DNA of 64,000 nt from NCBI RefSeq assembly GCF_013416325.1, contig NZ_JACCGK010000006.1:1-64000 (forward strand), read 5' to 3'. Position numbers and translations under genes: made by a program. The notes beneath the pieces were generated by a model. That model was not told the DNA's origin, did not search any database, and worked only from the letters and a program-made list of their open reading frames with translations. Numbering within the stretch: the stretch's first letter is position 1; every line of letters begins with the position of its first letter. Source of the stretch: Vreelandella sedimenti. Lineage in GTDB: Bacteria; Pseudomonadota; Gammaproteobacteria; Pseudomonadales; Halomonadaceae. This document shows positions 1-64,000 of the stretch, piece by piece.

Positions 1-435
1 CTGAGGTACTATGAGAAATCCAGGCTAGCAAGCTTAATACCAAATGATTCAAAACTAAATGCCCATGTCTATGTCAGCGCGCGTCAAGCAGGTTTTATAC
101 AGGAAGGGCAAGAGGTGTTAATTCGGCACGCTGCTTATCCTTATCAAAAATTTGGGGTAACAAGAGGAAGCGTTGCGTCAGTTGCAATGACACCCTATGC
201 AGCTCAAGAGCTTCCCGCCCATGTTGCTAGTACGTTGCAGCAAGAGATAGCTGATGTTTCCAGTTTGTTTTACCAAGTGGCAGTTAACTTGGATTCTCAG
301 TATGTATCTGTATATGGAAAACCTCGGCAATTGCAGGTCGGGATGTTGTTTGAAGCGGATATTCTTCAGGACAAGCGTCGGCTTTATGAGTGGGTATTAG
401 AGCCGATTTACTCGGTTCTTGGGAAAAGTGGTTAG
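1..435 (+). CDS. HlyD/CvaA-type membrane fusion protein, C-terminal part
   Basis: The reading frame is open from the first base of the window and ends at a TAG at 433-435, so this is the last 144 residues of a longer protein. The visible part has the end of a lipoyl/barrel-sandwich region (QEGQEV followed by IRHAAYPYQKFG) and the beta-barrel/C-terminal region typical of HlyD-family periplasmic adaptors of peptide exporters (CvaA-like, usually about 400 residues). Such adaptors join a C39-type ABC exporter in the inner membrane to TolC. The matching exporter with C39 domain lies downstream at 5578-7677. A 37-base gap separates it from the M16 peptidase gene, consistent with one transcript. The family call is good; the precise partner is inferred from context. 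Confidence 0.8.
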   Translation: MRYYEKSRLASLIPNDSKLNAHVYVSARQAGFIQEGQEVLIRHAAYPYQKFGVTRGSVASVAMTPYAAQELPAHVASTLQQEIADVSSLFYQVAVNLDSQYVSVYGKPRQLQVGMLFEADILQDKRRLYEWVLEPIYSVLGKSG

Positions 436-472
436 TGGTCAATTTTAATTAAATTAGAGACTAGTAATAAGT

Positions 473-3205
473 ATGCGGATAAAGACAGCATTTTGCTATG
501 CAATAATTAATAAGCTGGCGGTAGCATTAATGCTATGTATATTGGCGGGCAATGCCAATGGTCATGATGCAAAGCTCGTTGGCGTTGGAAATGATATTTC
601 CGCTTACCAGTTTGACAATGGATTGAAAATTCTGCTGGCTCCTAGTGCTAGTAATTCCATTTTTCTAAATGTTATTTACCAGGTTGGCTCTTTGGCCGAC
701 CCACAAGGGCAAAGCGGTACTGCGCACCTGCTGGAGCATCTAATGTTCAAGGGAACAGAGACGCACCCAGGAGAGCAGTGGGTTAATGCGCTTAGAGAAC
801 GTAGTTTAGCCTTTAATGCTACCACTAGTTTTGATCGTACGCGTTATACCACAGTACTCGAATCTAACCCCAACCAGTTGGATGCGCTGTTGGCCTTGGA
901 GGCTGAGCGCATGACAAGTCTGTCTTTTAACCAGACCGCCTTGGCCTCAGAAATAGAGGTTGTATCGAGAGAACGAGAAGCCTCGCAAGAGGAGCCTTTT
1001 AACATACTAATCGATCAGATGTTTGCGGCAGCGACTCCAGGAGCTGGGTTCGGGAGGCAAGTATTGGGGCAGCCAGATGAACTAGAACGTATGACTGAAG
1101 AGAGTATCAGGCAGTTTCATGACCGTTACTATCGCCCTGATCGCGCATTTATTGTTATTACCGGTGGTTTTGAAGAAGAAACGGCTTTAAATGCGTTGGA
1201 GAACCATTTTGCCAAACTTGAACCTCCCTCGCTGCTGGATCGTGTTCCATTGGATTTGCCCAACATTGAGGGGCCAGTAACAGTTGAAGCGTATCAGGGA
1301 AGCGTCGCAAGTATTGTGCTGGGATACCCCCTGCCACCTGCTCAAGACGAAAGGCATTGGTCACTCTCCGTATTGGCGGATATATATGCTGGTGAGCCTC
1401 ACGGCTCTCTTTACCAAGCGCTAGTGATGCCTGGTGATGCGCAGGGTGTGTTCGCAACGTACCTGCCTTTTGCCCAAGGCGGTTATTTTTTATTTGGAGC
1501 AACAGCGCCTCCAGAGCAGTCGCTGGAAGCGCTAGCTGAACAGTTACAAAACGCCGTGGTCACTTCCGGCCATGAGGCGATCAACGAAGAAAGCTTAAAG
1601 CGAGCATTGCGTGTAGAAAAGCAAACATTGGAGCACTTAACCAGTAGCCCCGAGATGCTCGCTGAGTATCTATCCGAGGCCGTTGTGCTGGGCGATTGGC
1701 AGCAATTGCTTTTGGGTTGGGATAGTTTGCCCGAGCGAACAGTAGAAGAGGTGCAGCGCCAAGCAGAGAATTTCTTAGTTGCTGAGCGCCAAATAGAGGG
1801 GCTGTTGCGTCCTGGCAATAAAAGAACAAATGATGTTGCTAATATTGCTAATGCAGTAATTTCCCAGCAGGAACAGGTTCATGAGCCCATTGAGCTGCCT
1901 CAACCACCCGAGATTGGCTTGGAAGGTGCGAGCCAGACAATACGTGATATAGAGCAGAGTATTGAGCGTCGCTTGATGTCTAATGGTATGCAAGTAGCGC
2001 TGCTGCCACGAAATGAGAGCGATCGCATTCAGGGAGTGATGACGCTGCACTTTGGTAACACCGCTAGTTTAAGAGGACAGCATGCCGTTACAGATATTCT
2101 AGGCACGCAGTTAATACGTGGCACGCAGTCTGCGAGCTACCAAGAAGTGGTTGACCAGATCAATCAACTGGGGGCAAGTGTATCAATCATACCCAATGGC
2201 GGCGTGCTAAAGATCCGTTTTGAAAGCCCCACGGAAAGCATAGAGACATTTCTGGGGCTATTGGCTGACATCTTGAAAACCCCTGCGCTGAGCCAGCATG
2301 AGTTCGATCTTGTCAAACGACAGCTACTTAACGCTGCGCAAACAATTGACCAGCGACCAGTGCAAGTAGCCCGCCGTGCGCTTAGGCACTATACCGACTC
2401 ACCGCTCGAGCACGATGATATCCGTCGCCGACTGATGCACGAAGCCATGCAGGCGGCGATAGAAGCCACCACATTGAGTGATATTCGTGAGTTCCATGAA
2501 ACTTTTTACGGTGCAGATCATGGCAAACTTGCCATCGTGGGGGACGTTGACTCAAATGCAATATTGACTCACTTAGAAACGCTGTTTGGCGATTGGAATA
2601 GTCAAGTCGCGCATGAGCGCCCGGTACGCCTTTATACCGACATGGAGCCTACGAGCCTGAATGTAGAGGCTGGCGGCACCGCTACGGGACATTACTTGAG
2701 GCGCTTTTATTTCCCCCTGACGATGGATTCTGAAGATGCTGTGCCCCTATTGGTGGCAACCCACATTTTAGGGGGCGACCCACTGAATTCCCGGTTGGGG
2801 CGTCGGATAAGAGAGCAGGAGGGGATGACTTACAACACCAGAGCGTCAGCACATATCGTGTCGCATGGGGATGCGAGCCGGATAACGATTCAGAGCCACT
2901 ATCCAAAATCTGAAAAAGAACCATTTTTGGAAATAGTCAGAGATGAAGTAGACCGCTTTATAAAAGATGGGGTAACGCAACAGGAAGTGGAGTGGAGCAA
3001 AGCGACTCTTTTGCAGGGTGTTGGTGCAGCGCTGGATGATGATAATACGTTGGTTAACCTGCTACATCGGCAGCTTGAAAGAGGAATAACAATTGATCAA
3101 ATGATCGAACATAGGAGGGACTTGTCAAAAGTGACAGATAAGCAAGTAAGCGAGGTGGTTGAACATTACTTTAGTGTGTTGTTTTCTGAGGTTATTGCCG
3201 ATTAG
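473..3205 (+). CDS. Secreted M16-family zinc metallopeptidase
   Basis: This 910-residue protein has the two-lobed architecture of M16 (pitrilysin/PqqL/processing-peptidase) enzymes. An N-terminal signal peptide ends near residue 30 (LAVALMLCILAGNANG), so it should act in the periplasm. The inverted zinc motif HxxEH is intact at H85-E88-H89 (GTAHLLEHLMFKG), and a glutamate-rich stretch near residues 160-170 supplies the third ligand. The second half (from about residue 480) is a non-catalytic M16C-like lobe with the usual SRLGRRIREQEGMTY region. It lies between a peptide-export adaptor and a double-glycine peptide gene. It may therefore process, degrade or detoxify the peptide, but housekeeping proteolysis cannot be excluded. 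Enzyme class is certain, role is inference. Confidence 0.88.
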   Translation: MRIKTAFCYAIINKLAVALMLCILAGNANGHDAKLVGVGNDISAYQFDNGLKILLAPSASNSIFLNVIYQVGSLADPQGQSGTAHLLEHLMFKGTETHPGEQWVNALRERSLAFNATTSFDRTRYTTVLESNPNQLDALLALEAERMTSLSFNQTALASEIEVVSREREASQEEPFNILIDQMFAAATPGAGFGRQVLGQPDELERMTEESIRQFHDRYYRPDRAFIVITGGFEEETALNALENHFAKLEPPSLLDRVPLDLPNIEGPVTVEAYQGSVASIVLGYPLPPAQDERHWSLSVLADIYAGEPHGSLYQALVMPGDAQGVFATYLPFAQGGYFLFGATAPPEQSLEALAEQLQNAVVTSGHEAINEESLKRALRVEKQTLEHLTSSPEMLAEYLSEAVVLGDWQQLLLGWDSLPERTVEEVQRQAENFLVAERQIEGLLRPGNKRTNDVANIANAVISQQEQVHEPIELPQPPEIGLEGASQTIRDIEQSIERRLMSNGMQVALLPRNESDRIQGVMTLHFGNTASLRGQHAVTDILGTQLIRGTQSASYQEVVDQINQLGASVSIIPNGGVLKIRFESPTESIETFLGLLADILKTPALSQHEFDLVKRQLLNAAQTIDQRPVQVARRALRHYTDSPLEHDDIRRRLMHEAMQAAIEATTLSDIREFHETFYGADHGKLAIVGDVDSNAILTHLETLFGDWNSQVAHERPVRLYTDMEPTSLNVEAGGTATGHYLRRFYFPLTMDSEDAVPLLVATHILGGDPLNSRLGRRIREQEGMTYNTRASAHIVSHGDASRITIQSHYPKSEKEPFLEIVRDEVDRFIKDGVTQQEVEWSKATLLQGVGAALDDDNTLVNLLHRQLERGITIDQMIEHRRDLSKVTDKQVSEVVEHYFSVLFSEVIAD

Positions 3206-3257
3206 ATAAAATTCAAAAAATAGTATTTGTATTTCCTGTATTTAATATATTTTAAAC

Positions 3258-3710
3258 ATGACCAAGGTTGGGCCAGTTATGAGACTTTATAGTAGTGTTT
3301 TTTTCAATGTAAATTGTTTTATATGCGGAGTTTCTGTGTTGTTTGTTTTTTTAAACAAAGGTCTTAATTTTTCTGAGATTGCTTTTGTTGTTGTTGACTT
3401 GATAATGTCAATTTCTTTGTCTTTTGTTTCTTTAAGTCTTGTGGCTATTTTTTTTTATTGTGCTGGTTGCATTGGAGAACCAAATTATATGAGGAAAGTG
3501 AAAACTTCAAAAAGTATGAGTTTTCAGTCAGTTGGTTTTGGCTTAATGCTTATGATTATTGGGGTCGGAATAATTCTAATTATTCCAAACACATTTGGTG
3601 AAACATACACCTCTATCACGCAAGGAGTTTTATTTATATCTTTTGGGTTGCTTACACTTAGCGTAAGTATTTTTAGTTTTACTAAAGGGCAAAGAGATGA
3701 GAGAACTTAA
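3258..3710 (+). CDS. Small four-helix membrane protein, candidate immunity protein
   Basis: I do not recognise this 150-residue protein. It has four hydrophobic stretches (about residues 9-32, 40-68, 90-112 and 118-140) with short loops, and no signal for secretion beyond them. It is strongly AT-rich with many TTT/TTA codons, unlike the flanking housekeeping genes. Its stop overlaps the start of the double-glycine peptide gene by 14 bases, a translational-coupling arrangement. Small multi-spanning membrane proteins paired this way with class II bacteriocins and microcins are commonly immunity proteins; that role is inferred from position only. The start is uncertain: ATG 3258 and ATG 3279 both lack a strong Shine-Dalgarno. 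Confidence 0.6.
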   Translation: MTKVGPVMRLYSSVFFNVNCFICGVSVLFVFLNKGLNFSEIAFVVVDLIMSISLSFVSLSLVAIFFYCAGCIGEPNYMRKVKTSKSMSFQSVGFGLMLMIIGVGIILIIPNTFGETYTSITQGVLFISFGLLTLSVSIFSFTKGQRDERT

Positions 3711-4014
3711 TCTTTATGAAATGGAGCTTGTTGGTGGTGGAGCTGATAGTGCTTCAGAAGCAGCAGCTACTGGTGTCGGTGGTTTAGCGGGTGGGAAGAT
3801 TGGTGGGGCTATAGGAGGGGCGGCTGGATCAAGAGCAGGAGGTGTGGCTGGTAGTCGTTTCGGGCCTCCTGGTGTTATTGCAGGAACCGTGATAGGTCAA
3901 AGAGTAGGCGAATTCATGGGCACTGGCATCGGTGCAGGTCTCGGGGGATATGCTATGTCAAAAGCTTTTGACTCTGATGGAACCGATTATTGTGGAGACG
4001 GCACTGACTATTAA
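3697..4014 (+). CDS. Double-glycine-leader, glycine-zipper microcin-like precursor peptide
   Basis: The product is 105 residues. The N-terminus MRELNLYEMELVGGG matches the double-glycine leader consensus LSxxELxxIxGG position by position (L4, N5, E8, M9, V12, G14-G15), so cleavage after G15 would leave a 90-residue peptide. The mature part is a glycine zipper with repeated GxxxG (GGLAGG, GGAIGGAAG, GGVAG, GAGLGG), as in microcin V and related pore-forming bacteriocins. It ends in a polar tail with a duplicated DGTDY motif around a single cysteine. Neighbours are an overlapping membrane protein upstream and a JmjC oxygenase plus C39 exporter downstream. Precursor status is well supported. Antibacterial activity is inference; a structural glycine-zipper protein is the alternative, but the perfect leader and exporter argue against it. 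Confidence 0.8.
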   Translation: MRELNLYEMELVGGGADSASEAAATGVGGLAGGKIGGAIGGAAGSRAGGVAGSRFGPPGVIAGTVIGQRVGEFMGTGIGAGLGGYAMSKAFDSDGTDYCGDGTDY

Positions 4015-4070
4015 AATATTGGTATTTTATAGATATTAAGTGTTTTTTTATTCATTACTTATAATGTTTC

Positions 4071-4114
4071 CATGGCGATAGATGTTTTATCGCCATGAGT
4101 TGGGTGGGTTTTTT
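4071..4114 (+). terminator. Hairpin terminator after the peptide gene
   Basis: A perfect 10-bp inverted repeat (CATGGCGATA at 4071-4080, TATCGCCATG at 4088-4097, 7-base loop) is followed after 11 bases by six T (4109-4114). The T tract is displaced from the stem, so termination may be partial. It sits between the peptide gene and the JmjC/exporter genes. Confidence 0.6.
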
Positions 4115-4362
4115 AGATTAGATAAAGTAATGAAAATAACTTTAGAATTTTTATGCTGAGCTTGTTTTGGTTTTATAATTATACGCTGATTATAGTTGAG
4201 TCTTCTATAATTTCGCATGATTTTATAAGCGTTTTTAGAGGGGTGGAGGTGATGGCGAGACATTTTTTAGGACTGATTTTTCTCCTTGGTATGCCTGCAA
4301 GAAATGCGTTAGGTGTGTTTTAAATTATAATATTTTACTCAACAGAAAGTGAGGAATGTTGA
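4115..4362. other. AT-rich intergenic region upstream of the JmjC gene
   Basis: No convincing gene is present in this stretch between the hairpin and the JmjC start. It is very AT-rich and probably carries a promoter for the JmjC-exporter pair, since the preceding hairpin would reduce read-through. It contains GAGG eight bases before ATG 4363, the ribosome binding site for the JmjC gene. A 23-codon frame (4252-4323) is present but not annotated as a gene. Confidence 0.4.
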
Positions 4363-5511
4363 ATGAAAATTGACTTCTGTTTTAACAAGGAGGATTTTTT
4401 TAATGAATATTTGTATAAAAATCCATGCTTATTTAAAAGAGCAATAAACGATATTGATCTCACTTGGAGTGATGTCAACGAAATATATGAGAGAGCGGAT
4501 GCATCAGATAGAACGTTTAAATTAATGAATGGGTATGAGGTTCCAAAAAAGGAATATTTAGAATCATATATGAATGTAGGTAGATTGGAAACTCGTTATA
4601 TAAAGCCTGTGATCTACGATTACATGAGAAAAGGTGCTACTCTCGTTTATAATAGGATTCAAAACGAACCTAAGATAGGTGAATTGGTGTATCAGATTGC
4701 AAATTATGCAGGTGCACAGACGATTACTAGTGGTTACGCTGCTTTTAGCTCAAAGTCATCCTATAAAAGTCATTGGGACACAAGGGATGTTTTTGCAGTA
4801 CAGCTTCTTGGTAGAAAGCGCTGGATACTAAAGGCTCCTAGTTTCGATCTTCCTTTGTATATGCACCAAGCAAAAGATATGCCTTACATCGATGAGCCCG
4901 AAGAAGTCTATATGGATATAGTCATTGAACCAGGTGATATATTATATATACCAAGGGGATGGTGGCATAATCCCATCCCTGTAGGAGAGGAAACTTTTCA
5001 TCTAGCTGTGGGTACATTTGCGCCAACTGGGTTTGATTTTTTAAAGTGGTTAATGAATTGCATGCCAGAAATAGAAGCCTGTCGCAAAAATTTTCATAAT
5101 TACGAGAATGATAAAGAAAATCTAATTGCTATTAAAAATTCAATTAGTGATTTCCTAGATGATAAGAGTATTTATGAAAGCTTTATGTGTGACTATTTAG
5201 GCCAACAAAGAGTTGATTCTAAACTTTCGCTGGATGTGTTCGGAAATAATGAAGTCGGAGTTCTAAGTGAATCACAAAAAATAAAAGTTAACGCAAATAC
5301 ATTGCCCTTTTTCTCTGAAGGCTTTGTAGTGATTAATGGAAATAAAGTTAATATTGATAGTGTAAGTGGTAATCTTATTAAAAGCGTTTTTGATAAAGGT
5401 TTGTGCACAGTTGGTGACGTTGTGGAAAAATTTGACGGAAACTCTAAAAGTAAGATAAATACTTTGCTCTTTGAGCTTGGTATAAATGACGTTATCGAAC
5501 TTGTTGATTGA
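4363..5511 (+). CDS. JmjC/cupin-type Fe(II)/2-oxoglutarate oxygenase
   Basis: This 382-residue protein contains a JmjC (cupin_4) core. The iron triad is visible as H137-x-D139 (SHWDTRDVFAVQLLGRKRW) and H202 (IPRGWWHNPIPV). RKRW around residues 151-154 and the preceding Gly/Tyr-rich strand are typical of the ribosomal-oxygenase branch (YcfD/RoxA-like). Residues from about 310 to the end form a small winged-helix-like domain (NGNKVNIDSVSG, GLCTVGDVVEKFDG), which in this family assists dimerisation or substrate binding. Related enzymes hydroxylate protein side chains. The gene is AT-rich and sits between a double-glycine peptide and its exporter, so I infer a peptide-tailoring role. The alternative is hydroxylation of a cellular protein unrelated to the peptide. 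Confidence 0.82.
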   Translation: MKIDFCFNKEDFFNEYLYKNPCLFKRAINDIDLTWSDVNEIYERADASDRTFKLMNGYEVPKKEYLESYMNVGRLETRYIKPVIYDYMRKGATLVYNRIQNEPKIGELVYQIANYAGAQTITSGYAAFSSKSSYKSHWDTRDVFAVQLLGRKRWILKAPSFDLPLYMHQAKDMPYIDEPEEVYMDIVIEPGDILYIPRGWWHNPIPVGEETFHLAVGTFAPTGFDFLKWLMNCMPEIEACRKNFHNYENDKENLIAIKNSISDFLDDKSIYESFMCDYLGQQRVDSKLSLDVFGNNEVGVLSESQKIKVNANTLPFFSEGFVVINGNKVNIDSVSGNLIKSVFDKGLCTVGDVVEKFDGNSKSKINTLLFELGINDVIELVD

Positions 5512-5524
5512 TGTTTTAAAGTAG

Positions 5525-5549
5525 AGGCTGGTTTTTTAGCTAGCCTTTT
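5525..5549 (+). terminator. Weak hairpin between JmjC and exporter genes
   Basis: AGGCT at 5525-5529 can pair with AGCCT at 5542-5546, followed by TTTT. The stem is only five to six pairs, so this is at most an attenuating structure within the JmjC-exporter operon. Confidence 0.3.
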
Positions 5550-5577
5550 AATATGAATTATCTATTATTTGTTTTGA

Positions 5578-7677
5578 ATGAAATTAATACTCCAGTCTGA
5601 GAGCCAAGAGTGTAGTTTGGCTTGTCTTGCAATGATTTCTAGCTATCATGGCTTGCACCATGATCTTATAAGCCTGAGGAGAAGGTTCTCCATCTCTCTT
5701 AAAGGCGCAAATCTTTCGCAATTAATTAAGTATTCACATGATTTGAATTTCTCTTCCCGTTCTTTGAGACTGGATCTTGGCGAAATTAAAAATTTAAGAT
5801 GTCCTTGTATTTTACATTGGGACATGAATCACTTTGTAGTTCTCAAGAAAGTCGTTAACAATGTGCTGCATTTACTGGATCCTGCTGTGGGGGCTCGTAA
5901 GGTTACCGTCGATGATGCATCCCCACACTTTACAGGTGTAGCTTTAGAGTTAGTCCCAAACGCTGGCTTTGTTCCAGCAAAGTTAAAGCCTAAAATTCGG
6001 CTACGAGATTTAGTTGGTAGAGCTGTAGGTTTCAAACGAGCACTAATCAATATTTTTGCTATTGCAGTTACGATTGAAATAGTTTCTTTATTAAGTCCTC
6101 AAGTTACTCAGTGGGTAGTGGATGGGGCTTTAGTGTCAGCTGACTATGATCTACTGTTGTTGGCTGTTTTAGGTGGCGGGCTGCTTTTAATAATTGATTT
6201 TTTTCTTAAAATGGCTCGTGGATGGATGGGCCTACGCTTAAATCAGCAGCTGTCTTTACAATGGTCTTCTAACTTGATGCGGCATCTAGTAACTTTACCT
6301 TGGCCTTTCTTTGAACGGCGGCATTTGGGGGATATTACATCAAGATTTCAGTCTCTTTCAGCTATTCGTCAAGTTTTTGCGAATGGTGCTATCATGATCG
6401 TTTTAGATGGGTTAGTGGCAATGATTACTTTTGGTATGATGTTGTTATATAGCCATTTTTTAACGATGATTGTGGTGGTGGCGCTTGCTTTATACATGGT
6501 TTTGAGAGTCGCATTTTATCAACCATTGCGTAATGCTTCAGAGGAAAGAATTATCTTATCGTCAAGAGAGAATGCCTATTTTCTTGAAACTTTAAGAGCA
6601 ATAGTTCCTTTGAAATTATTTAATCACTCATCTATACGATTGTCCAATTGGCAAAATATGATGGCTGATGTACAGAATAGAGATGTTACTACTCAAAAAA
6701 TTCTTTTGGCATTTGCAAGTCTAAATACATTGATATTTGGTTTGGAAAGTATGTTTTTACTTTACTGGGGTGGCGTTTCAGTATTGGAGGGATCGCTTTC
6801 GCTCGGTATGCTACTAGCTTTCATTGCCTATAAGAGTCAATTCACCACGCGTGCCAGTCAGTTGATTGATATGGGATTGGAAATAAAGATGCTTTCTTTA
6901 CATGCGGAGCGTTTGGCCGATATAGCACTTGAAGCGCCTGAAGAAGAGCCTGTAGCCGAAACTGACTTGTATCGTTTAGAGCCTAAGATAGAGTTTCGAG
7001 AAGTATCCTACCGTTACGCTGAGGGCGAACCATGGGTTTTGAAAAATATTTCTTTTATTATTGATGCGGGCGATTCTGTTGCGATTGTCGGACGTTCTGG
7101 CTCGGGAAAAAGTACACTATTTAAACTTGTATTAGGCCTTTTGAAGCCTACTGAGGGAGAAATTCTTGTAGGGGGCATCTCCACACGTCAGTTAGGAGCC
7201 AAGGCTGTACGTGAACTAATCGGGGCCGTCATGCAAGAAGACCAGCTAATGGCTGGATCATTAGCTGAAAATATTGCTTGTTTCGATCCTGAAGAAAATC
7301 AAGAGCATATAGAAAAAGCTGCTAATATAGCGCATATTCATAAAACTATTATTAATATGCCAATGGGTTATCAAACCCTTGTTGCCGAAATGGGCGGTGG
7401 TTTGTCAGGAGGTCAAAAGCAGAGGATCCTTCTAGCCAGAGCGCTTTACAAAAATCCCAGTATTCTAGCTTTGGATGAAGCAACTAGTCATCTCGACCTT
7501 CATAGCGAACAGCACGTCGTCCAAGCGCTGAACATTGCTAAAATGACAAGAATAACCATCGCGCACCGGCGCGAAACCGTGGCGTTTGCAAAGAGGATAA
7601 TTGCAATGCATAAAGGAGCAATCGTAGAAGATATCCGTATTGAAGATGAACAGGGTTTGCTAAAAGAGTCTCATTAA
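5578..7677 (+). CDS. Peptidase-containing (C39) ABC peptide exporter, CvaB-like
   Basis: The 699-residue length is standard for peptidase-containing ABC transporters. The N-terminal C39 peptidase is intact: Q6, catalytic C12 (SQECSLACL), H85 (DMNHFVVL) and D101 (LLDPA). It should remove double-glycine leaders during export. The transmembrane domain spans about residues 150-440. The ATPase follows with Walker A G505-T513 (GRSGSGKST), signature LSGGQ at 609-613, and Walker B with D633-E634 (LALDEA). It forms a dimer in the inner membrane and needs an adaptor, provided by the HlyD-type gene at the start of the window, plus TolC. The obvious cargo is the peptide at 3697-4014. The ATG at 5578 lacks a clear ribosome binding site. 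Confidence 0.92.
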   Translation: MKLILQSESQECSLACLAMISSYHGLHHDLISLRRRFSISLKGANLSQLIKYSHDLNFSSRSLRLDLGEIKNLRCPCILHWDMNHFVVLKKVVNNVLHLLDPAVGARKVTVDDASPHFTGVALELVPNAGFVPAKLKPKIRLRDLVGRAVGFKRALINIFAIAVTIEIVSLLSPQVTQWVVDGALVSADYDLLLLAVLGGGLLLIIDFFLKMARGWMGLRLNQQLSLQWSSNLMRHLVTLPWPFFERRHLGDITSRFQSLSAIRQVFANGAIMIVLDGLVAMITFGMMLLYSHFLTMIVVVALALYMVLRVAFYQPLRNASEERIILSSRENAYFLETLRAIVPLKLFNHSSIRLSNWQNMMADVQNRDVTTQKILLAFASLNTLIFGLESMFLLYWGGVSVLEGSLSLGMLLAFIAYKSQFTTRASQLIDMGLEIKMLSLHAERLADIALEAPEEEPVAETDLYRLEPKIEFREVSYRYAEGEPWVLKNISFIIDAGDSVAIVGRSGSGKSTLFKLVLGLLKPTEGEILVGGISTRQLGAKAVRELIGAVMQEDQLMAGSLAENIACFDPEENQEHIEKAANIAHIHKTIINMPMGYQTLVAEMGGGLSGGQKQRILLARALYKNPSILALDEATSHLDLHSEQHVVQALNIAKMTRITIAHRRETVAFAKRIIAMHKGAIVEDIRIEDEQGLLKESH

Positions 7678-7941
7678 AAATAGATGATTGGTTGAGATTG
7701 GTTTATTGAAGTTCCGATAGTCCAGGTTGCGTAGTTCACTTAATCCACTTGTATTGAGATGGTAACTCTTCTATATCGTGCTTATGAATTTATTTTTTAA
7801 CTTTTGTAAATAGTTTAATCGCGTGTTGTATTTTAGAGATTACATATGAGCTAGGTTCTCAGTATAACTGTTGACCGGCTAGTTTATCTTTGGTAGGACA
7901 GAATGCTTCAAAACCTAGCAACGTTTAACCGAGGGAATTTT
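7678..7941. other. Intergenic region without recognisable gene
   Basis: I see no coding frame with a convincing start, no strong terminator and no repeat here. It separates the exporter gene from the frameshifted small gene and probably carries the promoter of the latter. Confidence 0.4.
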
Positions 7942-8212
7942 ATGGACGGCTTTTTTGAAGAGATAGGCAGGGGGGGGGGTTAGGGGAATAGGTTACATAC
8001 TGGCAGAGATATTCTTCAGAACAATTTGTTACTGGGTTGGCTGGCCAATCTGCAAGCTAGTTACTTTGGGAAAATATCCTTCGGCTTCTAAAGTGATATA
8101 TCTCGATGAGCATAGGAGTCGAGCCGACGGCGCTTTGTGTGCAGTAGTGGGTTTGCTTGCGTTGATTGTGTTGGCTCTGTATCTGTTAGGACAGTTTTCG
8201 TACAAAGCTTAG
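7942..8212 (+). pseudogene. Small membrane protein gene broken by a frameshift in a run of ten G
   Basis: ATG 7942 is preceded by GAGGG at a good distance and starts MDGFFEEIGRGG, but the frame stops at 7981-7983 just after ten consecutive G (7970-7979). If the run had nine G (or twelve), the frame would continue to the TAG at 8210-8212, giving about 89 residues. That product would contain YILAEIFFRTICYWVGWP, CKLVTLGKYPS and a C-terminal helix ALCAVVGLLALIVLALYLLG. The downstream frame is clearly protein-like and resembles small conserved gammaproteobacterial membrane proteins of unknown function. Three explanations fit: phase-variable gene, recent pseudogene, or sequencing error in the homopolymer. 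Confidence 0.75.
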
Positions 8213-8216
8213 TAAA

Positions 8217-8247
8217 CCGGGTGCCGCCCACACACCCGGCTGTTTTT
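8217..8247 (+). terminator. Rho-independent terminator
   Basis: CCGGGTG (8217-8223) pairs with CACCCGG (8233-8239), followed by C-T-G and five T (8243-8247). It lies between the small frameshifted gene and the convergent MFS gene and ends transcription of the plus-strand unit. Confidence 0.8.
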
Positions 8248-8260
8248 ATGCTCTATATCC

Positions 8261-9487
<1,227 letters not shown>

Positions 9488-9527
9488 GACGTGATCCTTT
9501 GTTGTGGTTGTGATTTAAAACAGTCAA

Positions 9528-10604
9528 TTAAAGGTGTGAAGAAAGACCAAGAATTCGGCGGTTGCGCGAAACACTGGTAGTGACACCGGCAAAATCATCG
9601 AAAGCGCGACCGGCGGGTTGAATCAGATGTGCCTCGATAAAGGGAGCACCCTCTGCAGCGCCTTGGGCGGCGTCTTTAATGCAGCACTCCCACTCAAGCA
9701 CCGCCCAGCCATCAAACCCGTACTGCGTCAGGCGGCTAAAAATCCCGCTGAAATCAATCTGCCCATCGCCTAATGAACGGAAGCGCCCAGGGCGCTCTAC
9801 CCAACCCTGGTAACCGCCATAAACGCCGCTGCGGCCATTGGGGTTAAATTCAGCGTCTTTAACGTGGAACATGCCGATACGTTCGTGGTAGCGGTCGATA
9901 AACTCGAGATAATCCAACTGCTGCAGCAGTAAGTGGCTGGGGTCATAAAGAATTTTCGCCCGAGGATGGTTGTCCACTGCCGCCAGGAACCGCTCGAAAG
10001 ACGCACCATCGTGAAGATCCTCGCCAGGGTGAATCTCAAAGCACAGGTCAACGCCTGCCTCGTTAAAGGCATCCAGAATCGGTCGCCACCTCCGGGCCAG
10101 CTCGTTGAACCCTTCTTCGACTAGCCCATCAGGACGTTGGGGCCAGGGGTAAACAAAGGGCCATAGCAGCGCCCCGGAAAACGTCGCGTGAGCCGTTAAA
10201 CCAAGTCGTTGGCTAGCTTTGGCAGCCAGTTGTAGCTGCTCAATGGCCCACTCGGTACGCTCCTGCGGCTTGCCGTGCAGCTCAGCAGGCGCGAAATCAT
10301 CGAATAAGTCGTCGCAAGCGGGATGCACGGCGACCAGTTGGCCCTGTAAGTGGGTAGAGAGTTCGCTGATCACAACGCCGGCTTTTTCGCAGCGGGCGTT
10401 TAACTCATCGCAGTAACTTTGGCTTTCAGCGGCCTTATGCAGGTCGATAAAACGACTGTCTACAGTGGGTAGCTGAATGGCTTGATAGCCCTGTTCGGCC
10501 GCCCAGCGAGCGATTCCGTCGAGGCTATCGAAAGGCGCTTCGTCGCCGATAAACTGGGCCAGGAAAATGGCGGGCCCGCGGATGCCTTGGTGAGTGTCGG
10601 GCAT
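9528..10604 (-). CDS. Sugar phosphate isomerase/epimerase-like TIM barrel (AP endonuclease 2 fold)
   Basis: The protein is 358 residues when started at ATG 10604, which lies two bases after the stop of the preceding gene and has AGGAG at the right distance. An upstream in-frame start at 10646 would lie inside that gene and is less likely. The xylose-isomerase-like barrel shows the expected metal ligands: a Glu in CFEIHPGEDLHD, an Asp-His in YDPSHLLLQ, an HVKDAEF strand and a final Glu in AVLEWECC. Members isomerise or epimerise keto-sugars or inosose derivatives. With the adjacent Gfo/Idh/MocA oxidoreductase it probably forms a short sugar or cyclitol catabolic pathway. The exact substrate cannot be read from sequence. 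Confidence 0.82.
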   Translation of the reverse strand: MPDTHQGIRGPAIFLAQFIGDEAPFDSLDGIARWAAEQGYQAIQLPTVDSRFIDLHKAAESQSYCDELNARCEKAGVVISELSTHLQGQLVAVHPACDDLFDDFAPAELHGKPQERTEWAIEQLQLAAKASQRLGLTAHATFSGALLWPFVYPWPQRPDGLVEEGFNELARRWRPILDAFNEAGVDLCFEIHPGEDLHDGASFERFLAAVDNHPRAKILYDPSHLLLQQLDYLEFIDRYHERIGMFHVKDAEFNPNGRSGVYGGYQGWVERPGRFRSLGDGQIDFSGIFSRLTQYGFDGWAVLEWECCIKDAAQGAAEGAPFIEAHLIQPAGRAFDDFAGVTTSVSRNRRILGLSSHL

Positions 10605-10606
10605 GA

Positions 10607-11785
10607 TTAGGCTCCTGGTAGTTGAGTAGCGGGTAGCGGCGTCCATTTCTGTTCGCTTTTGGCGCTGGTGGTGACTGCCTCGATAAACGCCATGCCACGT
10701 AACCCAGAGGCCATGCCGGGAACGCCCTCAACGTCGCCTTGCTTGCCTTGATGAATGGCGTGGGCAAAGTCGCGGTAAAGGTTGCCGAGTGCTTCCAGAT
10801 ACCCCTCGGGGTGGCCGCCAGGTAGGCGCAAGCGCTGCATCGCGCTGAGGAAAAGGTCGGGTTGGTCGATGCCCGCACGGAGGGTGCGCATCGGCGCTTG
10901 AAGCGGGCGGTAGAGCAGGCTGTTGGGCTCCATTTGATGCCACTCAAGCGCCCCTTTATCACCGTAAATACGAATTTTAAGTGCGTTTTCTTCCCCGCTG
11001 CAGACTTGGCTGGCAATGAGGGTGCCGCTGGCGCCTTGATCGGTGCGCAGCAGCACATCGCCGTCATCGTCCAATTGGCGGCCGTCGGCGTGGCTGGCAA
11101 GCGAAGCGCACAGCTCACTAATACGTTGCCCAGAGATAAACTCAGCGAGGCCGAAAGCGTGGGTGCCAATGTCCGCCATGCAGCCGCTGATACCTGCGAG
11201 CGTAGGGTCGGTGCGCCACGCGGCTTGCTTATTCCCCTGCTGTTCTAAACGCTCGCCTAGCCAGCCCTGGGGGTACTCCACATGAATTTTGCGAATGTTA
11301 CCTATTTGGCCCTCGCTCACCATTTCCCGGGCTTGCCATACCATGGGGTAGCCTAAGTAGGTATGCGCCAAGCCATACAGGCAGCCGCTGGCATGCCAGC
11401 TTTCTGCTAAGCGCTGAGCTTCTTGGAGCGATACTGCCGCCGGTTTTTCGCAGAACACATGAAAGCCTGCCTGCATGGCCGCTTCCGCGATTGGCACGTG
11501 AAGGTGATTTGGTGTGGCGATCACTAATAACTGCATGCGTTGTTCGGCGGGAAGTTGCTGCTCGCTTGCGAGTAACTGCTGCCAGCCAGCGTAAATACGT
11601 TCGTCGGGTAGGTGGCACGCTTCGCCGCTCAGTTGGTTGTTATCCGCCGAGCGGCTAAAGGCGCCACATACCAGCGCGCAGGTGTCATCGAGACGAGCAG
11701 CTAAGCGGTGAACTTGGCCGATAAACGCCCCTTGTCCGCCGCCGATCATTCCTAAGCGGATGCGGGGTTGATTGGGTCGCGGCAT
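10607..11785 (-). CDS. Gfo/Idh/MocA family NAD(P)-dependent oxidoreductase
   Basis: The 392-residue protein has an N-terminal Rossmann motif (RLGMIGGGQGAFIG), the IATPNHLH strand and the family signature EKP (HVFCEKPAAVS), followed by the C-terminal alpha/beta substrate domain. Such enzymes oxidise hydroxyls of sugars, inositols or glycosides. ATG 11785 has AGGAG seven bases upstream. It is the first gene of a tightly spaced operon with the TIM-barrel isomerase and MFS permease. Its promoter region contains a perfect palindromic operator (11861-11876), so it is probably controlled by the divergent LacI-type regulator. Confidence 0.87.
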   Translation of the reverse strand: MPRPNQPRIRLGMIGGGQGAFIGQVHRLAARLDDTCALVCGAFSRSADNNQLSGEACHLPDERIYAGWQQLLASEQQLPAEQRMQLLVIATPNHLHVPIAEAAMQAGFHVFCEKPAAVSLQEAQRLAESWHASGCLYGLAHTYLGYPMVWQAREMVSEGQIGNIRKIHVEYPQGWLGERLEQQGNKQAAWRTDPTLAGISGCMADIGTHAFGLAEFISGQRISELCASLASHADGRQLDDDGDVLLRTDQGASGTLIASQVCSGEENALKIRIYGDKGALEWHQMEPNSLLYRPLQAPMRTLRAGIDQPDLFLSAMQRLRLPGGHPEGYLEALGNLYRDFAHAIHQGKQGDVEGVPGMASGLRGMAFIEAVTTSAKSEQKWTPLPATQLPGA

Positions 11786-11860
11786 AGAGAGGCTCCTGCT
11801 TTGATAAAACTTATGAATTTTCAGGTGGTGCTTGTCCAGACTGCGCTTGTATAGATGGTG

Positions 11861-11876
11861 ATGTAACCGGTTACAT
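11861..11876. promoter_or_regulatory. Perfect palindromic LacI-family operator
   Basis: ATGTAACCGGTTACAT is a 16-base perfect palindrome with the central CG of LacI/GalR-family sites, and it resembles the GntR-type operator of E. coli. It lies between the oxidoreductase operon and the divergent LacI gene, 76 bases upstream of the oxidoreductase start. Confidence 0.75.
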
Positions 11877-12049
11877 TTGGCTTGAAATTAGGGCTTCACG
11901 CTATAAGCGTCAATGCGACAAAGGTCTATCGGTGTGTGCGAAGGGTTGGGAAATCGCGCGCTGAGTTTAACGCTGGGATACGTTAAGCTGATATCAATAA
12001 TGCCGCGCAACCATCTGCTTACGGCGATTACCTAGTGATAAGGGAGGCC

Positions 12050-13048
12050 ATGACCAATATACGTAAGGTCGCCGAGTTGGCGGGGGTATCGGTAGCGACC
12101 GTATCACGCGCTTTAAAGTCGCCGGATATCGTCTCACCCACCACCCGGGAAAAAGTGCTGAAGGCTGTTGATCAAGCGGGCTACAAACCTAATTTGATGG
12201 CGGTTCAGTTTCGCTCACAGCGCACTTATAACTTAGTGGTTTTAGTACCCACTATCGCAAATACCTTCTTTGCGCGGGTAATCAGCGGTATTCAGGAAGC
12301 GGCCCAAGAACGCGGCTACGGCGTTCTGCTGTGTAATACGCTCGGTAATGAGGCGATGGAAACCCAATACGCCAGTTTGGTCAGTACCCGCCAGGCAGAT
12401 GGTGTGATTCAACTGCGTGCTTTTAACCCTTTTTCTGAAAAGGCGTTTCCCGATGGGGCGGTATTGCCCATGATCAATGCCTGCGAGGTGCTGGACGATG
12501 CGCCCTGTCCCACCGTCAAACTCGATAACCGAGCGGCAGCCCGGGAGGCCACCGAGCACTTAATCTCCCTGGGGCATCGTCGAATCGGCATGATTAAAGG
12601 GCCACGGCGCAGCCCCTTGACTCGTGACCGTCAACAAGGCTACCAGGATGCATTGAGCGCGGCAGACATTGCGTTAGATGAGTGCCTGCTTTGTCCTGGC
12701 GATTTCACGCCACGTTCTGGTTATCAGTCGGCTGAAACGCTTATCGCTTTAGCGGAGCGTCCCACCGCCATTTTTTGTGAAAGCGATGAAATGGCCATAG
12801 GCGCTATAAGCCGTATCAAAGAAGCGGGCCTGCGGGTGCCGGAGGATATTTCGGTGGCAGGCTTTGATGATATTGCGTTTGCTTCTTACAGCGACCCGCC
12901 GCTGACGACGATTGCCCAACCGGCGGAAGCCTTCGGACGCGAAGCTGTTGCGATGTTGATTGAGGTGTTGGAAGGGAGGCAAGTAGACAATTTGGTGTTG
13001 CCTTATACTCTGGTCTCAAGGGCCAGTACTGCCACATGCCGACCTTAG
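12050..13048 (+). CDS. LacI-family transcriptional regulator
   Basis: The protein is 332 residues from ATG 12050; an upstream GTG at 12035 would add five residues but shares no better ribosome site. The N-terminal helix-turn-helix and hinge are canonical ([20 protein letters not shown], then GYKPNLMA). A periplasmic-binding-protein-like effector domain follows, with the usual [20 protein letters not shown] near the C-terminus. It probably represses the divergent oxidoreductase operon through the palindrome at 11861-11876. It may also control the TRAP genes, which start 121 bases downstream in the same direction. The effector is unknown. Confidence 0.9.
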
Positions 13049-13169
13049 GCGACTTCCTTTCGCGCCCTAAGTGCATACAATAAGTGGGGCTTTCTCGAAA
13101 AGCTTCACAACTGCTGTCCACGCACACCACTAAACGCACATCATAAAAATAGCTAAAAAAGGATCTACC

Positions 13170-14180
13170 ATGACGCTGACACGCCCAATGGCTCGTTTAA
13201 CCGCTGGCTTGGCCGGTGCGGCTCTGCTGACCGCCTCCCTTTCTGCACAAGCACGCGAACTCTCGGTTTCTACGGTTTTGTCTGACGCTTTCCCCTGGGG
13301 GCAGGCGGCGGAGAAGTGGGCCGAACTAGTTGAGGAGCGTAGTGACGGCGAGTTAACGCTGCGCGTTTACCCCAACTCTCAACTGGTTTCCGGTGACCAA
13401 ACCCGCGAATTTTCCGCCATGCGCTCCGGGTTGATTGATGCCGCTGTGGGCTCGACCATCAACTGGTCGCCCCAGGTGCCGGAACTTAATCTCTTCTCTT
13501 TACCGTTCTTCATTCCCGATGAAGCCGCCGTTGATGCGGTTACCGGTGGTGAAGCAGGGGAGTTGGTTTTTGAAGCAATCGAATCTCGTGGCGTTATCCC
13601 GTTAGCCTGGGGTGAAAATGGTTTCCGCCAGGTTTCCAATTCTCGCGGGCCGATTAGTCAACCAGACGACTTGGACGGCCTGAAAATCCGCGTTGTTGGC
13701 TCGCCGCTGTTCCAGGATACCTTCTCGGCATTGGGCGCCGACCCCACCCAAATGAGCTGGACGGACGCTCAGCCTGCGCTGACCACCGGCGCCGTTGATG
13801 GCCAGGAAAACCCACTCTCTGTGTTTGATGTCGCGCGCATTGATCAAGTCGGCCAGGAGCATTTGACACTCTGGAACTACATGAATGACCCACTGATTTT
13901 TGCGGTCAATCAGCAGGTATGGCAAACATTGAGCAAAGAGCAACAAACCCTGCTGCGCGAAACCGCGGTAGAAGCGGGTGAGTGGGAAATCGCCATGACC
14001 CGTGAAGAAGAGGGCGAGCGTCTTGCGGCGATTCAAGAGCGCGGCGTCACAGTAACCGAGCTTTCCGATGAGCAGTATCAGGCGTTTGTCGATGCCACCC
14101 AGTCCGTTTACGAAAAATGGGCGCCGCGGATTGGTGAAGAGGTGGTAGAGGCCGCACAAGCCGCTATCGACGCGCGTTAA
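13170..14180 (+). CDS. TRAP transporter substrate-binding protein, DctP family
   Basis: This 336-residue periplasmic protein has a signal peptide cleaved near residue 28 (LLTASLSAQA). The DctP core includes GENGFRQVSNSRGPI, the conserved arginine in LDGLKIRVVGSP, and the GAVDGQENP strand. These features mark binding of a carboxylate-bearing ligand, usually a sugar acid or dicarboxylate. It is the first of a dctPQM set and is separated from dctQ by a strong hairpin that should keep its expression above that of the membrane subunits. The ribosome site AAGGA precedes ATG 13170. Position next to a LacI gene and sugar enzymes suggests a sugar-acid ligand. Confidence 0.9.
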   Translation: MTLTRPMARLTAGLAGAALLTASLSAQARELSVSTVLSDAFPWGQAAEKWAELVEERSDGELTLRVYPNSQLVSGDQTREFSAMRSGLIDAAVGSTINWSPQVPELNLFSLPFFIPDEAAVDAVTGGEAGELVFEAIESRGVIPLAWGENGFRQVSNSRGPISQPDDLDGLKIRVVGSPLFQDTFSALGADPTQMSWTDAQPALTTGAVDGQENPLSVFDVARIDQVGQEHLTLWNYMNDPLIFAVNQQVWQTLSKEQQTLLRETAVEAGEWEIAMTREEEGERLAAIQERGVTVTELSDEQYQAFVDATQSVYEKWAPRIGEEVVEAAQAAIDAR

Positions 14181-14196
14181 TTACCTTTGATGTTCA

Positions 14197-14227
14197 AACT
14201 CCCGGCCTTTAAGGCTGGGAGTTTTTT
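14197..14227 (+). terminator. Intercistronic hairpin between dctP and dctQ
   Basis: An 11-12 bp stem (AACTCCCGGCCT at 14197-14208 with AGGCTGGGAGTT at 14212-14223, one G-T pair) is followed by six T (14222-14227). It has all the marks of a Rho-independent terminator but lies inside the TRAP operon, so it probably acts as a partial terminator or as a 3' stabiliser of the dctP message. Confidence 0.8.
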
Positions 14228-14241
14228 GCTGTGAGGCTGCC

Positions 14242-14721
14242 ATGAAAGGCTTTCCTGATGCGCGCCCTGAGCGTTGGCTGGGCGCGCTGGCATTAATCAT
14301 TATCTCATCGATTAGTCTTGGTAATGTGATTACTCGCTACTTAACCGGCGGCTCTTTTTCATTTACCGAAGAGTTTTCTGTGTTTTTGTTAGTAGTGCTG
14401 ACCTTTGCGGGTGCCTCGGTGGCGCTGCGGCGTAACCGCCATATTCGTATTGGCTTTTTGGAACGGGCATTGCCGCTCAAGTACCGCCGTGCACTGATCC
14501 TTTTTCAAGCGCTTTGCGGTGCCACCGTGCTGGGTTTGATCACCTGGTATGGCGGCAAGATGGCTTGGCAAGAATATCAGTGGGAGTCGCTGTCACCAGG
14601 GCTTGGCTTGCCTCAGTGGTGGTATTTAGTCTGGCTGCCCGTGCTTTCTGCGGCCATGGTGTGGCGCTTATGTCAGCAAACCGCGGATCGTTTAACGGGG
14701 AGGCTCACCGATGAGCCCTGA
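14242..14721 (+). CDS. TRAP transporter small permease, DctQ family
   Basis: The 159-residue protein has four predicted membrane helices and the family features TEEFSVFLLVVLTFAGASVALRRNRHIRIGF. It pairs with the DctM subunit to form the sodium-coupled TRAP membrane unit. Its 3' end overlaps the dctM start by 11 bases, indicating coupled translation. GAGG precedes ATG 14242 at a suitable distance. Confidence 0.88.
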   Translation: MKGFPDARPERWLGALALIIISSISLGNVITRYLTGGSFSFTEEFSVFLLVVLTFAGASVALRRNRHIRIGFLERALPLKYRRALILFQALCGATVLGLITWYGGKMAWQEYQWESLSPGLGLPQWWYLVWLPVLSAAMVWRLCQQTADRLTGRLTDEP

Positions 14722-16018
14722 TGTGTGGATGATACTGGCGTTTGCGGGCCTGCTGATAGCGGGGGTGTCGGTAGCTTTTTCGCTGGCGCTCTCAGGGGCC
14801 GTTGGCATCGTGCTGGGTTTGTCACCGGACATGCTCGCAACGATGGGTACCAATACCTATAACAGTATTGCCAAGTACCCTCTGATTGCGATTCCTCTGT
14901 TTATCTTAACCGGGCTTATTTTTGAGCGTTCCGGCGTAGCGCTGCGTTTAGTGCGTTTTGCTCAGGCTTTGATTGGCCCGCGTCACGGTGGCTTGGCCTT
15001 GGTGGCGGTGCTGGTGTGTATGATTATGGGCGGAATGAGCGGCTCAGGCCCTGCTGATGCCGCGGCGGTGGCGATGGTGATGCTGCCGAGTATGACCAAA
15101 GCGGGCTACCCCAAGCCGTTTTCGGCCACGCTGATTGCCGCCTCTGCCTCGACGGCGATTCTCATTCCTCCCTCAGTGGCGCTGATTCTTTACTCGATCG
15201 TGGTGCCGGGCGTCGATTTACGCGCACTTTTCGCAGCAGGTTTATTTCCCGGTATTCTGGCGGGGCTGGCGCTACTGGTGCCCGCTATGCTCGTTTCCAA
15301 ACGCTACGGTTGGGAGGGTGGCACACCAATCGAGGGCGCTGAACGGCTAAGTGTACGCACCACCTTTAAACAGGCGATACCGGCGCTGTTTGCCCCGGTG
15401 CTGATATTGGGTGGTTTGCGGTCAGGGCTATTTACACCCACCGAAGCGGCCGTGGTAGCCGTTGCCTATGGGGCTATTGTCGGTTTGTTTCTAACCCGCG
15501 AGCTGTCGCTGCGCGATTTATGGGAGCTATTGGGTGAGGCGGCGATTATCTCCGGCGTGGTGATGCTGATTATCGCCCTGGCGGGTATTTTTGCCTGGGC
15601 AGGCACCATGCTGGGCACCTTCCGCCACTTAGCGGAATGGATTATTAGCCTGACCGATAACGGCGTGTTGCTGCTAATTCTGGTGATGCTGGCGGTGCTG
15701 GTGGCAGGAATGCTGTTGGATGCGATCTCGATTTATTTGATCATGATGCCGATCTTGATCCCCGTGATGCAGCATTTTGAGTGGAACCCAGTGTGGTTTG
15801 GAATTCTGTTGGCGATGAATATCGCCATTGGTCAGTTTACCCCGCCGGTGGCGGTGAACCTGATGGTAACCACCGAAGTGGCCAAAATTCGCTTGGAACA
15901 GACCCTAGGATGGGCGCTGCTGTTTGTCGTTGCCATGGGCTGCGCACTAGCGCTGGTGGCTATCTTCCCTGCTATCGCGCTTTGGCTGCCGCGCGTTTTG
16001 GGCTATAACGTTGACTAA
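14711..16018 (+). CDS. TRAP transporter large permease, DctM family
   Basis: This 435-residue protein carries the DctM signature (PLFILTGLIFERSG, MGGMSGSGPADAAAVAMVMLP, IPPSVALILYSIV) and about twelve membrane or re-entrant segments. It forms the transport pathway of the TRAP system with the preceding DctQ and the DctP binding protein. GGGGAGG lies seven bases before ATG 14711. The operon ends here, followed by a terminator at 16112-16148. Confidence 0.92.
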   Translation: MSPDVWMILAFAGLLIAGVSVAFSLALSGAVGIVLGLSPDMLATMGTNTYNSIAKYPLIAIPLFILTGLIFERSGVALRLVRFAQALIGPRHGGLALVAVLVCMIMGGMSGSGPADAAAVAMVMLPSMTKAGYPKPFSATLIAASASTAILIPPSVALILYSIVVPGVDLRALFAAGLFPGILAGLALLVPAMLVSKRYGWEGGTPIEGAERLSVRTTFKQAIPALFAPVLILGGLRSGLFTPTEAAVVAVAYGAIVGLFLTRELSLRDLWELLGEAAIISGVVMLIIALAGIFAWAGTMLGTFRHLAEWIISLTDNGVLLLILVMLAVLVAGMLLDAISIYLIMMPILIPVMQHFEWNPVWFGILLAMNIAIGQFTPPVAVNLMVTTEVAKIRLEQTLGWALLFVVAMGCALALVAIFPAIALWLPRVLGYNVD

Positions 16019-16099
16019 TTTGGCTTACCCTATGCAAAGGCGGTATAGCAGTTAACGTTCCCTAAACGATGAAGACCGCTACACTGAGTATTAGACGTC

Positions 16100-16148
16100 A
16101 GCGAAATGCATTAATTAGCGTATTACATTTCGCTAATTAGGTTTTTTT
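16100..16148 (+). terminator. Terminator with a competing upstream hairpin
   Basis: TAATTAGCG (16112-16120) pairs with CGCTAATTA (16131-16139), followed by seven T (16142-16148), a good Rho-independent terminator. A second stem, AGCGAAATG (16100-16108) with CATTTCGCT (16126-16134), shares bases with the first, so the two are mutually exclusive. The rest of the 311-base gap (16019-16329) before the next gene shows no coding frame with a convincing start. Confidence 0.7.
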
Positions 16149-16329
16149 CGCTAAAGTAGTGCTAGCAGGCAGCTATGAGTCGCCTGTAACCGTTTGTCTT
16201 GAAAATAGAATGTCTTGAAAACGTTTTGGAACAAGGGCACCTGAGGGAACGGTTCAACAGGTGAGACCAAAGCGTGCGATGCTCGTAATATCAAATACGC
16301 TCACAACATCAATACAAAGAGGTGTGTTC

Positions 16330-17310
16330 ATGAAACGCCATGTATTTTCCACTACTGCCTTCTCCAGTGCGCTACTTGCCGCCGCTGCTTTCGCCTCACC
16401 GGCAATGGCACAGGATGACGAGCAATTCATCACCATTGGCACCGGTGGCCAAACCGGCGTTTACTACGTCGTGGGTCAGTCGATCTGTCGTTTGGTTAAT
16501 CGTCTCGAAGACACCGATATTAAGTGTAATGCACCTTCTACCGGGGGCTCTGTTGCCAATATCAATGGCATTAAGTCTGGCGAATTGGACATGGGTGTCG
16601 CTCAATCCGATGTTCAGTATCAAGCCTACAATGGCACTGGGAACTTCGAAGGCGAGCCCTACGAAGAGCTGCGTGCGGTGTTCCGTGTCCACGGTGAACC
16701 GTTGACGCTGCTTGCGCGGGCTGACTCTGGCATCGAGACGCTCGATGATTTGGAAGGTAAGCGTGTCAATATTGGTAATCCAGGTTCGGGCCAGCGCAAT
16801 ACCATGGAAGTGGTGATGGAAGCCAAGGGCTGGACTGAAGATACCTTCTCGCTGGCATCTCAGCTTGATGCTGCCGAGCAAGCGGCGGCACTCGCTGATA
16901 ATAACGTCGATGCCATGGTATACGTGGTTGGCCACCCCAATGGTTCCATTCAGGAAGCTACCACGACCGTTGATGCTAGTCTGATTCCGTTGAACGACGA
17001 AGACATTCAAGGCATCGTCGATGAATATCCTTACTACTCCGCATCGGTAATTCCGGGTGGCCTGTATCGCGGCAATGATGAAGATGTCGAAACTTTCGGC
17101 GTGGCAGCGACCTTTGTCACCACCGCTGAGGCTGACGAAGAAGTGATCTATCAGACCGTCAAGGCGGTTTTTGACAACTTCGATCGTTTCAAGCGTCTGC
17201 ATCCGGCCTTCGAGAATCTTGATCCAGAAGAGATGGTGAGTGAAGGGCTTTCCGCGCCGTTGCACGACGGGGCAGCGCGTTACTACCGTGAACAAGGCTG
17301 GATTGAGTAA
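16330..17310 (+). CDS. TAXI-family TRAP transporter solute-binding protein
   Basis: The start at ATG 16330 (preceded by AGAGGTG) gives 326 residues with a clean signal peptide cleaved after AFASPAMA near residue 27. An upstream in-frame start at 16261 would bury the signal sequence. The TAXI signature is evident (ITIGTGGQTGVYYVVGQSICRLVN, then the ST-GGSVANI strand), as is the conserved GNPGSGQRNT motif. TAXI proteins bind amino acids or other small organic acids. The next gene encodes the fused TAXI-TRAP permease. Confidence 0.93.
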   Translation: MKRHVFSTTAFSSALLAAAAFASPAMAQDDEQFITIGTGGQTGVYYVVGQSICRLVNRLEDTDIKCNAPSTGGSVANINGIKSGELDMGVAQSDVQYQAYNGTGNFEGEPYEELRAVFRVHGEPLTLLARADSGIETLDDLEGKRVNIGNPGSGQRNTMEVVMEAKGWTEDTFSLASQLDAAEQAAALADNNVDAMVYVVGHPNGSIQEATTTVDASLIPLNDEDIQGIVDEYPYYSASVIPGGLYRGNDEDVETFGVAATFVTTAEADEEVIYQTVKAVFDNFDRFKRLHPAFENLDPEEMVSEGLSAPLHDGAARYYREQGWIE

Positions 17311-17343
17311 ACCAGAAGCCTAAGGTGATACTACCTTAGTAAG

Positions 17344-17377
17344 AAATGCGCGGTTACCTCAGGGTGCCGCGCATTTT
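17344..17377 (+). terminator. Intercistronic hairpin after the TAXI binding-protein gene
   Basis: AAATGCGCGG (17344-17353) pairs perfectly with CCGCGCATTT (17367-17376). The T tract is only four bases. As in the dctPQM operon, it separates the abundant binding protein from its permease and probably reduces read-through. Confidence 0.6.
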
Positions 17378-17384
17378 GGTTTAG

Positions 17385-17422
17385 AATGTTGATAGGGCGT
17401 TTAAAATGTTGATAGGGCATTT
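17385..17422 (+). repeat. Two-copy 20-bp tandem repeat upstream of the fused permease
   Basis: AATGTTGATAGGGCGTTT (17385-17402) recurs as AATGTTGATAGGGCATTT (17405-17422), a 20-base period with one mismatch in the shared part. It lies between the hairpin and the permease gene. Confidence 0.7.
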
Positions 17423-17467
17423 CGATATGGCAATGATGCGTCAATCGACTCGGAGCGGGGCAGGCAG

Positions 17468-20062
17468 ATGACAGACGATAAGAACAGGCCTTCGGGAGCC
17501 GGAGTAGACTTGGAGGATATGGTCGCCTCCAGCGACACGGGAGCCCGCAAGCCAGCCGGCATGCCCGGGAAGCTTTTGGTAAGCATTGCGGCAGCGTGGT
17601 CTCTTTTTCAATTGTGGATCGCTTCGCCAGTGCCCTTCGTCCTTGGGTTTGGTGTATTTAGTGCCACTGAGGCGCGTTCTATTCACTTGGCCTTTGCGCT
17701 TTTTTTGGCTTATATGGCCTATCCGGCGCTTAAGCGCTCCCCGCGCGACCGTGTGCCGATTCAGGATTGGGTGCTTGCAGCGGCGGCAGCCTTCTGTGGC
17801 GCTTACATGTTTATGTTTTACGAGCAGTTATCCCAACGCCCCGGTGCCCCGATACTGCAGGACGTTATTATTGGTATAGCCGGGATACTGCTGCTGCTCG
17901 AGGCGACGCGCCGAGCGCTAGGCCCGCCGTTAATGATTGTAGCGTCGGTTTTTCTTCTCTATAGCCTGGCTGGCCCTTGGATGCCGGGTATTCTTTCCCA
18001 TGGTGGGGTGAGCCTCTTTGGCTTGATTAATCACCAATGGTTGACGACTCAGGGGGTCTTCGGTATCGCTCTGGGGGTATCAACCAGCTTCGTGTTTCTG
18101 TTTGTGTTATTCGGTGCCCTGCTCGATAAGGCGGGTGCTGGCAATTACTTTATCAAGGTGGCGTTCTCACTACTGGGTCACTATCGCGGCGGACCAGCGA
18201 AAGCTGCCGTGGTGGCTTCGGCCATGACCGGTCTGATTTCCGGCTCCTCGATTGCCAATGTAGTAACTACTGGTACCTTCACGGTGCCGATGATGAAACG
18301 TGTTGGATTTTCCGCGGAAAAGGCGGGCGCTGTCGAAGTGGCGTCATCGGTCAATGGGCAGATTATGCCTCCGGTGATGGGGGCGGCTGCTTTTTTGATG
18401 GTCGAGTATGTGGGCATCTCTTATGTCGAGGTAATTAAGCATGCTTTCCTTCCCGCGCTGATCTCCTATATTGCGCTGGTCTACATCGTTCACCTTGAGG
18501 CCCTCAAGGCCAACATGAAGGGGCTGCAAAGCAGTAACCCACCTAAGCCGCTGGTCAATAAAGTGATTGGCTTTCTCGGTGGTTTGCTACTGATGATGGG
18601 CACCGCTCTGGCTGTTTATTACGGCCTTGGCTGGCTCAAGCCGGTACTGGGGGATGCGACCCCCTGGGTGGTAGCCGTTGGACTTACGGTCATTTATATC
18701 GCCCTACTCAAACTGGCGGCCGGTTACCCAGAGCTCGAGCTCGATGACCCTAACCAACCGATCTTTACACTGCCCCAGACCAAACCGACGGTGTTGGTTG
18801 GCTTGCAGTACATCTTGCCGGTTATTGTGCTGGTGTGGTGTCTGATGGTGGAACGTTTATCGCCAGGACTGTCGGCTTTCTGGGCCACCGTTTTCATGAT
18901 TTTTATCATTATTACCCAGCGCCCCATCACATCGATTTTTCGCGGACGCAGCGATATGAGGGCAGATCTGCGTGAAGGTGCGATGGATCTGTGGAGTGGC
19001 CTGGTCACTGGTGCCCGCAACATGATCGGCATCGGCATTGCCACGGCTACCGCCGGTATCATCGTCGGTGCCGTCTCCCAGACCGGGGTGGGTCTGGTGC
19101 TTGCCGAAGTGGTGGAAACACTGGCCATGGGCAACTTGATGCTCATCTTGCTGCTTACCGCTGTGCTTAGCTTGATCCTCGGCATGGGGCTGCCTACGAC
19201 AGCAAACTACATCGTCGTATCGGCACTACTGGCACCGGTCATCGTCAACCTGGGCGCTGAAAATGGCCTGCTGGTACCCTTGATTGCGGTACACCTATTC
19301 GTGTTTTACTTCGGCATCATGGCCGACGTTACCCCGCCGGTGGGGCTTGCCTCCTTTGCGGCGGCGGCAGTCTCCGGCGGCGATCCCATTCGAACCGGTT
19401 TCCAGGCGTTCTATTACAGCCTTCGTACCGCTGCGCTGCCGTTTCTGTTTATCTTCAATACCGATCTGCTACTCATCGATGTGACCTTCCTTCAGGGAGT
19501 GCTGATCTTTGTGGTGTCGACCATCGCCATGTTGATCTTCGCCGCCGCGACCCAGGGCTTTATGATTACGCGCAACCGCTGGTATGAGTCTATCGTACTG
19601 CTGCTGATTGCGTTCACGCTGTTCCGGCCCGGTTTCTGGATGGACATGATTCATGATCCCTATGAATCCATCCCGCCCGCGCAATTCGTCGAAGCGCTGG
19701 GTGATGTGGACGAAGACTCCACTTTGCGCTTGCAGATTGCGGGTCTTGATGATTATGGCGATCCCATGACCACTTACATGACATTACCGGTACCTGAAGG
19801 CGAAACAGGTCAGGAGCGACTCGATAACCTGGGCATGGAGCTATTTATTGAGGGTGGTACGGCCACCGTTGATATGGTGACCTACGGCAGCCAAGCGGCA
19901 GAGCTCGGTTTCGACTTCGATCAAGAAATCATCGAGGTTCTGGCCCCCGTCGACCGCTGGACTAAGGAGCTAATGTGGATTCCTGCCTTCTTGGTCTTTG
20001 GGCTGATCGTATTGATGCAGCGTCGGCGTCGCGATAACATGCAAGCTGCCGCCACCGCATGA
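17468..20062 (+). CDS. Fused TRAP transporter permease (DctQM) with C-terminal DUF3394 domain
   Basis: The 864-residue protein combines small and large TRAP permease domains in one chain, the usual form for TAXI systems. The DctM part has SGSSIANVVTTGTFTVP, MGLPTTANYIVVSALLAP and DVTPPVGLASFAAAAVSG. After the last transport helices (about residue 740) comes a soluble segment (LRLQIAGLDDYGDP to AELGFDFDQEI) matching DUF3394, then a final helix. The DUF3394 part looks PDZ-like (GSQAAELGF) and is of unknown role. The stop overlaps an ATG four bases upstream of the universal stress gene region, so the two are co-transcribed. Confidence 0.92.
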   Translation: MTDDKNRPSGAGVDLEDMVASSDTGARKPAGMPGKLLVSIAAAWSLFQLWIASPVPFVLGFGVFSATEARSIHLAFALFLAYMAYPALKRSPRDRVPIQDWVLAAAAAFCGAYMFMFYEQLSQRPGAPILQDVIIGIAGILLLLEATRRALGPPLMIVASVFLLYSLAGPWMPGILSHGGVSLFGLINHQWLTTQGVFGIALGVSTSFVFLFVLFGALLDKAGAGNYFIKVAFSLLGHYRGGPAKAAVVASAMTGLISGSSIANVVTTGTFTVPMMKRVGFSAEKAGAVEVASSVNGQIMPPVMGAAAFLMVEYVGISYVEVIKHAFLPALISYIALVYIVHLEALKANMKGLQSSNPPKPLVNKVIGFLGGLLLMMGTALAVYYGLGWLKPVLGDATPWVVAVGLTVIYIALLKLAAGYPELELDDPNQPIFTLPQTKPTVLVGLQYILPVIVLVWCLMVERLSPGLSAFWATVFMIFIIITQRPITSIFRGRSDMRADLREGAMDLWSGLVTGARNMIGIGIATATAGIIVGAVSQTGVGLVLAEVVETLAMGNLMLILLLTAVLSLILGMGLPTTANYIVVSALLAPVIVNLGAENGLLVPLIAVHLFVFYFGIMADVTPPVGLASFAAAAVSGGDPIRTGFQAFYYSLRTAALPFLFIFNTDLLLIDVTFLQGVLIFVVSTIAMLIFAAATQGFMITRNRWYESIVLLLIAFTLFRPGFWMDMIHDPYESIPPAQFVEALGDVDEDSTLRLQIAGLDDYGDPMTTYMTLPVPEGETGQERLDNLGMELFIEGGTATVDMVTYGSQAAELGFDFDQEIIEVLAPVDRWTKELMWIPAFLVFGLIVLMQRRRRDNMQAAATA

Positions 20063-20073
20063 AGGAGAGTGTC

Positions 20074-20502
20074 ATGTACAGCAAGATCATGTTGCCGGTG
20101 GATTTGAACGAGGAGTCTTCCTGGTCAAAGGCGCTGCCCACAGCCCTGACGCTATGTCGAACTTTTGGCGCCTCGCTTCATGTGGTGACGGTACTGCCGG
20201 ACTATCGTATGCCCATGGTGGGCTCCTACTTCCCCAAGGATTTCACCAAGAAAGCGCATGCAGCGATCACCGATGCGCTTCATGACTTTATCAAGACGAA
20301 TGTGCCCGACGACATTCAGGTACAAAGCGTCATTGTGGATGGCTCACCTTGGGAGGCCATTATCAAAGCCGGTAAGAAACTGGACGTCGATCTAATAGTC
20401 ATGGCCTCCCACAATAAGCGTAAGTTTGTCGATTATGTGCTCGGCCCCAATGCAGAGCACGTTGTGCACCATGCCAAAATGTCGGTAATGATTGTGCGCT
20501 AG
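20074..20502 (+). CDS. Universal stress protein (UspA family), TeaD-like
   Basis: ATG 20074 has GGAG six to seven bases upstream and gives 142 residues, starting MYSKIMLPVDLNEESSW. A frame start at 20059 overlaps the permease stop but places the ribosome site inside the gene. The fold is a single Usp domain with VDGSPWEAIIKAGKKLDVDLIVMASHN, and the nucleotide-binding loop is degenerate (ASHN...LGPNAE instead of Gly-rich). In Halomonas elongata the Usp TeaD follows the ectoine TRAP genes and modulates transport with ATP. The same placement here suggests post-translational control of this TAXI-TRAP system. Confidence 0.88.
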   Translation: MYSKIMLPVDLNEESSWSKALPTALTLCRTFGASLHVVTVLPDYRMPMVGSYFPKDFTKKAHAAITDALHDFIKTNVPDDIQVQSVIVDGSPWEAIIKAGKKLDVDLIVMASHNKRKFVDYVLGPNAEHVVHHAKMSVMIVR

Positions 20503-20530
20503 ACATTCAGAGCGTCACGTAAGGAAAACC

Positions 20531-20561
20531 AAAACTCCGGGCAGTTGCTCGGAGTTTTTTT
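20531..20561 (+). terminator. Rho-independent terminator of the TAXI-TRAP operon
   Basis: AAAACTCCG (20531-20539) pairs with CGGAGTTTT (20550-20558), with a continuous run of seven T. A strong operon end. Confidence 0.9.
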
Positions 20562-20705
20562 ATAGGTGCCCGTCGCGAGTCTTGACTATATCGGTTTTTA
20601 CTAACGCAGCAATTTAATTGGCGATTCGCAGCTATTTCGTGGATTTTTTGTACGCGCATCTCAAAGCGTAGCCCCCAAAGAGCGTTGGTCAGCTACATTA
20701 AGAGT

Positions 20706-20746
20706 GTATTAACAAAGAATGTTAAGCCATTATTTAGTGTTAATAC
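20706..20746. promoter_or_regulatory. Spaced inverted repeat upstream of the DUF2189 gene
   Basis: GTATTAAC (20706-20713) and GTTAATAC (20739-20746) are perfect inverted 8-mers separated by 25 bases, with a further GTTAA between them. It could be a regulator site in the promoter region of the following gene. The remaining 20562-20827 gap shows no gene. Confidence 0.3.
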
Positions 20747-20827
20747 CGTCAACGGGTAATGAGTGTTGATGCCTTAGAGGTAAATCCTGAATTCAGGGTC
20801 TATATCAGGAACAACAGGAGTGATGCC

Positions 20828-21646
20828 ATGAATGCGGCTACAACAAAAACAAACCACCATTCGGATCAACCCAGCGTTAAAATCACTATTAACAAGGTGG
20901 GATTGGATCGACCCAGGGCGTGGTTGGCTGCTGGCGTAGAGGATTTCCGCCGGGCGACGGTAGTGAGCCTCTCTTATGGCATGTTTTGGGTGGGTTTGAG
21001 TATTGCCATTACTCTTGGCGCCTTCACCATGGGCTACTGGTACTGGCTGTTGCCCATGATTGCCGGGTTTATGTTTATTGGCCCGCTGGTGGCAGTAGGC
21101 TCTTATGGTATCAGCCGAGCGTTGGAGCGTGGACAAGTACCTAACCTAGGTGATGCGTTTGGAAGCTGGAAGCCCCATGCTGGCCAACTGGCGATGATGG
21201 GCGTCATGATGATGATCTTCTTCCTCGCTTGGATCCGTTTGGCCACGCTGCTGTTCGCACTCTTTTTCGGTTTTGAAGTGCCTAGCCCCGCGTCGCTCTA
21301 TACTGCGCTGCTGACCACCTCAGAAGGCTTGGGTATGCTGGCAGTGGGCACCGTCGCAGGTGGAATTTTAGCCTTTGGCGCCTTCGCCATCAGCGTTGTA
21401 GCGATTCCCACCTTGATGGATCAAGACCTAACCTTTATGGAAGGGATAGAAGCTAGCGTACGCTGTGTCGCGCGTAATTTTCGCGTGATGCTGTTATGGG
21501 CGGTGATTCTTACCCTGTGCGTTCTGGTTGGGGTGATGACGTTTTATATTGGGCTCGCGCTTATTTTGCCCGTGCTAGGACATGCCAGTTGGCACGCCTA
21601 CGAAGATTTGGTGCGCTTTGAACCCTTCGAGAAAATCAAATCGTAA
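20828..21646 (+). CDS. DUF2189 integral membrane protein
   Basis: The preferred start is ATG 20828, with AGGAG eight bases upstream, giving 272 residues; an in-frame start at 20759 lacks a ribosome site. About six membrane helices are visible, with the family features RPRAWLAAGVEDFRRATVVSLSYG, PLVAVGSYGISRALERG and the C-terminal LPVLGHASWHAYEDLV. DUF2189 proteins are widespread in proteobacteria, often near respiratory genes, and have no proven function. It stands alone between terminators. Confidence 0.85.
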   Translation: MNAATTKTNHHSDQPSVKITINKVGLDRPRAWLAAGVEDFRRATVVSLSYGMFWVGLSIAITLGAFTMGYWYWLLPMIAGFMFIGPLVAVGSYGISRALERGQVPNLGDAFGSWKPHAGQLAMMGVMMMIFFLAWIRLATLLFALFFGFEVPSPASLYTALLTTSEGLGMLAVGTVAGGILAFGAFAISVVAIPTLMDQDLTFMEGIEASVRCVARNFRVMLLWAVILTLCVLVGVMTFYIGLALILPVLGHASWHAYEDLVRFEPFEKIKS

Positions 21647-21712
21647 CCCAGGTGTGAACAGTAAATAACGCTTCAGTGACGAAAAAAACAGTATTTGCCC
21701 TGACCTGCTTAA

Positions 21713-21744
21713 GGAGATGGCGTAATCTTTACGCTGTCTTCTTT
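21713..21744 (+). terminator. Terminator after the DUF2189 gene
   Basis: GGAGATGGCGTAA (21713-21725) pairs with TTACGCTGTCTTC (21729-21741), including G-T pairs, with loop TCT and a following T-rich stretch. Confidence 0.6.
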
Positions 21745-21796
21745 TATTGTTCCTGGGAGCTATAACCAGCGGGCAACCTTGCGTGAGGTGTTTACT

Positions 21797-22309
21797 GTGA
21801 AAGCGTGGTTAATGGGGTGGGCCGTGCTGATGTTCAGCACTCCCCTGGCGGGGCTTGCTGATTCAGTCGATGAACTAGACGTGCCTAACGGGCCCGTTAT
21901 TTTGACCGTCAGCGGTAACATTGATCTTACCAACGTAGGGAGTGAAGCGCAGTTTGACAGGGCCATGTTAGCGGCTTTACCACAGTATGAATTTGATACC
22001 AGCACGCCGTGGACAGAGGGCAGCAGCCACTATAGTGGCCCTTTAATGCGTGATCTTTTGGCGCTATTAAGCTCCGACGGTGATGCGGTTCACGTTTCCG
22101 CGCTGAACGGTTACGAAGCCGAAATACCGGTCAGTGATTTTATTGCTCACGATGTCATTTTAGCCATCGAAAAAAACGGTGAGGCGATTCCGATTCGCGA
22201 ATATGGCCCTTTGTGGGTGCTCTACCCCTTTGATCAAGATGAAGCGCTGTTAAGCGAAAAAATCCGCTTTAGAGCGGTATGGCAGGTTATGCATATTAAT
22301 GTTCTCTAG
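21797..22309 (+). CDS. Periplasmic molybdopterin-fold protein, cysteine-free
   Basis: GTG 21797 has GAGGTG upstream and starts a signal peptide (MKAWLMGWAVLMFSTPLAGLA), giving 170 residues. An upstream TTG frame start at 21779 is less likely. The mature part (LTVSGNIDLTN, YSGPLMRDLLALL, YGPLWVLYPFD) matches the small oxidoreductase molybdopterin-binding-like family often found beside sensor kinases. It contains no cysteine, so it lacks the molybdenum ligand of sulfite-oxidase-type enzymes and probably serves as a sensor or ligand-binding partner. Its stop overlaps the following hybrid kinase gene by 11 bases. Confidence 0.75.
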   Translation: MKAWLMGWAVLMFSTPLAGLADSVDELDVPNGPVILTVSGNIDLTNVGSEAQFDRAMLAALPQYEFDTSTPWTEGSSHYSGPLMRDLLALLSSDGDAVHVSALNGYEAEIPVSDFIAHDVILAIEKNGEAIPIREYGPLWVLYPFDQDEALLSEKIRFRAVWQVMHINVL

Positions 22310-24545
22310 CGCTCCTGGTGCGCAGGCTTCCAACCTACTGCGTTATCCTCGCCGTTTTAAGCTCGTTGCCATTGTCGCGGTGTTACTGTTCGCTGCGGCG
22401 TTGGTCGTCGCTACCTTGGCCGCTTGGCGGCAGGAAAATCTAACCCAAAGCCTGCGGGAAGATACCGCCTGGGTTGTCTATAAACTGGATCGTGATGCGG
22501 TACAGCTACTTAATCATTTATTGGCAGCAACCCGTGAGCCGATAACTCCGACCGCTCATGAGGAGCTAAATCTTCGCTTTGAGCTACTTTATAGCCGTAT
22601 AACGCTGCTTAACGACGGCGAAGTCAGCAACTTGCTGCAGCAGATCGATACCGCCCGTGAGCTACTGGAAGAAATTCAGCAGCAGCTTGATGTGCTGGAC
22701 ATCATATTCGAACCCTACGGCGTGTTTGATCAACTGCCGATAGCAGCGCTGGAAGATGAACTCCAGGCACTAACGCAACTGACTGAACGCCTGGTTATTG
22801 CTATTAACGGCTATTTAGCCGAATCGGCGACGGAGGAGCGTGCCCAGCTCAGTCTGCTTTACAAGTTGCTGATGAGCCTGATTATTGGCATGAGCTTAGC
22901 GGCGTTTCTGGTGATTGCTTTTTTGGTGCGTGAAATGCGTGAGAGTGCGGCGATAAGGCGGAGTCAGGAACAGCTTGGCCGGCAGCTGGAAGTCACCGCC
23001 AAACAGGCTCAGGCGGCGAATCAGGCAAAGTCAGACTTTTTAGCCATGGTCAGCCATGAAATTCGCACGCCGCTGAACGGTGTTATTGGCATGAGTGAGC
23101 TGCTGCGCGAATCCGCAAGCCCCGCTCAGGTAGAAGATTACGCTCATACGATCCATGACAGCGCCAACCAATTGCTGGCGATGATCAATGAAATTCTCGA
23201 TTTCTCAAAAATCGAAGCAGGGCACTTAACCCTTGAAACATCGCCTACGGAACTCAAGCCGCTGATCGATAGTGTTGTCGTGCTATTTGCGCCCCGAGCA
23301 AAAATGAAAGGGTTAACGCTATCGGTCAATGTCGATGCACTGGTGCCTACCTGGGTGCTTGTCGATGCAGGTCGGCTGAGGCAAATCCTGCTTAATCTTA
23401 TTGCCAATGCGATCAAATTCACCGATCACGGTGATGTCAGCGTACGAGTCTCTTCGACGGTGGAGCAGTTACTGTTTGAGGTCTGTGATACGGGCTGTGG
23501 TCTAAGCGAACAGCAACAGCAGCGTCTATTTGAGCCTTTCCAGCAGGCAGATGAATCGGTGGCACGTCGATTTGGTGGCACCGGGCTAGGGCTGGCAATT
23601 TGCAAACGGTTAAGCGAAGCCATGCAGGGGCGATTAGGGGTAAAAAGCCAATTAGGCCAAGGTAGCACTTTCTGGTGTGAGTTGCCCTTGATCGCCGCTG
23701 ACCCCGTATCCAGAACGCTGCCCCCATCCCCCAAACGGGACTTTACCGGCACAACACTGCTGCTGGTAGAGGATAATGCCGTTAATCGCAAAGTCGCGAT
23801 GGGCTTGTTGGTGCGCTTAGGTTGCGATGTCGTCTGGGCCGAGAACGGCCATGATGCCTTGGCCATGGCTGAATCCCAACAGGTGCATTTGATCTTTATG
23901 GATATTCAACTGCCCGATATGGATGGCCTGACGGTCACCCAGCGTTTGCGGGAACAGGGTGGCTGGCTGGCCAGTGTGCCGATTGTTGCCATGACGGCTG
24001 GAGGTGCTGAAGATGACCGTAAACGCTGCCTGGCGGCGGGTATGGATGATTACATCACAAAGCCACTGTCACTGTCGGCGTTAAGTAACGTGTTGGCGTT
24101 ACAACTTTTTGCGACCCCAGACGCAACGCCTTTACAGGCATTAGCGGTTTCTCCTCCGTTAACCAAGCAGCAATCACTCCTTAACAGCGATACCCTTGGC
24201 ATGCTGAAAACGACGCTAGGGGAGGCGAGCGTGACACAGCTGATCATGCTATATCATCAGCAAGTAAGCGATTACTCCGCTCAGTTGGCTGCGTGTTTGG
24301 CCGCTACTCCCCTAACGTCAGAGCAGACACAGCAGGTTGTGCGGCTTGCCCACCAACTGCGCGGCGAGTCATTGAGTATGGGGGCCGACCAGCTTGCCGA
24401 ATTGGCGCAGCAGCTTGAAAAATTAGCTGAAACGCAACATGCGACATCCAAGCAGCTTGATGATGCGTTCTGCGCGTTAAGGCTTGCAGCGGCGCATACA
24501 TATGCCGCACTAGAGAGGTGGTGCCGTGACCACTTATCAGGTTGA
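22299..24545 (+). CDS. Membrane hybrid sensor histidine kinase with receiver and Hpt domains
   Basis: The 748-residue protein has a helix at about 21-42, a mostly helical periplasmic sensor (about 45-185), a second helix (about 187-210), then HisKA with H253 (MVSHEIRTPLNG). HATPase follows (DTGCGLSEQQ, FGGTGLGLAI), then a receiver domain with D535 (LIFMDIQLPDMDG), and an Hpt domain with H685 (LAHQLRGESLSMGA). It therefore carries a full phosphorelay in one chain. It overlaps the periplasmic protein gene upstream (11 bases) and the FIST gene downstream (20 bases). The partner response regulator is not fixed by sequence; the LuxR-type regulator nearby is the natural candidate. Confidence 0.93.
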   Translation: MFSSAPGAQASNLLRYPRRFKLVAIVAVLLFAAALVVATLAAWRQENLTQSLREDTAWVVYKLDRDAVQLLNHLLAATREPITPTAHEELNLRFELLYSRITLLNDGEVSNLLQQIDTARELLEEIQQQLDVLDIIFEPYGVFDQLPIAALEDELQALTQLTERLVIAINGYLAESATEERAQLSLLYKLLMSLIIGMSLAAFLVIAFLVREMRESAAIRRSQEQLGRQLEVTAKQAQAANQAKSDFLAMVSHEIRTPLNGVIGMSELLRESASPAQVEDYAHTIHDSANQLLAMINEILDFSKIEAGHLTLETSPTELKPLIDSVVVLFAPRAKMKGLTLSVNVDALVPTWVLVDAGRLRQILLNLIANAIKFTDHGDVSVRVSSTVEQLLFEVCDTGCGLSEQQQQRLFEPFQQADESVARRFGGTGLGLAICKRLSEAMQGRLGVKSQLGQGSTFWCELPLIAADPVSRTLPPSPKRDFTGTTLLLVEDNAVNRKVAMGLLVRLGCDVVWAENGHDALAMAESQQVHLIFMDIQLPDMDGLTVTQRLREQGGWLASVPIVAMTAGGAEDDRKRCLAAGMDDYITKPLSLSALSNVLALQLFATPDATPLQALAVSPPLTKQQSLLNSDTLGMLKTTLGEASVTQLIMLYHQQVSDYSAQLAACLAATPLTSEQTQQVVRLAHQLRGESLSMGADQLAELAQQLEKLAETQHATSKQLDDAFCALRLAAAHTYAALERWCRDHLSG

Positions 24546-25692
24546 GCAGGGCATTCTTACTGCGGCCAGTCAGCAGGCTAATGCTTGCCAGGCAGCGGCG
24601 GAGTTAGCCGACGCTTTACGGCACGAGCACTTGGGGTTCGTGCTGTTCTTCTGCAGCGCGGAGTATGATTTAGCCGCCCTGGCAGACGCGCTGGAAAGTA
24701 GTTTTCCCACCACGCCGCTAAGTGGCTGTACGACGGCTGGGGAAATAACCCCGGGAGGCTATGACCGCGGTTCTATCGTGGCGATTGGGTTTGATCGCCG
24801 ACTGTTTGCCATTGAAACGGCGCTGATCGATGACCTGGAGCATTTTGAACTAGCCAACGCTCAACCGCTGGTCGATACGCTGTTGGAGCAGTGCCGCCAA
24901 CAAACCATCGCGCCGATTAATGAACACAGCTTTGCGCTGACCCTATTGGATGGCTTATCCAGCCGTGAAGAGCAGGTGCTCGCTACCTTAGATGCCGCCC
25001 TAGGCCGCATCCCCAGTTTCGGCGGCTCGGCGGGTGACGACAATCACCTTAGCCATACCCATGTATATACCGCTGGGCGCTTTTATACCCGTGCAGCAGT
25101 GGTGGTAATGATCAACACCCGGCTGCCTTTTGAAGTGTTTTCAACCCACCACTTAATGCCATTGGCCCACAAACTCGTAGTGACCGAGGCTGACCGCGAA
25201 CAGCGGCGGGTGATAGAACTCAACGGGTTGCCCGCCGCCCAGGTATACGCCGAACTGGTAGGTAGTTCACCTGCACAGCTCAACGCTGGCATTTTTGCCC
25301 GTCATCCATTGGCCGTACGTATCGGCGGACAGCACTACGTGCGCTCTATTCAGCGTGTTAATAGCGACAGTAGTTTGAGCTTTTACTGCGCGGTGGAAAA
25401 CGGCATTGTACTGACCGCCATGCAGCCCACGCCGCTATTGGATAATCTCAGCGTGATGCTTGCTGGAGTAGGTGCCCGCCTAGGCGCGCCGAGCATGATT
25501 ATTGGCTGCGACTGTTTTCTACGTAGAATGGAGCTCGAGGCGTTACAACAGCTGGATCAGGCATCGCAGTTGCTGCGCCAGGCAGGTGTAGTGGGGTTCA
25601 ATACGTACGGTGAACAGCATCATGGTATGCATGTGAATCAAACGTTTACGGGGGTGGCGTTTGGATCTCTTCCAGCTAACCACAAACACTGA
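24526..25692 (+). CDS. FIST-domain signalling protein
   Basis: This 388-residue cytoplasmic protein has a FIST N domain (LGFVLFFCSAEYDL, GCTTAGEITPGG, GGSAGDDN) followed by a FIST C domain ending in a GVVGFNTYGEQ region with the usual GCDCFLRR strand. FIST domains are thought to bind small ligands such as amino acids and feed signals to kinases. It starts at GTG 24526, overlapping the preceding kinase by 20 bases, and its 3' end overlaps the next kinase gene by 32 bases. The kinase-FIST-kinase order suggests one sensory complex. Confidence 0.9.
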   Translation: MTTYQVEQGILTAASQQANACQAAAELADALRHEHLGFVLFFCSAEYDLAALADALESSFPTTPLSGCTTAGEITPGGYDRGSIVAIGFDRRLFAIETALIDDLEHFELANAQPLVDTLLEQCRQQTIAPINEHSFALTLLDGLSSREEQVLATLDAALGRIPSFGGSAGDDNHLSHTHVYTAGRFYTRAAVVVMINTRLPFEVFSTHHLMPLAHKLVVTEADREQRRVIELNGLPAAQVYAELVGSSPAQLNAGIFARHPLAVRIGGQHYVRSIQRVNSDSSLSFYCAVENGIVLTAMQPTPLLDNLSVMLAGVGARLGAPSMIIGCDCFLRRMELEALQQLDQASQLLRQAGVVGFNTYGEQHHGMHVNQTFTGVAFGSLPANHKH

Positions 25693-27073
25693 CGCAACTC
25701 ATCGCACTGAAGCGTCCAATAGCAATGATGCGGCGAGCGCTGAGGCGTTGCGGGAAGAGAACCGTCGCCTGCGTAAAGTTTGCCACGCGCTGATGGAGCG
25801 GGTGGAAACGGGGGGCGGCGCCGACCCCGCGCCCTATGCCGCGTTTGAGCGCTCAGTGTTACTTGCCGAACAGGTGCGAGAGCGCACTGATGCGCTGCAC
25901 CGCACCTTAGACGAACTGAGCCAGGTCAATACGCGCCTACTGGCCGCGAAAGCCGAAGCCGAAGCCGCTAACCTCTCCAAAACGAAATTTCTGGCGGCGG
26001 TCAGTCACGATTTGCTTCAGCCACTCAATGCCGCCCGGCTGTTTGCCAGTGCGTTAGAAACCCACTCGCTTCCTGATACCTCACAAGCCCTGGTCGGCCA
26101 TATTGGCCGCTCGCTGAAAGATGTTGAAGGCTTGATAGGAACGCTAGTGGATATCTCACGTTTGGACGCAGGCGTACTCCACGCCGATAAAGCGCCTTTC
26201 GCGGTGAGCACGCTGCTAGATGCGCTGGCAGAGGAGTATCGCCAAGTGGCCGGGGTGCGGGGGCTGACACTGCACTACGTGCCTTCTAGTGCGGTGGTCG
26301 AGTCGGATCTAGCGTTGCTGGCGCGAGTGATCCGCAACTTCTTAAGCAACGCGGTGCGCTATACCGAGCAGGGGCGCGTACTGCTGGGCTGTCGGCGGAG
26401 ACGAGATGGCCTGGAAATTATGGTGGGCGATACCGGCCCTGGGATCCCTGAGCAGCAGCGGGAAGCGATCTTTCTGGAGTTTCGCCGCGCTAATCAGTCC
26501 AATAGCGCTCACAGCCGCGGTTTGGGGTTAGGTCTAGCCATCGTTGACCGGATCAGCGCTATGCTGGGACAACCGATCTTGCTCGCTTCTCGCCCTGGTG
26601 CGGGTGCACTATTTTCGATCACCGTGCCTTACGCGACGGTCGCGCCCCCCGCAGTGGCGCGCACTCATTACACTCCGTTGCCTGACATTGCCGAGGATCC
26701 ATTAAGCGGCTGTGTCATTTGGGTGATTGATGATGACCTGGCGATTATAGAAGGTATGCAGGCGCTACTGGGCAGTTGGGGGTGCCGAGTGCGCGCCGCC
26801 GCCACGGTGAGTGCGTTGGAGGCCGCCAGCGACGGTGAGCGACCGGCAGTGTTGCTGGTGGATTACCATTTGGGCGATCACCGCGAAACCGGCATTGAGT
26901 TGGCCGCACGACAGCAGCGCCGTTATCCAGGCTTGGCAGCGGTGGTGATTACTGCCAATCACGAGGCGGAGATTAAGCGCGCAACCCGCGAAGCGGGCAT
27001 GTACTGCCTGCTCAAACCGTTAAAGCCCCTCCGGCTGCGCATGCTGCTAGCCACACTGCTCAATAAAGCCTAA
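25661..27073 (+). CDS. Cytoplasmic hybrid histidine kinase/response regulator (NahK/ErcS'-like)
   Basis: The 470-residue protein has no membrane helix. A coiled-coil N-terminus (about 30-110) leads to HisKA with H116 in SHDLLQPLNAARLFASAL, a motif typical of NahK/ErcS'-type kinases. HATPase follows (GDTGPGIPEQQ, SRGLGLGLAIV), then a C-terminal receiver with D401 (VLLVDYHLGDH). The TTG at 25661 gives a 32-base overlap with the FIST gene; the true start may be further in. It converges with the LuxR regulator gene (3-base overlap of stops). Such kinases act in the ethanol-oxidation and NO-sensing networks of Pseudomonas; the input here is probably the FIST protein. Confidence 0.88.
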   Translation: MDLFQLTTNTDATHRTEASNSNDAASAEALREENRRLRKVCHALMERVETGGGADPAPYAAFERSVLLAEQVRERTDALHRTLDELSQVNTRLLAAKAEAEAANLSKTKFLAAVSHDLLQPLNAARLFASALETHSLPDTSQALVGHIGRSLKDVEGLIGTLVDISRLDAGVLHADKAPFAVSTLLDALAEEYRQVAGVRGLTLHYVPSSAVVESDLALLARVIRNFLSNAVRYTEQGRVLLGCRRRRDGLEIMVGDTGPGIPEQQREAIFLEFRRANQSNSAHSRGLGLGLAIVDRISAMLGQPILLASRPGAGALFSITVPYATVAPPAVARTHYTPLPDIAEDPLSGCVIWVIDDDLAIIEGMQALLGSWGCRVRAAATVSALEAASDGERPAVLLVDYHLGDHRETGIELAARQQRRYPGLAAVVITANHEAEIKRATREAGMYCLLKPLKPLRLRMLLATLLNKA

Positions 27074-27747
27074 CGCGTGCGGTTGGCGCGGTGAAAGCTT
27101 AGATCTTCCTCACCGGCAATAACAATGGCGTGAACCCGGCTCGTGGCATTCAGCTTGCGCAGAATTGCCGAAACATGGGTTTTGACGGTCGTCTCGGCAA
27201 TCAACAACTCCCGGGCAATATGCTTGTTCGACATGCCTGTCGTCATGCAAGCCAATACCTCTAGCTGCTTATCGGTTAAACGCGCCAACCGCTCGCTGGT
27301 CGATGCAGCATTTACGATGGGTGGCTCCGCAGAACTGCGCGGTGCTGGGCGACGCATGATATCGGGCGGCAGGTAGAGCTGGCCTTCAAGAATCTGCGTT
27401 AACGCCGCCAGCAGCGCTTCCCGAGGTGTGGATTTGGGAATATAGCCCACCGCGCCGAGGGTTATGGCATCGAGTACCAGCTGGCGCTCTTGATGTGCAG
27501 AAACAATCGCCACCGGCAACCAGGGAAATGCCTCCCGCAGTGCTGTCAGCCCCTCTAAGCCTTCCGCATCTGGAAGACTTAAATCCAGCAGCAGTAGATC
27601 TAACTCTGTTTGCGCTTCAATCAGCGTTATTGCATCAGCAAGGCTCTCTGCTTCCAATAGCAGGCTGCCTGCCAAGCCCCCGCTAATCACGGTTTGTAGC
27701 GCGTCTCGGAACAGCGGATGGTCATCCGCCACCACCAGGGAATACAT
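27070..27747 (-). CDS. LuxR/NarL-family response regulator
   Basis: Starting at ATG 27747 (GGAG five bases upstream; a TTG at 27762 is less likely), the protein has 225 residues. The receiver domain has D8-D9 and phospho-acceptor D55 (LLLLDLSLPD), and the C-terminal LuxR helix-turn-helix is clear (LTDKQLEVLACMTTGMSNKHIARELLIAETTVKTHV). It resembles ErbR/AgmR-type regulators of alcohol oxidation. It sits between the signalling cluster and divergent aldehyde dehydrogenase gene, which starts 117 bases away, making alcohol/aldehyde dehydrogenase genes its likely targets. Confidence 0.88.
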   Translation of the reverse strand: MYSLVVADDHPLFRDALQTVISGGLAGSLLLEAESLADAITLIEAQTELDLLLLDLSLPDAEGLEGLTALREAFPWLPVAIVSAHQERQLVLDAITLGAVGYIPKSTPREALLAALTQILEGQLYLPPDIMRRPAPRSSAEPPIVNAASTSERLARLTDKQLEVLACMTTGMSNKHIARELLIAETTVKTHVSAILRKLNATSRVHAIVIAGEEDLSFHRANRTR

Positions 27748-27863
27748 GGCGTCTCCTACCAAGGGATGAGGGCTAATCCTGCCATCGGGCTATATCGCCA
27801 TTTGCTTTAGTGAACAACACTGTCAATGCATCTTTAATAATCATAATACTCAGGAGCAATACA

Positions 27864-29384
27864 ATGATCTACGCCAACCCTGGTGATACCGGTTCTGTGG
27901 TGTCATTTGAAAAACGCTATGGCAACTATATCGGCGGCGAATTTGTTGCCCCGGTGAAAGGCCAATACTTCGATAATATTAGCCCCGTCAATGGTCACGT
28001 CTTCTGCGAAATCCCCCGCTCAACGGCAGAGGATATCGATAAAGCGCTGGATGCGGCCCACAAAGCGGCACCTGCCTGGGGGAAAACATCCGCCCAAGAG
28101 CGCAGCAATATCCTGCTGAAAATCGCCGATCGTATTGAGCAAAATCTTGAAGTCCTCGCGGTGGCTGAAACCTGGGATAACGGTAAAGCCGTACGCGAAA
28201 CCCTCAATGCGGATATACCGCTGGCCGTTGACCATTTCCGCTACTTTGCGGGCTGCTTGCGTTCGCAAGAAGGCACCGCGGCAGATATCGACGCCAACAC
28301 CGTCTCCTATCATTTCCACGAGCCGCTGGGCGTGGTGGGGCAGATTATTCCCTGGAATTTCCCAATCCTAATGGCTGCCTGGAAGCTGGCACCTGCACTG
28401 GCGGCGGGTAACTGCGTGGTCTTGAAGCCTGCAGAGCAAACGCCTGCCTCGATTCTGAAGGTGATGGAAGTGATTGGTGATCTACTGCCGCCTGGCGTGC
28501 TAAATGTCGTCAACGGCTTTGGCGCTGAAGCAGGGCAGGCGTTGGCAAGCAGCAAGCGTATTGCCAAGATCGCCTTTACCGGCTCTACGCCTGTCGGTTC
28601 GCATATCCTGAAATGCGCGGCGGAAAACATCATTCCCTCTACCGTGGAGCTGGGCGGCAAATCCCCCAACATCTACTTTGCCGACATCATGAACGCTGAA
28701 CCGACCTTTATTGATAAAGCAGTCGAAGGCTTGGTGCTGGCGTTCTTTAACCAAGGCGAAGTGTGCACTTGCCCGTCACGTGCGCTGATCCAAGAGAGCA
28801 TGTACGAGGAGTTCATGGCCAAGGTCATCGAGCGTACTAAAACCATCAAACGCGGTAATCCATTGGATACCGACGTGCAGGTAGGGGCCCAGGCCTCTCA
28901 AGAGCAGTTCGATAAAATCATGTCCTACATGGATGTCGCCCGGGATGAAGGTGCTGAATTCCTCACCGGCGGTAATAAAGAGACCATGGATGATAGCATC
29001 AACAGCGGTTACTACATTCAGCCCACGCTGCTGAAGGGTAACAACCAGATGCGCGTCTTCCAGGAAGAAATCTTTGGCCCGGTAGTGGCAGTCACTACCT
29101 TCAAGGATGAAGAAGAAGCGCTGGCGATTGCCAACGACACCGAGTTTGGTTTGGGCGCAGGCGTATGGAGCCGCGATATCAACGTTGCCTTCCGTATGGG
29201 TCGAGGCATTCAAGCCGGACGCGTATGGACCAACTGCTACCACCAGTATCCCGCCCATGCGGCCTTCGGTGGCTATAAAAAATCCGGTGTTGGCCGTGAA
29301 ACTCACAAGGTGGCGCTTGAGCACTACCAGCAAACCAAAAACCTGCTGGTCAGCTACGATATCAATCCGCTGGGCTTCTTCTAA
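27864..29384 (+). CDS. exaC: NAD-dependent (acet)aldehyde dehydrogenase, ExaC/AldB-like
   Basis: ATG 27864, with AGGAG seven bases upstream, gives 506 residues starting [21 protein letters not shown], as in ExaC/AldB enzymes. An in-frame start at 27810 lacks this site. The conserved oxyanion Asn ([15 protein letters not shown]), the general-base Glu (VELGGKSPN) and catalytic C301 ([11 protein letters not shown]) are present. It oxidises acetaldehyde and similar aldehydes to acids in the cytoplasm. Next to an alcohol dehydrogenase gene in the same direction, it completes alcohol-to-acid conversion. Confidence 0.9.
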
Positions 29385-29417
29385 CCCGCCACGTTTTTCT
29401 ATGTATAGCTAGCCCAC

Positions 29418-29441
29418 ACCGCCCAGCATCAGCCGGGCGGT
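29418..29441 (+). promoter_or_regulatory. Intercistronic hairpin between aldehyde and alcohol dehydrogenase genes
   Basis: ACCGCCC (29418-29424) pairs with GGGCGGT (29435-29441) with a 10-base loop and no T tract. It may stabilise the upstream message rather than terminate. Confidence 0.45.
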
Positions 29442-29521
29442 ATTGTCAGTCCCCCTGACGCTGACTTTACCGATAAGAGCAGTGCTTAAACTGCCTATCG
29501 TAAACTATTAGGAGTTGCATC

Positions 29522-30550
29522 ATGGATAGCACAATGCGCGCGGCGGTCGTTCGTGAGTTCGGCCAGCCGTTGGTCATAGAAGAAGTTGACGTACCTCGCC
29601 CCAAGCAGGGCGAAGTATTGATGAAAGTGGCGGCCTCTGGTGTTTGCCATACCGATTTACACGCTGCTCACGGCGATTGGCCGGTCAAACCCTCGCCGCC
29701 GTTTATTCCAGGGCACGAAGGGGTTGGTCATATCGTGGCGGTGGGCGAAGGTGTCTCCCACGTCAAAGAGGGCGATCGTATCGGTGTGCCCTGGCTCTAT
29801 TCGGCCTGCGGCTACTGTGAGCACTGTTTAGGCGGTTGGGAGACGCTGTGCGAGTCCCAGCAGAATACCGGCTACAGCGTTAACGGCGGGTTCGCGGACT
29901 ACACCTTAGCGGATGCCGGCTATGTGGGGAGGTTGCCGGATGCCATTGATTTTATTGAAATAGCCCCGGTGCTGTGTGCTGGGGTAACGGTTTATAAAGG
30001 CCTGAAGATGACCGATACCCGCCCCGGCCAGTGGGTGGTGATTTCGGGCATTGGTGGCCTGGGCCATATGGCGGTGCAGTACGCCAAAGCGATGGGGTTG
30101 AACGTGGCGGCTGTCGATATTGATGACGGTAAGCTAGCCCTGGCCGAGCGTTTAGGTGCCACGGTAACTGTTAACGCCATGAAAACCGACCCAGCGGCCT
30201 ACCTGAAGAAAACCATTGGTGGCGCTCACGGTGCCTTGGTGACAGCGGTGTCGCCGAAGGCGTTTGATCAAGCGCAGAATATGCTACGCCGTGGCGGCAC
30301 ACTGGTGCTTAATGGCCTACCACCGGGTGACTTCCCGCTGCCAATCTTTAGCACAGTGCTCAACGGTATTACCATACGCGGCTCCATCGTTGGCACACGC
30401 AGCGACCTGCAGGAAGCGCTGGACTTCGCCGCCGAAGGCAAGGTTAAGGCCACGGTCGCAACCGATACGCTGGACAATATCAACGATGTCTTCCAGCGCA
30501 TGATCGACGGCAAGATCGAAGGCCGCATCGTGTTGGATATGGCTAGCTGA
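29522..30550 (+). CDS. adhP: Zinc-dependent alcohol dehydrogenase (AdhP/AdhA type)
   Basis: The 342-residue protein has catalytic zinc ligands C42 ([14 protein letters not shown]) and H65-E66 (PGHEGVGH), and the structural zinc cysteines C96, C99, C102 and C110. The NAD fold is [17 protein letters not shown]. These are hallmarks of the AdhP class that oxidises ethanol and short alcohols. AGGAG precedes ATG 29522. It follows the aldehyde dehydrogenase gene and ends at a terminator, suggesting a two-step alcohol oxidation module. Confidence 0.92.
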
Positions 30551-30572
30551 CATCGTTTTAGTGACGTATTTT

Positions 30573-30595
30573 AGGGGGAGGAAACTCCCCTTTTT
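30573..30595 (+). terminator. Rho-independent terminator after adhP
   Basis: GGGGAG (30575-30580), loop GAAA, CTCCCC (30585-30590), then five T (30591-30595). A compact tetraloop terminator. Confidence 0.85.
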
Positions 30596-30647
30596 AATTC
30601 CGACAGTGTCACTGCACAGGCGTGATTTAATTCTCGCCGTTCTCCAG

Positions 30648-32375
30648 TCAGCCCAGCCAACGGCGCGCCATTCGCTCTGCGTGGGCAAGGTTGCTGACGA
30701 CCGCTAACTTACCCGCTTCGCGTTGAATGCCTGCACGCTTTATTTTCAGCGCCAGGCGCGGCGCCAGCCCTACAAATATTACCCCCACCTCATGCTCGCC
30801 CAGCTCGCGGCGCAGTGTATCCAGCGCCACCATGGCGGTGGTATCCAGGCTGGGGACATCGCGCATATCCAGAACGACGATTTTTACGCTGTGGTCAATC
30901 ACTCTGAGTGTGGCAATGGCCTTTTCTGCTGCGCCAAAAAACAGCGGCCCGCTTATCTTATAAAGTGCCACTTCCGGCGGGAAGTTCTCGCCAGTGTTGG
31001 GTGCCGCTAAGCGTTGGGTATGAGTCAGCTGTGCCATTCGACGAATAAACAGCGCGGCGGCTAGGCCAATACCCACGGCCACGGCAATCACCATGTCGAA
31101 AACAACCGTGAGTGCGAAGCAGATCACCAATACCCAAACATCGCTGGCGGGGGCGCTTTTCAGCGTATGCATAAAGTGGCTCGCCTCGCTCATGTTCCAG
31201 GCGATGATAAAGAGCAGGGCGGCCAGAGCGGCCATGGGTACATATCCCAGCACTCCCGCGAGCACGACCACGGCAAGTAGCACCACGACTGAATGCACCA
31301 CCGCAGCGAGAGGTGAAAAGGCACCGCTTTTGATATTAGTCGCAGTGCGGGCAAGGGCCGCCGTGGCGGTAATGCCGCCGAAGAAGGGCACCACCATATT
31401 GCCCAGCCCCTGGCCAATTAGCTCGGCATTAGGATCATGGCGGGTGCGAGTTAAACCATCTGCCACCACGGCACACAGCAGCGACTCAATGGCCGCCAGC
31501 AGCGCAATCGCCAGTGCCGGGCCAAGCAGTGCCTGAATCAGTGCAAAGTCGATCTCAAGCGGCGTGCCATCGGCCCCAGGGAAATGCCACGGTGCGCTAA
31601 AGCCAGGCGCGAAGGGTGGAATGCCGCTGCCGCTTTCGCCCTGATACTCCCAGCTAAAGCGCGAGGCGATAGTATCGACCTCGACGCCACCCACCAGCAG
31701 CAAGGTGGCCGCCAGGGTGCCCACCGCCAAGCCAACCAGCGGGGCTGGAACTGGGGTATTCATACGGGGCCAGATTAACAGCGTTGCCAAGGTCACAAGC
31801 CCGACGCTGATTTCAGCCAGTGACAGAGTGGGCAGTGCTCGACCAATCAGCAGTAGGTTATACAGAGTGCTGTCACCTAGTTCCACGCCGGCCAAGCCAA
31901 GAAAATCAGGCAGTTGCAGCAACGCAATGACGACGCCAATGCCCGCTGTAAAGCCAAGAATGACCGGGTAGGGGACGTACTGAATCAGACTGCCCAGCCG
32001 CGACAGCCCCAGCGCGACCAAAATGGCGCCTGCCATAAAGGTAGCAATCAGCAGCCCGCCCAAACCATGATTGGCCACAATGGGAAATAGGATCACCACA
32101 AAGGCGGCGGTAGGGCCAGATATATTAAACCGCGAACCGCCGGTTAAGGCGATCACCGCGCCCGCCACGATGGCAGTGTACAACCCGTGCTGAGGTGGTA
32201 CGCCAGTGGCGATGGCCAGCGCCATGGAAAGCGGTACCGCCACCACGCCAATCGTCAGACCTGCCATTACATCCCGCTTGAATTTGGCCAGCGTATAGCC
32301 TTCACGCCAGGCGTTTACTAACGCGCGGCCAGGCAGCGGGAAAACGTATCCCGAAGGTCGATGGACACGGGACAT
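30648..32375 (-). CDS. SulP-family anion permease with STAS domain
   Basis: The 575-residue protein has the SulP membrane domain (FKRDVMAGLTIGVVAVPLSMALAIATG, GSRFNISGPTAAFVV, PYPVILGFTAGIGVV) and a C-terminal STAS domain (KISGPLFFGAAEKAI, VVLDMRDVPSLDTTAMVAL). Family members carry sulfate, bicarbonate or dicarboxylates (DauA); the substrate cannot be settled here. ATG 32375 has AGGAGG eight bases upstream. It is convergent with adhP and lies downstream of betT on the same strand, with a terminator between. Confidence 0.92.
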   Translation of the reverse strand: MSRVHRPSGYVFPLPGRALVNAWREGYTLAKFKRDVMAGLTIGVVAVPLSMALAIATGVPPQHGLYTAIVAGAVIALTGGSRFNISGPTAAFVVILFPIVANHGLGGLLIATFMAGAILVALGLSRLGSLIQYVPYPVILGFTAGIGVVIALLQLPDFLGLAGVELGDSTLYNLLLIGRALPTLSLAEISVGLVTLATLLIWPRMNTPVPAPLVGLAVGTLAATLLLVGGVEVDTIASRFSWEYQGESGSGIPPFAPGFSAPWHFPGADGTPLEIDFALIQALLGPALAIALLAAIESLLCAVVADGLTRTRHDPNAELIGQGLGNMVVPFFGGITATAALARTATNIKSGAFSPLAAVVHSVVVLLAVVVLAGVLGYVPMAALAALLFIIAWNMSEASHFMHTLKSAPASDVWVLVICFALTVVFDMVIAVAVGIGLAAALFIRRMAQLTHTQRLAAPNTGENFPPEVALYKISGPLFFGAAEKAIATLRVIDHSVKIVVLDMRDVPSLDTTAMVALDTLRRELGEHEVGVIFVGLAPRLALKIKRAGIQREAGKLAVVSNLAHAERMARRWLG

Positions 32376-32472
32376 AGGGTCAGCCTCCTAAAAACAGGGA
32401 AAACAAGCCATTACGCTACGCCTGCGCTGAAATTTGCACAACAAGTCGTTAGTCGCGGAGCCGTTCGCGCAC

Positions 32473-32499
32473 AAAAAATCCCGGCACGTGGCCGGGATT
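32473..32499 (-). terminator. Terminator of the betT gene
   Basis: AATCCCGGC (32477-32485) and GCCGGGATT (32491-32499) form a perfect 9-bp stem. On the minus strand it is followed by six T (A run at 32473-32478). It ends the BCCT transcript. Confidence 0.85.
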
Positions 32500-32528
32500 C
32501 GTCTTTTAGGCTAAGCGCAGACGCTTAC

Positions 32529-34577
32529 TTATATCTGCGAGTCTTCCGGTGGTTCGCCGATGGTGCCAGGCATCGCCTGGACATGGCCCATCTGCTCACC
32601 GGCCAAGGTGAGGAAGTGTAAGTGGCGCTCATACTCAGCCACCAAATCACCAATCACTTGGCCACGGGTATAACCGTTAAGGTCTTTATCTTGTCCACCT
32701 TCCGCCAGATAGACATCCAGACGTACATAGAAGTCATCATCGGCAGGGATGAAGCTTGGTGTGCGCATACGGTGCGGACACACTTGGTAGACAAAGCTGG
32801 TGGCGTCACCGAAGTCGACCTGAAGCATCAGGTTTGGTAGCGTCTCGCCCTCAACGTGTTCTTCGGTCACATTGGCGGTTTGGCCACGGCTTTCAAGCTC
32901 CTGAGCAAACTGGGTCATCGCTGGGCGAATGGAGTGTTCAATCGTCGCAGCGGCACCCGCACGATTCGAGGTATCCAGGGCGCGATCCAGGCGCTCTCGC
33001 CAGTCGCCGCCGGGGGCTCCACCGGCAATCATACGGCGGGCATCGGCTTTTTTGCCTTCCAGTTTCAGCGCTTTATACATCCCCACCATCACTGCGAAAA
33101 TAACTAATGAGAAGGGCAGTGCGGTGATAACGACGGCGCTCTGAAGCGCGTTCAAGCCACCGGCCATCAGCAGAGCTATAGTGATCAATCCGATCGTTGC
33201 AGACCAGAAAATACGCAGCTTTACCGGCGCATCGTGGTTCACGTCGCTCAAAATAGAGGTGAAGTTGGCCAGAACCAGCGCGCCGGAGTCCGCTGAGGTA
33301 ATAAAGAAGACGATGCCCAGCACGGTGACAACTGCCGCGGTTAGGCCAACGTAAGGGTAGTACTCAAGCAGTGTGTAAAGCGTGGTTTGCGGTGTGTTAA
33401 GGGCCTGCTCACCCAGCTCGGCCACGCCTTGGTTGGCGACCAGCTCGATGCCGCTGTTACCAAATACCGACATCCACACCATCATAAAGGCCAGCGGAAT
33501 GAACAAGGCGCCTGCGACAAACTCACGAATGGTACGGCCACGAGAAATACGCGCCAGGAACAGACCGACGAAAGGCGTCCAGGCAATCCACCAGCCCCAG
33601 AAGAAGATCGTCCACCACATCTTCCACTCTTGGGCGCCCTCATCGGCAAAGGCGTAGGTATCAAAACTTGCACCGACAAAACCGGATAGATAATCACCGG
33701 CGTTATTGACCACTTTATCCAGCAGTACCAGGGTGTCGCCTGCAAAGAGCACAAACAGCATCAGCGCCAATGCCAGCAGCATATTGAACTCAGAGAGGCG
33801 GCGAATGCCTTTCTCAACGCCGGTCACCACAGATATTGTTGCTAATACCACCACCAGTACAATCAAAATCACCTGCACTGTGAGCGTTTCCGGTACACCG
33901 AACATATAGGTGAGGCCGTAGTTGAGCTGCATCACCCCGATACCCAGGCTGGTAGCAATGCCGAACACGGTAGAAATGACCGCGGTAATGTCCACCGCGT
34001 TGCCAATGGGGCCGTGGATACGCTTCCCTAGAATTGGGTAGAGCGCACTACGTATCGCCAGCGGCAAGCGATGACGATAGCTAAAGTAGGCCAGCGCCAT
34101 ACCCATCAACACGTACAGCCCCCAGCCAGAGAGCCCCCAGTGCAGATAGGTTTGAACGACGGCGTTACGCATCGCGGCCTGGCTTTCCGGGGCTAAATCC
34201 GGCGGTGCCAAATAGTGGGCCACTGGCTCGGCAACGCTGAAGAACAGCAGGTCGATACCGATACCCGCGGCAAACAGCATGGCTGACCAGGAGAGTAGCG
34301 AAAACTCGGGGCGTGAGTGATCGGGCCCTAGGCGAATACTGCCAAAGCGTGACATGCCAATAGCAACCACAAAGACCAGGTAGGCAACAATCGCCAGCAT
34401 GTAGTACCAGCCAAAGGTTTTACTGACCCAGGCAAGCCCGGCATCAAAAAAAGCACCGGCTTGCTCGGTGAACAGCATGGTGAGTACTAAAAAGATAACG
34501 ATACCCGCCACACTGCCGTGGAAAACCACGGGATTGAGGCGGTCGCGGGAGGGGAGGATAGGGTTGTCTTTCGCCAT
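32529..34577 (-). CDS. betT: BCCT-family choline/betaine transporter, BetT-like
   Basis: The 682-residue protein has twelve membrane helices and the BCCT signature with its tryptophan-rich segment (MWWTIFFWGWWIAWTPFVGLFLARISRGRTIREF). After about residue 510 there is a long hydrophilic C-terminal extension, typical of BetT-type choline carriers, where it senses osmotic stress. It imports choline or betaine with sodium or protons as an osmoprotectant strategy. AGGAG precedes ATG 34577. The upstream region contains a TGAACGTTCA palindrome of BetI/TetR type. No bet dehydrogenase genes are adjacent in the window. Confidence 0.9.
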   Translation of the reverse strand: MAKDNPILPSRDRLNPVVFHGSVAGIVIFLVLTMLFTEQAGAFFDAGLAWVSKTFGWYYMLAIVAYLVFVVAIGMSRFGSIRLGPDHSRPEFSLLSWSAMLFAAGIGIDLLFFSVAEPVAHYLAPPDLAPESQAAMRNAVVQTYLHWGLSGWGLYVLMGMALAYFSYRHRLPLAIRSALYPILGKRIHGPIGNAVDITAVISTVFGIATSLGIGVMQLNYGLTYMFGVPETLTVQVILIVLVVVLATISVVTGVEKGIRRLSEFNMLLALALMLFVLFAGDTLVLLDKVVNNAGDYLSGFVGASFDTYAFADEGAQEWKMWWTIFFWGWWIAWTPFVGLFLARISRGRTIREFVAGALFIPLAFMMVWMSVFGNSGIELVANQGVAELGEQALNTPQTTLYTLLEYYPYVGLTAAVVTVLGIVFFITSADSGALVLANFTSILSDVNHDAPVKLRIFWSATIGLITIALLMAGGLNALQSAVVITALPFSLVIFAVMVGMYKALKLEGKKADARRMIAGGAPGGDWRERLDRALDTSNRAGAAATIEHSIRPAMTQFAQELESRGQTANVTEEHVEGETLPNLMLQVDFGDATSFVYQVCPHRMRTPSFIPADDDFYVRLDVYLAEGGQDKDLNGYTRGQVIGDLVAEYERHLHFLTLAGEQMGHVQAMPGTIGEPPEDSQI

Positions 34578-34613
34578 GCAGGCGGACTCCTGTTGTTGAA
34601 AGATAGACTTTTA

Positions 34614-34634
34614 TTTTGAATGAACGTTCAAATA
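34614..34634. promoter_or_regulatory. TetR/BetI-like palindromic operator upstream of betT
   Basis: TGAACGTTCA (34621-34630) is a perfect 10-bp palindrome within a TTTTGAATGAACGTTCAAAT context, 44 bases upstream of the betT start. It resembles BetI-type choline-responsive operators. No betI gene is visible in the window. Confidence 0.55.
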
Positions 34635-34728
34635 AAATACGCGATTATGCATCCCCCTTCAAGTTAACCCCCCTTCGTTGGGTTGAATTAGCGTGGAGTT
34701 AGCAGTGTGCTGACGAAAGTACAGACAC

Positions 34729-34752
34729 AAAAACGCCCGGAAAAACCGGGCG
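34729..34752 (-). terminator. Terminator of the Spy-like gene
   Basis: CGCCCGG (34734-34740), loop AAAAA, CCGGGCG (34746-34752). On the minus strand it is followed by five T. It ends the transcript of the gene at 34783. Confidence 0.8.
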
Positions 34753-34782
34753 ATGGATCTTGGTTTGAGGCTTGGCCTGCGT

Positions 34783-35223
34783 TTATTCGCTATCGGCGTT
34801 CTCATCACTATTACCCTCGTGATGACCACGTTTACCGTGCTTACCACGATACTCTTCATGGGCTTCTTGCATAGCGTTGCGCAGTGATTGCTGCTCTTCT
34901 TCGGTAAGAATTTCAGCTACCCGTTCGTGATGCTCTTCACGCAGGGCCTGCATGGCTTCGCGATGTTCAGCATGTGCTTCGTTAAGCTCAGCCTGTTTCT
35001 CTGCTGAGATATCAGCGTGCTCGTACACTTCCTGGCGACGCTCCTCCATGCGCTCTTCCATGCGTTCGCGATCAGGGCCTTGCCCTTCATGGTCACCGTG
35101 GCTATGTGCTTGAGCGGTAAACGCTAATGGAGCAATGGCGATAGCCAGCAGGGCGGGGGCAAACAGTTGGCGAATTGACATTTTCCTAACTCCTGAAATC
35201 TGTTTAGCACTTGAAATGTTCAT
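34783..35223 (-). CDS. Spy/CpxP-like periplasmic protein
   Basis: The protein has 146 residues from ATG 35223 (AGGAG upstream), or 132 from ATG 35181, which also has AGGAG and gives a more compact signal peptide (MSIRQLFAPALLAIAIAPLAF to TAQA). The mature part is almost entirely charged helix with a Spy/CpxP-like LTEEEQ segment (VAEILTEEEQQSLRN), and His-rich ends (HSHGDHEG, GKRGHHEG) that could bind metal. Spy-type proteins are ATP-independent periplasmic chaperones induced by envelope stress through CpxR and BaeR. A BaeSR-like pair lies about 1.1 kb away, supporting this role. Confidence 0.75.
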   Translation of the reverse strand: MNISSAKQISGVRKMSIRQLFAPALLAIAIAPLAFTAQAHSHGDHEGQGPDRERMEERMEERRQEVYEHADISAEKQAELNEAHAEHREAMQALREEHHERVAEILTEEEQQSLRNAMQEAHEEYRGKHGKRGHHEGNSDENADSE

Positions 35224-35372
35224 AGCATCTCTCCTGGTGAGTTGACGATGACAGTATCGCTAGGCGGCGTGCAAACCGTTTGCAGATAGTGTGCAACAAT
35301 CATGATCTTATTGGCTTGTTGTAGGTCGTAGTCGTTAGGTGAGGGGCCACCTACTTTTCAGGGAGAAGCATC

Positions 35373-36335
35373 ATGTTGCGAACCGAGCAACTTCGCGTAT
35401 GGCAGCAGCGTTGGGCGTTAACCTCTCTGCGCCGCGTGACTGGCCTGGGGGCCATTGCCTTAATGCTGAGTGCTTGTAGCGCTGCCCAACACGTTAGCCA
35501 TGGTGAGCCCGCGATTGAAAGCAATGCGCTGCGCGACCCCCAGCCTTTTACGCGCTTGTCACCTGCCACTTATACGCCCGAAGAGTGGCCCCAGGCGTTA
35601 ACAGCTGATGTTTATCTACCCGACGACTCTCTCGGTGGGTTGCGACCTGCTGCCTTAGTGGTGCATGGCGGCGGCTGGCGTAATCGTAAACCGGAAGATA
35701 TGCAGGGCATTGCTGAGCGCTTAGCAGGGCAAGGCTATGTGGCGGTTAATATTGAGCACCGCTTTGCACCGGAGTATCGCTTCCCCAGTCAACTGCACGA
35801 CTTGCAACAGGCGATGGCCTGGATTCACGCCAATGCCGATGAGTGGCAGGTGGATACGAGCCGTATTGTCGGGGTGGGGTTTTCATCGGGGGCGCATTTA
35901 GTGAGTTTGCTGGCAGTGGCGGGAGTAGAGGGGCCGCTGGCTGAACCTTACGGCGGTGAGCAGAGCCGTTTGGCTGCGGTATTGGCTGGAGGACTACCTA
36001 GTGATTTGCTTAAGTTTGACGATGGACGCTTAGTCGTCGACTTTATCGGTGGTACCCGCTCTGAAGAAAACGAAGCGTATCGCCTAGCCTCTCCCGCACG
36101 GCAAATTACCCCACAGTCGCCGCCATTTTTTCTGTTTCACGGCAAGTGGGATCAACTGGTGCCGGTGGATCACGCCACGGACTTCTATCAAGCCCTGCAG
36201 AATAATAACATCGAGAGCGAGTTATATCTGCAGCGCTGGCGCGGCCACTTTGCCAGCTTTCTACTCAGCAGCGGCGCCATTGATGCAGGTATTGCGTTTC
36301 TTAATCGGCAGGTAAAACTTTATCCCTCCGGCTGA
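35373..36335 (+). CDS. Alpha/beta hydrolase, probable lipoprotein esterase (BD-FAE-like)
   Basis: The 320-residue protein has an N-terminal signal with a lipobox-like LSAC near residue 35, suggesting a lipid-anchored protein. The hydrolase core shows the oxyanion motif HGGGW (VVHGGGWRNRKPED), the nucleophile elbow GFSSGAH, and late Asp and His (DQLVPVDHATDF, RWRGHFASF). It likely cleaves short-chain esters of sugars or lipids. It is divergent from the Spy-like gene, and its 3' end overlaps the response regulator gene on the other strand by 16 bases. Confidence 0.82.
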   Translation: MLRTEQLRVWQQRWALTSLRRVTGLGAIALMLSACSAAQHVSHGEPAIESNALRDPQPFTRLSPATYTPEEWPQALTADVYLPDDSLGGLRPAALVVHGGGWRNRKPEDMQGIAERLAGQGYVAVNIEHRFAPEYRFPSQLHDLQQAMAWIHANADEWQVDTSRIVGVGFSSGAHLVSLLAVAGVEGPLAEPYGGEQSRLAAVLAGGLPSDLLKFDDGRLVVDFIGGTRSEENEAYRLASPARQITPQSPPFFLFHGKWDQLVPVDHATDFYQALQNNNIESELYLQRWRGHFASFLLSSGAIDAGIAFLNRQVKLYPSG

Positions 36336-37015
36336 TACTTATAGCCGACGCCATACACCGAACGGATGATTTCCAGTTCTGGCAGCGCTTCGTGGATCTT
36401 CTTGCGCAGCTTTTTGATGTGGCTGTCTACGGTGCGTTCCGAGACGATGCGGTTGTCGCGATACATATGATCCATTAGCTGCTCGCGGCTGAAAATTCGG
36501 CCCGGCGCCTGCATCATTACCCGCAATAGCTGGAACTCCACCGCCGTTAGGCCTAAATCCTGCCCGTGGGCGAGCGCCTGCCAGCCATCTTCGTTTAATA
36601 CCACTGGTGCGTTTTGCACCTTGGCTGGGGCATCGGCCGCCGCTTGGCTACGGCGTAGTACCGCTTTGACCCGTGCGACGACTTCCCGGGGGCTAAACGG
36701 CTTGCAGATATAGTCATCGGCACCTAGTTCCAGCCCTAGCAAGCGGTCGACCTCTTCTACCTTGGCGGTGACCATGATGATGGCAATGGCAGGCCACTGC
36801 TGGCGTATTTCCCGACTGAGGGTGAGGCCATCTTTTCCTGGCAGCATGATATCGAGGAGTACCAACGCAGGGGAGTGCTGCTCCAGCCACGGTATCACCT
36901 CATCGCCATGGCCCAGGGTGGTGACCTCAAAACCGTGGGTGGTTAAGTAGTCCGCCATTAGGCGGGCAATCTTCGGTTCATCCTCGACAATCAGTAAAGA
37001 GGCAGCATGAGACAT
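36320..37015 (-). CDS. OmpR/BaeR-family response regulator
   Basis: From ATG 37015 the protein is 231 residues; an upstream ATG at 37051 would add twelve. Neither has a strong ribosome site. The receiver has EDEP and phospho-acceptor D55 (LVLLDIMLPGKDG), and the C-terminal winged helix is of OmpR type (MDHMYRDNRIVSERTVDSHIKKLRKKIHE). The order regulator, kinase, RND pump, adaptor and the Spy-like neighbour resemble the BaeSR-MdtABC system of E. coli, which responds to envelope damage. Confidence 0.88.
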   Translation of the reverse strand: MSHAASLLIVEDEPKIARLMADYLTTHGFEVTTLGHGDEVIPWLEQHSPALVLLDIMLPGKDGLTLSREIRQQWPAIAIIMVTAKVEEVDRLLGLELGADDYICKPFSPREVVARVKAVLRRSQAAADAPAKVQNAPVVLNEDGWQALAHGQDLGLTAVEFQLLRVMMQAPGRIFSREQLMDHMYRDNRIVSERTVDSHIKKLRKKIHEALPELEIIRSVYGVGYKYQPEG

Positions 37016-37102
37016 AAAGGTAGACTCGCTTAACAGTGAACGTGAAAGCATGGCTTAACGGTTCTTGTCATATCAGTTATTGAAATATTAATCCCGGAAA
37101 TA

Positions 37103-38509
37103 CTAATCAGCAGCCAACAGAGGGAAACGCAGTGTCCAACGTAGCCCCCCTAGCGTTGAGATAGAGGGCGTTAGCGTTGCACCATGGGCATTGACCAGGG
37201 CGCTCGCAATGGAGAGCCCCAAGCCGCTGCCGCCGCTGGCACGGCTGCGCGAGCCTTCCACACGATAGAGCCGCTCGGTTAAGCGTACTAGTTCTTCCTC
37301 TGGCACGCCCGGCGTGCTGTCTTCCCAGGTGACCACTGCCATCCCTTGCTGGGCGGTGAGCGTGACACGCAGCTCGCCCGGGGGTTGGGTGTAGGCGCAG
37401 CTGTTATCCAACAGGTTGTTCCACAGCTGGCGCAGGCGTTGGGCATCGCCACGAATCATAATGCCAGTCTCGATCTGTTCGGTCAGCGTTAAACCGCTTT
37501 CGACTAACCAGCGGTCAGCGTCGGTCAGACGGCAGGCAAGGCAGTCGCTAAGATCCATCGGCGCCAACTGAATATCCAGCGCGCCAGCATCGCTTTGCGA
37601 TAGCAAACGTAAATCCGCCACTAAGCGCTCTAGCTGCCCCACTTCCTGGGCGAGGGAGCTAAGGTTCTCCTGATTCAATGGACGAATCCCATCCTGCATG
37701 GCTTCGATCTCGCCGCGCAGCACCGCCAGCGGCGTGCGCAGCTCGTGGGCGGTATCAGAAACCCAGCGAGCGCGGGCATCGCGGCTGGCTTCCAGCGTTG
37801 CCGCTAATACGTTGAAGTCGCGTGCCAAGCGCGATAGCTCATCACGGCCACGCTCAGGCAGTCGAGCGCGATAGTCGCCCTCGGTAAGCCGCAGCGTGGC
37901 ACCCGCCAGTGCCCGAGTGCGTCGCCCCAGCCACCAGGAGAGCCCGCCTGCCAGCAGCAGTGAGGCAACGCAGAGTGATATCACGATAAGCACCAAGTTA
38001 CGCTGTTGGCGCTCAAGGAAGCGGCTCTCCATACGCTCCATCATTTCTCGCGGCGGCCGAAAACCCAGCGAGCCGATATCGGTATCGCCGCTGCGAAGGG
38101 TGAGCCAATGCCAACTGCCCGAACCTTCGCGCCCGCTCTTGGGCGGTACCACAAAACGGCCATCCGTCGCGCGCAGGGTGAAGTCCCGCGCCTCACCGAG
38201 TGGCGAGGGGCGGTCACTATGCTCCTGACCCAGTTCAAAGCGAACAATAAATGGCCAGCGTTCCGGTGACTGCTCCAGCCATCCCCAGCTCTGCTGGGTT
38301 TCCCAGCGAGTCACGAGGCCGTCAGCCAGCAGTGTGGCACGACGCTCTTGGGCCTGGTTGAGGTAGTCGAGAAAGCCGCGATCAATACTGTACGAGACAG
38401 CAAGAAACATACTGGCTGAGATCGCTACATTGACGCTGAGAATTATGACGAACAGCTTTAGCCCCAGCCGAGAGGGGCGCCATTGACGTATGGCTGTGAG
38501 CAAGGCCAT
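37103..38509 (-). CDS. BaeS-like sensor histidine kinase
   Basis: The 468-residue protein has two helices (about 17-39 and 171-194) flanking a periplasmic sensor, a HAMP linker (GRRTRALAGATLRLTEGDYRARLP), HisKA with H255 (SDTAHELRTPLAV), and HATPase (LWNNLLDNSCAYT, GGSGLGLSIASAL). Its start overlaps the RND pump stop (TGATG), so it is translationally coupled to the pump. The partner regulator follows 87 bases downstream. This arrangement lets the kinase control the pump it is transcribed with. Confidence 0.9.
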   Translation of the reverse strand: MALLTAIRQWRPSRLGLKLFVIILSVNVAISASMFLAVSYSIDRGFLDYLNQAQERRATLLADGLVTRWETQQSWGWLEQSPERWPFIVRFELGQEHSDRPSPLGEARDFTLRATDGRFVVPPKSGREGSGSWHWLTLRSGDTDIGSLGFRPPREMMERMESRFLERQQRNLVLIVISLCVASLLLAGGLSWWLGRRTRALAGATLRLTEGDYRARLPERGRDELSRLARDFNVLAATLEASRDARARWVSDTAHELRTPLAVLRGEIEAMQDGIRPLNQENLSSLAQEVGQLERLVADLRLLSQSDAGALDIQLAPMDLSDCLACRLTDADRWLVESGLTLTEQIETGIMIRGDAQRLRQLWNNLLDNSCAYTQPPGELRVTLTAQQGMAVVTWEDSTPGVPEEELVRLTERLYRVEGSRSRASGGSGLGLSIASALVNAHGATLTPSISTLGGLRWTLRFPLLAAD

Positions 38510-41500
38510 CAGTGGGCTCCTTCTTCTTGGCTAGGCTTTTTATCTAGTGTGGGTTGGCGTGGCGCGCTGAGTCGCTCGCGAACATTCTCCATGCCTAGAT
38601 AGAGGCAGGGCACCAGGATCAGCAGTATCACGGTGGCGAAAAGCATACCGAAGCCGAGCGAGATCGCCATGGGGATCATAAAGCGCGCCTGTCTGGACGT
38701 TTCCAAGATCATCGGTGCCAGACCTAAAAAGGTCGTCAGCGTGGTCATCATTATCGGGCGTAAGCGGCGGGTGGCTGCTGCCACAATGGCTTCCCGGGCG
38801 GCCATGCCCTCACGGCGTTTGCGGTTGGCGTAATCAATCAGCACCAAGGCGTCGTTAATGACCACGCCTGAGAGAGCCAGCATACCCAGCAGGCTAATGA
38901 TGGATAGCCCGAAGCCCATGATCATATGTCCAGCGACGGCACCAACAATGCCAAAGGGGATCGCGGCCAGCACCAGCAGCGGCTGCAGGTAGCTTCTAAA
39001 CGGGATCGCCAGCAGTGCATAAAGCGCGGCAATCATTAACCACATTGAGGTTTTCAGGGTCGCTAGGTTGTCGGCGGTGTCTTGCTGGCGCCCGCCCATG
39101 CTGACTTCCAGCCCCGGCCACGTGGAGGTGAGGTTGGGAAACGCCTCTTCCTGGAGCGTGGAGAGCACTTGATTGATGGCCACATCGCTTTCCGAGTCAG
39201 CGGTGACGGTAATAATTCGCCGCCCGTTAATGCGTTCAAGGCTGCTAGAGGCTTGGCTGATGGTAATGTCGGCCACTCGCGATAGCGGTACACTCAACCC
39301 ATCGGGCGTGCGCACCGGCATGCGGTAGAGCTCATTCAAACTGTCGCGGTTGTCGTTGGGTAAACGTACCTCAACGCTGATTTCGCTACGTCCCACGTAC
39401 TGTTCAAGCGCAGTGGCGCCCTGGAGTGGCCCGCGCAGGGCTTGGGCCAGATTATTACCCGTGAGCCCCAAGGCGCGGCCCTCAGCAGAAAGGCGCATTT
39501 CCAGCTGCGGTTTACCGTCTCCCAGGCCGCTGTCGATATCCGTGAGGCCATAGCCGCCCAACGTTTCCGCTAAGCGTTCGGCGGCGGCTTCCAGCACCTG
39601 AGTATCCGGGTGCGAAAGACGTAGGCTGAGGGCCGCGCCGCTACCGGGTCCGCCGACATCGGCTTCAAAACGAACCGACTGGGCGCCGAGTAAATCGCCA
39701 GTGAGATCACGCCACTCCCGGGCGATACGCGAGGGTGGCCACGCTTCCAGGCTCTCGCTAGCAATATCCAAACGCACTTCCAAACTTTCGCCATCTAAGC
39801 GGCTGCGTGAGCTGCTGAAGCTTAGCGTCTCTTCGCGATCGCTGAGGGCATCGGCGGCGTTGAGCAACTGCTGGCTAAGCTCGCGGCTAACGTTGATATT
39901 GCTACCAATGGGCAGGGTGACCGTGGCCTGCACCTGATCCGATTCGACCCGTGGCATCAGGGAAAAGCCCAGACGCCCACTCATCGCCCAGGAGAGCGCG
40001 ATCAACAGAATCGCGATGCCCAGCGAAATACTGAGCAGGCGCTGATTGAGGGCGCGTTGCAAAAACGGCTCAAACTGGCGATAGGTGAAGTGATGCAAGC
40101 CGCCCTGGAGGCGTTGACGAAGTGATTCAAGTGGGCGTTGCCACACCGGGGTTTGGCGCGGTTTTCGGCTATGCGCCAGGTGAGCAGGCAGAATCACCAA
40201 GGCTTCCAGCCAGGAGATCAAGAATACCGTCACTACTACCACCGGCACGGTGGCAAAAATCAACCCCAAAAAGCCGGGTAAAAATAGCAGCGGCAGGAAG
40301 GCGACGATATTGGACAGAATCGCGAAGGTTAGCGGGGTGGCAATTTCGCTGGCACCTTTGACCGCCGCATCGCGCAGTGAGTAACCCTCCTCCCGGTAGC
40401 TGTAGATATTCTCGCCAACGATAATGGCGTCATCTACCACGATCCCCAGGGCGATAATAAAGGCGAACATCGACATCATGTTGAGCGAGACGCCGATCCA
40501 GGGTAGAAACAGCATGGCACCCAGAAACGCCGTTGGGATGCCCAGGGTGACCCAGAACGCCAACCGCGCTTCCAAAAATAGCGCCATGAGTACTAATACC
40601 AGCGCTAACCCCATCCAGGCGTTTTTTAACAGCAGGCTAAGTCGATCTTCGTAAACTTCTGAGCTATCGCGGGAAATATCCAGGCTAACGCCTTCCGGCA
40701 TACCTGCGCGTAGGCGCTCAAGCTCACCGTTGACCGCTTCTGAAATACTGGTTGGGGTTTGATCACCAATCTGGTAAACATCCACAGAGAGGCCGGGCTG
40801 GCCATTATAAAACTCCTCTCGGTCGGTTTCGGCAAAGCCATCGCTGACCCTGGCGATCTCGCCCAGTGTAATCGGTGCCCCCTGGGTGCTGGTCAGAATC
40901 GGCAGCTCGGCAAAGGCCTCGGCGCTGTTACGCCGCCCCTGATAGCGAATCAGCCATTCACCTTCTTCCGTTGTGAGCTGGCCACTAGCGAGATCAAGGG
41001 CTTCTTCGGCAATGCGGCTGGCAAGTTCCTGGTGATCGAGGCCATAGCGCTCGATGGACTCTTCGTCCAAGTGGACTTGAATCTCTCGCTCGCGGTTGCC
41101 GGATAGCTCCGCACGGGAGATGCCGGAAGTGGCTTGCAGTTCACCGCGCACGTCTTCGGCCGCGTTGTGCAGTGCCTCCAGACCGACTTGGCCGTAAACC
41201 TGTAGGCTCAACACGCTGCGGGAGCGCCCCGCGAGGGTAAAGCGCGGTGGATCGGCAGCGCTGGGTAGGGTAGTGATGGCGTTCACCGCCTGCTGGATAT
41301 CCTGATAGGCGCGCATCACATCCACACCATCAATCAGCGTTGCGTTGACGCTGGCGCTGCCTTCACTGGCCGTGGCGGTCAGCTCGTCGATGCCCTCTAC
41401 ATCGGCAATCGCGGCTTCCACCGGTAGCAGCAGGCTCTGTTCCACATCCTCCGGCGTGGCGCCAGGGTAGCTGATAGTGACTTGCACGACTTCGATGTCG

Positions 41501-41631
41501 AATTCAGGAAACACTTCCTTTTTAATCGCTAGCGACGCCATTAGGCCGCCGACGATAAACAGCACCATCAATAAGTTGGGGGCAACCCCGTGATCCACCA
41601 TCCAAGCCAATGGGCCGCGTGGTACCTTCAT
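38509..41631 (-). CDS. RND efflux pump inner-membrane subunit (AcrB/MdtB superfamily)
   Basis: The 1040-residue length and layout are those of a trimeric RND transporter. There are twelve membrane helices and two large periplasmic loops. The proton-relay pair D400-D401 is in GIVVDDAIIVGENIY of helix 4, and the second-half counterpart is SGVVINDALVLIDYAN. It exports drugs or other small compounds with an adaptor and TolC. Its start overlaps the adaptor gene by four bases, and its stop overlaps the kinase gene. It belongs to the branch whose members start with an uncharged, Asp-poor N-terminus (PLAWMVDHGVAPNLLMV). Confidence 0.93.
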   Translation of the reverse strand: MKVPRGPLAWMVDHGVAPNLLMVLFIVGGLMASLAIKKEVFPEFDIEVVQVTISYPGATPEDVEQSLLLPVEAAIADVEGIDELTATASEGSASVNATLIDGVDVMRAYQDIQQAVNAITTLPSAADPPRFTLAGRSRSVLSLQVYGQVGLEALHNAAEDVRGELQATSGISRAELSGNREREIQVHLDEESIERYGLDHQELASRIAEEALDLASGQLTTEEGEWLIRYQGRRNSAEAFAELPILTSTQGAPITLGEIARVSDGFAETDREEFYNGQPGLSVDVYQIGDQTPTSISEAVNGELERLRAGMPEGVSLDISRDSSEVYEDRLSLLLKNAWMGLALVLVLMALFLEARLAFWVTLGIPTAFLGAMLFLPWIGVSLNMMSMFAFIIALGIVVDDAIIVGENIYSYREEGYSLRDAAVKGASEIATPLTFAILSNIVAFLPLLFLPGFLGLIFATVPVVVVTVFLISWLEALVILPAHLAHSRKPRQTPVWQRPLESLRQRLQGGLHHFTYRQFEPFLQRALNQRLLSISLGIAILLIALSWAMSGRLGFSLMPRVESDQVQATVTLPIGSNINVSRELSQQLLNAADALSDREETLSFSSSRSRLDGESLEVRLDIASESLEAWPPSRIAREWRDLTGDLLGAQSVRFEADVGGPGSGAALSLRLSHPDTQVLEAAAERLAETLGGYGLTDIDSGLGDGKPQLEMRLSAEGRALGLTGNNLAQALRGPLQGATALEQYVGRSEISVEVRLPNDNRDSLNELYRMPVRTPDGLSVPLSRVADITISQASSSLERINGRRIITVTADSESDVAINQVLSTLQEEAFPNLTSTWPGLEVSMGGRQQDTADNLATLKTSMWLMIAALYALLAIPFRSYLQPLLVLAAIPFGIVGAVAGHMIMGFGLSIISLLGMLALSGVVINDALVLIDYANRKRREGMAAREAIVAAATRRLRPIMMTTLTTFLGLAPMILETSRQARFMIPMAISLGFGMLFATVILLILVPCLYLGMENVRERLSAPRQPTLDKKPSQEEGAH

Positions 41632-42842
41632 GATTCATCTCCCGGTTCATCTCCTGCTTGAGCCGGGGTGTCATTGGGGCGACGAATGCGCACTAGCTGG
41701 CCTTCTCTGGGCTGGGCCAAGCCCGCGGTGACGACCTGCTGGCCGGTTTCCAAGCCGTCACGAATCAAAGCATCATCTTCCCCGCGATAAGCCAGGGTAA
41801 CCGGCGTCCGGCGTAAACGATTCTCTTCATCTACCCGCCACGCGACGTCACCCGGGCGGAGAGCCGCTGAAGGTAGTGAAATAAGCTGCTCCTGAATAGC
41901 CGGTTGAAAAGAGGCGCGCAGGACATCGCCCAAACGCAGGGCAGGGCCGTCGGTCTCTAGGGCGAGCGGGTCGTTAACCGCAATCAACAGCTGTGCCTGC
42001 AAGCCATTCTCTTCAAGGCTGGGTAGCATCGAGACCAGGATTCCTTCGCGTGTGGCGCCTTCGGGCCAGCCGCGGCTGGTTAACGTAACGCTACTACCCG
42101 CTTCCAGCCACTCCGTCCACTCTCCGGGAAGCGAGGCGCGCACCCAAAACTGCTCAACGCCCACCAAGTGGACTACTTCTGTACCCTGGCTGAGCAGGCT
42201 GCCAGCGCCGAGCAGGCGCTCTTGCACCATGGCCCGCCAGGGAGCCGTGAGAGTGGCGCGTTCTACATTCAGCGCCGCTTGGTCGCGGGCCACTCGTGCT
42301 TGGGTGACTTGGGCCTGTGCTTGGCGCAGCTGCGGTTCGCGTAGTACCAGAGACCGCCGCTCTGCTGAGAGCTGACGACCAAAAGATTCGTACTCGCTGC
42401 GGGCGCGTTGCTGCTCCGCCTGCTCTAGCGCCAGTTGCGCTTGAGCATTGGCTAGTTGCGCCTCAGCATCTTCAAGGCTCAGGGCCAAGTCGGCTTGATC
42501 AATATAGGCCACCGGGGCTTGCTGCTCGACCACCTGACCGGGCACAACGTTATCAGCAAAACGCTCCAACTGGCCCGCTACACGGCTGGCCAGCATCGTC
42601 TCCTGCTCTGCTTCAACGCGCCCAAAAGCGTACAGGTTGGGTGCCTGGGAACTAGCATTCACCGTGACAACGTCTACCACACTAGGCAGAGACTCCGGCG
42701 GTGGGGTACGCTCTATGCGAGGTGGTTGAGTCATGATCCACCAAGCAAGGGCCAATGTGGTAATAAGAATCAATAATGCAGCCACAGCACCCAAACGAAT
42801 GCGGCCATGTTGATTCGTAGCGTAATAGCGAGAAAGAGTCAT
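41628..42842 (-). CDS. RND efflux periplasmic adaptor subunit
   Basis: The 404-residue protein has one N-terminal membrane anchor (about 16-38), a lipoyl half-motif (LYAFGRVEAEQETMLAS), a long coiled-coil hairpin (LALSLEDAEAQLANAQAQLALEQAEQQ and following), then beta-barrel and membrane-proximal domains (TPVTLAYRGEDDALIRDGLETGQQVV). It bridges the RND pump and TolC. ATG 42842 lacks a clear Shine-Dalgarno. The gene is divergent from a TetR regulator across a region with tandem repeats and a palindromic operator. Confidence 0.92.
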   Translation of the reverse strand: MTLSRYYATNQHGRIRLGAVAALLILITTLALAWWIMTQPPRIERTPPPESLPSVVDVVTVNASSQAPNLYAFGRVEAEQETMLASRVAGQLERFADNVVPGQVVEQQAPVAYIDQADLALSLEDAEAQLANAQAQLALEQAEQQRARSEYESFGRQLSAERRSLVLREPQLRQAQAQVTQARVARDQAALNVERATLTAPWRAMVQERLLGAGSLLSQGTEVVHLVGVEQFWVRASLPGEWTEWLEAGSSVTLTSRGWPEGATREGILVSMLPSLEENGLQAQLLIAVNDPLALETDGPALRLGDVLRASFQPAIQEQLISLPSAALRPGDVAWRVDEENRLRRTPVTLAYRGEDDALIRDGLETGQQVVTAGLAQPREGQLVRIRRPNDTPAQAGDEPGDES

Positions 42843-42964
42843 TACCGCGCGTCATCCATTGGGAGCGAAAATTCCAGAAAAATAAGCGTATGATGCTAGC
42901 ATCGCGCATTGTTAAGCAGCCATTAATCAAACAATGTGCAAATAACATGCAACTGCTACTTAAC

Positions 42965-43043
42965 TAGGCTTTCTTACAGCTAGGTTTTCTTACAATTGGG
43001 TTCTCTTACAAATTGGTTTTCATTCACTTGGCTTTCTCTCATT
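42965..43043. repeat. Five-copy degenerate 15-17-bp tandem repeat
   Basis: Units begin at 42965, 42981, 42997, 43014 and 43029, with lengths 16, 16, 17, 15 and 15. Their consensus is roughly TRGGYTTTCTTACAAT. The first two copies differ at only a few positions and the last two are more diverged. The array lies in the 236-base divergent promoter region between the adaptor and TetR genes. Confidence 0.75.
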
Positions 43044-43052
43044 TGAAAGCAC

Positions 43053-43068
43053 TAGACTGACTGGTCTA
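43053..43068. promoter_or_regulatory. TetR-type operator upstream of the tetR gene
   Basis: TAGAC (43053-43057) and GTCTA (43064-43068) flank six bases, giving TAGACTGACTGGTCTA. It ends 10 bases before the TetR start codon. This spacing and sequence resemble NemR-type boxes and suggest autoregulation. Confidence 0.65.
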
Positions 43069-43078
43069 CTTTAAGCAT

Positions 43079-43669
43079 ATGAAAAATACCGCAACGCGTG
43101 ACAAATTAATCGATAGCGGCGCCCAGCTGATTAGTCAGCAAGGCTACAACGCAACGGGCATTAATGCTGTTTTAAAAACCTGCGGTGTGCCTAAAGGCTC
43201 TTTCTATCACTACTTTTCTAGCAAAGAAGATTTCGGGCTGGCGGTGATCGAGCGCTTTGCCGCCAGCTATGATGAAACGTTGGTGGTGCTGCTGGAAGAT
43301 AATGACACGCCGCCGCTTGAGCGTCTAAAACGCTACTTCGCGGCTGGCCGTGAGCATATGCACGAGTGCGACCACGCCACGGGCTGTTTGATCGGCAACC
43401 TTGGCCAAGAACTTTCGGGTCAGAGCGATACCTTCCGCGATGCGCTAAATCTGGTGTTTCAGCGCTGGGAGCAGCGTTTTGTGCGTTGCCTGCAAGATGC
43501 CCAGGCGCGGGGTGATATTGCCACCCATTCGGTACCAGAAGCGCTGGCCAGCTTTATTCTTACCGGCTGGGAAGGCGCTATTCTGCGCGCCAAGACGTTG
43601 AAATCCGTCGAGCCCATGGAACACTTTGAAAAGATTCTGTTCCAGCAGGTGCTGGTGCCTGCCACTTAA
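43079..43669 (+). CDS. TetR-family regulator, NemR/AcuR-like
   Basis: The 196-residue protein has an N-terminal helix-turn-helix (TGINAVLKTCGVPKGSFYHYFSSKEDFG) of the NemR/AcuR branch. Cysteines at C35, C97 and C103 include the CLIGNLGQE segment, in which NemR carries its electrophile-sensing cysteine, so sensing of reactive electrophiles or oxidants is plausible. It is divergent from the RND operon and preceded by a matching operator at 43053-43068, so it probably represses itself and perhaps the pump. Confidence 0.85.
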   Translation: MKNTATRDKLIDSGAQLISQQGYNATGINAVLKTCGVPKGSFYHYFSSKEDFGLAVIERFAASYDETLVVLLEDNDTPPLERLKRYFAAGREHMHECDHATGCLIGNLGQELSGQSDTFRDALNLVFQRWEQRFVRCLQDAQARGDIATHSVPEALASFILTGWEGAILRAKTLKSVEPMEHFEKILFQQVLVPAT

Positions 43670-43691
43670 CGTCTGCTTGAACACTCGCGCC

Positions 43692-44495
43692 CTAGTGGCG
43701 AGCTCGAAAGTGATGCTCATCAGCGGCCACATCATTTAGGGTTGCAGCTATTAGTGCGTCATCAAGTGAAGGGTCGTCCAGTGTTATTAAACCGCACTGT
43801 GCCAGCGCTTCGCGCAGGCTGACTTGCTCATCCAGGCGCTGATACACCACCCGCACACAGCAGGGCATACGCTCGCTGTTATCCGCCACGCCCATTTTTA
43901 AGCCGGTTAAACGCGTCACCTGGCTCTGAAAACTCGGAAACAGAATTGTCTGAGTGATCTCATGGCCGTTAAGGGTTTCGTGATCCATTAAGAACAACCG
44001 ATCTGCAAGTTTAACCGCGGTGCCCACATAGCGATTGTGACATGAGCGGACGCCGGGCATGGTTTGCATCCGCTCGGTGCGCTGATAGACCACGCCACCT
44101 TCCCGTGCTTCCAGGCACACCAAAGTTCGCATTAACTGCCCCGGTCGCGACATTGAGTGATAAAGCTCAAAGTAACGGCCAATATAGCGCTCCATGCCTT
44201 CGCTGCCGCGCTGAACCAGTGCGTTCGGCCAAGGCAATGCTGCTGGGGTTGCTTCTGATATTAGTTGGCCGGTTTGCACCAGGGCACGAAAATCGTGGTG
44301 AGGAAGCGCGATATCCTCAGTGGTGACGCCAAAAAAGTGGCAAATTCGCTGAAGTGCCGCGTGGCTGGGACGGTAACGCCCACGCAGGTAGCGGTTAAAC
44401 TGAGCACGGTTGATCGTTAAACGCCGACAAACCTCTGCAATAGACGGGTAGTAGCTGCAGAGCAGGCGCAGGTTGGCCACAAAATCGTCATGCAT
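43692..44495 (-). CDS. XRE-like helix-turn-helix regulator with unknown sensor domain
   Basis: The 267-residue protein begins with a helix-turn-helix (about 15-60: YYPSIAEVCRRLTINRAQFNRYLRGRYRPS, FFGVTTEDI). The remaining 200 residues are a mixed alpha/beta domain I do not recognise, with features such as YIGRYFELYHSMSRPGQ, GVVYQRTERM and the final VRVVYQRLDEQVS. It is probably a transcription factor with a ligand-binding domain. It is convergent with the TetR gene and isolated otherwise, so its targets cannot be guessed. Confidence 0.72.
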   Translation of the reverse strand: MHDDFVANLRLLCSYYPSIAEVCRRLTINRAQFNRYLRGRYRPSHAALQRICHFFGVTTEDIALPHHDFRALVQTGQLISEATPAALPWPNALVQRGSEGMERYIGRYFELYHSMSRPGQLMRTLVCLEAREGGVVYQRTERMQTMPGVRSCHNRYVGTAVKLADRLFLMDHETLNGHEITQTILFPSFQSQVTRLTGLKMGVADNSERMPCCVRVVYQRLDEQVSLREALAQCGLITLDDPSLDDALIAATLNDVAADEHHFRARH

Positions 44496-44558
44496 GGGGT
44501 GACTCGATTCTCTTGGTGTCGTGGCTGCCTAATGTGATGGTTCACGCCTCAGAGTGCA

Positions 44559-44579
44559 ACGGCCCTGTGCCAGGGCCGT
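44559..44579. terminator. Hairpin between two minus-strand genes
   Basis: ACGGCCCTG (44559-44567) and CAGGGCCGT (44571-44579) form a perfect 9-bp stem with a TGC loop. There is no T tract on either strand, so termination is uncertain, but it lies just after the oxidoreductase stop on the minus strand. Confidence 0.5.
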
Positions 44580-44603
44580 CGCGTCTATCAAGCGATACCT
44601 TGT

Positions 44604-45614
44604 TTAAAAACCTTCCAAGACCAGTTTGCCGATCGTGCGGTTGCTCTCAATAAGGGCGTGAGCGCGTTTTAGATTTTCGGCATTGATAGGGCCTAATACC
44701 TCGCCTAATGTGGTCTTTAGTCGGCCGTCATCGATCATGGCCGCTACCTCTCCAAGCAGGTCATGCTGTTTGGCGATATCTTCGGTGGTGAATAACGGGC
44801 GGGTAAACATCAGCTCCCAATGCAGTGACAGGCTTTTCATTTTGAGCTTCCGCACATCGATCAGCTCGGGGTCATCGATTAGCGCCAGTTTACCCTGGGG
44901 CTTAAGGGCTTCAATAATAGCATCGAAGTGATGATCGCTCTGGTTAAGGCTGATCACCATATCCACCCCGTCAAAGCCCGCCGCTTTAAGCGCCTGATCA
45001 AGTGGTTGGCGGTGGTCAATCACTGCGTCCGCGCCTAGCGACTTCACCCAGGATTGGCTTTCGGGCCGAGACGCCGTACCAATGACGGTAATATCGGTGA
45101 GCTGTTTGGCAAGTTGTACCAGGATTGAGCCCACACCCCCTGCTGCGCCAATCACCAACAGGCTTTTGCCTTGGGTATCGCGCATGCCCAGCTCTAGCCG
45201 GTCAAATAGCAGTTCCCAAGCGGTAATGGCGGTGAGCGGCAATGCAGCGGCCTCAGTGTCAGAGAGGCTTTTTGGCGCTAGGCTGGCGATGCGCTCATCG
45301 ACCAACTGATACTCGGCGTTAGAGCCCTGGCGGGCAATATTGCCCGCATACCACACCCGGTCACCTGGCTGAAAACGCGTAACGGCGCTGCCAACGGCAT
45401 CCACAATGCCCACAGAATCGTACCCCAGCACTCGCGGCTCGCCGATTTCCGGCAAGGCGCTGTTGCGTACTTTGGCATCAACGGGGTTTACGGAAATGGC
45501 GCTAACCGCAACACGAATATCGTGAACTTCTGGTGTTGGGATCGGTAACTCAATCTCTTGAAGTGCATCAGGATGATCAATAGGCAGGCTTTGGGTAAAG
45601 GCAATCGCTTTCAT
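44604..45614 (-). CDS. Zinc-type alcohol dehydrogenase-like / quinone oxidoreductase (MDR family)
   Basis: ATG 45614 gives 336 residues beginning MKAIAFTQSLPIDHPDALQ, the usual start of this group; the frame extends to 45650 without a better site. The protein is a medium-chain dehydrogenase with NADPH fold LLVIGAAGGVGSILVQLAKQL and SLGADAVIDH. It lacks the four structural-zinc cysteines, like quinone reductases (QOR/YhdH type). It probably reduces quinones or enals. It is divergent from a LysR gene, its likely regulator. Confidence 0.85.
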   Translation of the reverse strand: MKAIAFTQSLPIDHPDALQEIELPIPTPEVHDIRVAVSAISVNPVDAKVRNSALPEIGEPRVLGYDSVGIVDAVGSAVTRFQPGDRVWYAGNIARQGSNAEYQLVDERIASLAPKSLSDTEAAALPLTAITAWELLFDRLELGMRDTQGKSLLVIGAAGGVGSILVQLAKQLTDITVIGTASRPESQSWVKSLGADAVIDHRQPLDQALKAAGFDGVDMVISLNQSDHHFDAIIEALKPQGKLALIDDPELIDVRKLKMKSLSLHWELMFTRPLFTTEDIAKQHDLLGEVAAMIDDGRLKTTLGEVLGPINAENLKRAHALIESNRTIGKLVLEGF

Positions 45615-45736
45615 AATGGGGAGTCTCGTGAGTTTAGGTTGCGCCATCATGCCTGGATGTTGTTTTGCTAAAAAGAGGGGTAATCTTGCTAACAGTTTCT
45701 AATAAATTTTGAAGATAGCAGGCGCCAGGGGTTTTA

Positions 45737-46621
45737 ATGCGTGTCGATGATTTAAAAGTGCTGACCTATGCCGCCGAGCACGGTAGCCTTTCTGCCGCTG
45801 CGCGGGAGTTAGCGATTACGCCAGCGGTGGCCAGTGTGGCCATCAAACGTTTGGAAGACGCGCTAGGCACGCGGCTATTGGTGCGCTCTACCCGCAGTTT
45901 GCGATTAACCACCGCAGGCGCGCACTACCTTGTGCACGCTAAAGCGGCGCTCAATGCTCTCAACCAAGGCGAGAAAGAACTTCACCGCGAGCGCCAAGAG
46001 ATCGCTGGAGAGCTCAGTCTTGCCATGCCTTCCGACCTGGGTCGCAATGTGCTGCTGGGCTGGTTGGACACCTTTATGGCCCAGCACCCACAGTTGCATT
46101 TACGCCTGCGAGTAAGTGACCGCGTGAGTGACCTGTTCCGCCAACCCGTAGAAATCGCCCTGCGATACGGCGTTCCAGAAGACTCCAGCCTCGTCGCATT
46201 GCCGCTTAAAAGCGATAACTATCGCGTGGTATGTGCCTCTCCAGACTATATTACGCGTCATGGCCGTCCTGCTTACCCTGACGATTTACATAAGCACAAC
46301 TGCCTCTGTTTCGTACTTGGCGAGCGTGTCCATAACCAGTGGAAGTTCGGCAGTGACAACATCAACGTAAAAGGCAATCGGGTGAGCGACGATGCCGAGT
46401 GTGTGCGGCGCTGGGCATTGGCTGGCGAGGGCATTGCTTACAAGTCACGGCTAGACGTTGAAGAAGATCTTCGAAATGGTCGCCTAGTGACAATGCTGGA
46501 AGACTTTCCCAGCGAGCCAACGCCGCTCTACCTTGTGTGCCCGCATCGTCTCTCATTGACGCCTGCCGTGATAGCGTTAAAAGACTTTCTTATCCAGCAG
46601 TTAAAAGGTTACAGCCGCTAG
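45737..46621 (+). CDS. LysR-family transcriptional regulator
   Basis: The 294-residue protein has the LysR winged helix-turn-helix (LKVLTYAAEHGSLSAAARELAITPAVASVAIKRLEDALGTRLLVRSTRSL) and a substrate-binding effector domain. It belongs to the CrgA-like branch (SDLFRQPVEIALRYG). AGGGG precedes ATG 45737. It is divergent from the quinone-reductase-like gene, separated by about 120 bases, so it probably controls that gene in response to an electrophile or quinone. Confidence 0.9.
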   Translation: MRVDDLKVLTYAAEHGSLSAAARELAITPAVASVAIKRLEDALGTRLLVRSTRSLRLTTAGAHYLVHAKAALNALNQGEKELHRERQEIAGELSLAMPSDLGRNVLLGWLDTFMAQHPQLHLRLRVSDRVSDLFRQPVEIALRYGVPEDSSLVALPLKSDNYRVVCASPDYITRHGRPAYPDDLHKHNCLCFVLGERVHNQWKFGSDNINVKGNRVSDDAECVRRWALAGEGIAYKSRLDVEEDLRNGRLVTMLEDFPSEPTPLYLVCPHRLSLTPAVIALKDFLIQQLKGYSR

Positions 46622-46739
46622 CGACTGAGGTCAGGGTTTAACATCAACTTGTATTGCGAATCACTGATATAGGCGTTTATAAAAGGGGGGGCGCGATTAC
46701 GTTGTGTTAGTTACATTGCCAGCAGACCAGGAGAACACC

Positions 46740-47624
46740 ATGTTTCATGGGTTTGAAAAACAGACACGCCACGTTAATGGCGTCGAGATCACTTTTCGAA
46801 TGGGTGGCAGAGGCCCGGCACTGCTCCTGCTTCATGGCCACCCTCAGACCCACGTGATTTGGCACAAAGTCGCGGAGGAGCTTGCCCAGCACTTCACCGT
46901 TATCGCCGCGGATTTGCGCGGATACGGTGACAGCAGTAAACCCGACGATGATCCTGAGCATCTAAATTACTCCAAGCGCGCTATGGCACAGGATATGGCT
47001 GAGCTGATGAGCGCGCTGGGTTTCGAGCGTTTTAAAGTGCTGGCCCATGATCGCGGCGCGCGGGTCGCCCACCGTTTAGGTGTTGACCACGCTGCGCAAG
47101 TAGAGCGCATGGTGTTGCTGGATATCGCCCCGACGCTGGCGATGTATCGCGGCACCAACGAGGCCTTTGCACGCAGTTACTGGCACTGGTTCTTCTTGAT
47201 TCGTCCCCAGCCGCTGCCGGAAATGCTGATCCAGAGCGATCCCGCCCAATATCTGAAAAGCGTAATGGGCGCCCGCAGTGCCGGTATGGCGCCTTTCTCC
47301 TCAGAAGCCCTGGCCGAATATGAGCGCTGCTTGTCGCTCCCCGGTACCGCCACCGGTATTTGCGGCGATTACCGTGCCAGTGCCACGATTGATTTAGCGC
47401 ACGATCAGGCAGATATCGACGCCGGCGTAAAACTCACCTGCCCTATCAAAGTGATGTGGGGCGCGGAAGGCGCCGTTGAAGCCTGCTTCGATGCTTCAAG
47501 CGAGTGGCAGAAAGTCGCCACCGATGTAGAAGGCAAAGCGCTGCCTTGCGGCCACTACATCGCCGAGGAAATCCCCGAAATACTGCTTGAGGAAGCGCTG
47601 CCGTTTCTAGGTAAGGTAGATTGA
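46740..47624 (+). CDS. Haloacetate/fluoroacetate dehalogenase-type alpha/beta hydrolase
   Basis: ATG 46740 with AGGAG six bases upstream gives 294 residues. Every active-site position of characterised fluoroacetate dehalogenases is present at matching spacing: nucleophile D104 with carboxylate-binding R105 and R108 (AHDRGARVAH), D127, halide-binding H148, W149 and Y210, and general base H271. The oxyanion motif is HGHPQTHVIWH. Such enzymes hydrolyse the carbon-halogen bond of 2-haloacetates to give glycolate. Some relatives act as epoxide hydrolases or on other acids, so the substrate needs testing. No halide transporter or regulator is adjacent. Confidence 0.85.
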   Translation: MFHGFEKQTRHVNGVEITFRMGGRGPALLLLHGHPQTHVIWHKVAEELAQHFTVIAADLRGYGDSSKPDDDPEHLNYSKRAMAQDMAELMSALGFERFKVLAHDRGARVAHRLGVDHAAQVERMVLLDIAPTLAMYRGTNEAFARSYWHWFFLIRPQPLPEMLIQSDPAQYLKSVMGARSAGMAPFSSEALAEYERCLSLPGTATGICGDYRASATIDLAHDQADIDAGVKLTCPIKVMWGAEGAVEACFDASSEWQKVATDVEGKALPCGHYIAEEIPEILLEEALPFLGKVD

Positions 47625-47651
47625 TGGCAGAAAGGTTTATCTACTGCCTCT

Positions 47652-48923
47652 TTAACGTTCAATACTGCTGACGATAAGCGCCGCATTAACGCCACCAAAA
47701 CCGAACCCGTTGCACAATACATGCTTGGTGATGTGCTTATGATGAGTCGCCGTGACGAAGGTTAGATCCTGCATATCATCATCGCAGTGCTCAAGATTGA
47801 TGGTGGGCGGAAGCTGCTGCGTATTGGCGGCGAATACAGAAAAAATACTCTCAATGCCCCCCGCTGCGCCTAATAGATGACCTGTGGCGGCCTTCGTTGC
47901 CGAAATAGGGATGGCGGGCAAGCGCTCACCAAATACGTTACGCAAGGAGGCAATTTCAGCCCGGTCGCCAACGGGTGTCGAGGTGGCGTGGGCATTGATA
48001 TGGTCAATAGCATCAGTAGATAGGTTCGCCATCCCTAGCGCTGCTTGAATAGCTGCTGCTGCGCCAGCCCCATCTTTTGGGCCTGCCGTCAGGTGGTAGG
48101 CATCCGCGCTGGTACCGTAGCCGCTGATCACCGCTAACGGCGTTGCACCCCGCGCGAGGGCATGCTCAAGCGTTTCGATCACCATAACGCCAGCGCCTTC
48201 TCCCATCACAAAACCGTTACGGGCTTTATCAAAGGGCCTGGACGCGCGTTCAGGGTTGTCTGCTTCTGTGGAAACGGCCTTTAGAGCGTTGAAGCTGGTG
48301 AGTGAAAGAGGGTCAATACAAGCCTCGGCGCCGCCTACAACGGCAATATCGGCTTCTCCGTTGCGTATGATGCGCATACCGTCACCAATGGCCTGTAGGC
48401 CTGCCGCGCAAGCTGTAACCGGGCATCCCAGAGGGCCTTGAAAGCCATAGCGAATGGAGAGATTGCCAGCCGCCAAATTGGCCAGAAAGGCGGGCACAGT
48501 AAAGGGGGAGAGTTTGCGATAGCCGCGCTCAGCAAGGGTTTTTTGAGCTTGTGTAATGGTAGGGAAGCCGCCAATGCCAGAGCCAATAATGGTGGCCGTT
48601 CTGCGTTTTTGAGCCTGCCCAACGGGGAACCAGTTGGCCTGTGACAGTGCCTCATGGGCTGCTGCTAACGCATAAAGGCTGAACAGATCCATTTTGCGCT
48701 GCTCTTTGGGGTCGGCTATCTCATTCAGGTCAATACCGCCGGTGGGGTCGTGGTTAATGCTCGGCACCACCCCGGCAATTTTGATCGGGATATTGCTGGT
48801 GTCAAATCGGTCAATGGTGCTGATGCCAGACTGGCCGTCAACCAGTCGCTGCCAACTTTTATTGACGCTGTTGCCTAGCGGGCTGACCATACCCATGCCG
48901 GTAATCACGATAGGTGAGTGCAT
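47652..48923 (-). CDS. Beta-ketoacyl-ACP synthase II-like enzyme (FabF family)
   Basis: The 423-residue protein has the ketosynthase catalytic triad: C172 (VTACAAGLQAIGDG), H312 (INAHATSTPVGD) and H349 (SATKAATGHLLGAAGG, with K344). It condenses malonyl-ACP with an acyl-ACP. It is not in a fab cluster: no acyl carrier protein or ketoreductase is nearby, and a TetR regulator is divergent from it. It is therefore probably an accessory ketosynthase, for example for fatty-acid tailoring under stress. AGGAG precedes ATG 48923. Confidence 0.9.
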   Translation of the reverse strand: MHSPIVITGMGMVSPLGNSVNKSWQRLVDGQSGISTIDRFDTSNIPIKIAGVVPSINHDPTGGIDLNEIADPKEQRKMDLFSLYALAAAHEALSQANWFPVGQAQKRRTATIIGSGIGGFPTITQAQKTLAERGYRKLSPFTVPAFLANLAAGNLSIRYGFQGPLGCPVTACAAGLQAIGDGMRIIRNGEADIAVVGGAEACIDPLSLTSFNALKAVSTEADNPERASRPFDKARNGFVMGEGAGVMVIETLEHALARGATPLAVISGYGTSADAYHLTAGPKDGAGAAAAIQAALGMANLSTDAIDHINAHATSTPVGDRAEIASLRNVFGERLPAIPISATKAATGHLLGAAGGIESIFSVFAANTQQLPPTINLEHCDDDMQDLTFVTATHHKHITKHVLCNGFGFGGVNAALIVSSIER

Positions 48924-49004
48924 AGTGGCTCCTAATTTATTGATATGGTCACCCTAGCAATGGGCAGTATATGATCAAGATAATATTTAGCTGACGAGGT
49001 AGAT

Positions 49005-49646
49005 ATGCCTTATCCCAAGAGCCATAAATCGAAAACCAAAGAGCGCATTTTGGCTTCGGCGACGGAGCTATTTAGCCGCAATGGGTTTCAAAAGGTATCG
49101 ATTGGCCAGATAATGAAGTTAGCGAAGATGACCCACGGCGCCTTTTACGCCCATTTCGCTTCAAAAGAGGCCCTTTACAATGAGTCTGTTCGCCTGACCA
49201 TTGATAACAGCCGGGCGGCTAGACTGGTAAAAGGCCCGCTTTCGTTACAGCATTTAACCGAATTAGTCGCCAACTACTGCAATCTCCAAGAGTTGGAGGC
49301 TAAGCATAGGCCGGGGCCTGAAGCGGTACTGTTCAACGAAATAGGCAGTGAAAAAGCAGAAATCCGCACCCTGTTTGAAGCGTCTTATATGAGTATGAAA
49401 AAGATGCTTGAAACCCGTTTAATAGCACTGAGCAAGTTGAAACAACTCCCTTTTGCCAATGACCGCAACGCGATTGCTGATAAATCCCGGGTTATATTGG
49501 CTTCCCTGGTAGGGGCCGTCGCCATTGCCAAAAGTCTGCCGGGAGAAGTGGAGCGCAAGCAGGTGTTGATAGCCACACAACGCCAGATTTTACTAATGCT
49601 CGGGGTCAGCGAAACCGAGGCAGAGCGTATGCTGCAAGCACAGTAA
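49005..49646 (+). CDS. TetR-family transcriptional regulator
   Basis: The 213-residue protein has a clear TetR helix-turn-helix (ILASATELFSRNGFQKVSIGQIMKLAKMTHGAFYAHFASKEALYNESV) and a helical effector domain. It is divergent from the lone ketosynthase gene with an 81-base gap and likely represses it, perhaps in response to acyl compounds. GAGG precedes ATG 49005. Confidence 0.87.
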   Translation: MPYPKSHKSKTKERILASATELFSRNGFQKVSIGQIMKLAKMTHGAFYAHFASKEALYNESVRLTIDNSRAARLVKGPLSLQHLTELVANYCNLQELEAKHRPGPEAVLFNEIGSEKAEIRTLFEASYMSMKKMLETRLIALSKLKQLPFANDRNAIADKSRVILASLVGAVAIAKSLPGEVERKQVLIATQRQILLMLGVSETEAERMLQAQ

Positions 49647-49837
49647 TTCCTTCCTCTCCTGGAGAGATCGCCAAGATGCTGCTGTAGCAAGCACTGCCGT
49701 TTTCGCACGACGAGTGGTGGATGATTTGGACAATGGCCCAAGACGAAGCGGGTGAAAAACTGGATAATGGCTGCCATTCGCCTACCGGCTTAAGTATTTA
49801 ACGGCCCAGGCACACTCATTACCCCGGACGCCCGCTC

Positions 49838-52021
49838 ATGGAAATCAAAGTTAACTATCTCGACAACCTCCGCCTGGAGGCCAAGTTCGACGATTTTACG
49901 GTCATCTCTGACCAGCCGATTCGCTATAAGGGCGACGGCTCGGCGCCTGGGCCGTTTGACTACTTCCTGGCTTCATCGGCCATGTGCGCTGCCTACTTCG
50001 TCAAGGTGTACTGCAACGCACGGAATATTCCTACCGAGAATATTCGTCTTTCCCAGAACAATATTGTCGACCCAGAAGATCGCTATAAGCAGATTTTCAA
50101 AATCCAGGTCGAACTGCCTGAAGATATTTCTGAAAAAGATCGCCAGGGCATTCTACGCTCCATCGACCGCTGCACGGTTAAGAAGGTGGTGCAAACCGGC
50201 CCTGATTTCCAGATCGAGACGGTAGAAAACATCGACGAAGACGCCCAGGCGCTATTGATGGGCGCCCCGGAAGGCGGCAGCACCTATATCGAGGGCAAAG
50301 ACCTACCGTTAGAGCAGACCATCGCCAATATGAGCGCGATCCTTGCTAATCTCGGCATGAAGATCGAGATCGCCTCCTGGCGTAATATCGTGCCTCATGT
50401 TTGGTCGCTGCATATCCGCGATGCGGCTGCCCCCATGTGCTTTACCAACGGCAAAGGCGCGACCAAAGAGAGCGCACTGTGCTCGGCATTGGGCGAATTT
50501 ATCGAGCGCCTGAGCTGCAACTTCTTCTATAACGACCAGTTCTTCGGCGAAGAGATGGCGAACAGCGCCTTTGTTCACTACCCCAATGAGAAGTGGTTCA
50601 AGCCAGGGCCGAATGACGAGCTGCCCGAAGGGATTCTCGATGAGCACTGCCTGGACATCTACAACCCGGAAGGCGAGCTGTGTGGCTCAAACCTGATTGA
50701 TACCAACTCCGGCCGCGAAGATCGGGGCATCGTCTCACTGCCGTTTGTGCGTCAAAGCGATGGCGAGACGGTCTACTTTCCCTCCAACCTGATCGAAAAC
50801 CTGTTCCTCAGCAACGGCATGAGCGCGGGGAACACCCTGGTGGAAGCCCAGGTGCAGTGCCTGTCGGAAATTTTCGAGCGAGCGGTAAAGCGCGAAATCC
50901 TCGAACAGGAGTTAACCCTGCCGGATGTGCCGCAGGAAGTGTTAGCAAAGTACCCAAGCATAGTAGAGGGTATTAACGCTCTGGAAGCTCAGGGGTTCCC
51001 AGTGTTAGTTAAAGATGCCTCCATGGGCGGGCAGTTCCCGGTGATGTGCGTCACCTTGATGAACCCGCGCACCGGCGGCGTGTTCGCCTCCTTTGGTGCC
51101 CACCCAAGCTTTGAAGTGGCGCTGGAACGCAGCTTGACCGAGCTGCTACAAGGCAGAAGTTTCGAAGGCCTGAACGATCTGCCACTGCCCACTTTTAATT
51201 CACAGACGGTTTCCGAGCCCAACAACTTTGTTGAGCACTTTATCGACTCGGTAGGCGTAGTTTCCTGGCGCTTCTTTAGTGCCAAGCCCGATTTTGAATT
51301 CAGCGAGTGGGACTTCTCCGGCAGCAACGAGGAAGAAGCCGAGACACTGTTTGGTATCTTTGAAGAGCTGGGTGCCGAAGTGTATATGGCGGTACACGAA
51401 GACTTGGGCGCGCCGGTGTGCCGAATTCTGGTACCGGGTTACTCGGAGGTGTATCCCATCGAAGATCTGATCTGGGATAACACCAATAAGGCGTTGGATT
51501 ACCGCGAAGATATTCTCAACCTGCACCGCCTCGACGACGATCAGCTCACCGACCTGGTCGAGCGGCTGGAAGAGAGCCAGATGGATGATCACGCCGATAT
51601 CATCACGCTAATCGGTATCGAATTTGATGAGAATACCGAGTGGGGGCAACTGACGATTCTGGAGCTGAAGCTTTTAGTCTATCTGGCACTGCAGCGCCAC
51701 GAAGAGGCATTGGACTGCGTGCAGATGTTCCTGCAGTACAACGACAACACCGTCGAGCGTGGCCTGTTCTACCAAGCGGTGAACGCGGTACTGGAAATTG
51801 TGCTGGATGATGAACTGAAGCTTGAAGATTATCTGCAGAACTTCCAGCGCATGTTCGGCGAAGCCACCATGGCGGCGGTGGTTGGTTCAGTGAGTGGCGA
51901 GGTACGTTTCCACGGCCTAACGCCCACTAACATGCAGTTAGAAGGCCTAGAGCGCCACCAGCGCTTGATTGAAAGCTATAAAAAGCTCCATGCTGCTCGG
52001 GCGGCAAAAGCGGGCATCTAA
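49838..52021 (+). CDS. OsmC domain fused to a YcaO-type ATP-dependent domain
   Basis: The 727-residue protein joins an N-terminal OsmC-like domain (about residues 1-145: DGSAPGPFDYFLASSAMCAAYFVKVYC, RSIDRCTVKK) to a full E. coli YcaO-type region. The YcaO ATP-binding acidic motifs are seen in ALGEFIERLSCNFF and SEIFERAVKREI. A helical C-terminal tail follows, without the Pro-rich end of azoline-forming YcaOs. OsmC proteins reduce peroxides with cysteine or bind thiols. YcaO enzymes activate amide bonds, and E. coli YcaO is linked to ribosomal protein S12 methylthiolation. The gene stands alone. Confidence 0.9.
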   Translation: MEIKVNYLDNLRLEAKFDDFTVISDQPIRYKGDGSAPGPFDYFLASSAMCAAYFVKVYCNARNIPTENIRLSQNNIVDPEDRYKQIFKIQVELPEDISEKDRQGILRSIDRCTVKKVVQTGPDFQIETVENIDEDAQALLMGAPEGGSTYIEGKDLPLEQTIANMSAILANLGMKIEIASWRNIVPHVWSLHIRDAAAPMCFTNGKGATKESALCSALGEFIERLSCNFFYNDQFFGEEMANSAFVHYPNEKWFKPGPNDELPEGILDEHCLDIYNPEGELCGSNLIDTNSGREDRGIVSLPFVRQSDGETVYFPSNLIENLFLSNGMSAGNTLVEAQVQCLSEIFERAVKREILEQELTLPDVPQEVLAKYPSIVEGINALEAQGFPVLVKDASMGGQFPVMCVTLMNPRTGGVFASFGAHPSFEVALERSLTELLQGRSFEGLNDLPLPTFNSQTVSEPNNFVEHFIDSVGVVSWRFFSAKPDFEFSEWDFSGSNEEEAETLFGIFEELGAEVYMAVHEDLGAPVCRILVPGYSEVYPIEDLIWDNTNKALDYREDILNLHRLDDDQLTDLVERLEESQMDDHADIITLIGIEFDENTEWGQLTILELKLLVYLALQRHEEALDCVQMFLQYNDNTVERGLFYQAVNAVLEIVLDDELKLEDYLQNFQRMFGEATMAAVVGSVSGEVRFHGLTPTNMQLEGLERHQRLIESYKKLHAARAAKAGI

Positions 52022-52097
52022 GCATTATCCAAAAGTGATGATCGTTAACTGCTGGCGTTACGGCGCCAGTAGAGAACGTTCGGTGCAGCCGGCTGGT

Positions 52098-53000
52098 CTA
52101 ATCAGCAGAGTGGAACCAGGATTGGTGGCTGAGGAATTCGATTAGCTCGCTGCGAAACAGCTTGGCCCGCGCTGAAAGGCTTCGCCGGTAGGGCCATACC
52201 AAGAAGATCTCTCTGTGGCGCCCCTGCCACTCGGGGAGCACCCGTATTAACTCGCCCGTTTGTAAGCGGCTCGCCACCATACTGGCGGGCATCAATGCGA
52301 TACCAGCGCCCGATAGAGTGAGATTGAGCACAATACTCATGTCGTTACTGATATGAAAATGATTCTTGTGACAAGCATACTGGCTTCCCTCTTGGTGGAA
52401 CAGCTGCCACTCGCTAAACATCTTTGCTGCCACGCTGGGGCAAGCCTGGAGTTCCTCCACCGTGCTGGGAAGAGAGTGCTTCATCGTCGGTGAAGCCACC
52501 AAAATCGGTTCTATATAGCCCAGATACTTTTGTATCAGTGTCGAATCTTTTTGTGGTCCAGAGCGTAGAGCAATATCCGCTTGGTGATCGCGAATATCGA
52601 CCACGTTGTTATCTAACTCGATAGTGAGTGCAATCTCAGGATAGCGGTGGATAAAGTGACGCCAAAATGCATCTAGCGGCCCGCTGCCCAAATTGACCGG
52701 CGCCATAATTTTCAACGGACCGCTTAGGCTATGCAGCGTTTGATCCAGATCCAAAATGCGCTGATCTAGTGCGAGCACCAATTCCTCACATTCGCGGTAG
52801 TAGGATTCGCCGTGAGGCGTCAACGTCAACCCCTTGGTTGAGCGATAGAGCAACTCAACGCCTAGCGTGGCTTCTAATGCGCTTATACGCCTCGACACAG
52901 TGGCAATAGTCATCTTCAACGATGCCGCCGCAGCCGTGAGGCTGCGTTGATTAGCGGCCACGATAAAGATATTCAGGTCATCTAAAGAGGGTTTGCGCAT
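52098..53000 (-). CDS. LysR-family transcriptional regulator
   Basis: The 300-residue protein has a LysR helix-turn-helix (LDDLNIFIVAANQRSLTAAAASLKMTIATVSRRISALEATLGVELLYRSTKG) and effector domain. It is divergent from a small DUF2798 membrane-protein gene about 100 bases away, an association common for this pair. The effector is unknown. A weak hairpin (CTGGCG...CGCCAG, 52052-52069) follows its stop on the minus strand. Confidence 0.88.
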   Translation of the reverse strand: MRKPSLDDLNIFIVAANQRSLTAAAASLKMTIATVSRRISALEATLGVELLYRSTKGLTLTPHGESYYRECEELVLALDQRILDLDQTLHSLSGPLKIMAPVNLGSGPLDAFWRHFIHRYPEIALTIELDNNVVDIRDHQADIALRSGPQKDSTLIQKYLGYIEPILVASPTMKHSLPSTVEELQACPSVAAKMFSEWQLFHQEGSQYACHKNHFHISNDMSIVLNLTLSGAGIALMPASMVASRLQTGELIRVLPEWQGRHREIFLVWPYRRSLSARAKLFRSELIEFLSHQSWFHSAD

Positions 53001-53100
53001 TTTGCAATTCTGTAAAATTGATTCTTATAATTTGGCATATATTACCGTTATAGACGTTTGTTAATCTGCCTGCACTTATACATCATCCTTAGGTACTCCC

Positions 53101-53316
53101 ATGAAACATAGAATTATCTTCGCTATTCTCATGTCGTTTACGCTATCGCTAATTATGTCTGCCTGGGTGACCTACGTGAATATCGGGATGCATGCTGATT
53201 TTGTTGGCATCTGGATGCACGCTTGGTTTCTTGCTTGGCCAGCAGCTGGGATCATTGCGTTTATCAGCGGCCCCTTTATCCATAAGTTAGCCCACCGCAT
53301 TGCCGAGAAGGTCTGA
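53101..53316 (+). CDS. DUF2798 small membrane protein
   Basis: The 71-residue protein has two hydrophobic helices (about 5-28 and 38-62) and the family pattern MSAWVTYVNIG and AWFLAWPAAGIIAFISGPFIHKLAHRI. DUF2798 proteins are of unknown function and often lie divergent from LysR regulators, as here. The start has only a weak ribosome site. Confidence 0.8.
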   Translation: MKHRIIFAILMSFTLSLIMSAWVTYVNIGMHADFVGIWMHAWFLAWPAAGIIAFISGPFIHKLAHRIAEKV

Positions 53317-53501
53317 CGGCTTGCCTGATGCATTATGGTGCACCCACTGATGCAGCGAGTGCACACAACTGCACCGCTGCGCCAAATTTAATCCTGCCCC
53401 ACACTTGGTAAAACGTTCTCCGTGGCGCGAATTCCACATGTGCGATAACAAACGACGCGAATTCAAACATAACGTTAATACAAAAACGCGGAGAGAATCA
53501 C

Positions 53502-54965
53502 ATGCTCGATATGCTCAATGACCTCCTGTGGGGGAAGGTTCTATTAGTGCTGCTGGTGGGCGTTGGCATCGGTTTTACCGTTGCGTCCCGCTTTGTGCAG
53601 TTTCGCTATTTCGGTGAGATGTTTCGCATCCTCGGTTCCGGCCAAGCCTTTAAGCGCAATAAACACGGCCATTTAAGCTCGTTTCAGGCGCTGGTACTTT
53701 CAGTTGCCGGGCGCGTCGGTGGCGGTAACATCGCCGGCGTAGCGGTTGCGATTACGCTGGGGGGCCCAGGGGCGATTTTTTGGATGTGGTTGGTGGGCTT
53801 GATGGGCATGGCCACCAGCTTTTTGGAATGCACCCTGGCACAGACCTATAAAGAAGCCGAAGGTGACGGCACCTATCGCGGCGGCCCGGCGTACTACATT
53901 GTGAAAGGGCTGGGTAAACAGTGGCGCTGGCTGGCTGCGTTCTACTCGGTGCTGCTGCTGTTGACCTTCGGCTTTGCCTTTACCGCACTGCAATCCTATG
54001 CCGTGGCAACCTCTTTCGGTGACGCCTTTGGCGTGCCAGTGCTGTATAGCGGTATTGGTCTTGCGATGCTGGTAGGGCTGATTATCTTCGGCGGCATTAA
54101 GCGTATCGCACGTATTTCCGAGGTTTTGGTGCCCTTTATGGCGGTGAGCTATATCGCCATTGCGCTGCTGGTCATCGCCATGAATATTACCGAAATCCCT
54201 GGCGTGATAGCGCTGATTGTCAAGAGCGCTTTCGGCCTTGAACCGCTGATTGGCGGCGGTATTGGCGCGGCAATTATGATGGGCCTGAAGCGTGGCTTGT
54301 TCTCTAATGAAGCGGGCTTGGGTAGTGCGCCTAACGTCGCGGCGGTGGCCTATGTGCCGCACCCTGCCAACCAGGGCATCGTGCAGGCGTTTTCGGTATT
54401 TATCGATACCGTGATTATCTGTTCCGCCACGGCGTTTGTGATTCTGCTCAGTGGTGCTTATGACCCGACCGTAGGCGCTGGTGTTGAAGGCATCGCCCTA
54501 ACCCAGGCAGCGCTGGCCGACCATGTGGGCGAATGGGGTCGCACTTTTGTCAGCTTGGCACTGTTGCTGTTTGCGTTTAGCACCATTCTCTACAACTACT
54601 ACTTGGGTGAGAACAGCCTCAACTTTTTTAGCCGCGACAACCAGAACCTGTTTAACGCCTTCCGCGTCGCCATCGTGTTGTTGGTTTGCTGGGGTGCGAC
54701 GACTGATTTGGGCACCGTGTTCGGCTTTGCTGATGTCACCATGGGCCTGCTGGCGGTGGTCAACCTGATTGCGTTGATCATGCTGTTCAAGTGCGGCCTA
54801 CGCATTTTGAAAGACTTCGATGTGCAACGCCGACAGGGGATCAAACAGCCGATTTTTGATACCAACCAGCATCCCGATCTCGATCTGGATCCGAAAGCCT
54901 GGGAGCTAGAGCCCAAGGAGGCTGAAGCGTTAAAACAGCGCCTTGAAGGCGCGCCTGCGAAGTAA
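53502..54965 (+). CDS. Sodium:alanine/glycine symporter, AGCS family
   Basis: The 487-residue protein carries the AGCS signature (GRVGGGNIAGVAVAITLGGPGAIFWMWLVGLMGMATSFLECTLAQTYKE) and about eleven helices. It imports alanine, glycine or related neutral amino acids with sodium. An asparaginase gene follows 38 bases later in the same direction, so the pair probably serves amino acid or amide use as a nitrogen source. Its start ATG 53502 is preceded by GGAGAG. Confidence 0.92.
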   Translation: MLDMLNDLLWGKVLLVLLVGVGIGFTVASRFVQFRYFGEMFRILGSGQAFKRNKHGHLSSFQALVLSVAGRVGGGNIAGVAVAITLGGPGAIFWMWLVGLMGMATSFLECTLAQTYKEAEGDGTYRGGPAYYIVKGLGKQWRWLAAFYSVLLLLTFGFAFTALQSYAVATSFGDAFGVPVLYSGIGLAMLVGLIIFGGIKRIARISEVLVPFMAVSYIAIALLVIAMNITEIPGVIALIVKSAFGLEPLIGGGIGAAIMMGLKRGLFSNEAGLGSAPNVAAVAYVPHPANQGIVQAFSVFIDTVIICSATAFVILLSGAYDPTVGAGVEGIALTQAALADHVGEWGRTFVSLALLLFAFSTILYNYYLGENSLNFFSRDNQNLFNAFRVAIVLLVCWGATTDLGTVFGFADVTMGLLAVVNLIALIMLFKCGLRILKDFDVQRRQGIKQPIFDTNQHPDLDLDPKAWELEPKEAEALKQRLEGAPAK

Positions 54966-55003
54966 GTTGTCATCTAAAATGGATCGATAGGAAAGGAGTG
55001 CCT

Positions 55004-56017
55004 ATGCCCCGCGTACTGATGCTCTATACCGGCGGGACGATTGGTATGCAGCCATCCCCACAAGGTTATATACCCTGCGCGGGGCTGGCCGAACGCCTGG
55101 CGGCGCATTTGGCCCTAGCCGATCCTTACCGGCTGCCAGCGTTTGATGTGCTGGAAATGCAGCCGCTGATTGATAGCGCCGAGTTAATGCCCGAGACATG
55201 GAATCGTTTGGTGGCAGTATTGGAGACGCACTGGCAGGCTTACGATGCCTTTGTGGTACTCCACGGCACCGATACCATGGCGTACAGCGCCGCAGCGCTC
55301 TCGTTTGTGCTCGGTGCGTTGAATAAGCCGGTGATCTTCACCGGCTCCCAAATTCCACTGGGTGAGCCAAGAAGCGATGCGTTGAACAGTGTGGTCAGCG
55401 CGCTGCAGCTTGCTGCTCACCCAGCAACACCTTGTGAAGTAAGCCTGGCATTTCACGACCGGCTGTTGCGCGGTAACCGAGCCCGCAAGATGCGCACTCA
55501 AGGCTTAGATGCCTTCGATTCACCCAACTTCCCTTGGCTTGCCGAGCTTGGTATTGGCATTAGTTTTCCCCAACCCTCGGCGCTGCTGAGCGGTAAACCG
55601 AATTTTGCACCTATTGAGGTGGACGACGAGGCGGTGGCGGTGCTGCCGCTGCATCCAGGAATGTCGCTGCGCCGCGCAAAGGCGTTGCTGGCGGATAAAA
55701 CGCTAAAAGGGCTAGTGCTTTATAGCTACGGGGTTGGCAACCCGCTTAGCTTTGAAGGCGAGCTGCTTGACGCCTTGAAGGCGGCCAGCGAGAGAGGCGT
55801 AGCGCTGCTTAACGTTACCCAGTGTGCCCAAGGCGAGGTAGTGCAGGGGGCCTACGCCACCGGTGCCGCACTCAATCAAGCGGGCGTGATTGCCGGAAGC
55901 GATATCACCCTGGAAGCCGCTATCGCGAAGCTAACCGTGCTAATTGGACAAGGGCTGTTGGGGGCAACGCTGCGCAAGGCATTGAGTGCGCCCATGCGCG
56001 GTGAGTGTAGCCGTTAA
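55004..56017 (+). CDS. ansA: Type I L-asparaginase
   Basis: ATG 55004 with AAGGAG upstream gives 337 residues; a GTG at 54998 lies inside the ribosome site. Both catalytic threonine motifs are present: LYTGGTIGM at the N-terminus and LHGTDTMAYSAAALSF. There is no signal peptide, as expected for the cytoplasmic type I enzyme. It hydrolyses L-asparagine to aspartate and ammonia. It is likely co-transcribed with the AGCS symporter upstream. Confidence 0.9.
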   Translation: MPRVLMLYTGGTIGMQPSPQGYIPCAGLAERLAAHLALADPYRLPAFDVLEMQPLIDSAELMPETWNRLVAVLETHWQAYDAFVVLHGTDTMAYSAAALSFVLGALNKPVIFTGSQIPLGEPRSDALNSVVSALQLAAHPATPCEVSLAFHDRLLRGNRARKMRTQGLDAFDSPNFPWLAELGIGISFPQPSALLSGKPNFAPIEVDDEAVAVLPLHPGMSLRRAKALLADKTLKGLVLYSYGVGNPLSFEGELLDALKAASERGVALLNVTQCAQGEVVQGAYATGAALNQAGVIAGSDITLEAAIAKLTVLIGQGLLGATLRKALSAPMRGECSR

Positions 56018-56022
56018 GCCAA

Positions 56023-56889
56023 TCAGCGGGAAGAAACGCTCAGTGCGGTGACGGTTAGCAAGATGATTCCCATACCTGCCATTTGAATAACGCCCAGACT
56101 TTCGTTTAACACCGCTACGCCAAACAGGGTAGCGGTGATCGGCTCGACCATGGCAATCATGGAGGCTAGCGCAGGTGCCGCATGCTTGATACCTACCACG
56201 TATAGCAGAAAAGATAGCCCAGCGCCGAGAATGCCCAGCGCTACAAACAGCGGCAGCTCCGGTGCGCTGACGACGCAGACAGCCTGGTTAATGTCCGTTG
56301 GCAACAGCAATGCGATGGCCAGCACGGTGAGGGCAACCGAAAGAATTGCCTGGGGACTGCCATGGGGCGCGGCATATTTGAAACCAAAAATGAACACGGC
56401 GTAGGAGAACCCGGCAAGCAACCCGGTGCCCACGCCAATTAACGAGAGACCACTGGCGCTGATGGCATACAACTTGGTTAACAGCACAATACCCACCATA
56501 ACCAGCGCAATGGCCAGCCACTTGGCAGTGGTGGGGCGCTCAAGTTTGAGAGCAAATGAGACGAGATAGACAAAGACAGGGGCGCAGTACATCAAGGTAG
56601 CAGCGACCGCAACGTTGCCATACTCAATACTAAGAAAATAGAACGTAAAGTTGCCAGCTACGCCTAGGCCTGCAATCACCGACCAGAACCAAAGCTGCCT
56701 GCTGTTCAAGCCGCTATGACGGCGTTGAAGCAGCAGCCACCCAAGTGCGAAGAGAAGTCCTATAACCCCCCGATAAAATGATACGACGGCTGCATCCCAG
56801 CCGTCGTCTAGCAAAATGCCTGCGATTCCCCCGGATATCCCCCAGCAGAAGGCCGCCAGCGCTATCAACATACTGCTTGCGCCTGCCAT
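56023..56889 (-). CDS. EamA/DMT-family transporter
   Basis: The 288-residue protein has ten helices arranged as two EamA repeats (CWGISGGIAGILL and YAVFIFGFKYAAPHG halves, final MVEPITATLFGVAVLNESLG). These are drug/metabolite carriers, often exporting amino acids or metabolites. It is convergent with the asparaginase gene, with five bases between stops. No substrate can be deduced. Confidence 0.87.
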   Translation of the reverse strand: MAGASSMLIALAAFCWGISGGIAGILLDDGWDAAVVSFYRGVIGLLFALGWLLLQRRHSGLNSRQLWFWSVIAGLGVAGNFTFYFLSIEYGNVAVAATLMYCAPVFVYLVSFALKLERPTTAKWLAIALVMVGIVLLTKLYAISASGLSLIGVGTGLLAGFSYAVFIFGFKYAAPHGSPQAILSVALTVLAIALLLPTDINQAVCVVSAPELPLFVALGILGAGLSFLLYVVGIKHAAPALASMIAMVEPITATLFGVAVLNESLGVIQMAGMGIILLTVTALSVSSR

Positions 56890-57053
56890 ATTTCACCTAT
56901 CGTCCTTGAACGGTAAACACCCGGGAGCAACGAATGTTTAAACGCCTTTCTACTGCTTAACGATGGCACCTGATCTACTTGCCTGTAGAGCTTAATGCGG
57001 CTCCCCTGAAAGGTAGACGCTGAGCCTAGTGAACGAAAGCCCGCTAACGTCAG

Positions 57054-58283
57054 CTATCCAAAAAACCAGTAGCACACCGCAATCGCAGTAGTGACTCCCG
57101 CCACATCGGCGATCAGCGCACAGCCTAAGCCGTGGCGAATCCGAGTGATACCCACGGCGCCAAAGTAGACGGCCAGCACATAGAAGGTGGTTTCAGTGCT
57201 GCCTTGCATGGTGGCCGCGAGTAGCCCGGCGAAGCTGTCTACGCCGAAGGTATCCATGGTTTCGATCATCATGGCGCGGGCGCCGCTGCCAGAAAGTGGC
57301 TTCACGAAAGCGGTGGGGAGGGCATCGACAAAGCGGGTGTCCCAGCCGAAGCCTTCTACTATCCAACGGATGCCGCCTAACCCTGCGTCCAAGACGCCGC
57401 TTGCGCGCAGCACGCCGACTGCTACCAGCATGGCGATCAAGTAGGGCAGCAGCGTGATGGTAAAGCTCAGCCCCTCTTTTGCGCCTTCGATAAAGGCGTC
57501 ATACACCCTCACCCCGCGTAGCGCCCCTACCACTAAAAACATCATCACAATGCTAAATAGCGTCAGGTTGCCCACTAGCGTAGAGGCCGCCGCCAGCGCC
57601 TGGGTGGACATACCTGCCAACATGGTGATCAGTAGCCCCAATGCAAGCGCAGCAATCGCTAAATAGGCTAGTACCACGGGCTGCCACAGTTTTAAGCGCT
57701 GCATCACCGCCACCGCCAAAAGCCCCGCCAGGCTGGAGGCGGTTGTTGCCAGCAGAATAGGTAAAAAGACCAGCGTGGGGTCGGCAGCGCCTTGTTGGGC
57801 GCGATACATAAAAATCGTTACCGGCAATAGCGTGAGAGAAGAAGTATTGAGCACCAAAAACAGAATTTGCGCGTTGCTGGCGGTCTCACTGCTGGGGTTA
57901 AGGCTCTGCAGCGAGTGCATCGCCTTGATGCCAATCGGTGTGGCGGCGTTATCCAGCCCCAGGATATTCGCCGCGAAGTTCATACTGATCAGCCCCATGG
58001 CCGGGTGGCCACGGGGAACCTCTGGCATTAAGCGGCAGAACAGCGGGTCGAGCACCCGCCCAAGCAGGCGAATCAAGCCGGCTTTTTCGGCAATCGAGAG
58101 AAACCCCAGCCACAGCGTCATGGTGCCCAGCAGCACCAGGATAATATCAACGCTCACTTCCGCCATATCGAACAGTGACTGCACCAAGCGAGCAAATACC
58201 TCGCTATCGCCGCCTACCAACCACTGCCAGAGTGAGGCCGCGAAGGCAGCGATAAAGAAGCTTAACCAAATTCCGTTGAGCAT
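57054..58283 (-). CDS. SpmA-SpmB-like nucleoside-recognition-domain membrane protein
   Basis: ATG 58283 gives 409 residues and a start (MLNGIWLSFFIAAFAASLW) like SpmA; a TTG at 58325 extends the frame but has no ribosome site. The protein combines two Gate/nucleoside-recognition halves, spore-maturation A-like (about 1-190: PRGHPAMGLISMNFAANILGLDNAATPIGIKAM) and B-like (about 230-409: PTAFVKPLSGSGARAMMIE, MQGSTETTFYVLAVYFGAVGI). In non-sporulating bacteria these fused forms are of unknown transport function. Confidence 0.85.
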   Translation of the reverse strand: MLNGIWLSFFIAAFAASLWQWLVGGDSEVFARLVQSLFDMAEVSVDIILVLLGTMTLWLGFLSIAEKAGLIRLLGRVLDPLFCRLMPEVPRGHPAMGLISMNFAANILGLDNAATPIGIKAMHSLQSLNPSSETASNAQILFLVLNTSSLTLLPVTIFMYRAQQGAADPTLVFLPILLATTASSLAGLLAVAVMQRLKLWQPVVLAYLAIAALALGLLITMLAGMSTQALAAASTLVGNLTLFSIVMMFLVVGALRGVRVYDAFIEGAKEGLSFTITLLPYLIAMLVAVGVLRASGVLDAGLGGIRWIVEGFGWDTRFVDALPTAFVKPLSGSGARAMMIETMDTFGVDSFAGLLAATMQGSTETTFYVLAVYFGAVGITRIRHGLGCALIADVAGVTTAIAVCYWFFG

Positions 58284-58370
58284 GGGGAGAGGGCATCCTG
58301 GCAGCGAAACGTGCGATGACGCCAATCCTACCGAATTCAGGTCGCTACAACACTAGTGGGGTTAAGACGC

Positions 58371-59708
58371 CTAGGCTTTGCCATCACGAATAGTCACAAA
58401 ATAGCTTTCACTGCCGATCTGTCCGCCTTTTAAGGCGACTTCCAAGCCATCAAAGGCTGGCTGGTTGCTATGGGCGGTGCAGAGCGGCGAGCCCGGCGTT
58501 TCCGGCAGCGGCAGGCGCGTGGTGAGGGCGTGTACGCCAAGTTGGCTAAGCGCATGGCTGGAAGTGTCGCCCCCAGCGATCACTACGCGCTTAAGCCCAT
58601 GGGCTTCTACCATCTGACGTAATAATTGACCTAGCGAGCGACCAATAAGATGGCGTGCCTTTTCCCCGCCCTGATGCACAGCATCCGCATCGCTGTTTGG
58701 CCCCAGGGCAGAGTACACTATGACGCTTTTGCCATGATTGAGTGCTTCGATAGCCTCTTTCAATGCCTTGTTCATGGTGTCGGCATGCGTCCGATCGTCG
58801 ATAAGTTTGACGACATCAATGGCAACGACGCGAAATTCGTTGGTTTCCGCATGTCGAATTTGCCGGGCAGTTACTTCAGAGCAACTGCCCGACACCACGG
58901 CAATTTTTTCAACCGCCCCAGGAGAGGAGAACAGCGGTGGGTTTTCGGGAATGAGCGCCTGCTTTCGCCAAGTATCTACTAACGCATACTCTACGGCGGA
59001 TGAACCCACCACGTAGCTGCCATCAGGTAATCGCGTTCGCCATAGCTGTGTGCCCACTTTTGCCTGATGGTTGCGGTTCAGTGTGTCGTAGAGCAATACG
59101 TCATTCGAGCGACTTAGTTGGTCAACCTGGGAATCGGTATTGGCTGATTCGATGCACAGTACGTCGGCTAAACCGATAGAGAGTTGGGTTTGTTTAGCCA
59201 AATGAAGCCTTAAATCGGCCTCTGCCATGGGCGTTACTGGATGGCGGCTCATTACTGGGTGGCGGTCAATACGGTGAACCTCGCCATCGAAGGCGGCAAA
59301 ATGTTGGCCAAAAACGGTATAGCGCTTTAGCTGAGGGGCACCTACCACCAGCGGCACGCAGCTTTGCGCAAACAGGGCTTTGCCTATTTCCAGCGCTTTG
59401 CCGATATTGCCAATATCTGGCGCGCTATCGAAGGTGGAACACACCTTGTAGTGACACATAGAAGCGTTAAGGGATTGCAACCATGCCAGGGCGTTGTTTA
59501 GGTGTGTTTCCATCCAGTCTGGGGACTCGCTGCGGCTGGTACCTGCTAGGCCAATCGCTGGAAAATCGGCAAATGGAGCTAATTGCTCTTCGCTGGGCGG
59601 TGCCAGAAAAAGCACTGTTTCCACCCCGTTCAGGCTTAACGCTTCCATCACATCGGTCGAACCAGTGAGGTCATCGCCGTAATAGGAGAGAAGAAGAGGC
59701 GTGCTCAT
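58371..59708 (-). CDS. oiaK: Four-carbon acid sugar kinase family (DUF1537), OiaK-like
   Basis: The 445-residue protein has the DUF1537 N-terminal motif (YYGDDLTGSTDVMEALSLNG) and the C-terminal nucleotide-binding domain (GLKRVVIAGGDTSSHALSQLGVHALTTRLPLPETPGSPL). Members phosphorylate acid sugars. Immediate linkage to a RuBisCO-like protein (4-base overlap) and a TRAP system is the context described for 3-oxo-isoapionate kinase in D-apionate catabolism. The specific substrate is inferred from this context and could differ. Confidence 0.85.
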   Translation of the reverse strand: MSTPLLLSYYGDDLTGSTDVMEALSLNGVETVLFLAPPSEEQLAPFADFPAIGLAGTSRSESPDWMETHLNNALAWLQSLNASMCHYKVCSTFDSAPDIGNIGKALEIGKALFAQSCVPLVVGAPQLKRYTVFGQHFAAFDGEVHRIDRHPVMSRHPVTPMAEADLRLHLAKQTQLSIGLADVLCIESANTDSQVDQLSRSNDVLLYDTLNRNHQAKVGTQLWRTRLPDGSYVVGSSAVEYALVDTWRKQALIPENPPLFSSPGAVEKIAVVSGSCSEVTARQIRHAETNEFRVVAIDVVKLIDDRTHADTMNKALKEAIEALNHGKSVIVYSALGPNSDADAVHQGGEKARHLIGRSLGQLLRQMVEAHGLKRVVIAGGDTSSHALSQLGVHALTTRLPLPETPGSPLCTAHSNQPAFDGLEVALKGGQIGSESYFVTIRDGKA

Positions 59709-60973
59709 ACGCTAAAGGTCTCCATGGCCTGGGCAAGTTCTCGGTGCTCACGGGCATAGGTTGCCAGCGGAATATTCGCCATGGCTGCTTGCCACGCCTG
59801 GCGCAGGCTTGCTACCCCACCGGCAATACCGCCAGGGTGAGCCATGATGCCGCCGCCACAGCAGTAAATCAGATCGCTATTGCCAAGTGCCTGATAGGTA
59901 TCAGCCACTTGGGCGGCGCTTTGCCCCGACGAGAAGACCGGCATAATCTGATAACCCGCTGCAGGTGCCTCAAACATCGCTGTTTGGCAGGCGCGAGCGC
60001 TATTGATTACGCTAGCGTCCTCTTCGCTGAATTTATTGCGCAGGCCATTGACGTGAATATGATCCACTCCCGCTAGCCGCCACAGTTTATGGTAAGCGTC
60101 AAACGCCATTCCCAAGTGAGGTGAACGGCTTAACATGCCCCAGCCTGCACGGTGACCATGCAGCGCTACCTGGGAGTGGCGGCGTAAGTGCGCGACACCT
60201 GCTAAGCCAATGCTGTTAACAGCGACCATGACGCAGGTGCCGCCAGCAGCCACCACGTAGTCATGCTGCGCGCGCATTTCGTCGATATCACCACTGATAT
60301 TAAAGGCGTACATCACCTTTTTGCCGGTGCGCTCCGCATGGGCGTTGATAATCGGCATGATGGCATCGACGCGCGCTCGCAGTGGGTTATGGGGGCCGTT
60401 AGCCTGCAGCTCGTCGTCTTTAATAAAATCAATACCTCCCGCCACGAGTTGCGTCACCATGTCAGCGGTTTCAGCTGGGGATAAGCCTACGCTGGGCTTA
60501 ATAATGGTGCCTAACAGCGGGCCGCTGGTAATGCCGGTTAGCTGACGTGTGCCCGACATTCCAAATTGTGGGCCAGGGTAGGCGTCTGCGAAGGCGCTGG
60601 GTAAGTCGATATCCAGTAATTTCAGTGCGGAAAACTCCTTGAGTTCAAACAGGTTGCCCGCAACGGTAGACACTAGATTCGGTAGAGAAGGGCCCATGTT
60701 TTCCAGCGGCCAGGAGAGCTCCACTAGTGCGCGCTGAAACAAAGCGTGGCCTTGCGGCGCCAAATCAGCGCGCATGGGCAGCGAAGGTGCCTCAACCGCC
60801 TCCAGTGTCTCAATGTTTTCGACGACCGCCCCATGGGCTTCCCGCAAGGCATCGGTTTCATTGGCTAAGCGAGTAAAGGTGCCGGACGATTGCTCACCGG
60901 CCATGACTTGAGCCGCGTGTTCAACCGGGTAGGGCGTCTCAATCAGGTAGCGGGCGTGAATACGTGTGCTCAT
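59705..60973 (-). CDS. oiaX: RuBisCO-like protein, OiaX-type
   Basis: ATG 60973 gives 422 residues (a TTG at 60976 is one codon upstream). The RuBisCO large-subunit fold is clear. The active-site lysine is K159 (LLGTIIKPSVGLSP), and the metal site K185-D187-E188 (GGIDFIKDDE) keeps the lysine that is carbamylated in RuBisCO. The HGHRAG loop and the late GGGIMAHPGG phosphate-binding loop are also present. Parts of loop 6 differ, so true carboxylase activity is unlikely. Adjacent to a DUF1537 kinase, this matches OiaX, the 3-oxo-isoapionate-4-phosphate transcarboxylase/hydrolase. That assignment rests on gene context. Confidence 0.88.
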   Translation of the reverse strand: MSTRIHARYLIETPYPVEHAAQVMAGEQSSGTFTRLANETDALREAHGAVVENIETLEAVEAPSLPMRADLAPQGHALFQRALVELSWPLENMGPSLPNLVSTVAGNLFELKEFSALKLLDIDLPSAFADAYPGPQFGMSGTRQLTGITSGPLLGTIIKPSVGLSPAETADMVTQLVAGGIDFIKDDELQANGPHNPLRARVDAIMPIINAHAERTGKKVMYAFNISGDIDEMRAQHDYVVAAGGTCVMVAVNSIGLAGVAHLRRHSQVALHGHRAGWGMLSRSPHLGMAFDAYHKLWRLAGVDHIHVNGLRNKFSEEDASVINSARACQTAMFEAPAAGYQIMPVFSSGQSAAQVADTYQALGNSDLIYCCGGGIMAHPGGIAGGVASLRQAWQAAMANIPLATYAREHRELAQAMETFSV

Positions 60974-60991
60974 CAATTAGACTCCGGCAGT

Positions 60992-62266
60992 TCAAAAAAG
61001 GAGATCGCGCAGAAACAGCGAGATCATCGGCACATAGGTAATCAGCATCAGGCAGGTAATGATGGTGAGTACCGGCGGCAACAAAAATCGAAATAGCTGT
61101 TCAACGGGCAGCTTGGCTACTTGCGCGGCGGCAAAAAGATTCACTCCTAGAGGCGGGGTAAACATACCCAACGCTAAATTCACGACGATCACGATGCCGA
61201 AATGCACTGGGTCAATGCCGAACCCAATCGCAATGGGGGCCAAAATGGGGGCAAGAATTAAAATAGCGGCGGAGGTTTCGATAAACATTCCGACCACCAG
61301 TAGCAACATATTGATGGCTAGTAGGAAGGTGTAGCGATTATCAAAAGTGTTTTGTGCCCAGGCGCCAATATCACTGGCCAAACCTGAACGTCCAATCACA
61401 AAACTCAGAATAGAGGCCGCGGCAATAATCAGCATGATTGACCCTGCCGAAAGGGCGCTTTCGCGGAAAATACGCGGCAAATCATTTAGTTTGATAGTGC
61501 GATAAACCACCATACCTAAAAACAGCCCATACAACACTGCCACCGTGGAGGCCTCAGTGGGGGTAAAGATGCCACCGTAAATCCCTCCAATGATAATGAC
61601 CGGCATTAGTAGAGCGAGAAAGGCACTGCGAAATGCGGGCCAAATCGGCGAGCGTAAATCACCATCCTGGGTGCCATAGCCTTTTAAGCGGCACCAAATA
61701 ACGACCATTACAATCAAGGCTAGCCCGATCATTAGACCGGGGCCAAAGCCAGCGAGAAATAGTTGTGTAATGGACGTTTCTGTGCTGACACCGTAGAGAA
61801 TCAATGGCACTGACGGGGGGATAATAATGCCCAGTTCCGCAGAAGAGGCCTGAATAGAGGCGGCCATCGGCGCCGGGTAGCCACGGGCTACCATGGCAGG
61901 AATCAAAATGGCGCCAATGGCAAAGGTAGTTGCCACACTGGAGCCCGAGATGGCGGCAAACATCATGCAGGTAACCACGCAGGTGCAGGCCAGGCCGCCC
62001 TGAATGCCGCCTACCAGTGAGCGGGCAAACTCGACCATGCGGGTGGCAATGCCCCCGCTGCTCATTATATGGCCGGCTAGAATAAAGAACGGCACTGCCA
62101 TGAGAGGAAAGCTATCCAACCCCACGAACATGCGCTGTGGGACGACCATAAGTGGAACGCTGCTGAAGAAATAAAGACCAATCACCGCGGTTAAGGCGAT
62201 AGCAACCGCAATCGGTATCGACAAGGCAAACAGCGCGATCAACGCTGAGCTGATTGCCAGGTTCAT
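60992..62266 (-). CDS. TRAP transporter large permease, DctM family
   Basis: The 424-residue protein has the DctM signature (VPFFILAGHIMSSGGIATRMVEFARSLVGG, MFAAISGSSVATTFAIGAILIPAM, IIIPPSVPLILYGV). It follows the DctQ gene with a 4-base overlap and is 18 bases upstream of the RuBisCO-like gene, so uptake and catabolism are one operon. The substrate is probably the acid sugar handled by those enzymes. Confidence 0.92.
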   Translation of the reverse strand: MNLAISSALIALFALSIPIAVAIALTAVIGLYFFSSVPLMVVPQRMFVGLDSFPLMAVPFFILAGHIMSSGGIATRMVEFARSLVGGIQGGLACTCVVTCMMFAAISGSSVATTFAIGAILIPAMVARGYPAPMAASIQASSAELGIIIPPSVPLILYGVSTETSITQLFLAGFGPGLMIGLALIVMVVIWCRLKGYGTQDGDLRSPIWPAFRSAFLALLMPVIIIGGIYGGIFTPTEASTVAVLYGLFLGMVVYRTIKLNDLPRIFRESALSAGSIMLIIAAASILSFVIGRSGLASDIGAWAQNTFDNRYTFLLAINMLLLVVGMFIETSAAILILAPILAPIAIGFGIDPVHFGIVIVVNLALGMFTPPLGVNLFAAAQVAKLPVEQLFRFLLPPVLTIITCLMLITYVPMISLFLRDLLF

Positions 62267-62793
62267 AGTGTTTCTCCTACATCAGTGCGGAGAGGACTCG
62301 TCTTGTGCTGCCCGTGATGATGCTGATATTCGGCACAGAGCTGGCGCGCAACCACTGCGACAATGGCGACGGCACAGCCAGTGGGTATAGCGGCATAAAA
62401 CCAGGACATAGGGATTTCGAGCATGGCGATTTGCTGTCCAGATACGCGCAAGGTGATCAGGTACCCTTGCCAGACAAGAATTGTGAGTAGTGTTAATACG
62501 GCGGCGCATACCAAACGCTGACCATAAATGCGCAAACGCGGCGGCAAGCGATCAAGGAAAAGGTCAATGGAAATCATGGCCCCGTACCAGAAAGCCGCAG
62601 CACTGACTAAAAACACGCTCCAGACAATTAATCCTCGCGCCAGGATTTCTGACCAGGCAGCGGGGTCGCCGAGAATAAAACGGGTGAAGACTTGGAAGGA
62701 GACTAAAACCACCGCAATGGCGAGGAGTATTGCAGCGAGATTATGGCTGAGCTTGATGAGCCCCTGGGCCAAGCTATTCAGTAGCGACAACAT
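62263..62793 (-). CDS. TRAP transporter small permease, DctQ family
   Basis: ATG 62793 with GAGG nine bases upstream gives 176 residues; an in-frame ATG at 62808 lacks a site because the preceding sequence is a run of eleven C on this strand. Four helices and the DctQ pattern (VFTRFILGDPAAWSEILARGLIVWSVFLVSAAAFWYGAMISIDLF) are present. It overlaps dctM by four bases. Confidence 0.87.
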   Translation of the reverse strand: MLSLLNSLAQGLIKLSHNLAAILLAIAVVLVSFQVFTRFILGDPAAWSEILARGLIVWSVFLVSAAAFWYGAMISIDLFLDRLPPRLRIYGQRLVCAAVLTLLTILVWQGYLITLRVSGQQIAMLEIPMSWFYAAIPTGCAVAIVAVVARQLCAEYQHHHGQHKTSPLRTDVGETL

Positions 62794-62812
62794 AAGCGTA
62801 AACCTCATCGTC

Positions 62813-62843
62813 GGGGGGGGGGGATGCCTCCCGTAAGGGAGGC
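62813..62843 (-). promoter_or_regulatory. Intercistronic hairpin and eleven-base homopolymer between dctP and dctQ
   Basis: GCCTCCC (62826-62832) pairs with GGGAGGC (62837-62843) over a four-base loop. On the minus strand this hairpin comes after the dctP stop and is followed two bases later by eleven consecutive C (G run 62813-62823 on the plus strand), just before dctQ. There is no T tract, so a processing or stabilising role is more likely than termination. Confidence 0.65.
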
Positions 62844-62860
62844 GTGCAGCTGAGGATGGC

Positions 62861-63859
62861 TCACTCGGTTGCGCGGATACGCTCTAGTAGTTCACTGCCA
62901 TACTGGTCGGCGTAGCGTTCGTAGGCAGGTTCGGCGGCGGCACGGAACTGCTCGTAGTCGATCTCAGTCACCACTTCCATGCCGTTACTGCGCAGCAGAT
63001 CAACGCCTTCCTCTTCGATACGCTGGACGGCATCACGTGAGGTTTGAGCGGCTACCTGGGCGGCCTCTCGGAACCAGCCCTGCTGCTCTTCACTCAGGTC
63101 ATCCCAGTAGATCTTGGACATCACTAGGGCAGTGGGGGAGTAAACGTGCCCAGTCAGTGTCAGGTAATCCTGGATCTCCCACATATTATTCACGGTCAAA
63201 ATGGGTATCGGGTTTTCTTGGCCGTCGATGGTGCCTTGCTGAAGGGCCGTAATGACTTCTGTCCAAGAAATGGGCGTTGGTGCGGCGCCCAAGGCTTTGA
63301 AGGTTTCCAGATGCACCTGGTTCTCCATGGTGCGAATCTTCATGCCTTCCATATCTTCGGGCGTTTTGACCGGGCGCACACTATTGGTGAGGTGCCGAAA
63401 ACCGTTTTCCGCCCAGGCTAAACCAATTAAGCCTTCGTCTTCGAATTCCTCCAGTAACGATTGGCCAATCTCGCCATCCAGTACTTTATGGGCGTGATCG
63501 TAGTCGCGGAACAAGAACGGGAAATCGAGGGCGTAAACTGAGGGTACGAAATTACCAATAGGGCCGGTGGAGGTTAGTGTCAGCTCTACTGAACCGATCT
63601 GAAGACCTTCAAGCACGTCGCGTTCGCCGCCTAATGCACTGGCAGGGCGCAGATTGATTTTAAATTCACCGTCGCTAAGCCGATCAATCTCTTCGGCAAA
63701 CGCTTGGCCTGCCTCACCATAGTGGGAGTTGAGCGGCGGTGTGAAAGCTAGATTCATCTCTTGAACGGCAAACGCTGAGGTGCTGGCGGTTAGTGCAAGA
63801 GCTGAGGCGAGGGTAGCCGCAATGCTGACTGAGATTTTGTTGAGCTTGTAAGAGGTCAT
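62861..63859 (-). CDS. TRAP transporter substrate-binding protein, DctP family
   Basis: The 332-residue protein has a signal peptide ending near residue 32 (ALALTASTSAFA) and DctP core motifs: GLAWAENGFRHLTNSVRPVKTPEDMEGMKIRTMEN with the ligand-binding arginine, and GTIDGQENPIPI. It captures an organic acid in the periplasm for the DctQM permease downstream. TGGAG precedes ATG 63859. Being linked with the RuBisCO-like and DUF1537 genes, its ligand is probably an acid sugar such as apionate or a relative. Confidence 0.9.
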   Translation of the reverse strand: MTSYKLNKISVSIAATLASALALTASTSAFAVQEMNLAFTPPLNSHYGEAGQAFAEEIDRLSDGEFKINLRPASALGGERDVLEGLQIGSVELTLTSTGPIGNFVPSVYALDFPFLFRDYDHAHKVLDGEIGQSLLEEFEDEGLIGLAWAENGFRHLTNSVRPVKTPEDMEGMKIRTMENQVHLETFKALGAAPTPISWTEVITALQQGTIDGQENPIPILTVNNMWEIQDYLTLTGHVYSPTALVMSKIYWDDLSEEQQGWFREAAQVAAQTSRDAVQRIEEEGVDLLRSNGMEVVTEIDYEQFRAAAEPAYERYADQYGSELLERIRATE

Positions 63860-63918
63860 GTTCTACTCCAGTTTGTTGTAATTAGCGTTAGAGCTGAGGT
63901 TTTTATGGCACCTTCGTC

Positions 63919-64000
63919 TTAGGTAATACGCCGAATGCTTTCGGCAATTTCCTCTGGCTCAAATACGCGTTTCCAGTCATCGCGCATCAACTGGGGTTTG
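63919..64000 (-). CDS. C-terminal end of an unidentified gene, truncated by the window
   Basis: On the minus strand an open frame enters from the window edge and ends at TAA (63919-63921). The last 26 residues end in WKRVFEPEEIAESIRRIT. This is too short to identify. It lies 59 bases upstream of dctP in the same direction and so is probably part of the acid-sugar operon. Confidence 0.5.
   Translation of the reverse strand, partial: KPQLMRDDWKRVFEPEEIAESIRRIT

Follow-up and report, generated by a model that had tools for sequence, protein, structure and literature searches.

Organization of the locus

We analysed a 64,000-nucleotide stretch of the Vreelandella sedimenti genome (hereafter the window), in which six genes occupy positions 1-7677, all on the + strand, in the order HlyD end, M16 peptidase, four-transmembrane (TM) protein, precursor peptide, JmjC protein and C39 exporter (Table 1). 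The first-pass annotation had named each of these elements, and the open reading frames (ORFs) and family matches place them all where it had put them. Its adaptor end does hold the C-terminal part of HlyD, but base 1 of the window is also base 1 of contig C53, and the contig end cuts the HlyD reading frame. Contig C32 begins with sequence that matches the remainder of HlyD, so that the gene is split over two contigs. The first ~30 bases recur exactly at the start of contig C9, with two mismatches at the start of C28, and inside C2 beside an N. The end of the four-TM ORF overlaps the start of the precursor by 14 bases.

Table 1. Features of the first 7,677 positions of the window
Feature	Position	Strand	Basis or remark
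Adaptor-like sequence, probably not genomic	1..30		copies on contigs C9, C28, C2
HlyD-type periplasmic adaptor, C-terminal part	31..435	+	family match; N-terminal part at start of contig C32
Two-unit M16 metallopeptidase	473..3205	+	family match; recurrent, not universal in such loci
Four-TM protein, candidate immunity protein	3279..3710 (alternative start 3258)	+	simple hydropathy rule
Microcin precursor, double-glycine leader (3697-3741) and 90-residue Gly-rich core	3697..4014	+	ORF, MccV-like
Tail motif DSDGTDYCGDGTDY, predicted JmjC substrate	3970..4011	+	motif comparison
JmjC Fe(II)/2-oxoglutarate oxygenase, ribosomal-oxygenase type, intact H137-x-D139...H202	4363..5511	+	Pfam, alignment, fold model
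JmjC C-terminal winged-helix domain, residues 289-382, RRE-like; candidate leader-binding domain	5227..5508	+	model
C39-peptidase-containing ABC exporter (PCAT)	5578..7677	+	Pfam, catalytic residues

The GC content is 0.31 in the four-TM gene and 0.34 in the JmjC gene, compared with 0.55 in the rest of the window, and the locus was probably acquired horizontally. The clustering of these genes is not a matter of chance, since other species carry them together as well. In the exporter, Peptidase_C39, ABC_membrane and ABC_tran each exceeded the Pfam cut-off, and Cys12, the His of NHFVV and the Asp of LLDPA are present. These are the catalytic residues of such an exporter, which the first-pass annotation had called intact. 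M16 genes were counted at 7 of 26 near JmjC loci, at four Methylomonas loci and at three of the 45 exporter control loci, among them L140 with its JmjC gene; L022, where the M16 gene lies 9.4 kb away, was excluded from the count. M16 was rejected as a defining part of the locus because it recurs in only a minority of such loci, and roles in proteolytic immunity or in processing are guesses.

The precursor peptide

The precursor begins with the leader MRELNLYEMELVGGG of the double-glycine type, followed by a core of 8.23 kDa (below 10 kDa) with 27 Gly among its 90 residues. The core contains 17 GxxxG steps compared with a mean of 7.6 in shuffled sequences, and none of 2000 shuffles reached as many. 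The double-glycine leader and glycine-zipper core noticed at first were thereby upheld. Class II microcin systems combine a double-glycine leader on a small core with a C39-ABC exporter, an HlyD-type adaptor and a gene for immunity adjoining the precursor, for which the four-TM ORF is the candidate. With leader, core, exporter and adaptor present, the locus appears to be of the class II microcin type, and its product may be antibacterial. Plain membership of the MccV family (PF17508) was rejected because the precursor scored 26.6 bits, just under the gathering cut-off of 27. Class IIb siderophore microcins have a Ser-rich C-terminus and siderophore-attachment genes in the locus. The 14-residue tail DSDGTDYCGDGTDY has one Ser, and a family scan of the six proteins of 1-7677 found no siderophore-attachment gene among them. 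The best match in positions 1-9000 to a Fur-box consensus was 14/19; we claim no Fur box because equal matches occur elsewhere in the window. Clustering of the cores by BLAST was not used either, because low complexity collapsed 45 of 52 peptides into one group.

The JmjC protein and its predicted fold

The JmjC protein scored 96.6 bits against Pfam JmjC_2 (cut-off 22). H137, D139 and H202, the iron triad described as intact in the first-pass annotation, are invariant across 45 aligned sequences, and K152 is nearly so. Its predicted model (pLDDT 93.1) has the ribosomal-oxygenase (YcfD/NO66) fold. Residues 1-382 matched the YcfD-like structure 4csw over the whole length (Z 21.6, rmsd 4.8, 343 aligned), covering the JmjC, helical and winged-helix parts of the ribosomal-oxygenase architecture. 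The protein may catalyse 2-oxoglutarate-dependent hydroxylation of a protein substrate.

The RiPP recognition element (RRE) is defined as a winged helix with the order strand-strand-strand-helix-helix-helix in the available text of PMC12710340. The modelled C-terminal domain fits this order (E18-21, E33-36, E39-42, H45-57, H62-68, H74-86). It aligned structurally with a portion of MibB over 86 residues (Z 9.3, rmsd 2.1) and with TigE, TbtB and NisB (Z 8.5-9.0), the matched parts of which are presumably RREs. The winged helices of MINA53 (Z 8.0), NO66 (7.1) and the unrelated GATOR1-KICSTOR (8.1) come close to these scores. A Foldseek search with the C-terminal domain gave no match at E 0.001 or better, and PqqD was discarded as a fold match, 5sxy alone appearing at Z 6.9. 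On the model, the winged helix is a candidate leader-binding domain.

Co-occurrence and distribution

Among JmjC homologues with at least 42% identity, a C39 exporter was found beside the JmjC gene in 23 of 26 loci; of the other three, two run into a contig end and the third is decayed. The search for co-occurrence of peptide, JmjC protein and exporter proposed in the first-pass annotation had a positive outcome for these near homologues. The same annotation had stated that JmjC homologues found mostly without the peptide or exporter would speak against its proposal. This was not seen in the near homologues; beside distant ones (below 30% identity) the exporter was missing, with C39 in 1 of 28 loci. 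Conversely, a JmjC gene is rare at exporters, occurring in 1 of 45 fetched control loci, five of which are stretches shorter than 12 kb, owing to a contig end or to the length fetched, beyond which a JmjC gene would be missed. The survey comprised 86 JmjC rows. Rows L001-L006, L010 and L011 were left out, L002 for its own reason and the others as incomplete or repeated copies. L002 is a second JmjC-like place in the genome of the window itself, 35% identical over 91 residues.

The JmjC gene is also rare by taxonomy. It occurred in 2 of 390 genomes in order-wide samples, both within the 39 genomes with this exporter, and in 1 of 369 genomes in a class-wide sample, namely that of the window. In the family, 5 of 275 genomes gave matches; these include the genome of the window itself, a fragmentary match and a relative at 27%. 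The family of G490, taken as a sample in which no genome is known to match, gave 0 of 137. Viral contigs yielded one distant relative (24%), and a prophage origin was rejected. In Vreelandella olivaria, the JmjC protein is 89% and the exporter 93% identical to those of the window, compared with 37% for the precursors. The locus in a sister genome (L012) is decayed.

A terminal motif linked to the JmjC protein

Precursors beside a JmjC gene end in roughly two DG[TNS][DN]Y repeats, or in DGDG, a motif that is new in this work and is represented in the window by DSDGTDYCGDGTDY. The patterns were composed after inspection of the peptides. At JmjC loci the motif was present in 40 of the 52 leader peptides (shuffle mean 3.7), versus 1 of 14 at JmjC-free exporters. 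The ribosome-site filter had cost the former group 8 of its 60 peptides and the latter 10 of its 24; when it was removed, the motif was found in 43 of 60 versus 1 of 24. The peptide rule also requires an ATG start, which places the motif-bearing precursor of L031, with a TTG start, outside the 52. The motif is absent from 12 of the 52 peptides and from 4 of 35 loci (L009, L026, L008 and L030, the last two from one species, Neisseria gonorrhoeae). The motif is missing from the leader peptides of the N. gonorrhoeae loci and occurs in an ORF that overlaps one of these peptides in a different reading frame, so that the precursor there looks broken.

The linkage also appears in counts of all neighbouring ORFs. 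Of 787 ORFs (40-190 residues) that lie within 1.6 kb of the JmjC gene and on its strand, 25 contain DG[TSN][DN], versus 5 of 4766 comparison ORFs more than 3 kb away on either strand. At least two copies were found in 11 near ORFs versus none of the distant ones. The motif type, with labels set by eye, tracks the JmjC tree, requiring one change for A, one for R and two for B. L140, which had been fetched via its exporter before its JmjC gene was known, contains both the JmjC gene and the motif. L031 and L033 retain a JmjC gene and a motif peptide, with C39 undetected in the fetched flanks. Six acidobacterial JmjC relatives adjoin unrelated ORFs with DSDGTD/DADGTD repeats, and C39 was undetected there; no motif ORF was found at acidobacterial rows L081 and L084, nor at most other rows below 30% identity. 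This linkage between motif and enzyme strengthens the view that the JmjC protein may modify the precursor tail. The titles and abstract openings returned by searches of open-licence PMC text contained no report of a DG[TN][DN]Y motif or of a JmjC-modified class II microcin.

Comparison with known systems

The first-pass annotation knew of no described microcin with such an enzyme. This part did not hold, as the mcaABCD genes of Acinetobacter baumannii ATCC 17978 encode Mcc17978, and one of them, mcaB, is described as 'cupin-like' and assigned to immunity, and the available text leaves modification open (PMC10333792). Like the window, Mcc17978 combines a double-glycine-type leader, a cupin-like gene, HlyD and a C39 exporter (PMC10333792). 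The window holds the gene complement of mcaABCD (precursor, cupin/JmjC, HlyD, PCAT) but in a different order, together with the extra M16 peptidase and four-TM protein; because of the order, we call it Mcc17978-like and not a member. On a plasmid of A. baumannii whose locus is arranged like mcaABCD, the JmjC protein is 57% identical to that of the window and the precursor ends in GNDYCEDGGNY. This JmjC gene may correspond to mcaB of ATCC 17978.

Microcin V (CvaC, Cvi, CvaA, CvaB) resembles the window in its leader type, Gly-rich core, HlyD plus C39 exporter, and immunity-like ORF adjoining the precursor; to our knowledge it has no JmjC protein. McbABCI of Moraxella catarrhalis pLQ510 shares HlyD, the C39 exporter and a double-glycine peptide, and its separate immunity gene mcbI can be likened to the window arrangement (PMC2761928). 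Unlike in the window, the motif is missing from its peptide, and the JmjC gene upstream seems to be interrupted in this record; the word 'cupin' is absent from the available text of the paper (PMC2761928). In Mcc1229 of Escherichia coli p0.1229_3, the JmjC-related cupin-domain gene mctC adjoins the ABC exporter gene (PMC8853679). MctC is 25% identical to the window JmjC protein over part of its length, and MctA, unlike the window precursor, has neither a double-glycine leader nor such a tail.

JmjC/cupin enzymes also act on ribosomal precursors of the biphenomycin RiPPs (PMC12257519, PMC12707348). The JmjC-type PbsQ hydroxylates ornithine in a RiPP precursor (PMC12257519), and a heading names BipG an ornithine hydroxylase (PMC12707348). 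They differ from the window protein in that the ornithine lies in a macrocycle-forming motif, and the available text mentions neither a microcin leader nor a C39 exporter nor a DGTD tail (PMC12257519, PMC12707348). YcfD, NO66 and MINA53 share the whole-length fold and the metal triad with the window JmjC protein but are only about 15% identical, and their named substrates are ribosomal proteins.

Proposed mechanism and alternatives

We assign a probability of about 0.72 to a microcin-type locus with built-in JmjC tailoring, in which the precursor tail would be modified before C39 cleavage and export, with immunity from the four-TM protein. By computation we established which genes are present and that they co-occur, that the catalytic residues are intact, which fold the enzyme is predicted to adopt, and that the motif is linked to the enzyme. 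The precursor would be synthesised with its double-glycine leader and probably held by the RRE-resembling C-terminal winged helix of the JmjC protein, which would then hydroxylate the terminal DG[TNS][DN]Y repeats, with Asp or Asn as the likeliest sites. Cleavage after the glycines by the C39 domain would follow, the peptide would leave through an ABC/HlyD/TolC-type channel, and the overlapping four-TM protein would protect the producer. The modified class II microcin of the first-pass annotation, with JmjC action before export, gains from the locus type, the co-occurrence and the tail motif, and the modification itself is what we infer.

The mcaB assignment raises an explanation absent from that annotation, namely that the JmjC protein is a microcin immunity factor that binds or modifies the peptide or a cell component. 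Plasmid-borne mcaB on its own protected an A. baumannii deletion mutant from Mcc17978 in the available text, which counts against tailoring because a pure tailoring enzyme should not protect (PMC10333792). The near JmjC homologues also lie mostly in microcin-type loci, as an immunity factor would. However, a small ORF with at least two TM segments abuts 24 of 40 motif peptides, versus 26 of 1410 random positions. Immunity ORFs of the Cvi type sit beside the microcin precursor in just this way, and the overlapping four-TM protein of the window is a likely immunity factor judged from sequence, with weak similarity to that of L020 (24% over 126). By the rule used, the other 16 of the 40 motif peptides have no such neighbour, which leaves room for the JmjC protein in that role. 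Nevertheless, an unannotated ORF of 76 residues with two TM segments, albeit with no clear ribosome site, also lies directly upstream of the precursor on the A. baumannii plasmid, four motif peptides share a single JmjC gene in L037, and the six acidobacterial relatives accompany their DGTD-repeat ORFs with C39 undetected. Moreover, for Mcc1229 the available text reports that mctC was required for activity and that the mctDE region gave immunity (PMC8853679). We consider JmjC-based immunity unlikely.

It is distinctly improbable, in our estimate, that the JmjC protein modifies the exporter, a target or a ribosomal protein, with the tail merely a receptor-docking or export signal. The proteins of solved structure that are closest to it in sequence and fold act as hydroxylases of ribosomal proteins, and the tail could serve as an unmodified recognition tag; yet motif and JmjC gene are paired across many genera, at the two loci with no detected exporter and in Acidobacteria. 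Pairing without an exporter counts against a docking-only tail, because docking needs no JmjC neighbour. A decayed or idle passenger locus acquired by transfer and making no product, with which the low GC, the rarity in the family and the decay in the sister genome would agree, is very improbable given complete frames inside the window, intact catalytic residues and, between the window and V. olivaria, the usual pattern of a working toxin locus.

Returning to tailoring of the tail, we also entertain a more doubtful extension to a widely distributed family of such peptides, in which the JmjC enzyme would turn DG[TN][DN]Y/DGDG repeats into beta-hydroxy-Asp/Asn units and so form a genetically encoded tail that binds iron like a siderophore. 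Such peptides might enter via iron-siderophore receptors without an attached siderophore, and the acidobacterial DGTD-repeat ORFs might be multi-site versions. A siderophore-mimicking tail would fit the reported entry of Mcc17978 through Fiu/PiuA (PMC10333792).

Implications

Class II microcins are described as unmodified save for disulphides or an attached siderophore in the available text of PMC13174018. A JmjC step on a defined short motif would, if true, add a new class of microcin tailoring. It would also give a role to the orphan cupin gene of the bacteriocin-type loci of Acinetobacter, Moraxella and Neisseria, and call the immunity assignment of that gene into question. A JmjC gene together with terminal DGxxY repeats would provide a simple sequence handle for finding more such loci, and the same pairing of enzyme and tail recurs in other bacteria. 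If the proposed tailoring is true, a ribosomal-protein hydroxylase fold would have been recruited to peptide warfare.

Architecture and origin of the locus

The microcin-like locus lies at the very start of contig C53 (genome size 5.06 Mb), window base 1 being base 1 of the contig. Its plus strand encodes, in this order, the C-terminal portion of an HlyD adaptor, an M16 peptidase, a protein with four transmembrane (TM) segments, a double-glycine precursor, a JmjC protein and a C39 exporter. Residues 1-10 of ORF 1, where the contig starts with adaptor-like sequence, are probably artefactual, and the N-terminal part of the HlyD protein matches the start of contig C32. The locus was probably acquired, because the GC content of its genes (0.31-0.51) is below that of positions 8261-64000 (0.55). 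The nearest named relative found, Vreelandella olivaria TC10, has a JmjC protein, an exporter and a precursor that are 89%, 93% and 37% identical, respectively. A decayed copy in another genome of the family (G050, locus L012) holds JmjC residues 1-91, an exporter remnant and a partial four-TM match; its precursor end still reads DGTDYGDGTSY. Some other JmjC microcin loci (Marinomonas, Nitrincola and Methylomonas) also have a two-unit M16 peptidase.

Features of the window and of related loci, with precursor ends
Feature	Place	Coordinates	Sequence or remark
Adaptor-like sequence	window	first ~30 bases (28-30 bp)	also starts contigs C9 and C28; beside an N in C2
M16 peptidase	window	473-3205	two-unit
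Precursor	window	3697-4014	DSDGTDYCGDGTDY (C-terminus)
Precursor	V. olivaria		DGNDYCGDGTDY
Precursor	A. baumannii plasmid		GNDYCEDGGNY
Precursor	A. guillouiae		DGNDYCRDGGNY
Precursor	Oceanospirillum		SGTDYADGTDY
Precursor	Psychrobacter glacincola		DGSGYGDGCDY
Precursor	Neisseria dentiae		DGNNYDGTDY
Decayed copy	L012 (G050)	9182-10621
Motif precursor and JmjC	L031 (Burkholderia)	8703-10155	TTG start
Motif precursor and JmjC	L033 (Herbaspirillum)	8758-10155
Two-TM ORF	L007 (A. baumannii plasmid)	7456-7686	76 residues, unannotated
JmjC	L009 (M. catarrhalis pLQ510)	39-1120	5' of mcbA

Co-occurrence of JmjC and exporter genes

The JmjC comparison set has 86 rows. One scan of named genomes, with flanks of up to 9 kb, supplied 79 loci; the others are the window, three loci on plasmids, two stretches of genomes and a viral contig. 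In this set, whose scan part is the best 80 of 127 relative-encoding stretches, a C39 exporter stands beside the JmjC gene in 23/26 rows at ≥42% identity, 2/8 at 37-41%, 11/24 at 30-36% and 1/28 below 30%; two rows, L008 and L030, are of the single species N. gonorrhoeae. The refuting outcome named in the first-pass annotation, JmjC homologues mostly without the peptide or exporter, is thus not seen for near homologues, although distant ones mostly lack the exporter. The three rows without C39 at ≥42% are the decayed L012 and two loci that run into a contig end (L027 and L037). Conversely, exporters mostly occur without JmjC. A near exporter was found in 8 of 275 genomes of the family, three of which have JmjC, and JmjC accompanies one (L140) of 45 exporter controls (five other family genomes and 40 exporter places from an order-wide sample). 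Among 390 genomes sampled across the order, JmjC occurs in two, both within the 39 having the exporter. At L031 and L033, no C39 exporter was detected in flanks of about 9 kb, and peptide export may depend on a gene located elsewhere. The exporter match of genome G159 (L100) is reported with one internal TGA.

A shared motif in the precursors

Leader peptides next to JmjC genes share a terminal motif (listed per locus in the table). In Moraxella it may sit instead at the start of the core (ATDQSGNNYGDS and similar; four peptides in L037). Precursors of a second JmjC group (Methylomonas, A. pittii, A. venetianus, Pandoraea and Variovorax) carry EDGDG, DDGDG or DADGDGY at the C terminus or close to it. 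We counted loci with JmjC identity ≥32% plus L140, and peptides with the leader pattern, an ATG start and a Shine-Dalgarno-like site, requiring the motif ≤16 residues from the C terminus or ≤24 from the core start. The patterns were composed after the peptides had been viewed, so the counts are descriptive and no test: 40/52 peptides carry the motif (in 2000 shuffles the mean is 3.66 and the maximum 11), as do 31/35 loci, compared with 1/14 peptides and 1/11 loci (L155) for JmjC-free exporters. Removal of the ribosome-site rule gives 43/60 versus 1/24. The ATG rule leaves the L031 precursor outside the count. L140, the only locus fetched for its exporter while its JmjC was still unrecognized, has the motif. 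Of the four motif-less loci, L009 has a JmjC gene that is apparently interrupted in the record, L008 and L030 have a precursor that looks broken, and L026 is the fourth. The McbC peptide of L009 lacks the tail motif.

Similar repeats also occur beyond microcins. Among 787 ORFs of 40-190 residues that share the strand of the JmjC gene and lie no more than 1.6 kb from it, 25 contain DG[TSN][DN]; the figure is 5 of 4766 for ORFs on both strands at distances above 3 kb. At least two copies occur in 11 near and 0 far ORFs (86 rows, scan part the best 80 of 127), a comparison likewise framed once the ORFs had been viewed. Upstream of six acidobacterial JmjC genes (L078, L079, L080, L083, L086 and L088; 25-27% identity), at a distance of about 0.6 kb or less, lie ORFs that repeat DSDGTD/DADGTD. 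These ORFs lack a leader of the microcin kind and are possibly a separate peptide family modified at multiple sites; the same screen found no motif ORF in the acidobacterial rows L081 and L084. On a JmjC tree of 71 rows, with motif labels assigned by eye and 31 rows unlabelled, motifs A and R require one change each and B two.

Fold of the JmjC protein

The top matches in a PDB sequence search were NO66, YcfD and MINA53. H137, D139 and H202 do not vary across 45 aligned sequences, and K152 hardly does. The structure model (pLDDT 93.1, pTM 0.90) aligns with ribosomal oxygenases over their whole length, giving Z 21.6 and rmsd 4.8 over 343 aligned residues for 4csw and Z 21.1 for YcfD of E. coli (4lit). 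Modelled alone (pLDDT 85.6), the C-terminal domain has the strand and helix order of an RRE, and it aligns best with portions of MibB (Z 9.3, rmsd 2.1, 86 aligned), TigE (9.0), TbtB (8.9) and NisB (8.5), which we take to be their RREs. GATOR1-KICSTOR (8.1), MINA53 (8.0), MccB (7.5), NO66 (7.1) and PqqD (6.9) follow; Foldseek gave no match for this domain at E ≤0.001, the best being NO66 at 0.065. RRE-like domains are described in some JmjC (PF08007) proteins, with bacterial homologues in RiPP-like contexts (PMC12710340). Together with the modelled fold, this makes leader binding by the C-terminal domain plausible.

Tailoring or immunity

The gene partnership itself is known. The first-pass annotation knew of no described microcin with this tailoring enzyme, but Mcc17978 is one published microcin having the same partnership, with a different role assigned: its cupin-like gene, mcaB, would itself confer immunity, and mcaB alone is reported to protect (PMC10333792). 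However, ORFs of 45-200 residues with at least two TM segments abut 24/40 motif peptides, versus 26/1410 random positions, 16/40 peptides having none by this rule; the window's own four-TM ORF runs 14 bases into the start of the precursor gene. This argues that dedicated membrane proteins often serve immunity, leaving JmjC available for another role. The mcaB paper itself remarks that wild-type levels of the microcin do not affect its deletion strain. Both pictures could be reconciled if an over-produced JmjC enzyme bound or altered the incoming peptide. The two-TM ORF immediately 5' of the L007 precursor, which has no clear ribosome site, is a candidate immunity gene. In the Moraxella mcb paper (PMC2761928), the partnership goes without the word 'cupin'. 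Searches of the open-licence PMC literature brought up neither tailoring by this JmjC nor the tail motif or its spread, and these are what appears new here.

Beyond gene content, we infer that the precursor would be synthesized first, its terminal repeats hydroxylated by JmjC in the cytoplasm, and the peptide cut after GG by the C39 domain and exported, whereupon a susceptible neighbour would take it up via an outer-membrane receptor. Asp/Asn is favoured as the hydroxylated residue, since D/N and G recur across motif types and Tyr is absent from most DGDG/DGTD kinds. On a bolder reading, beta-hydroxy-Asp/Asn would form an iron-binding, siderophore-like tail. The entry of Mcc17978 through the receptors Fiu and PiuA (PMC10333792) would fit such a tail without proving it.
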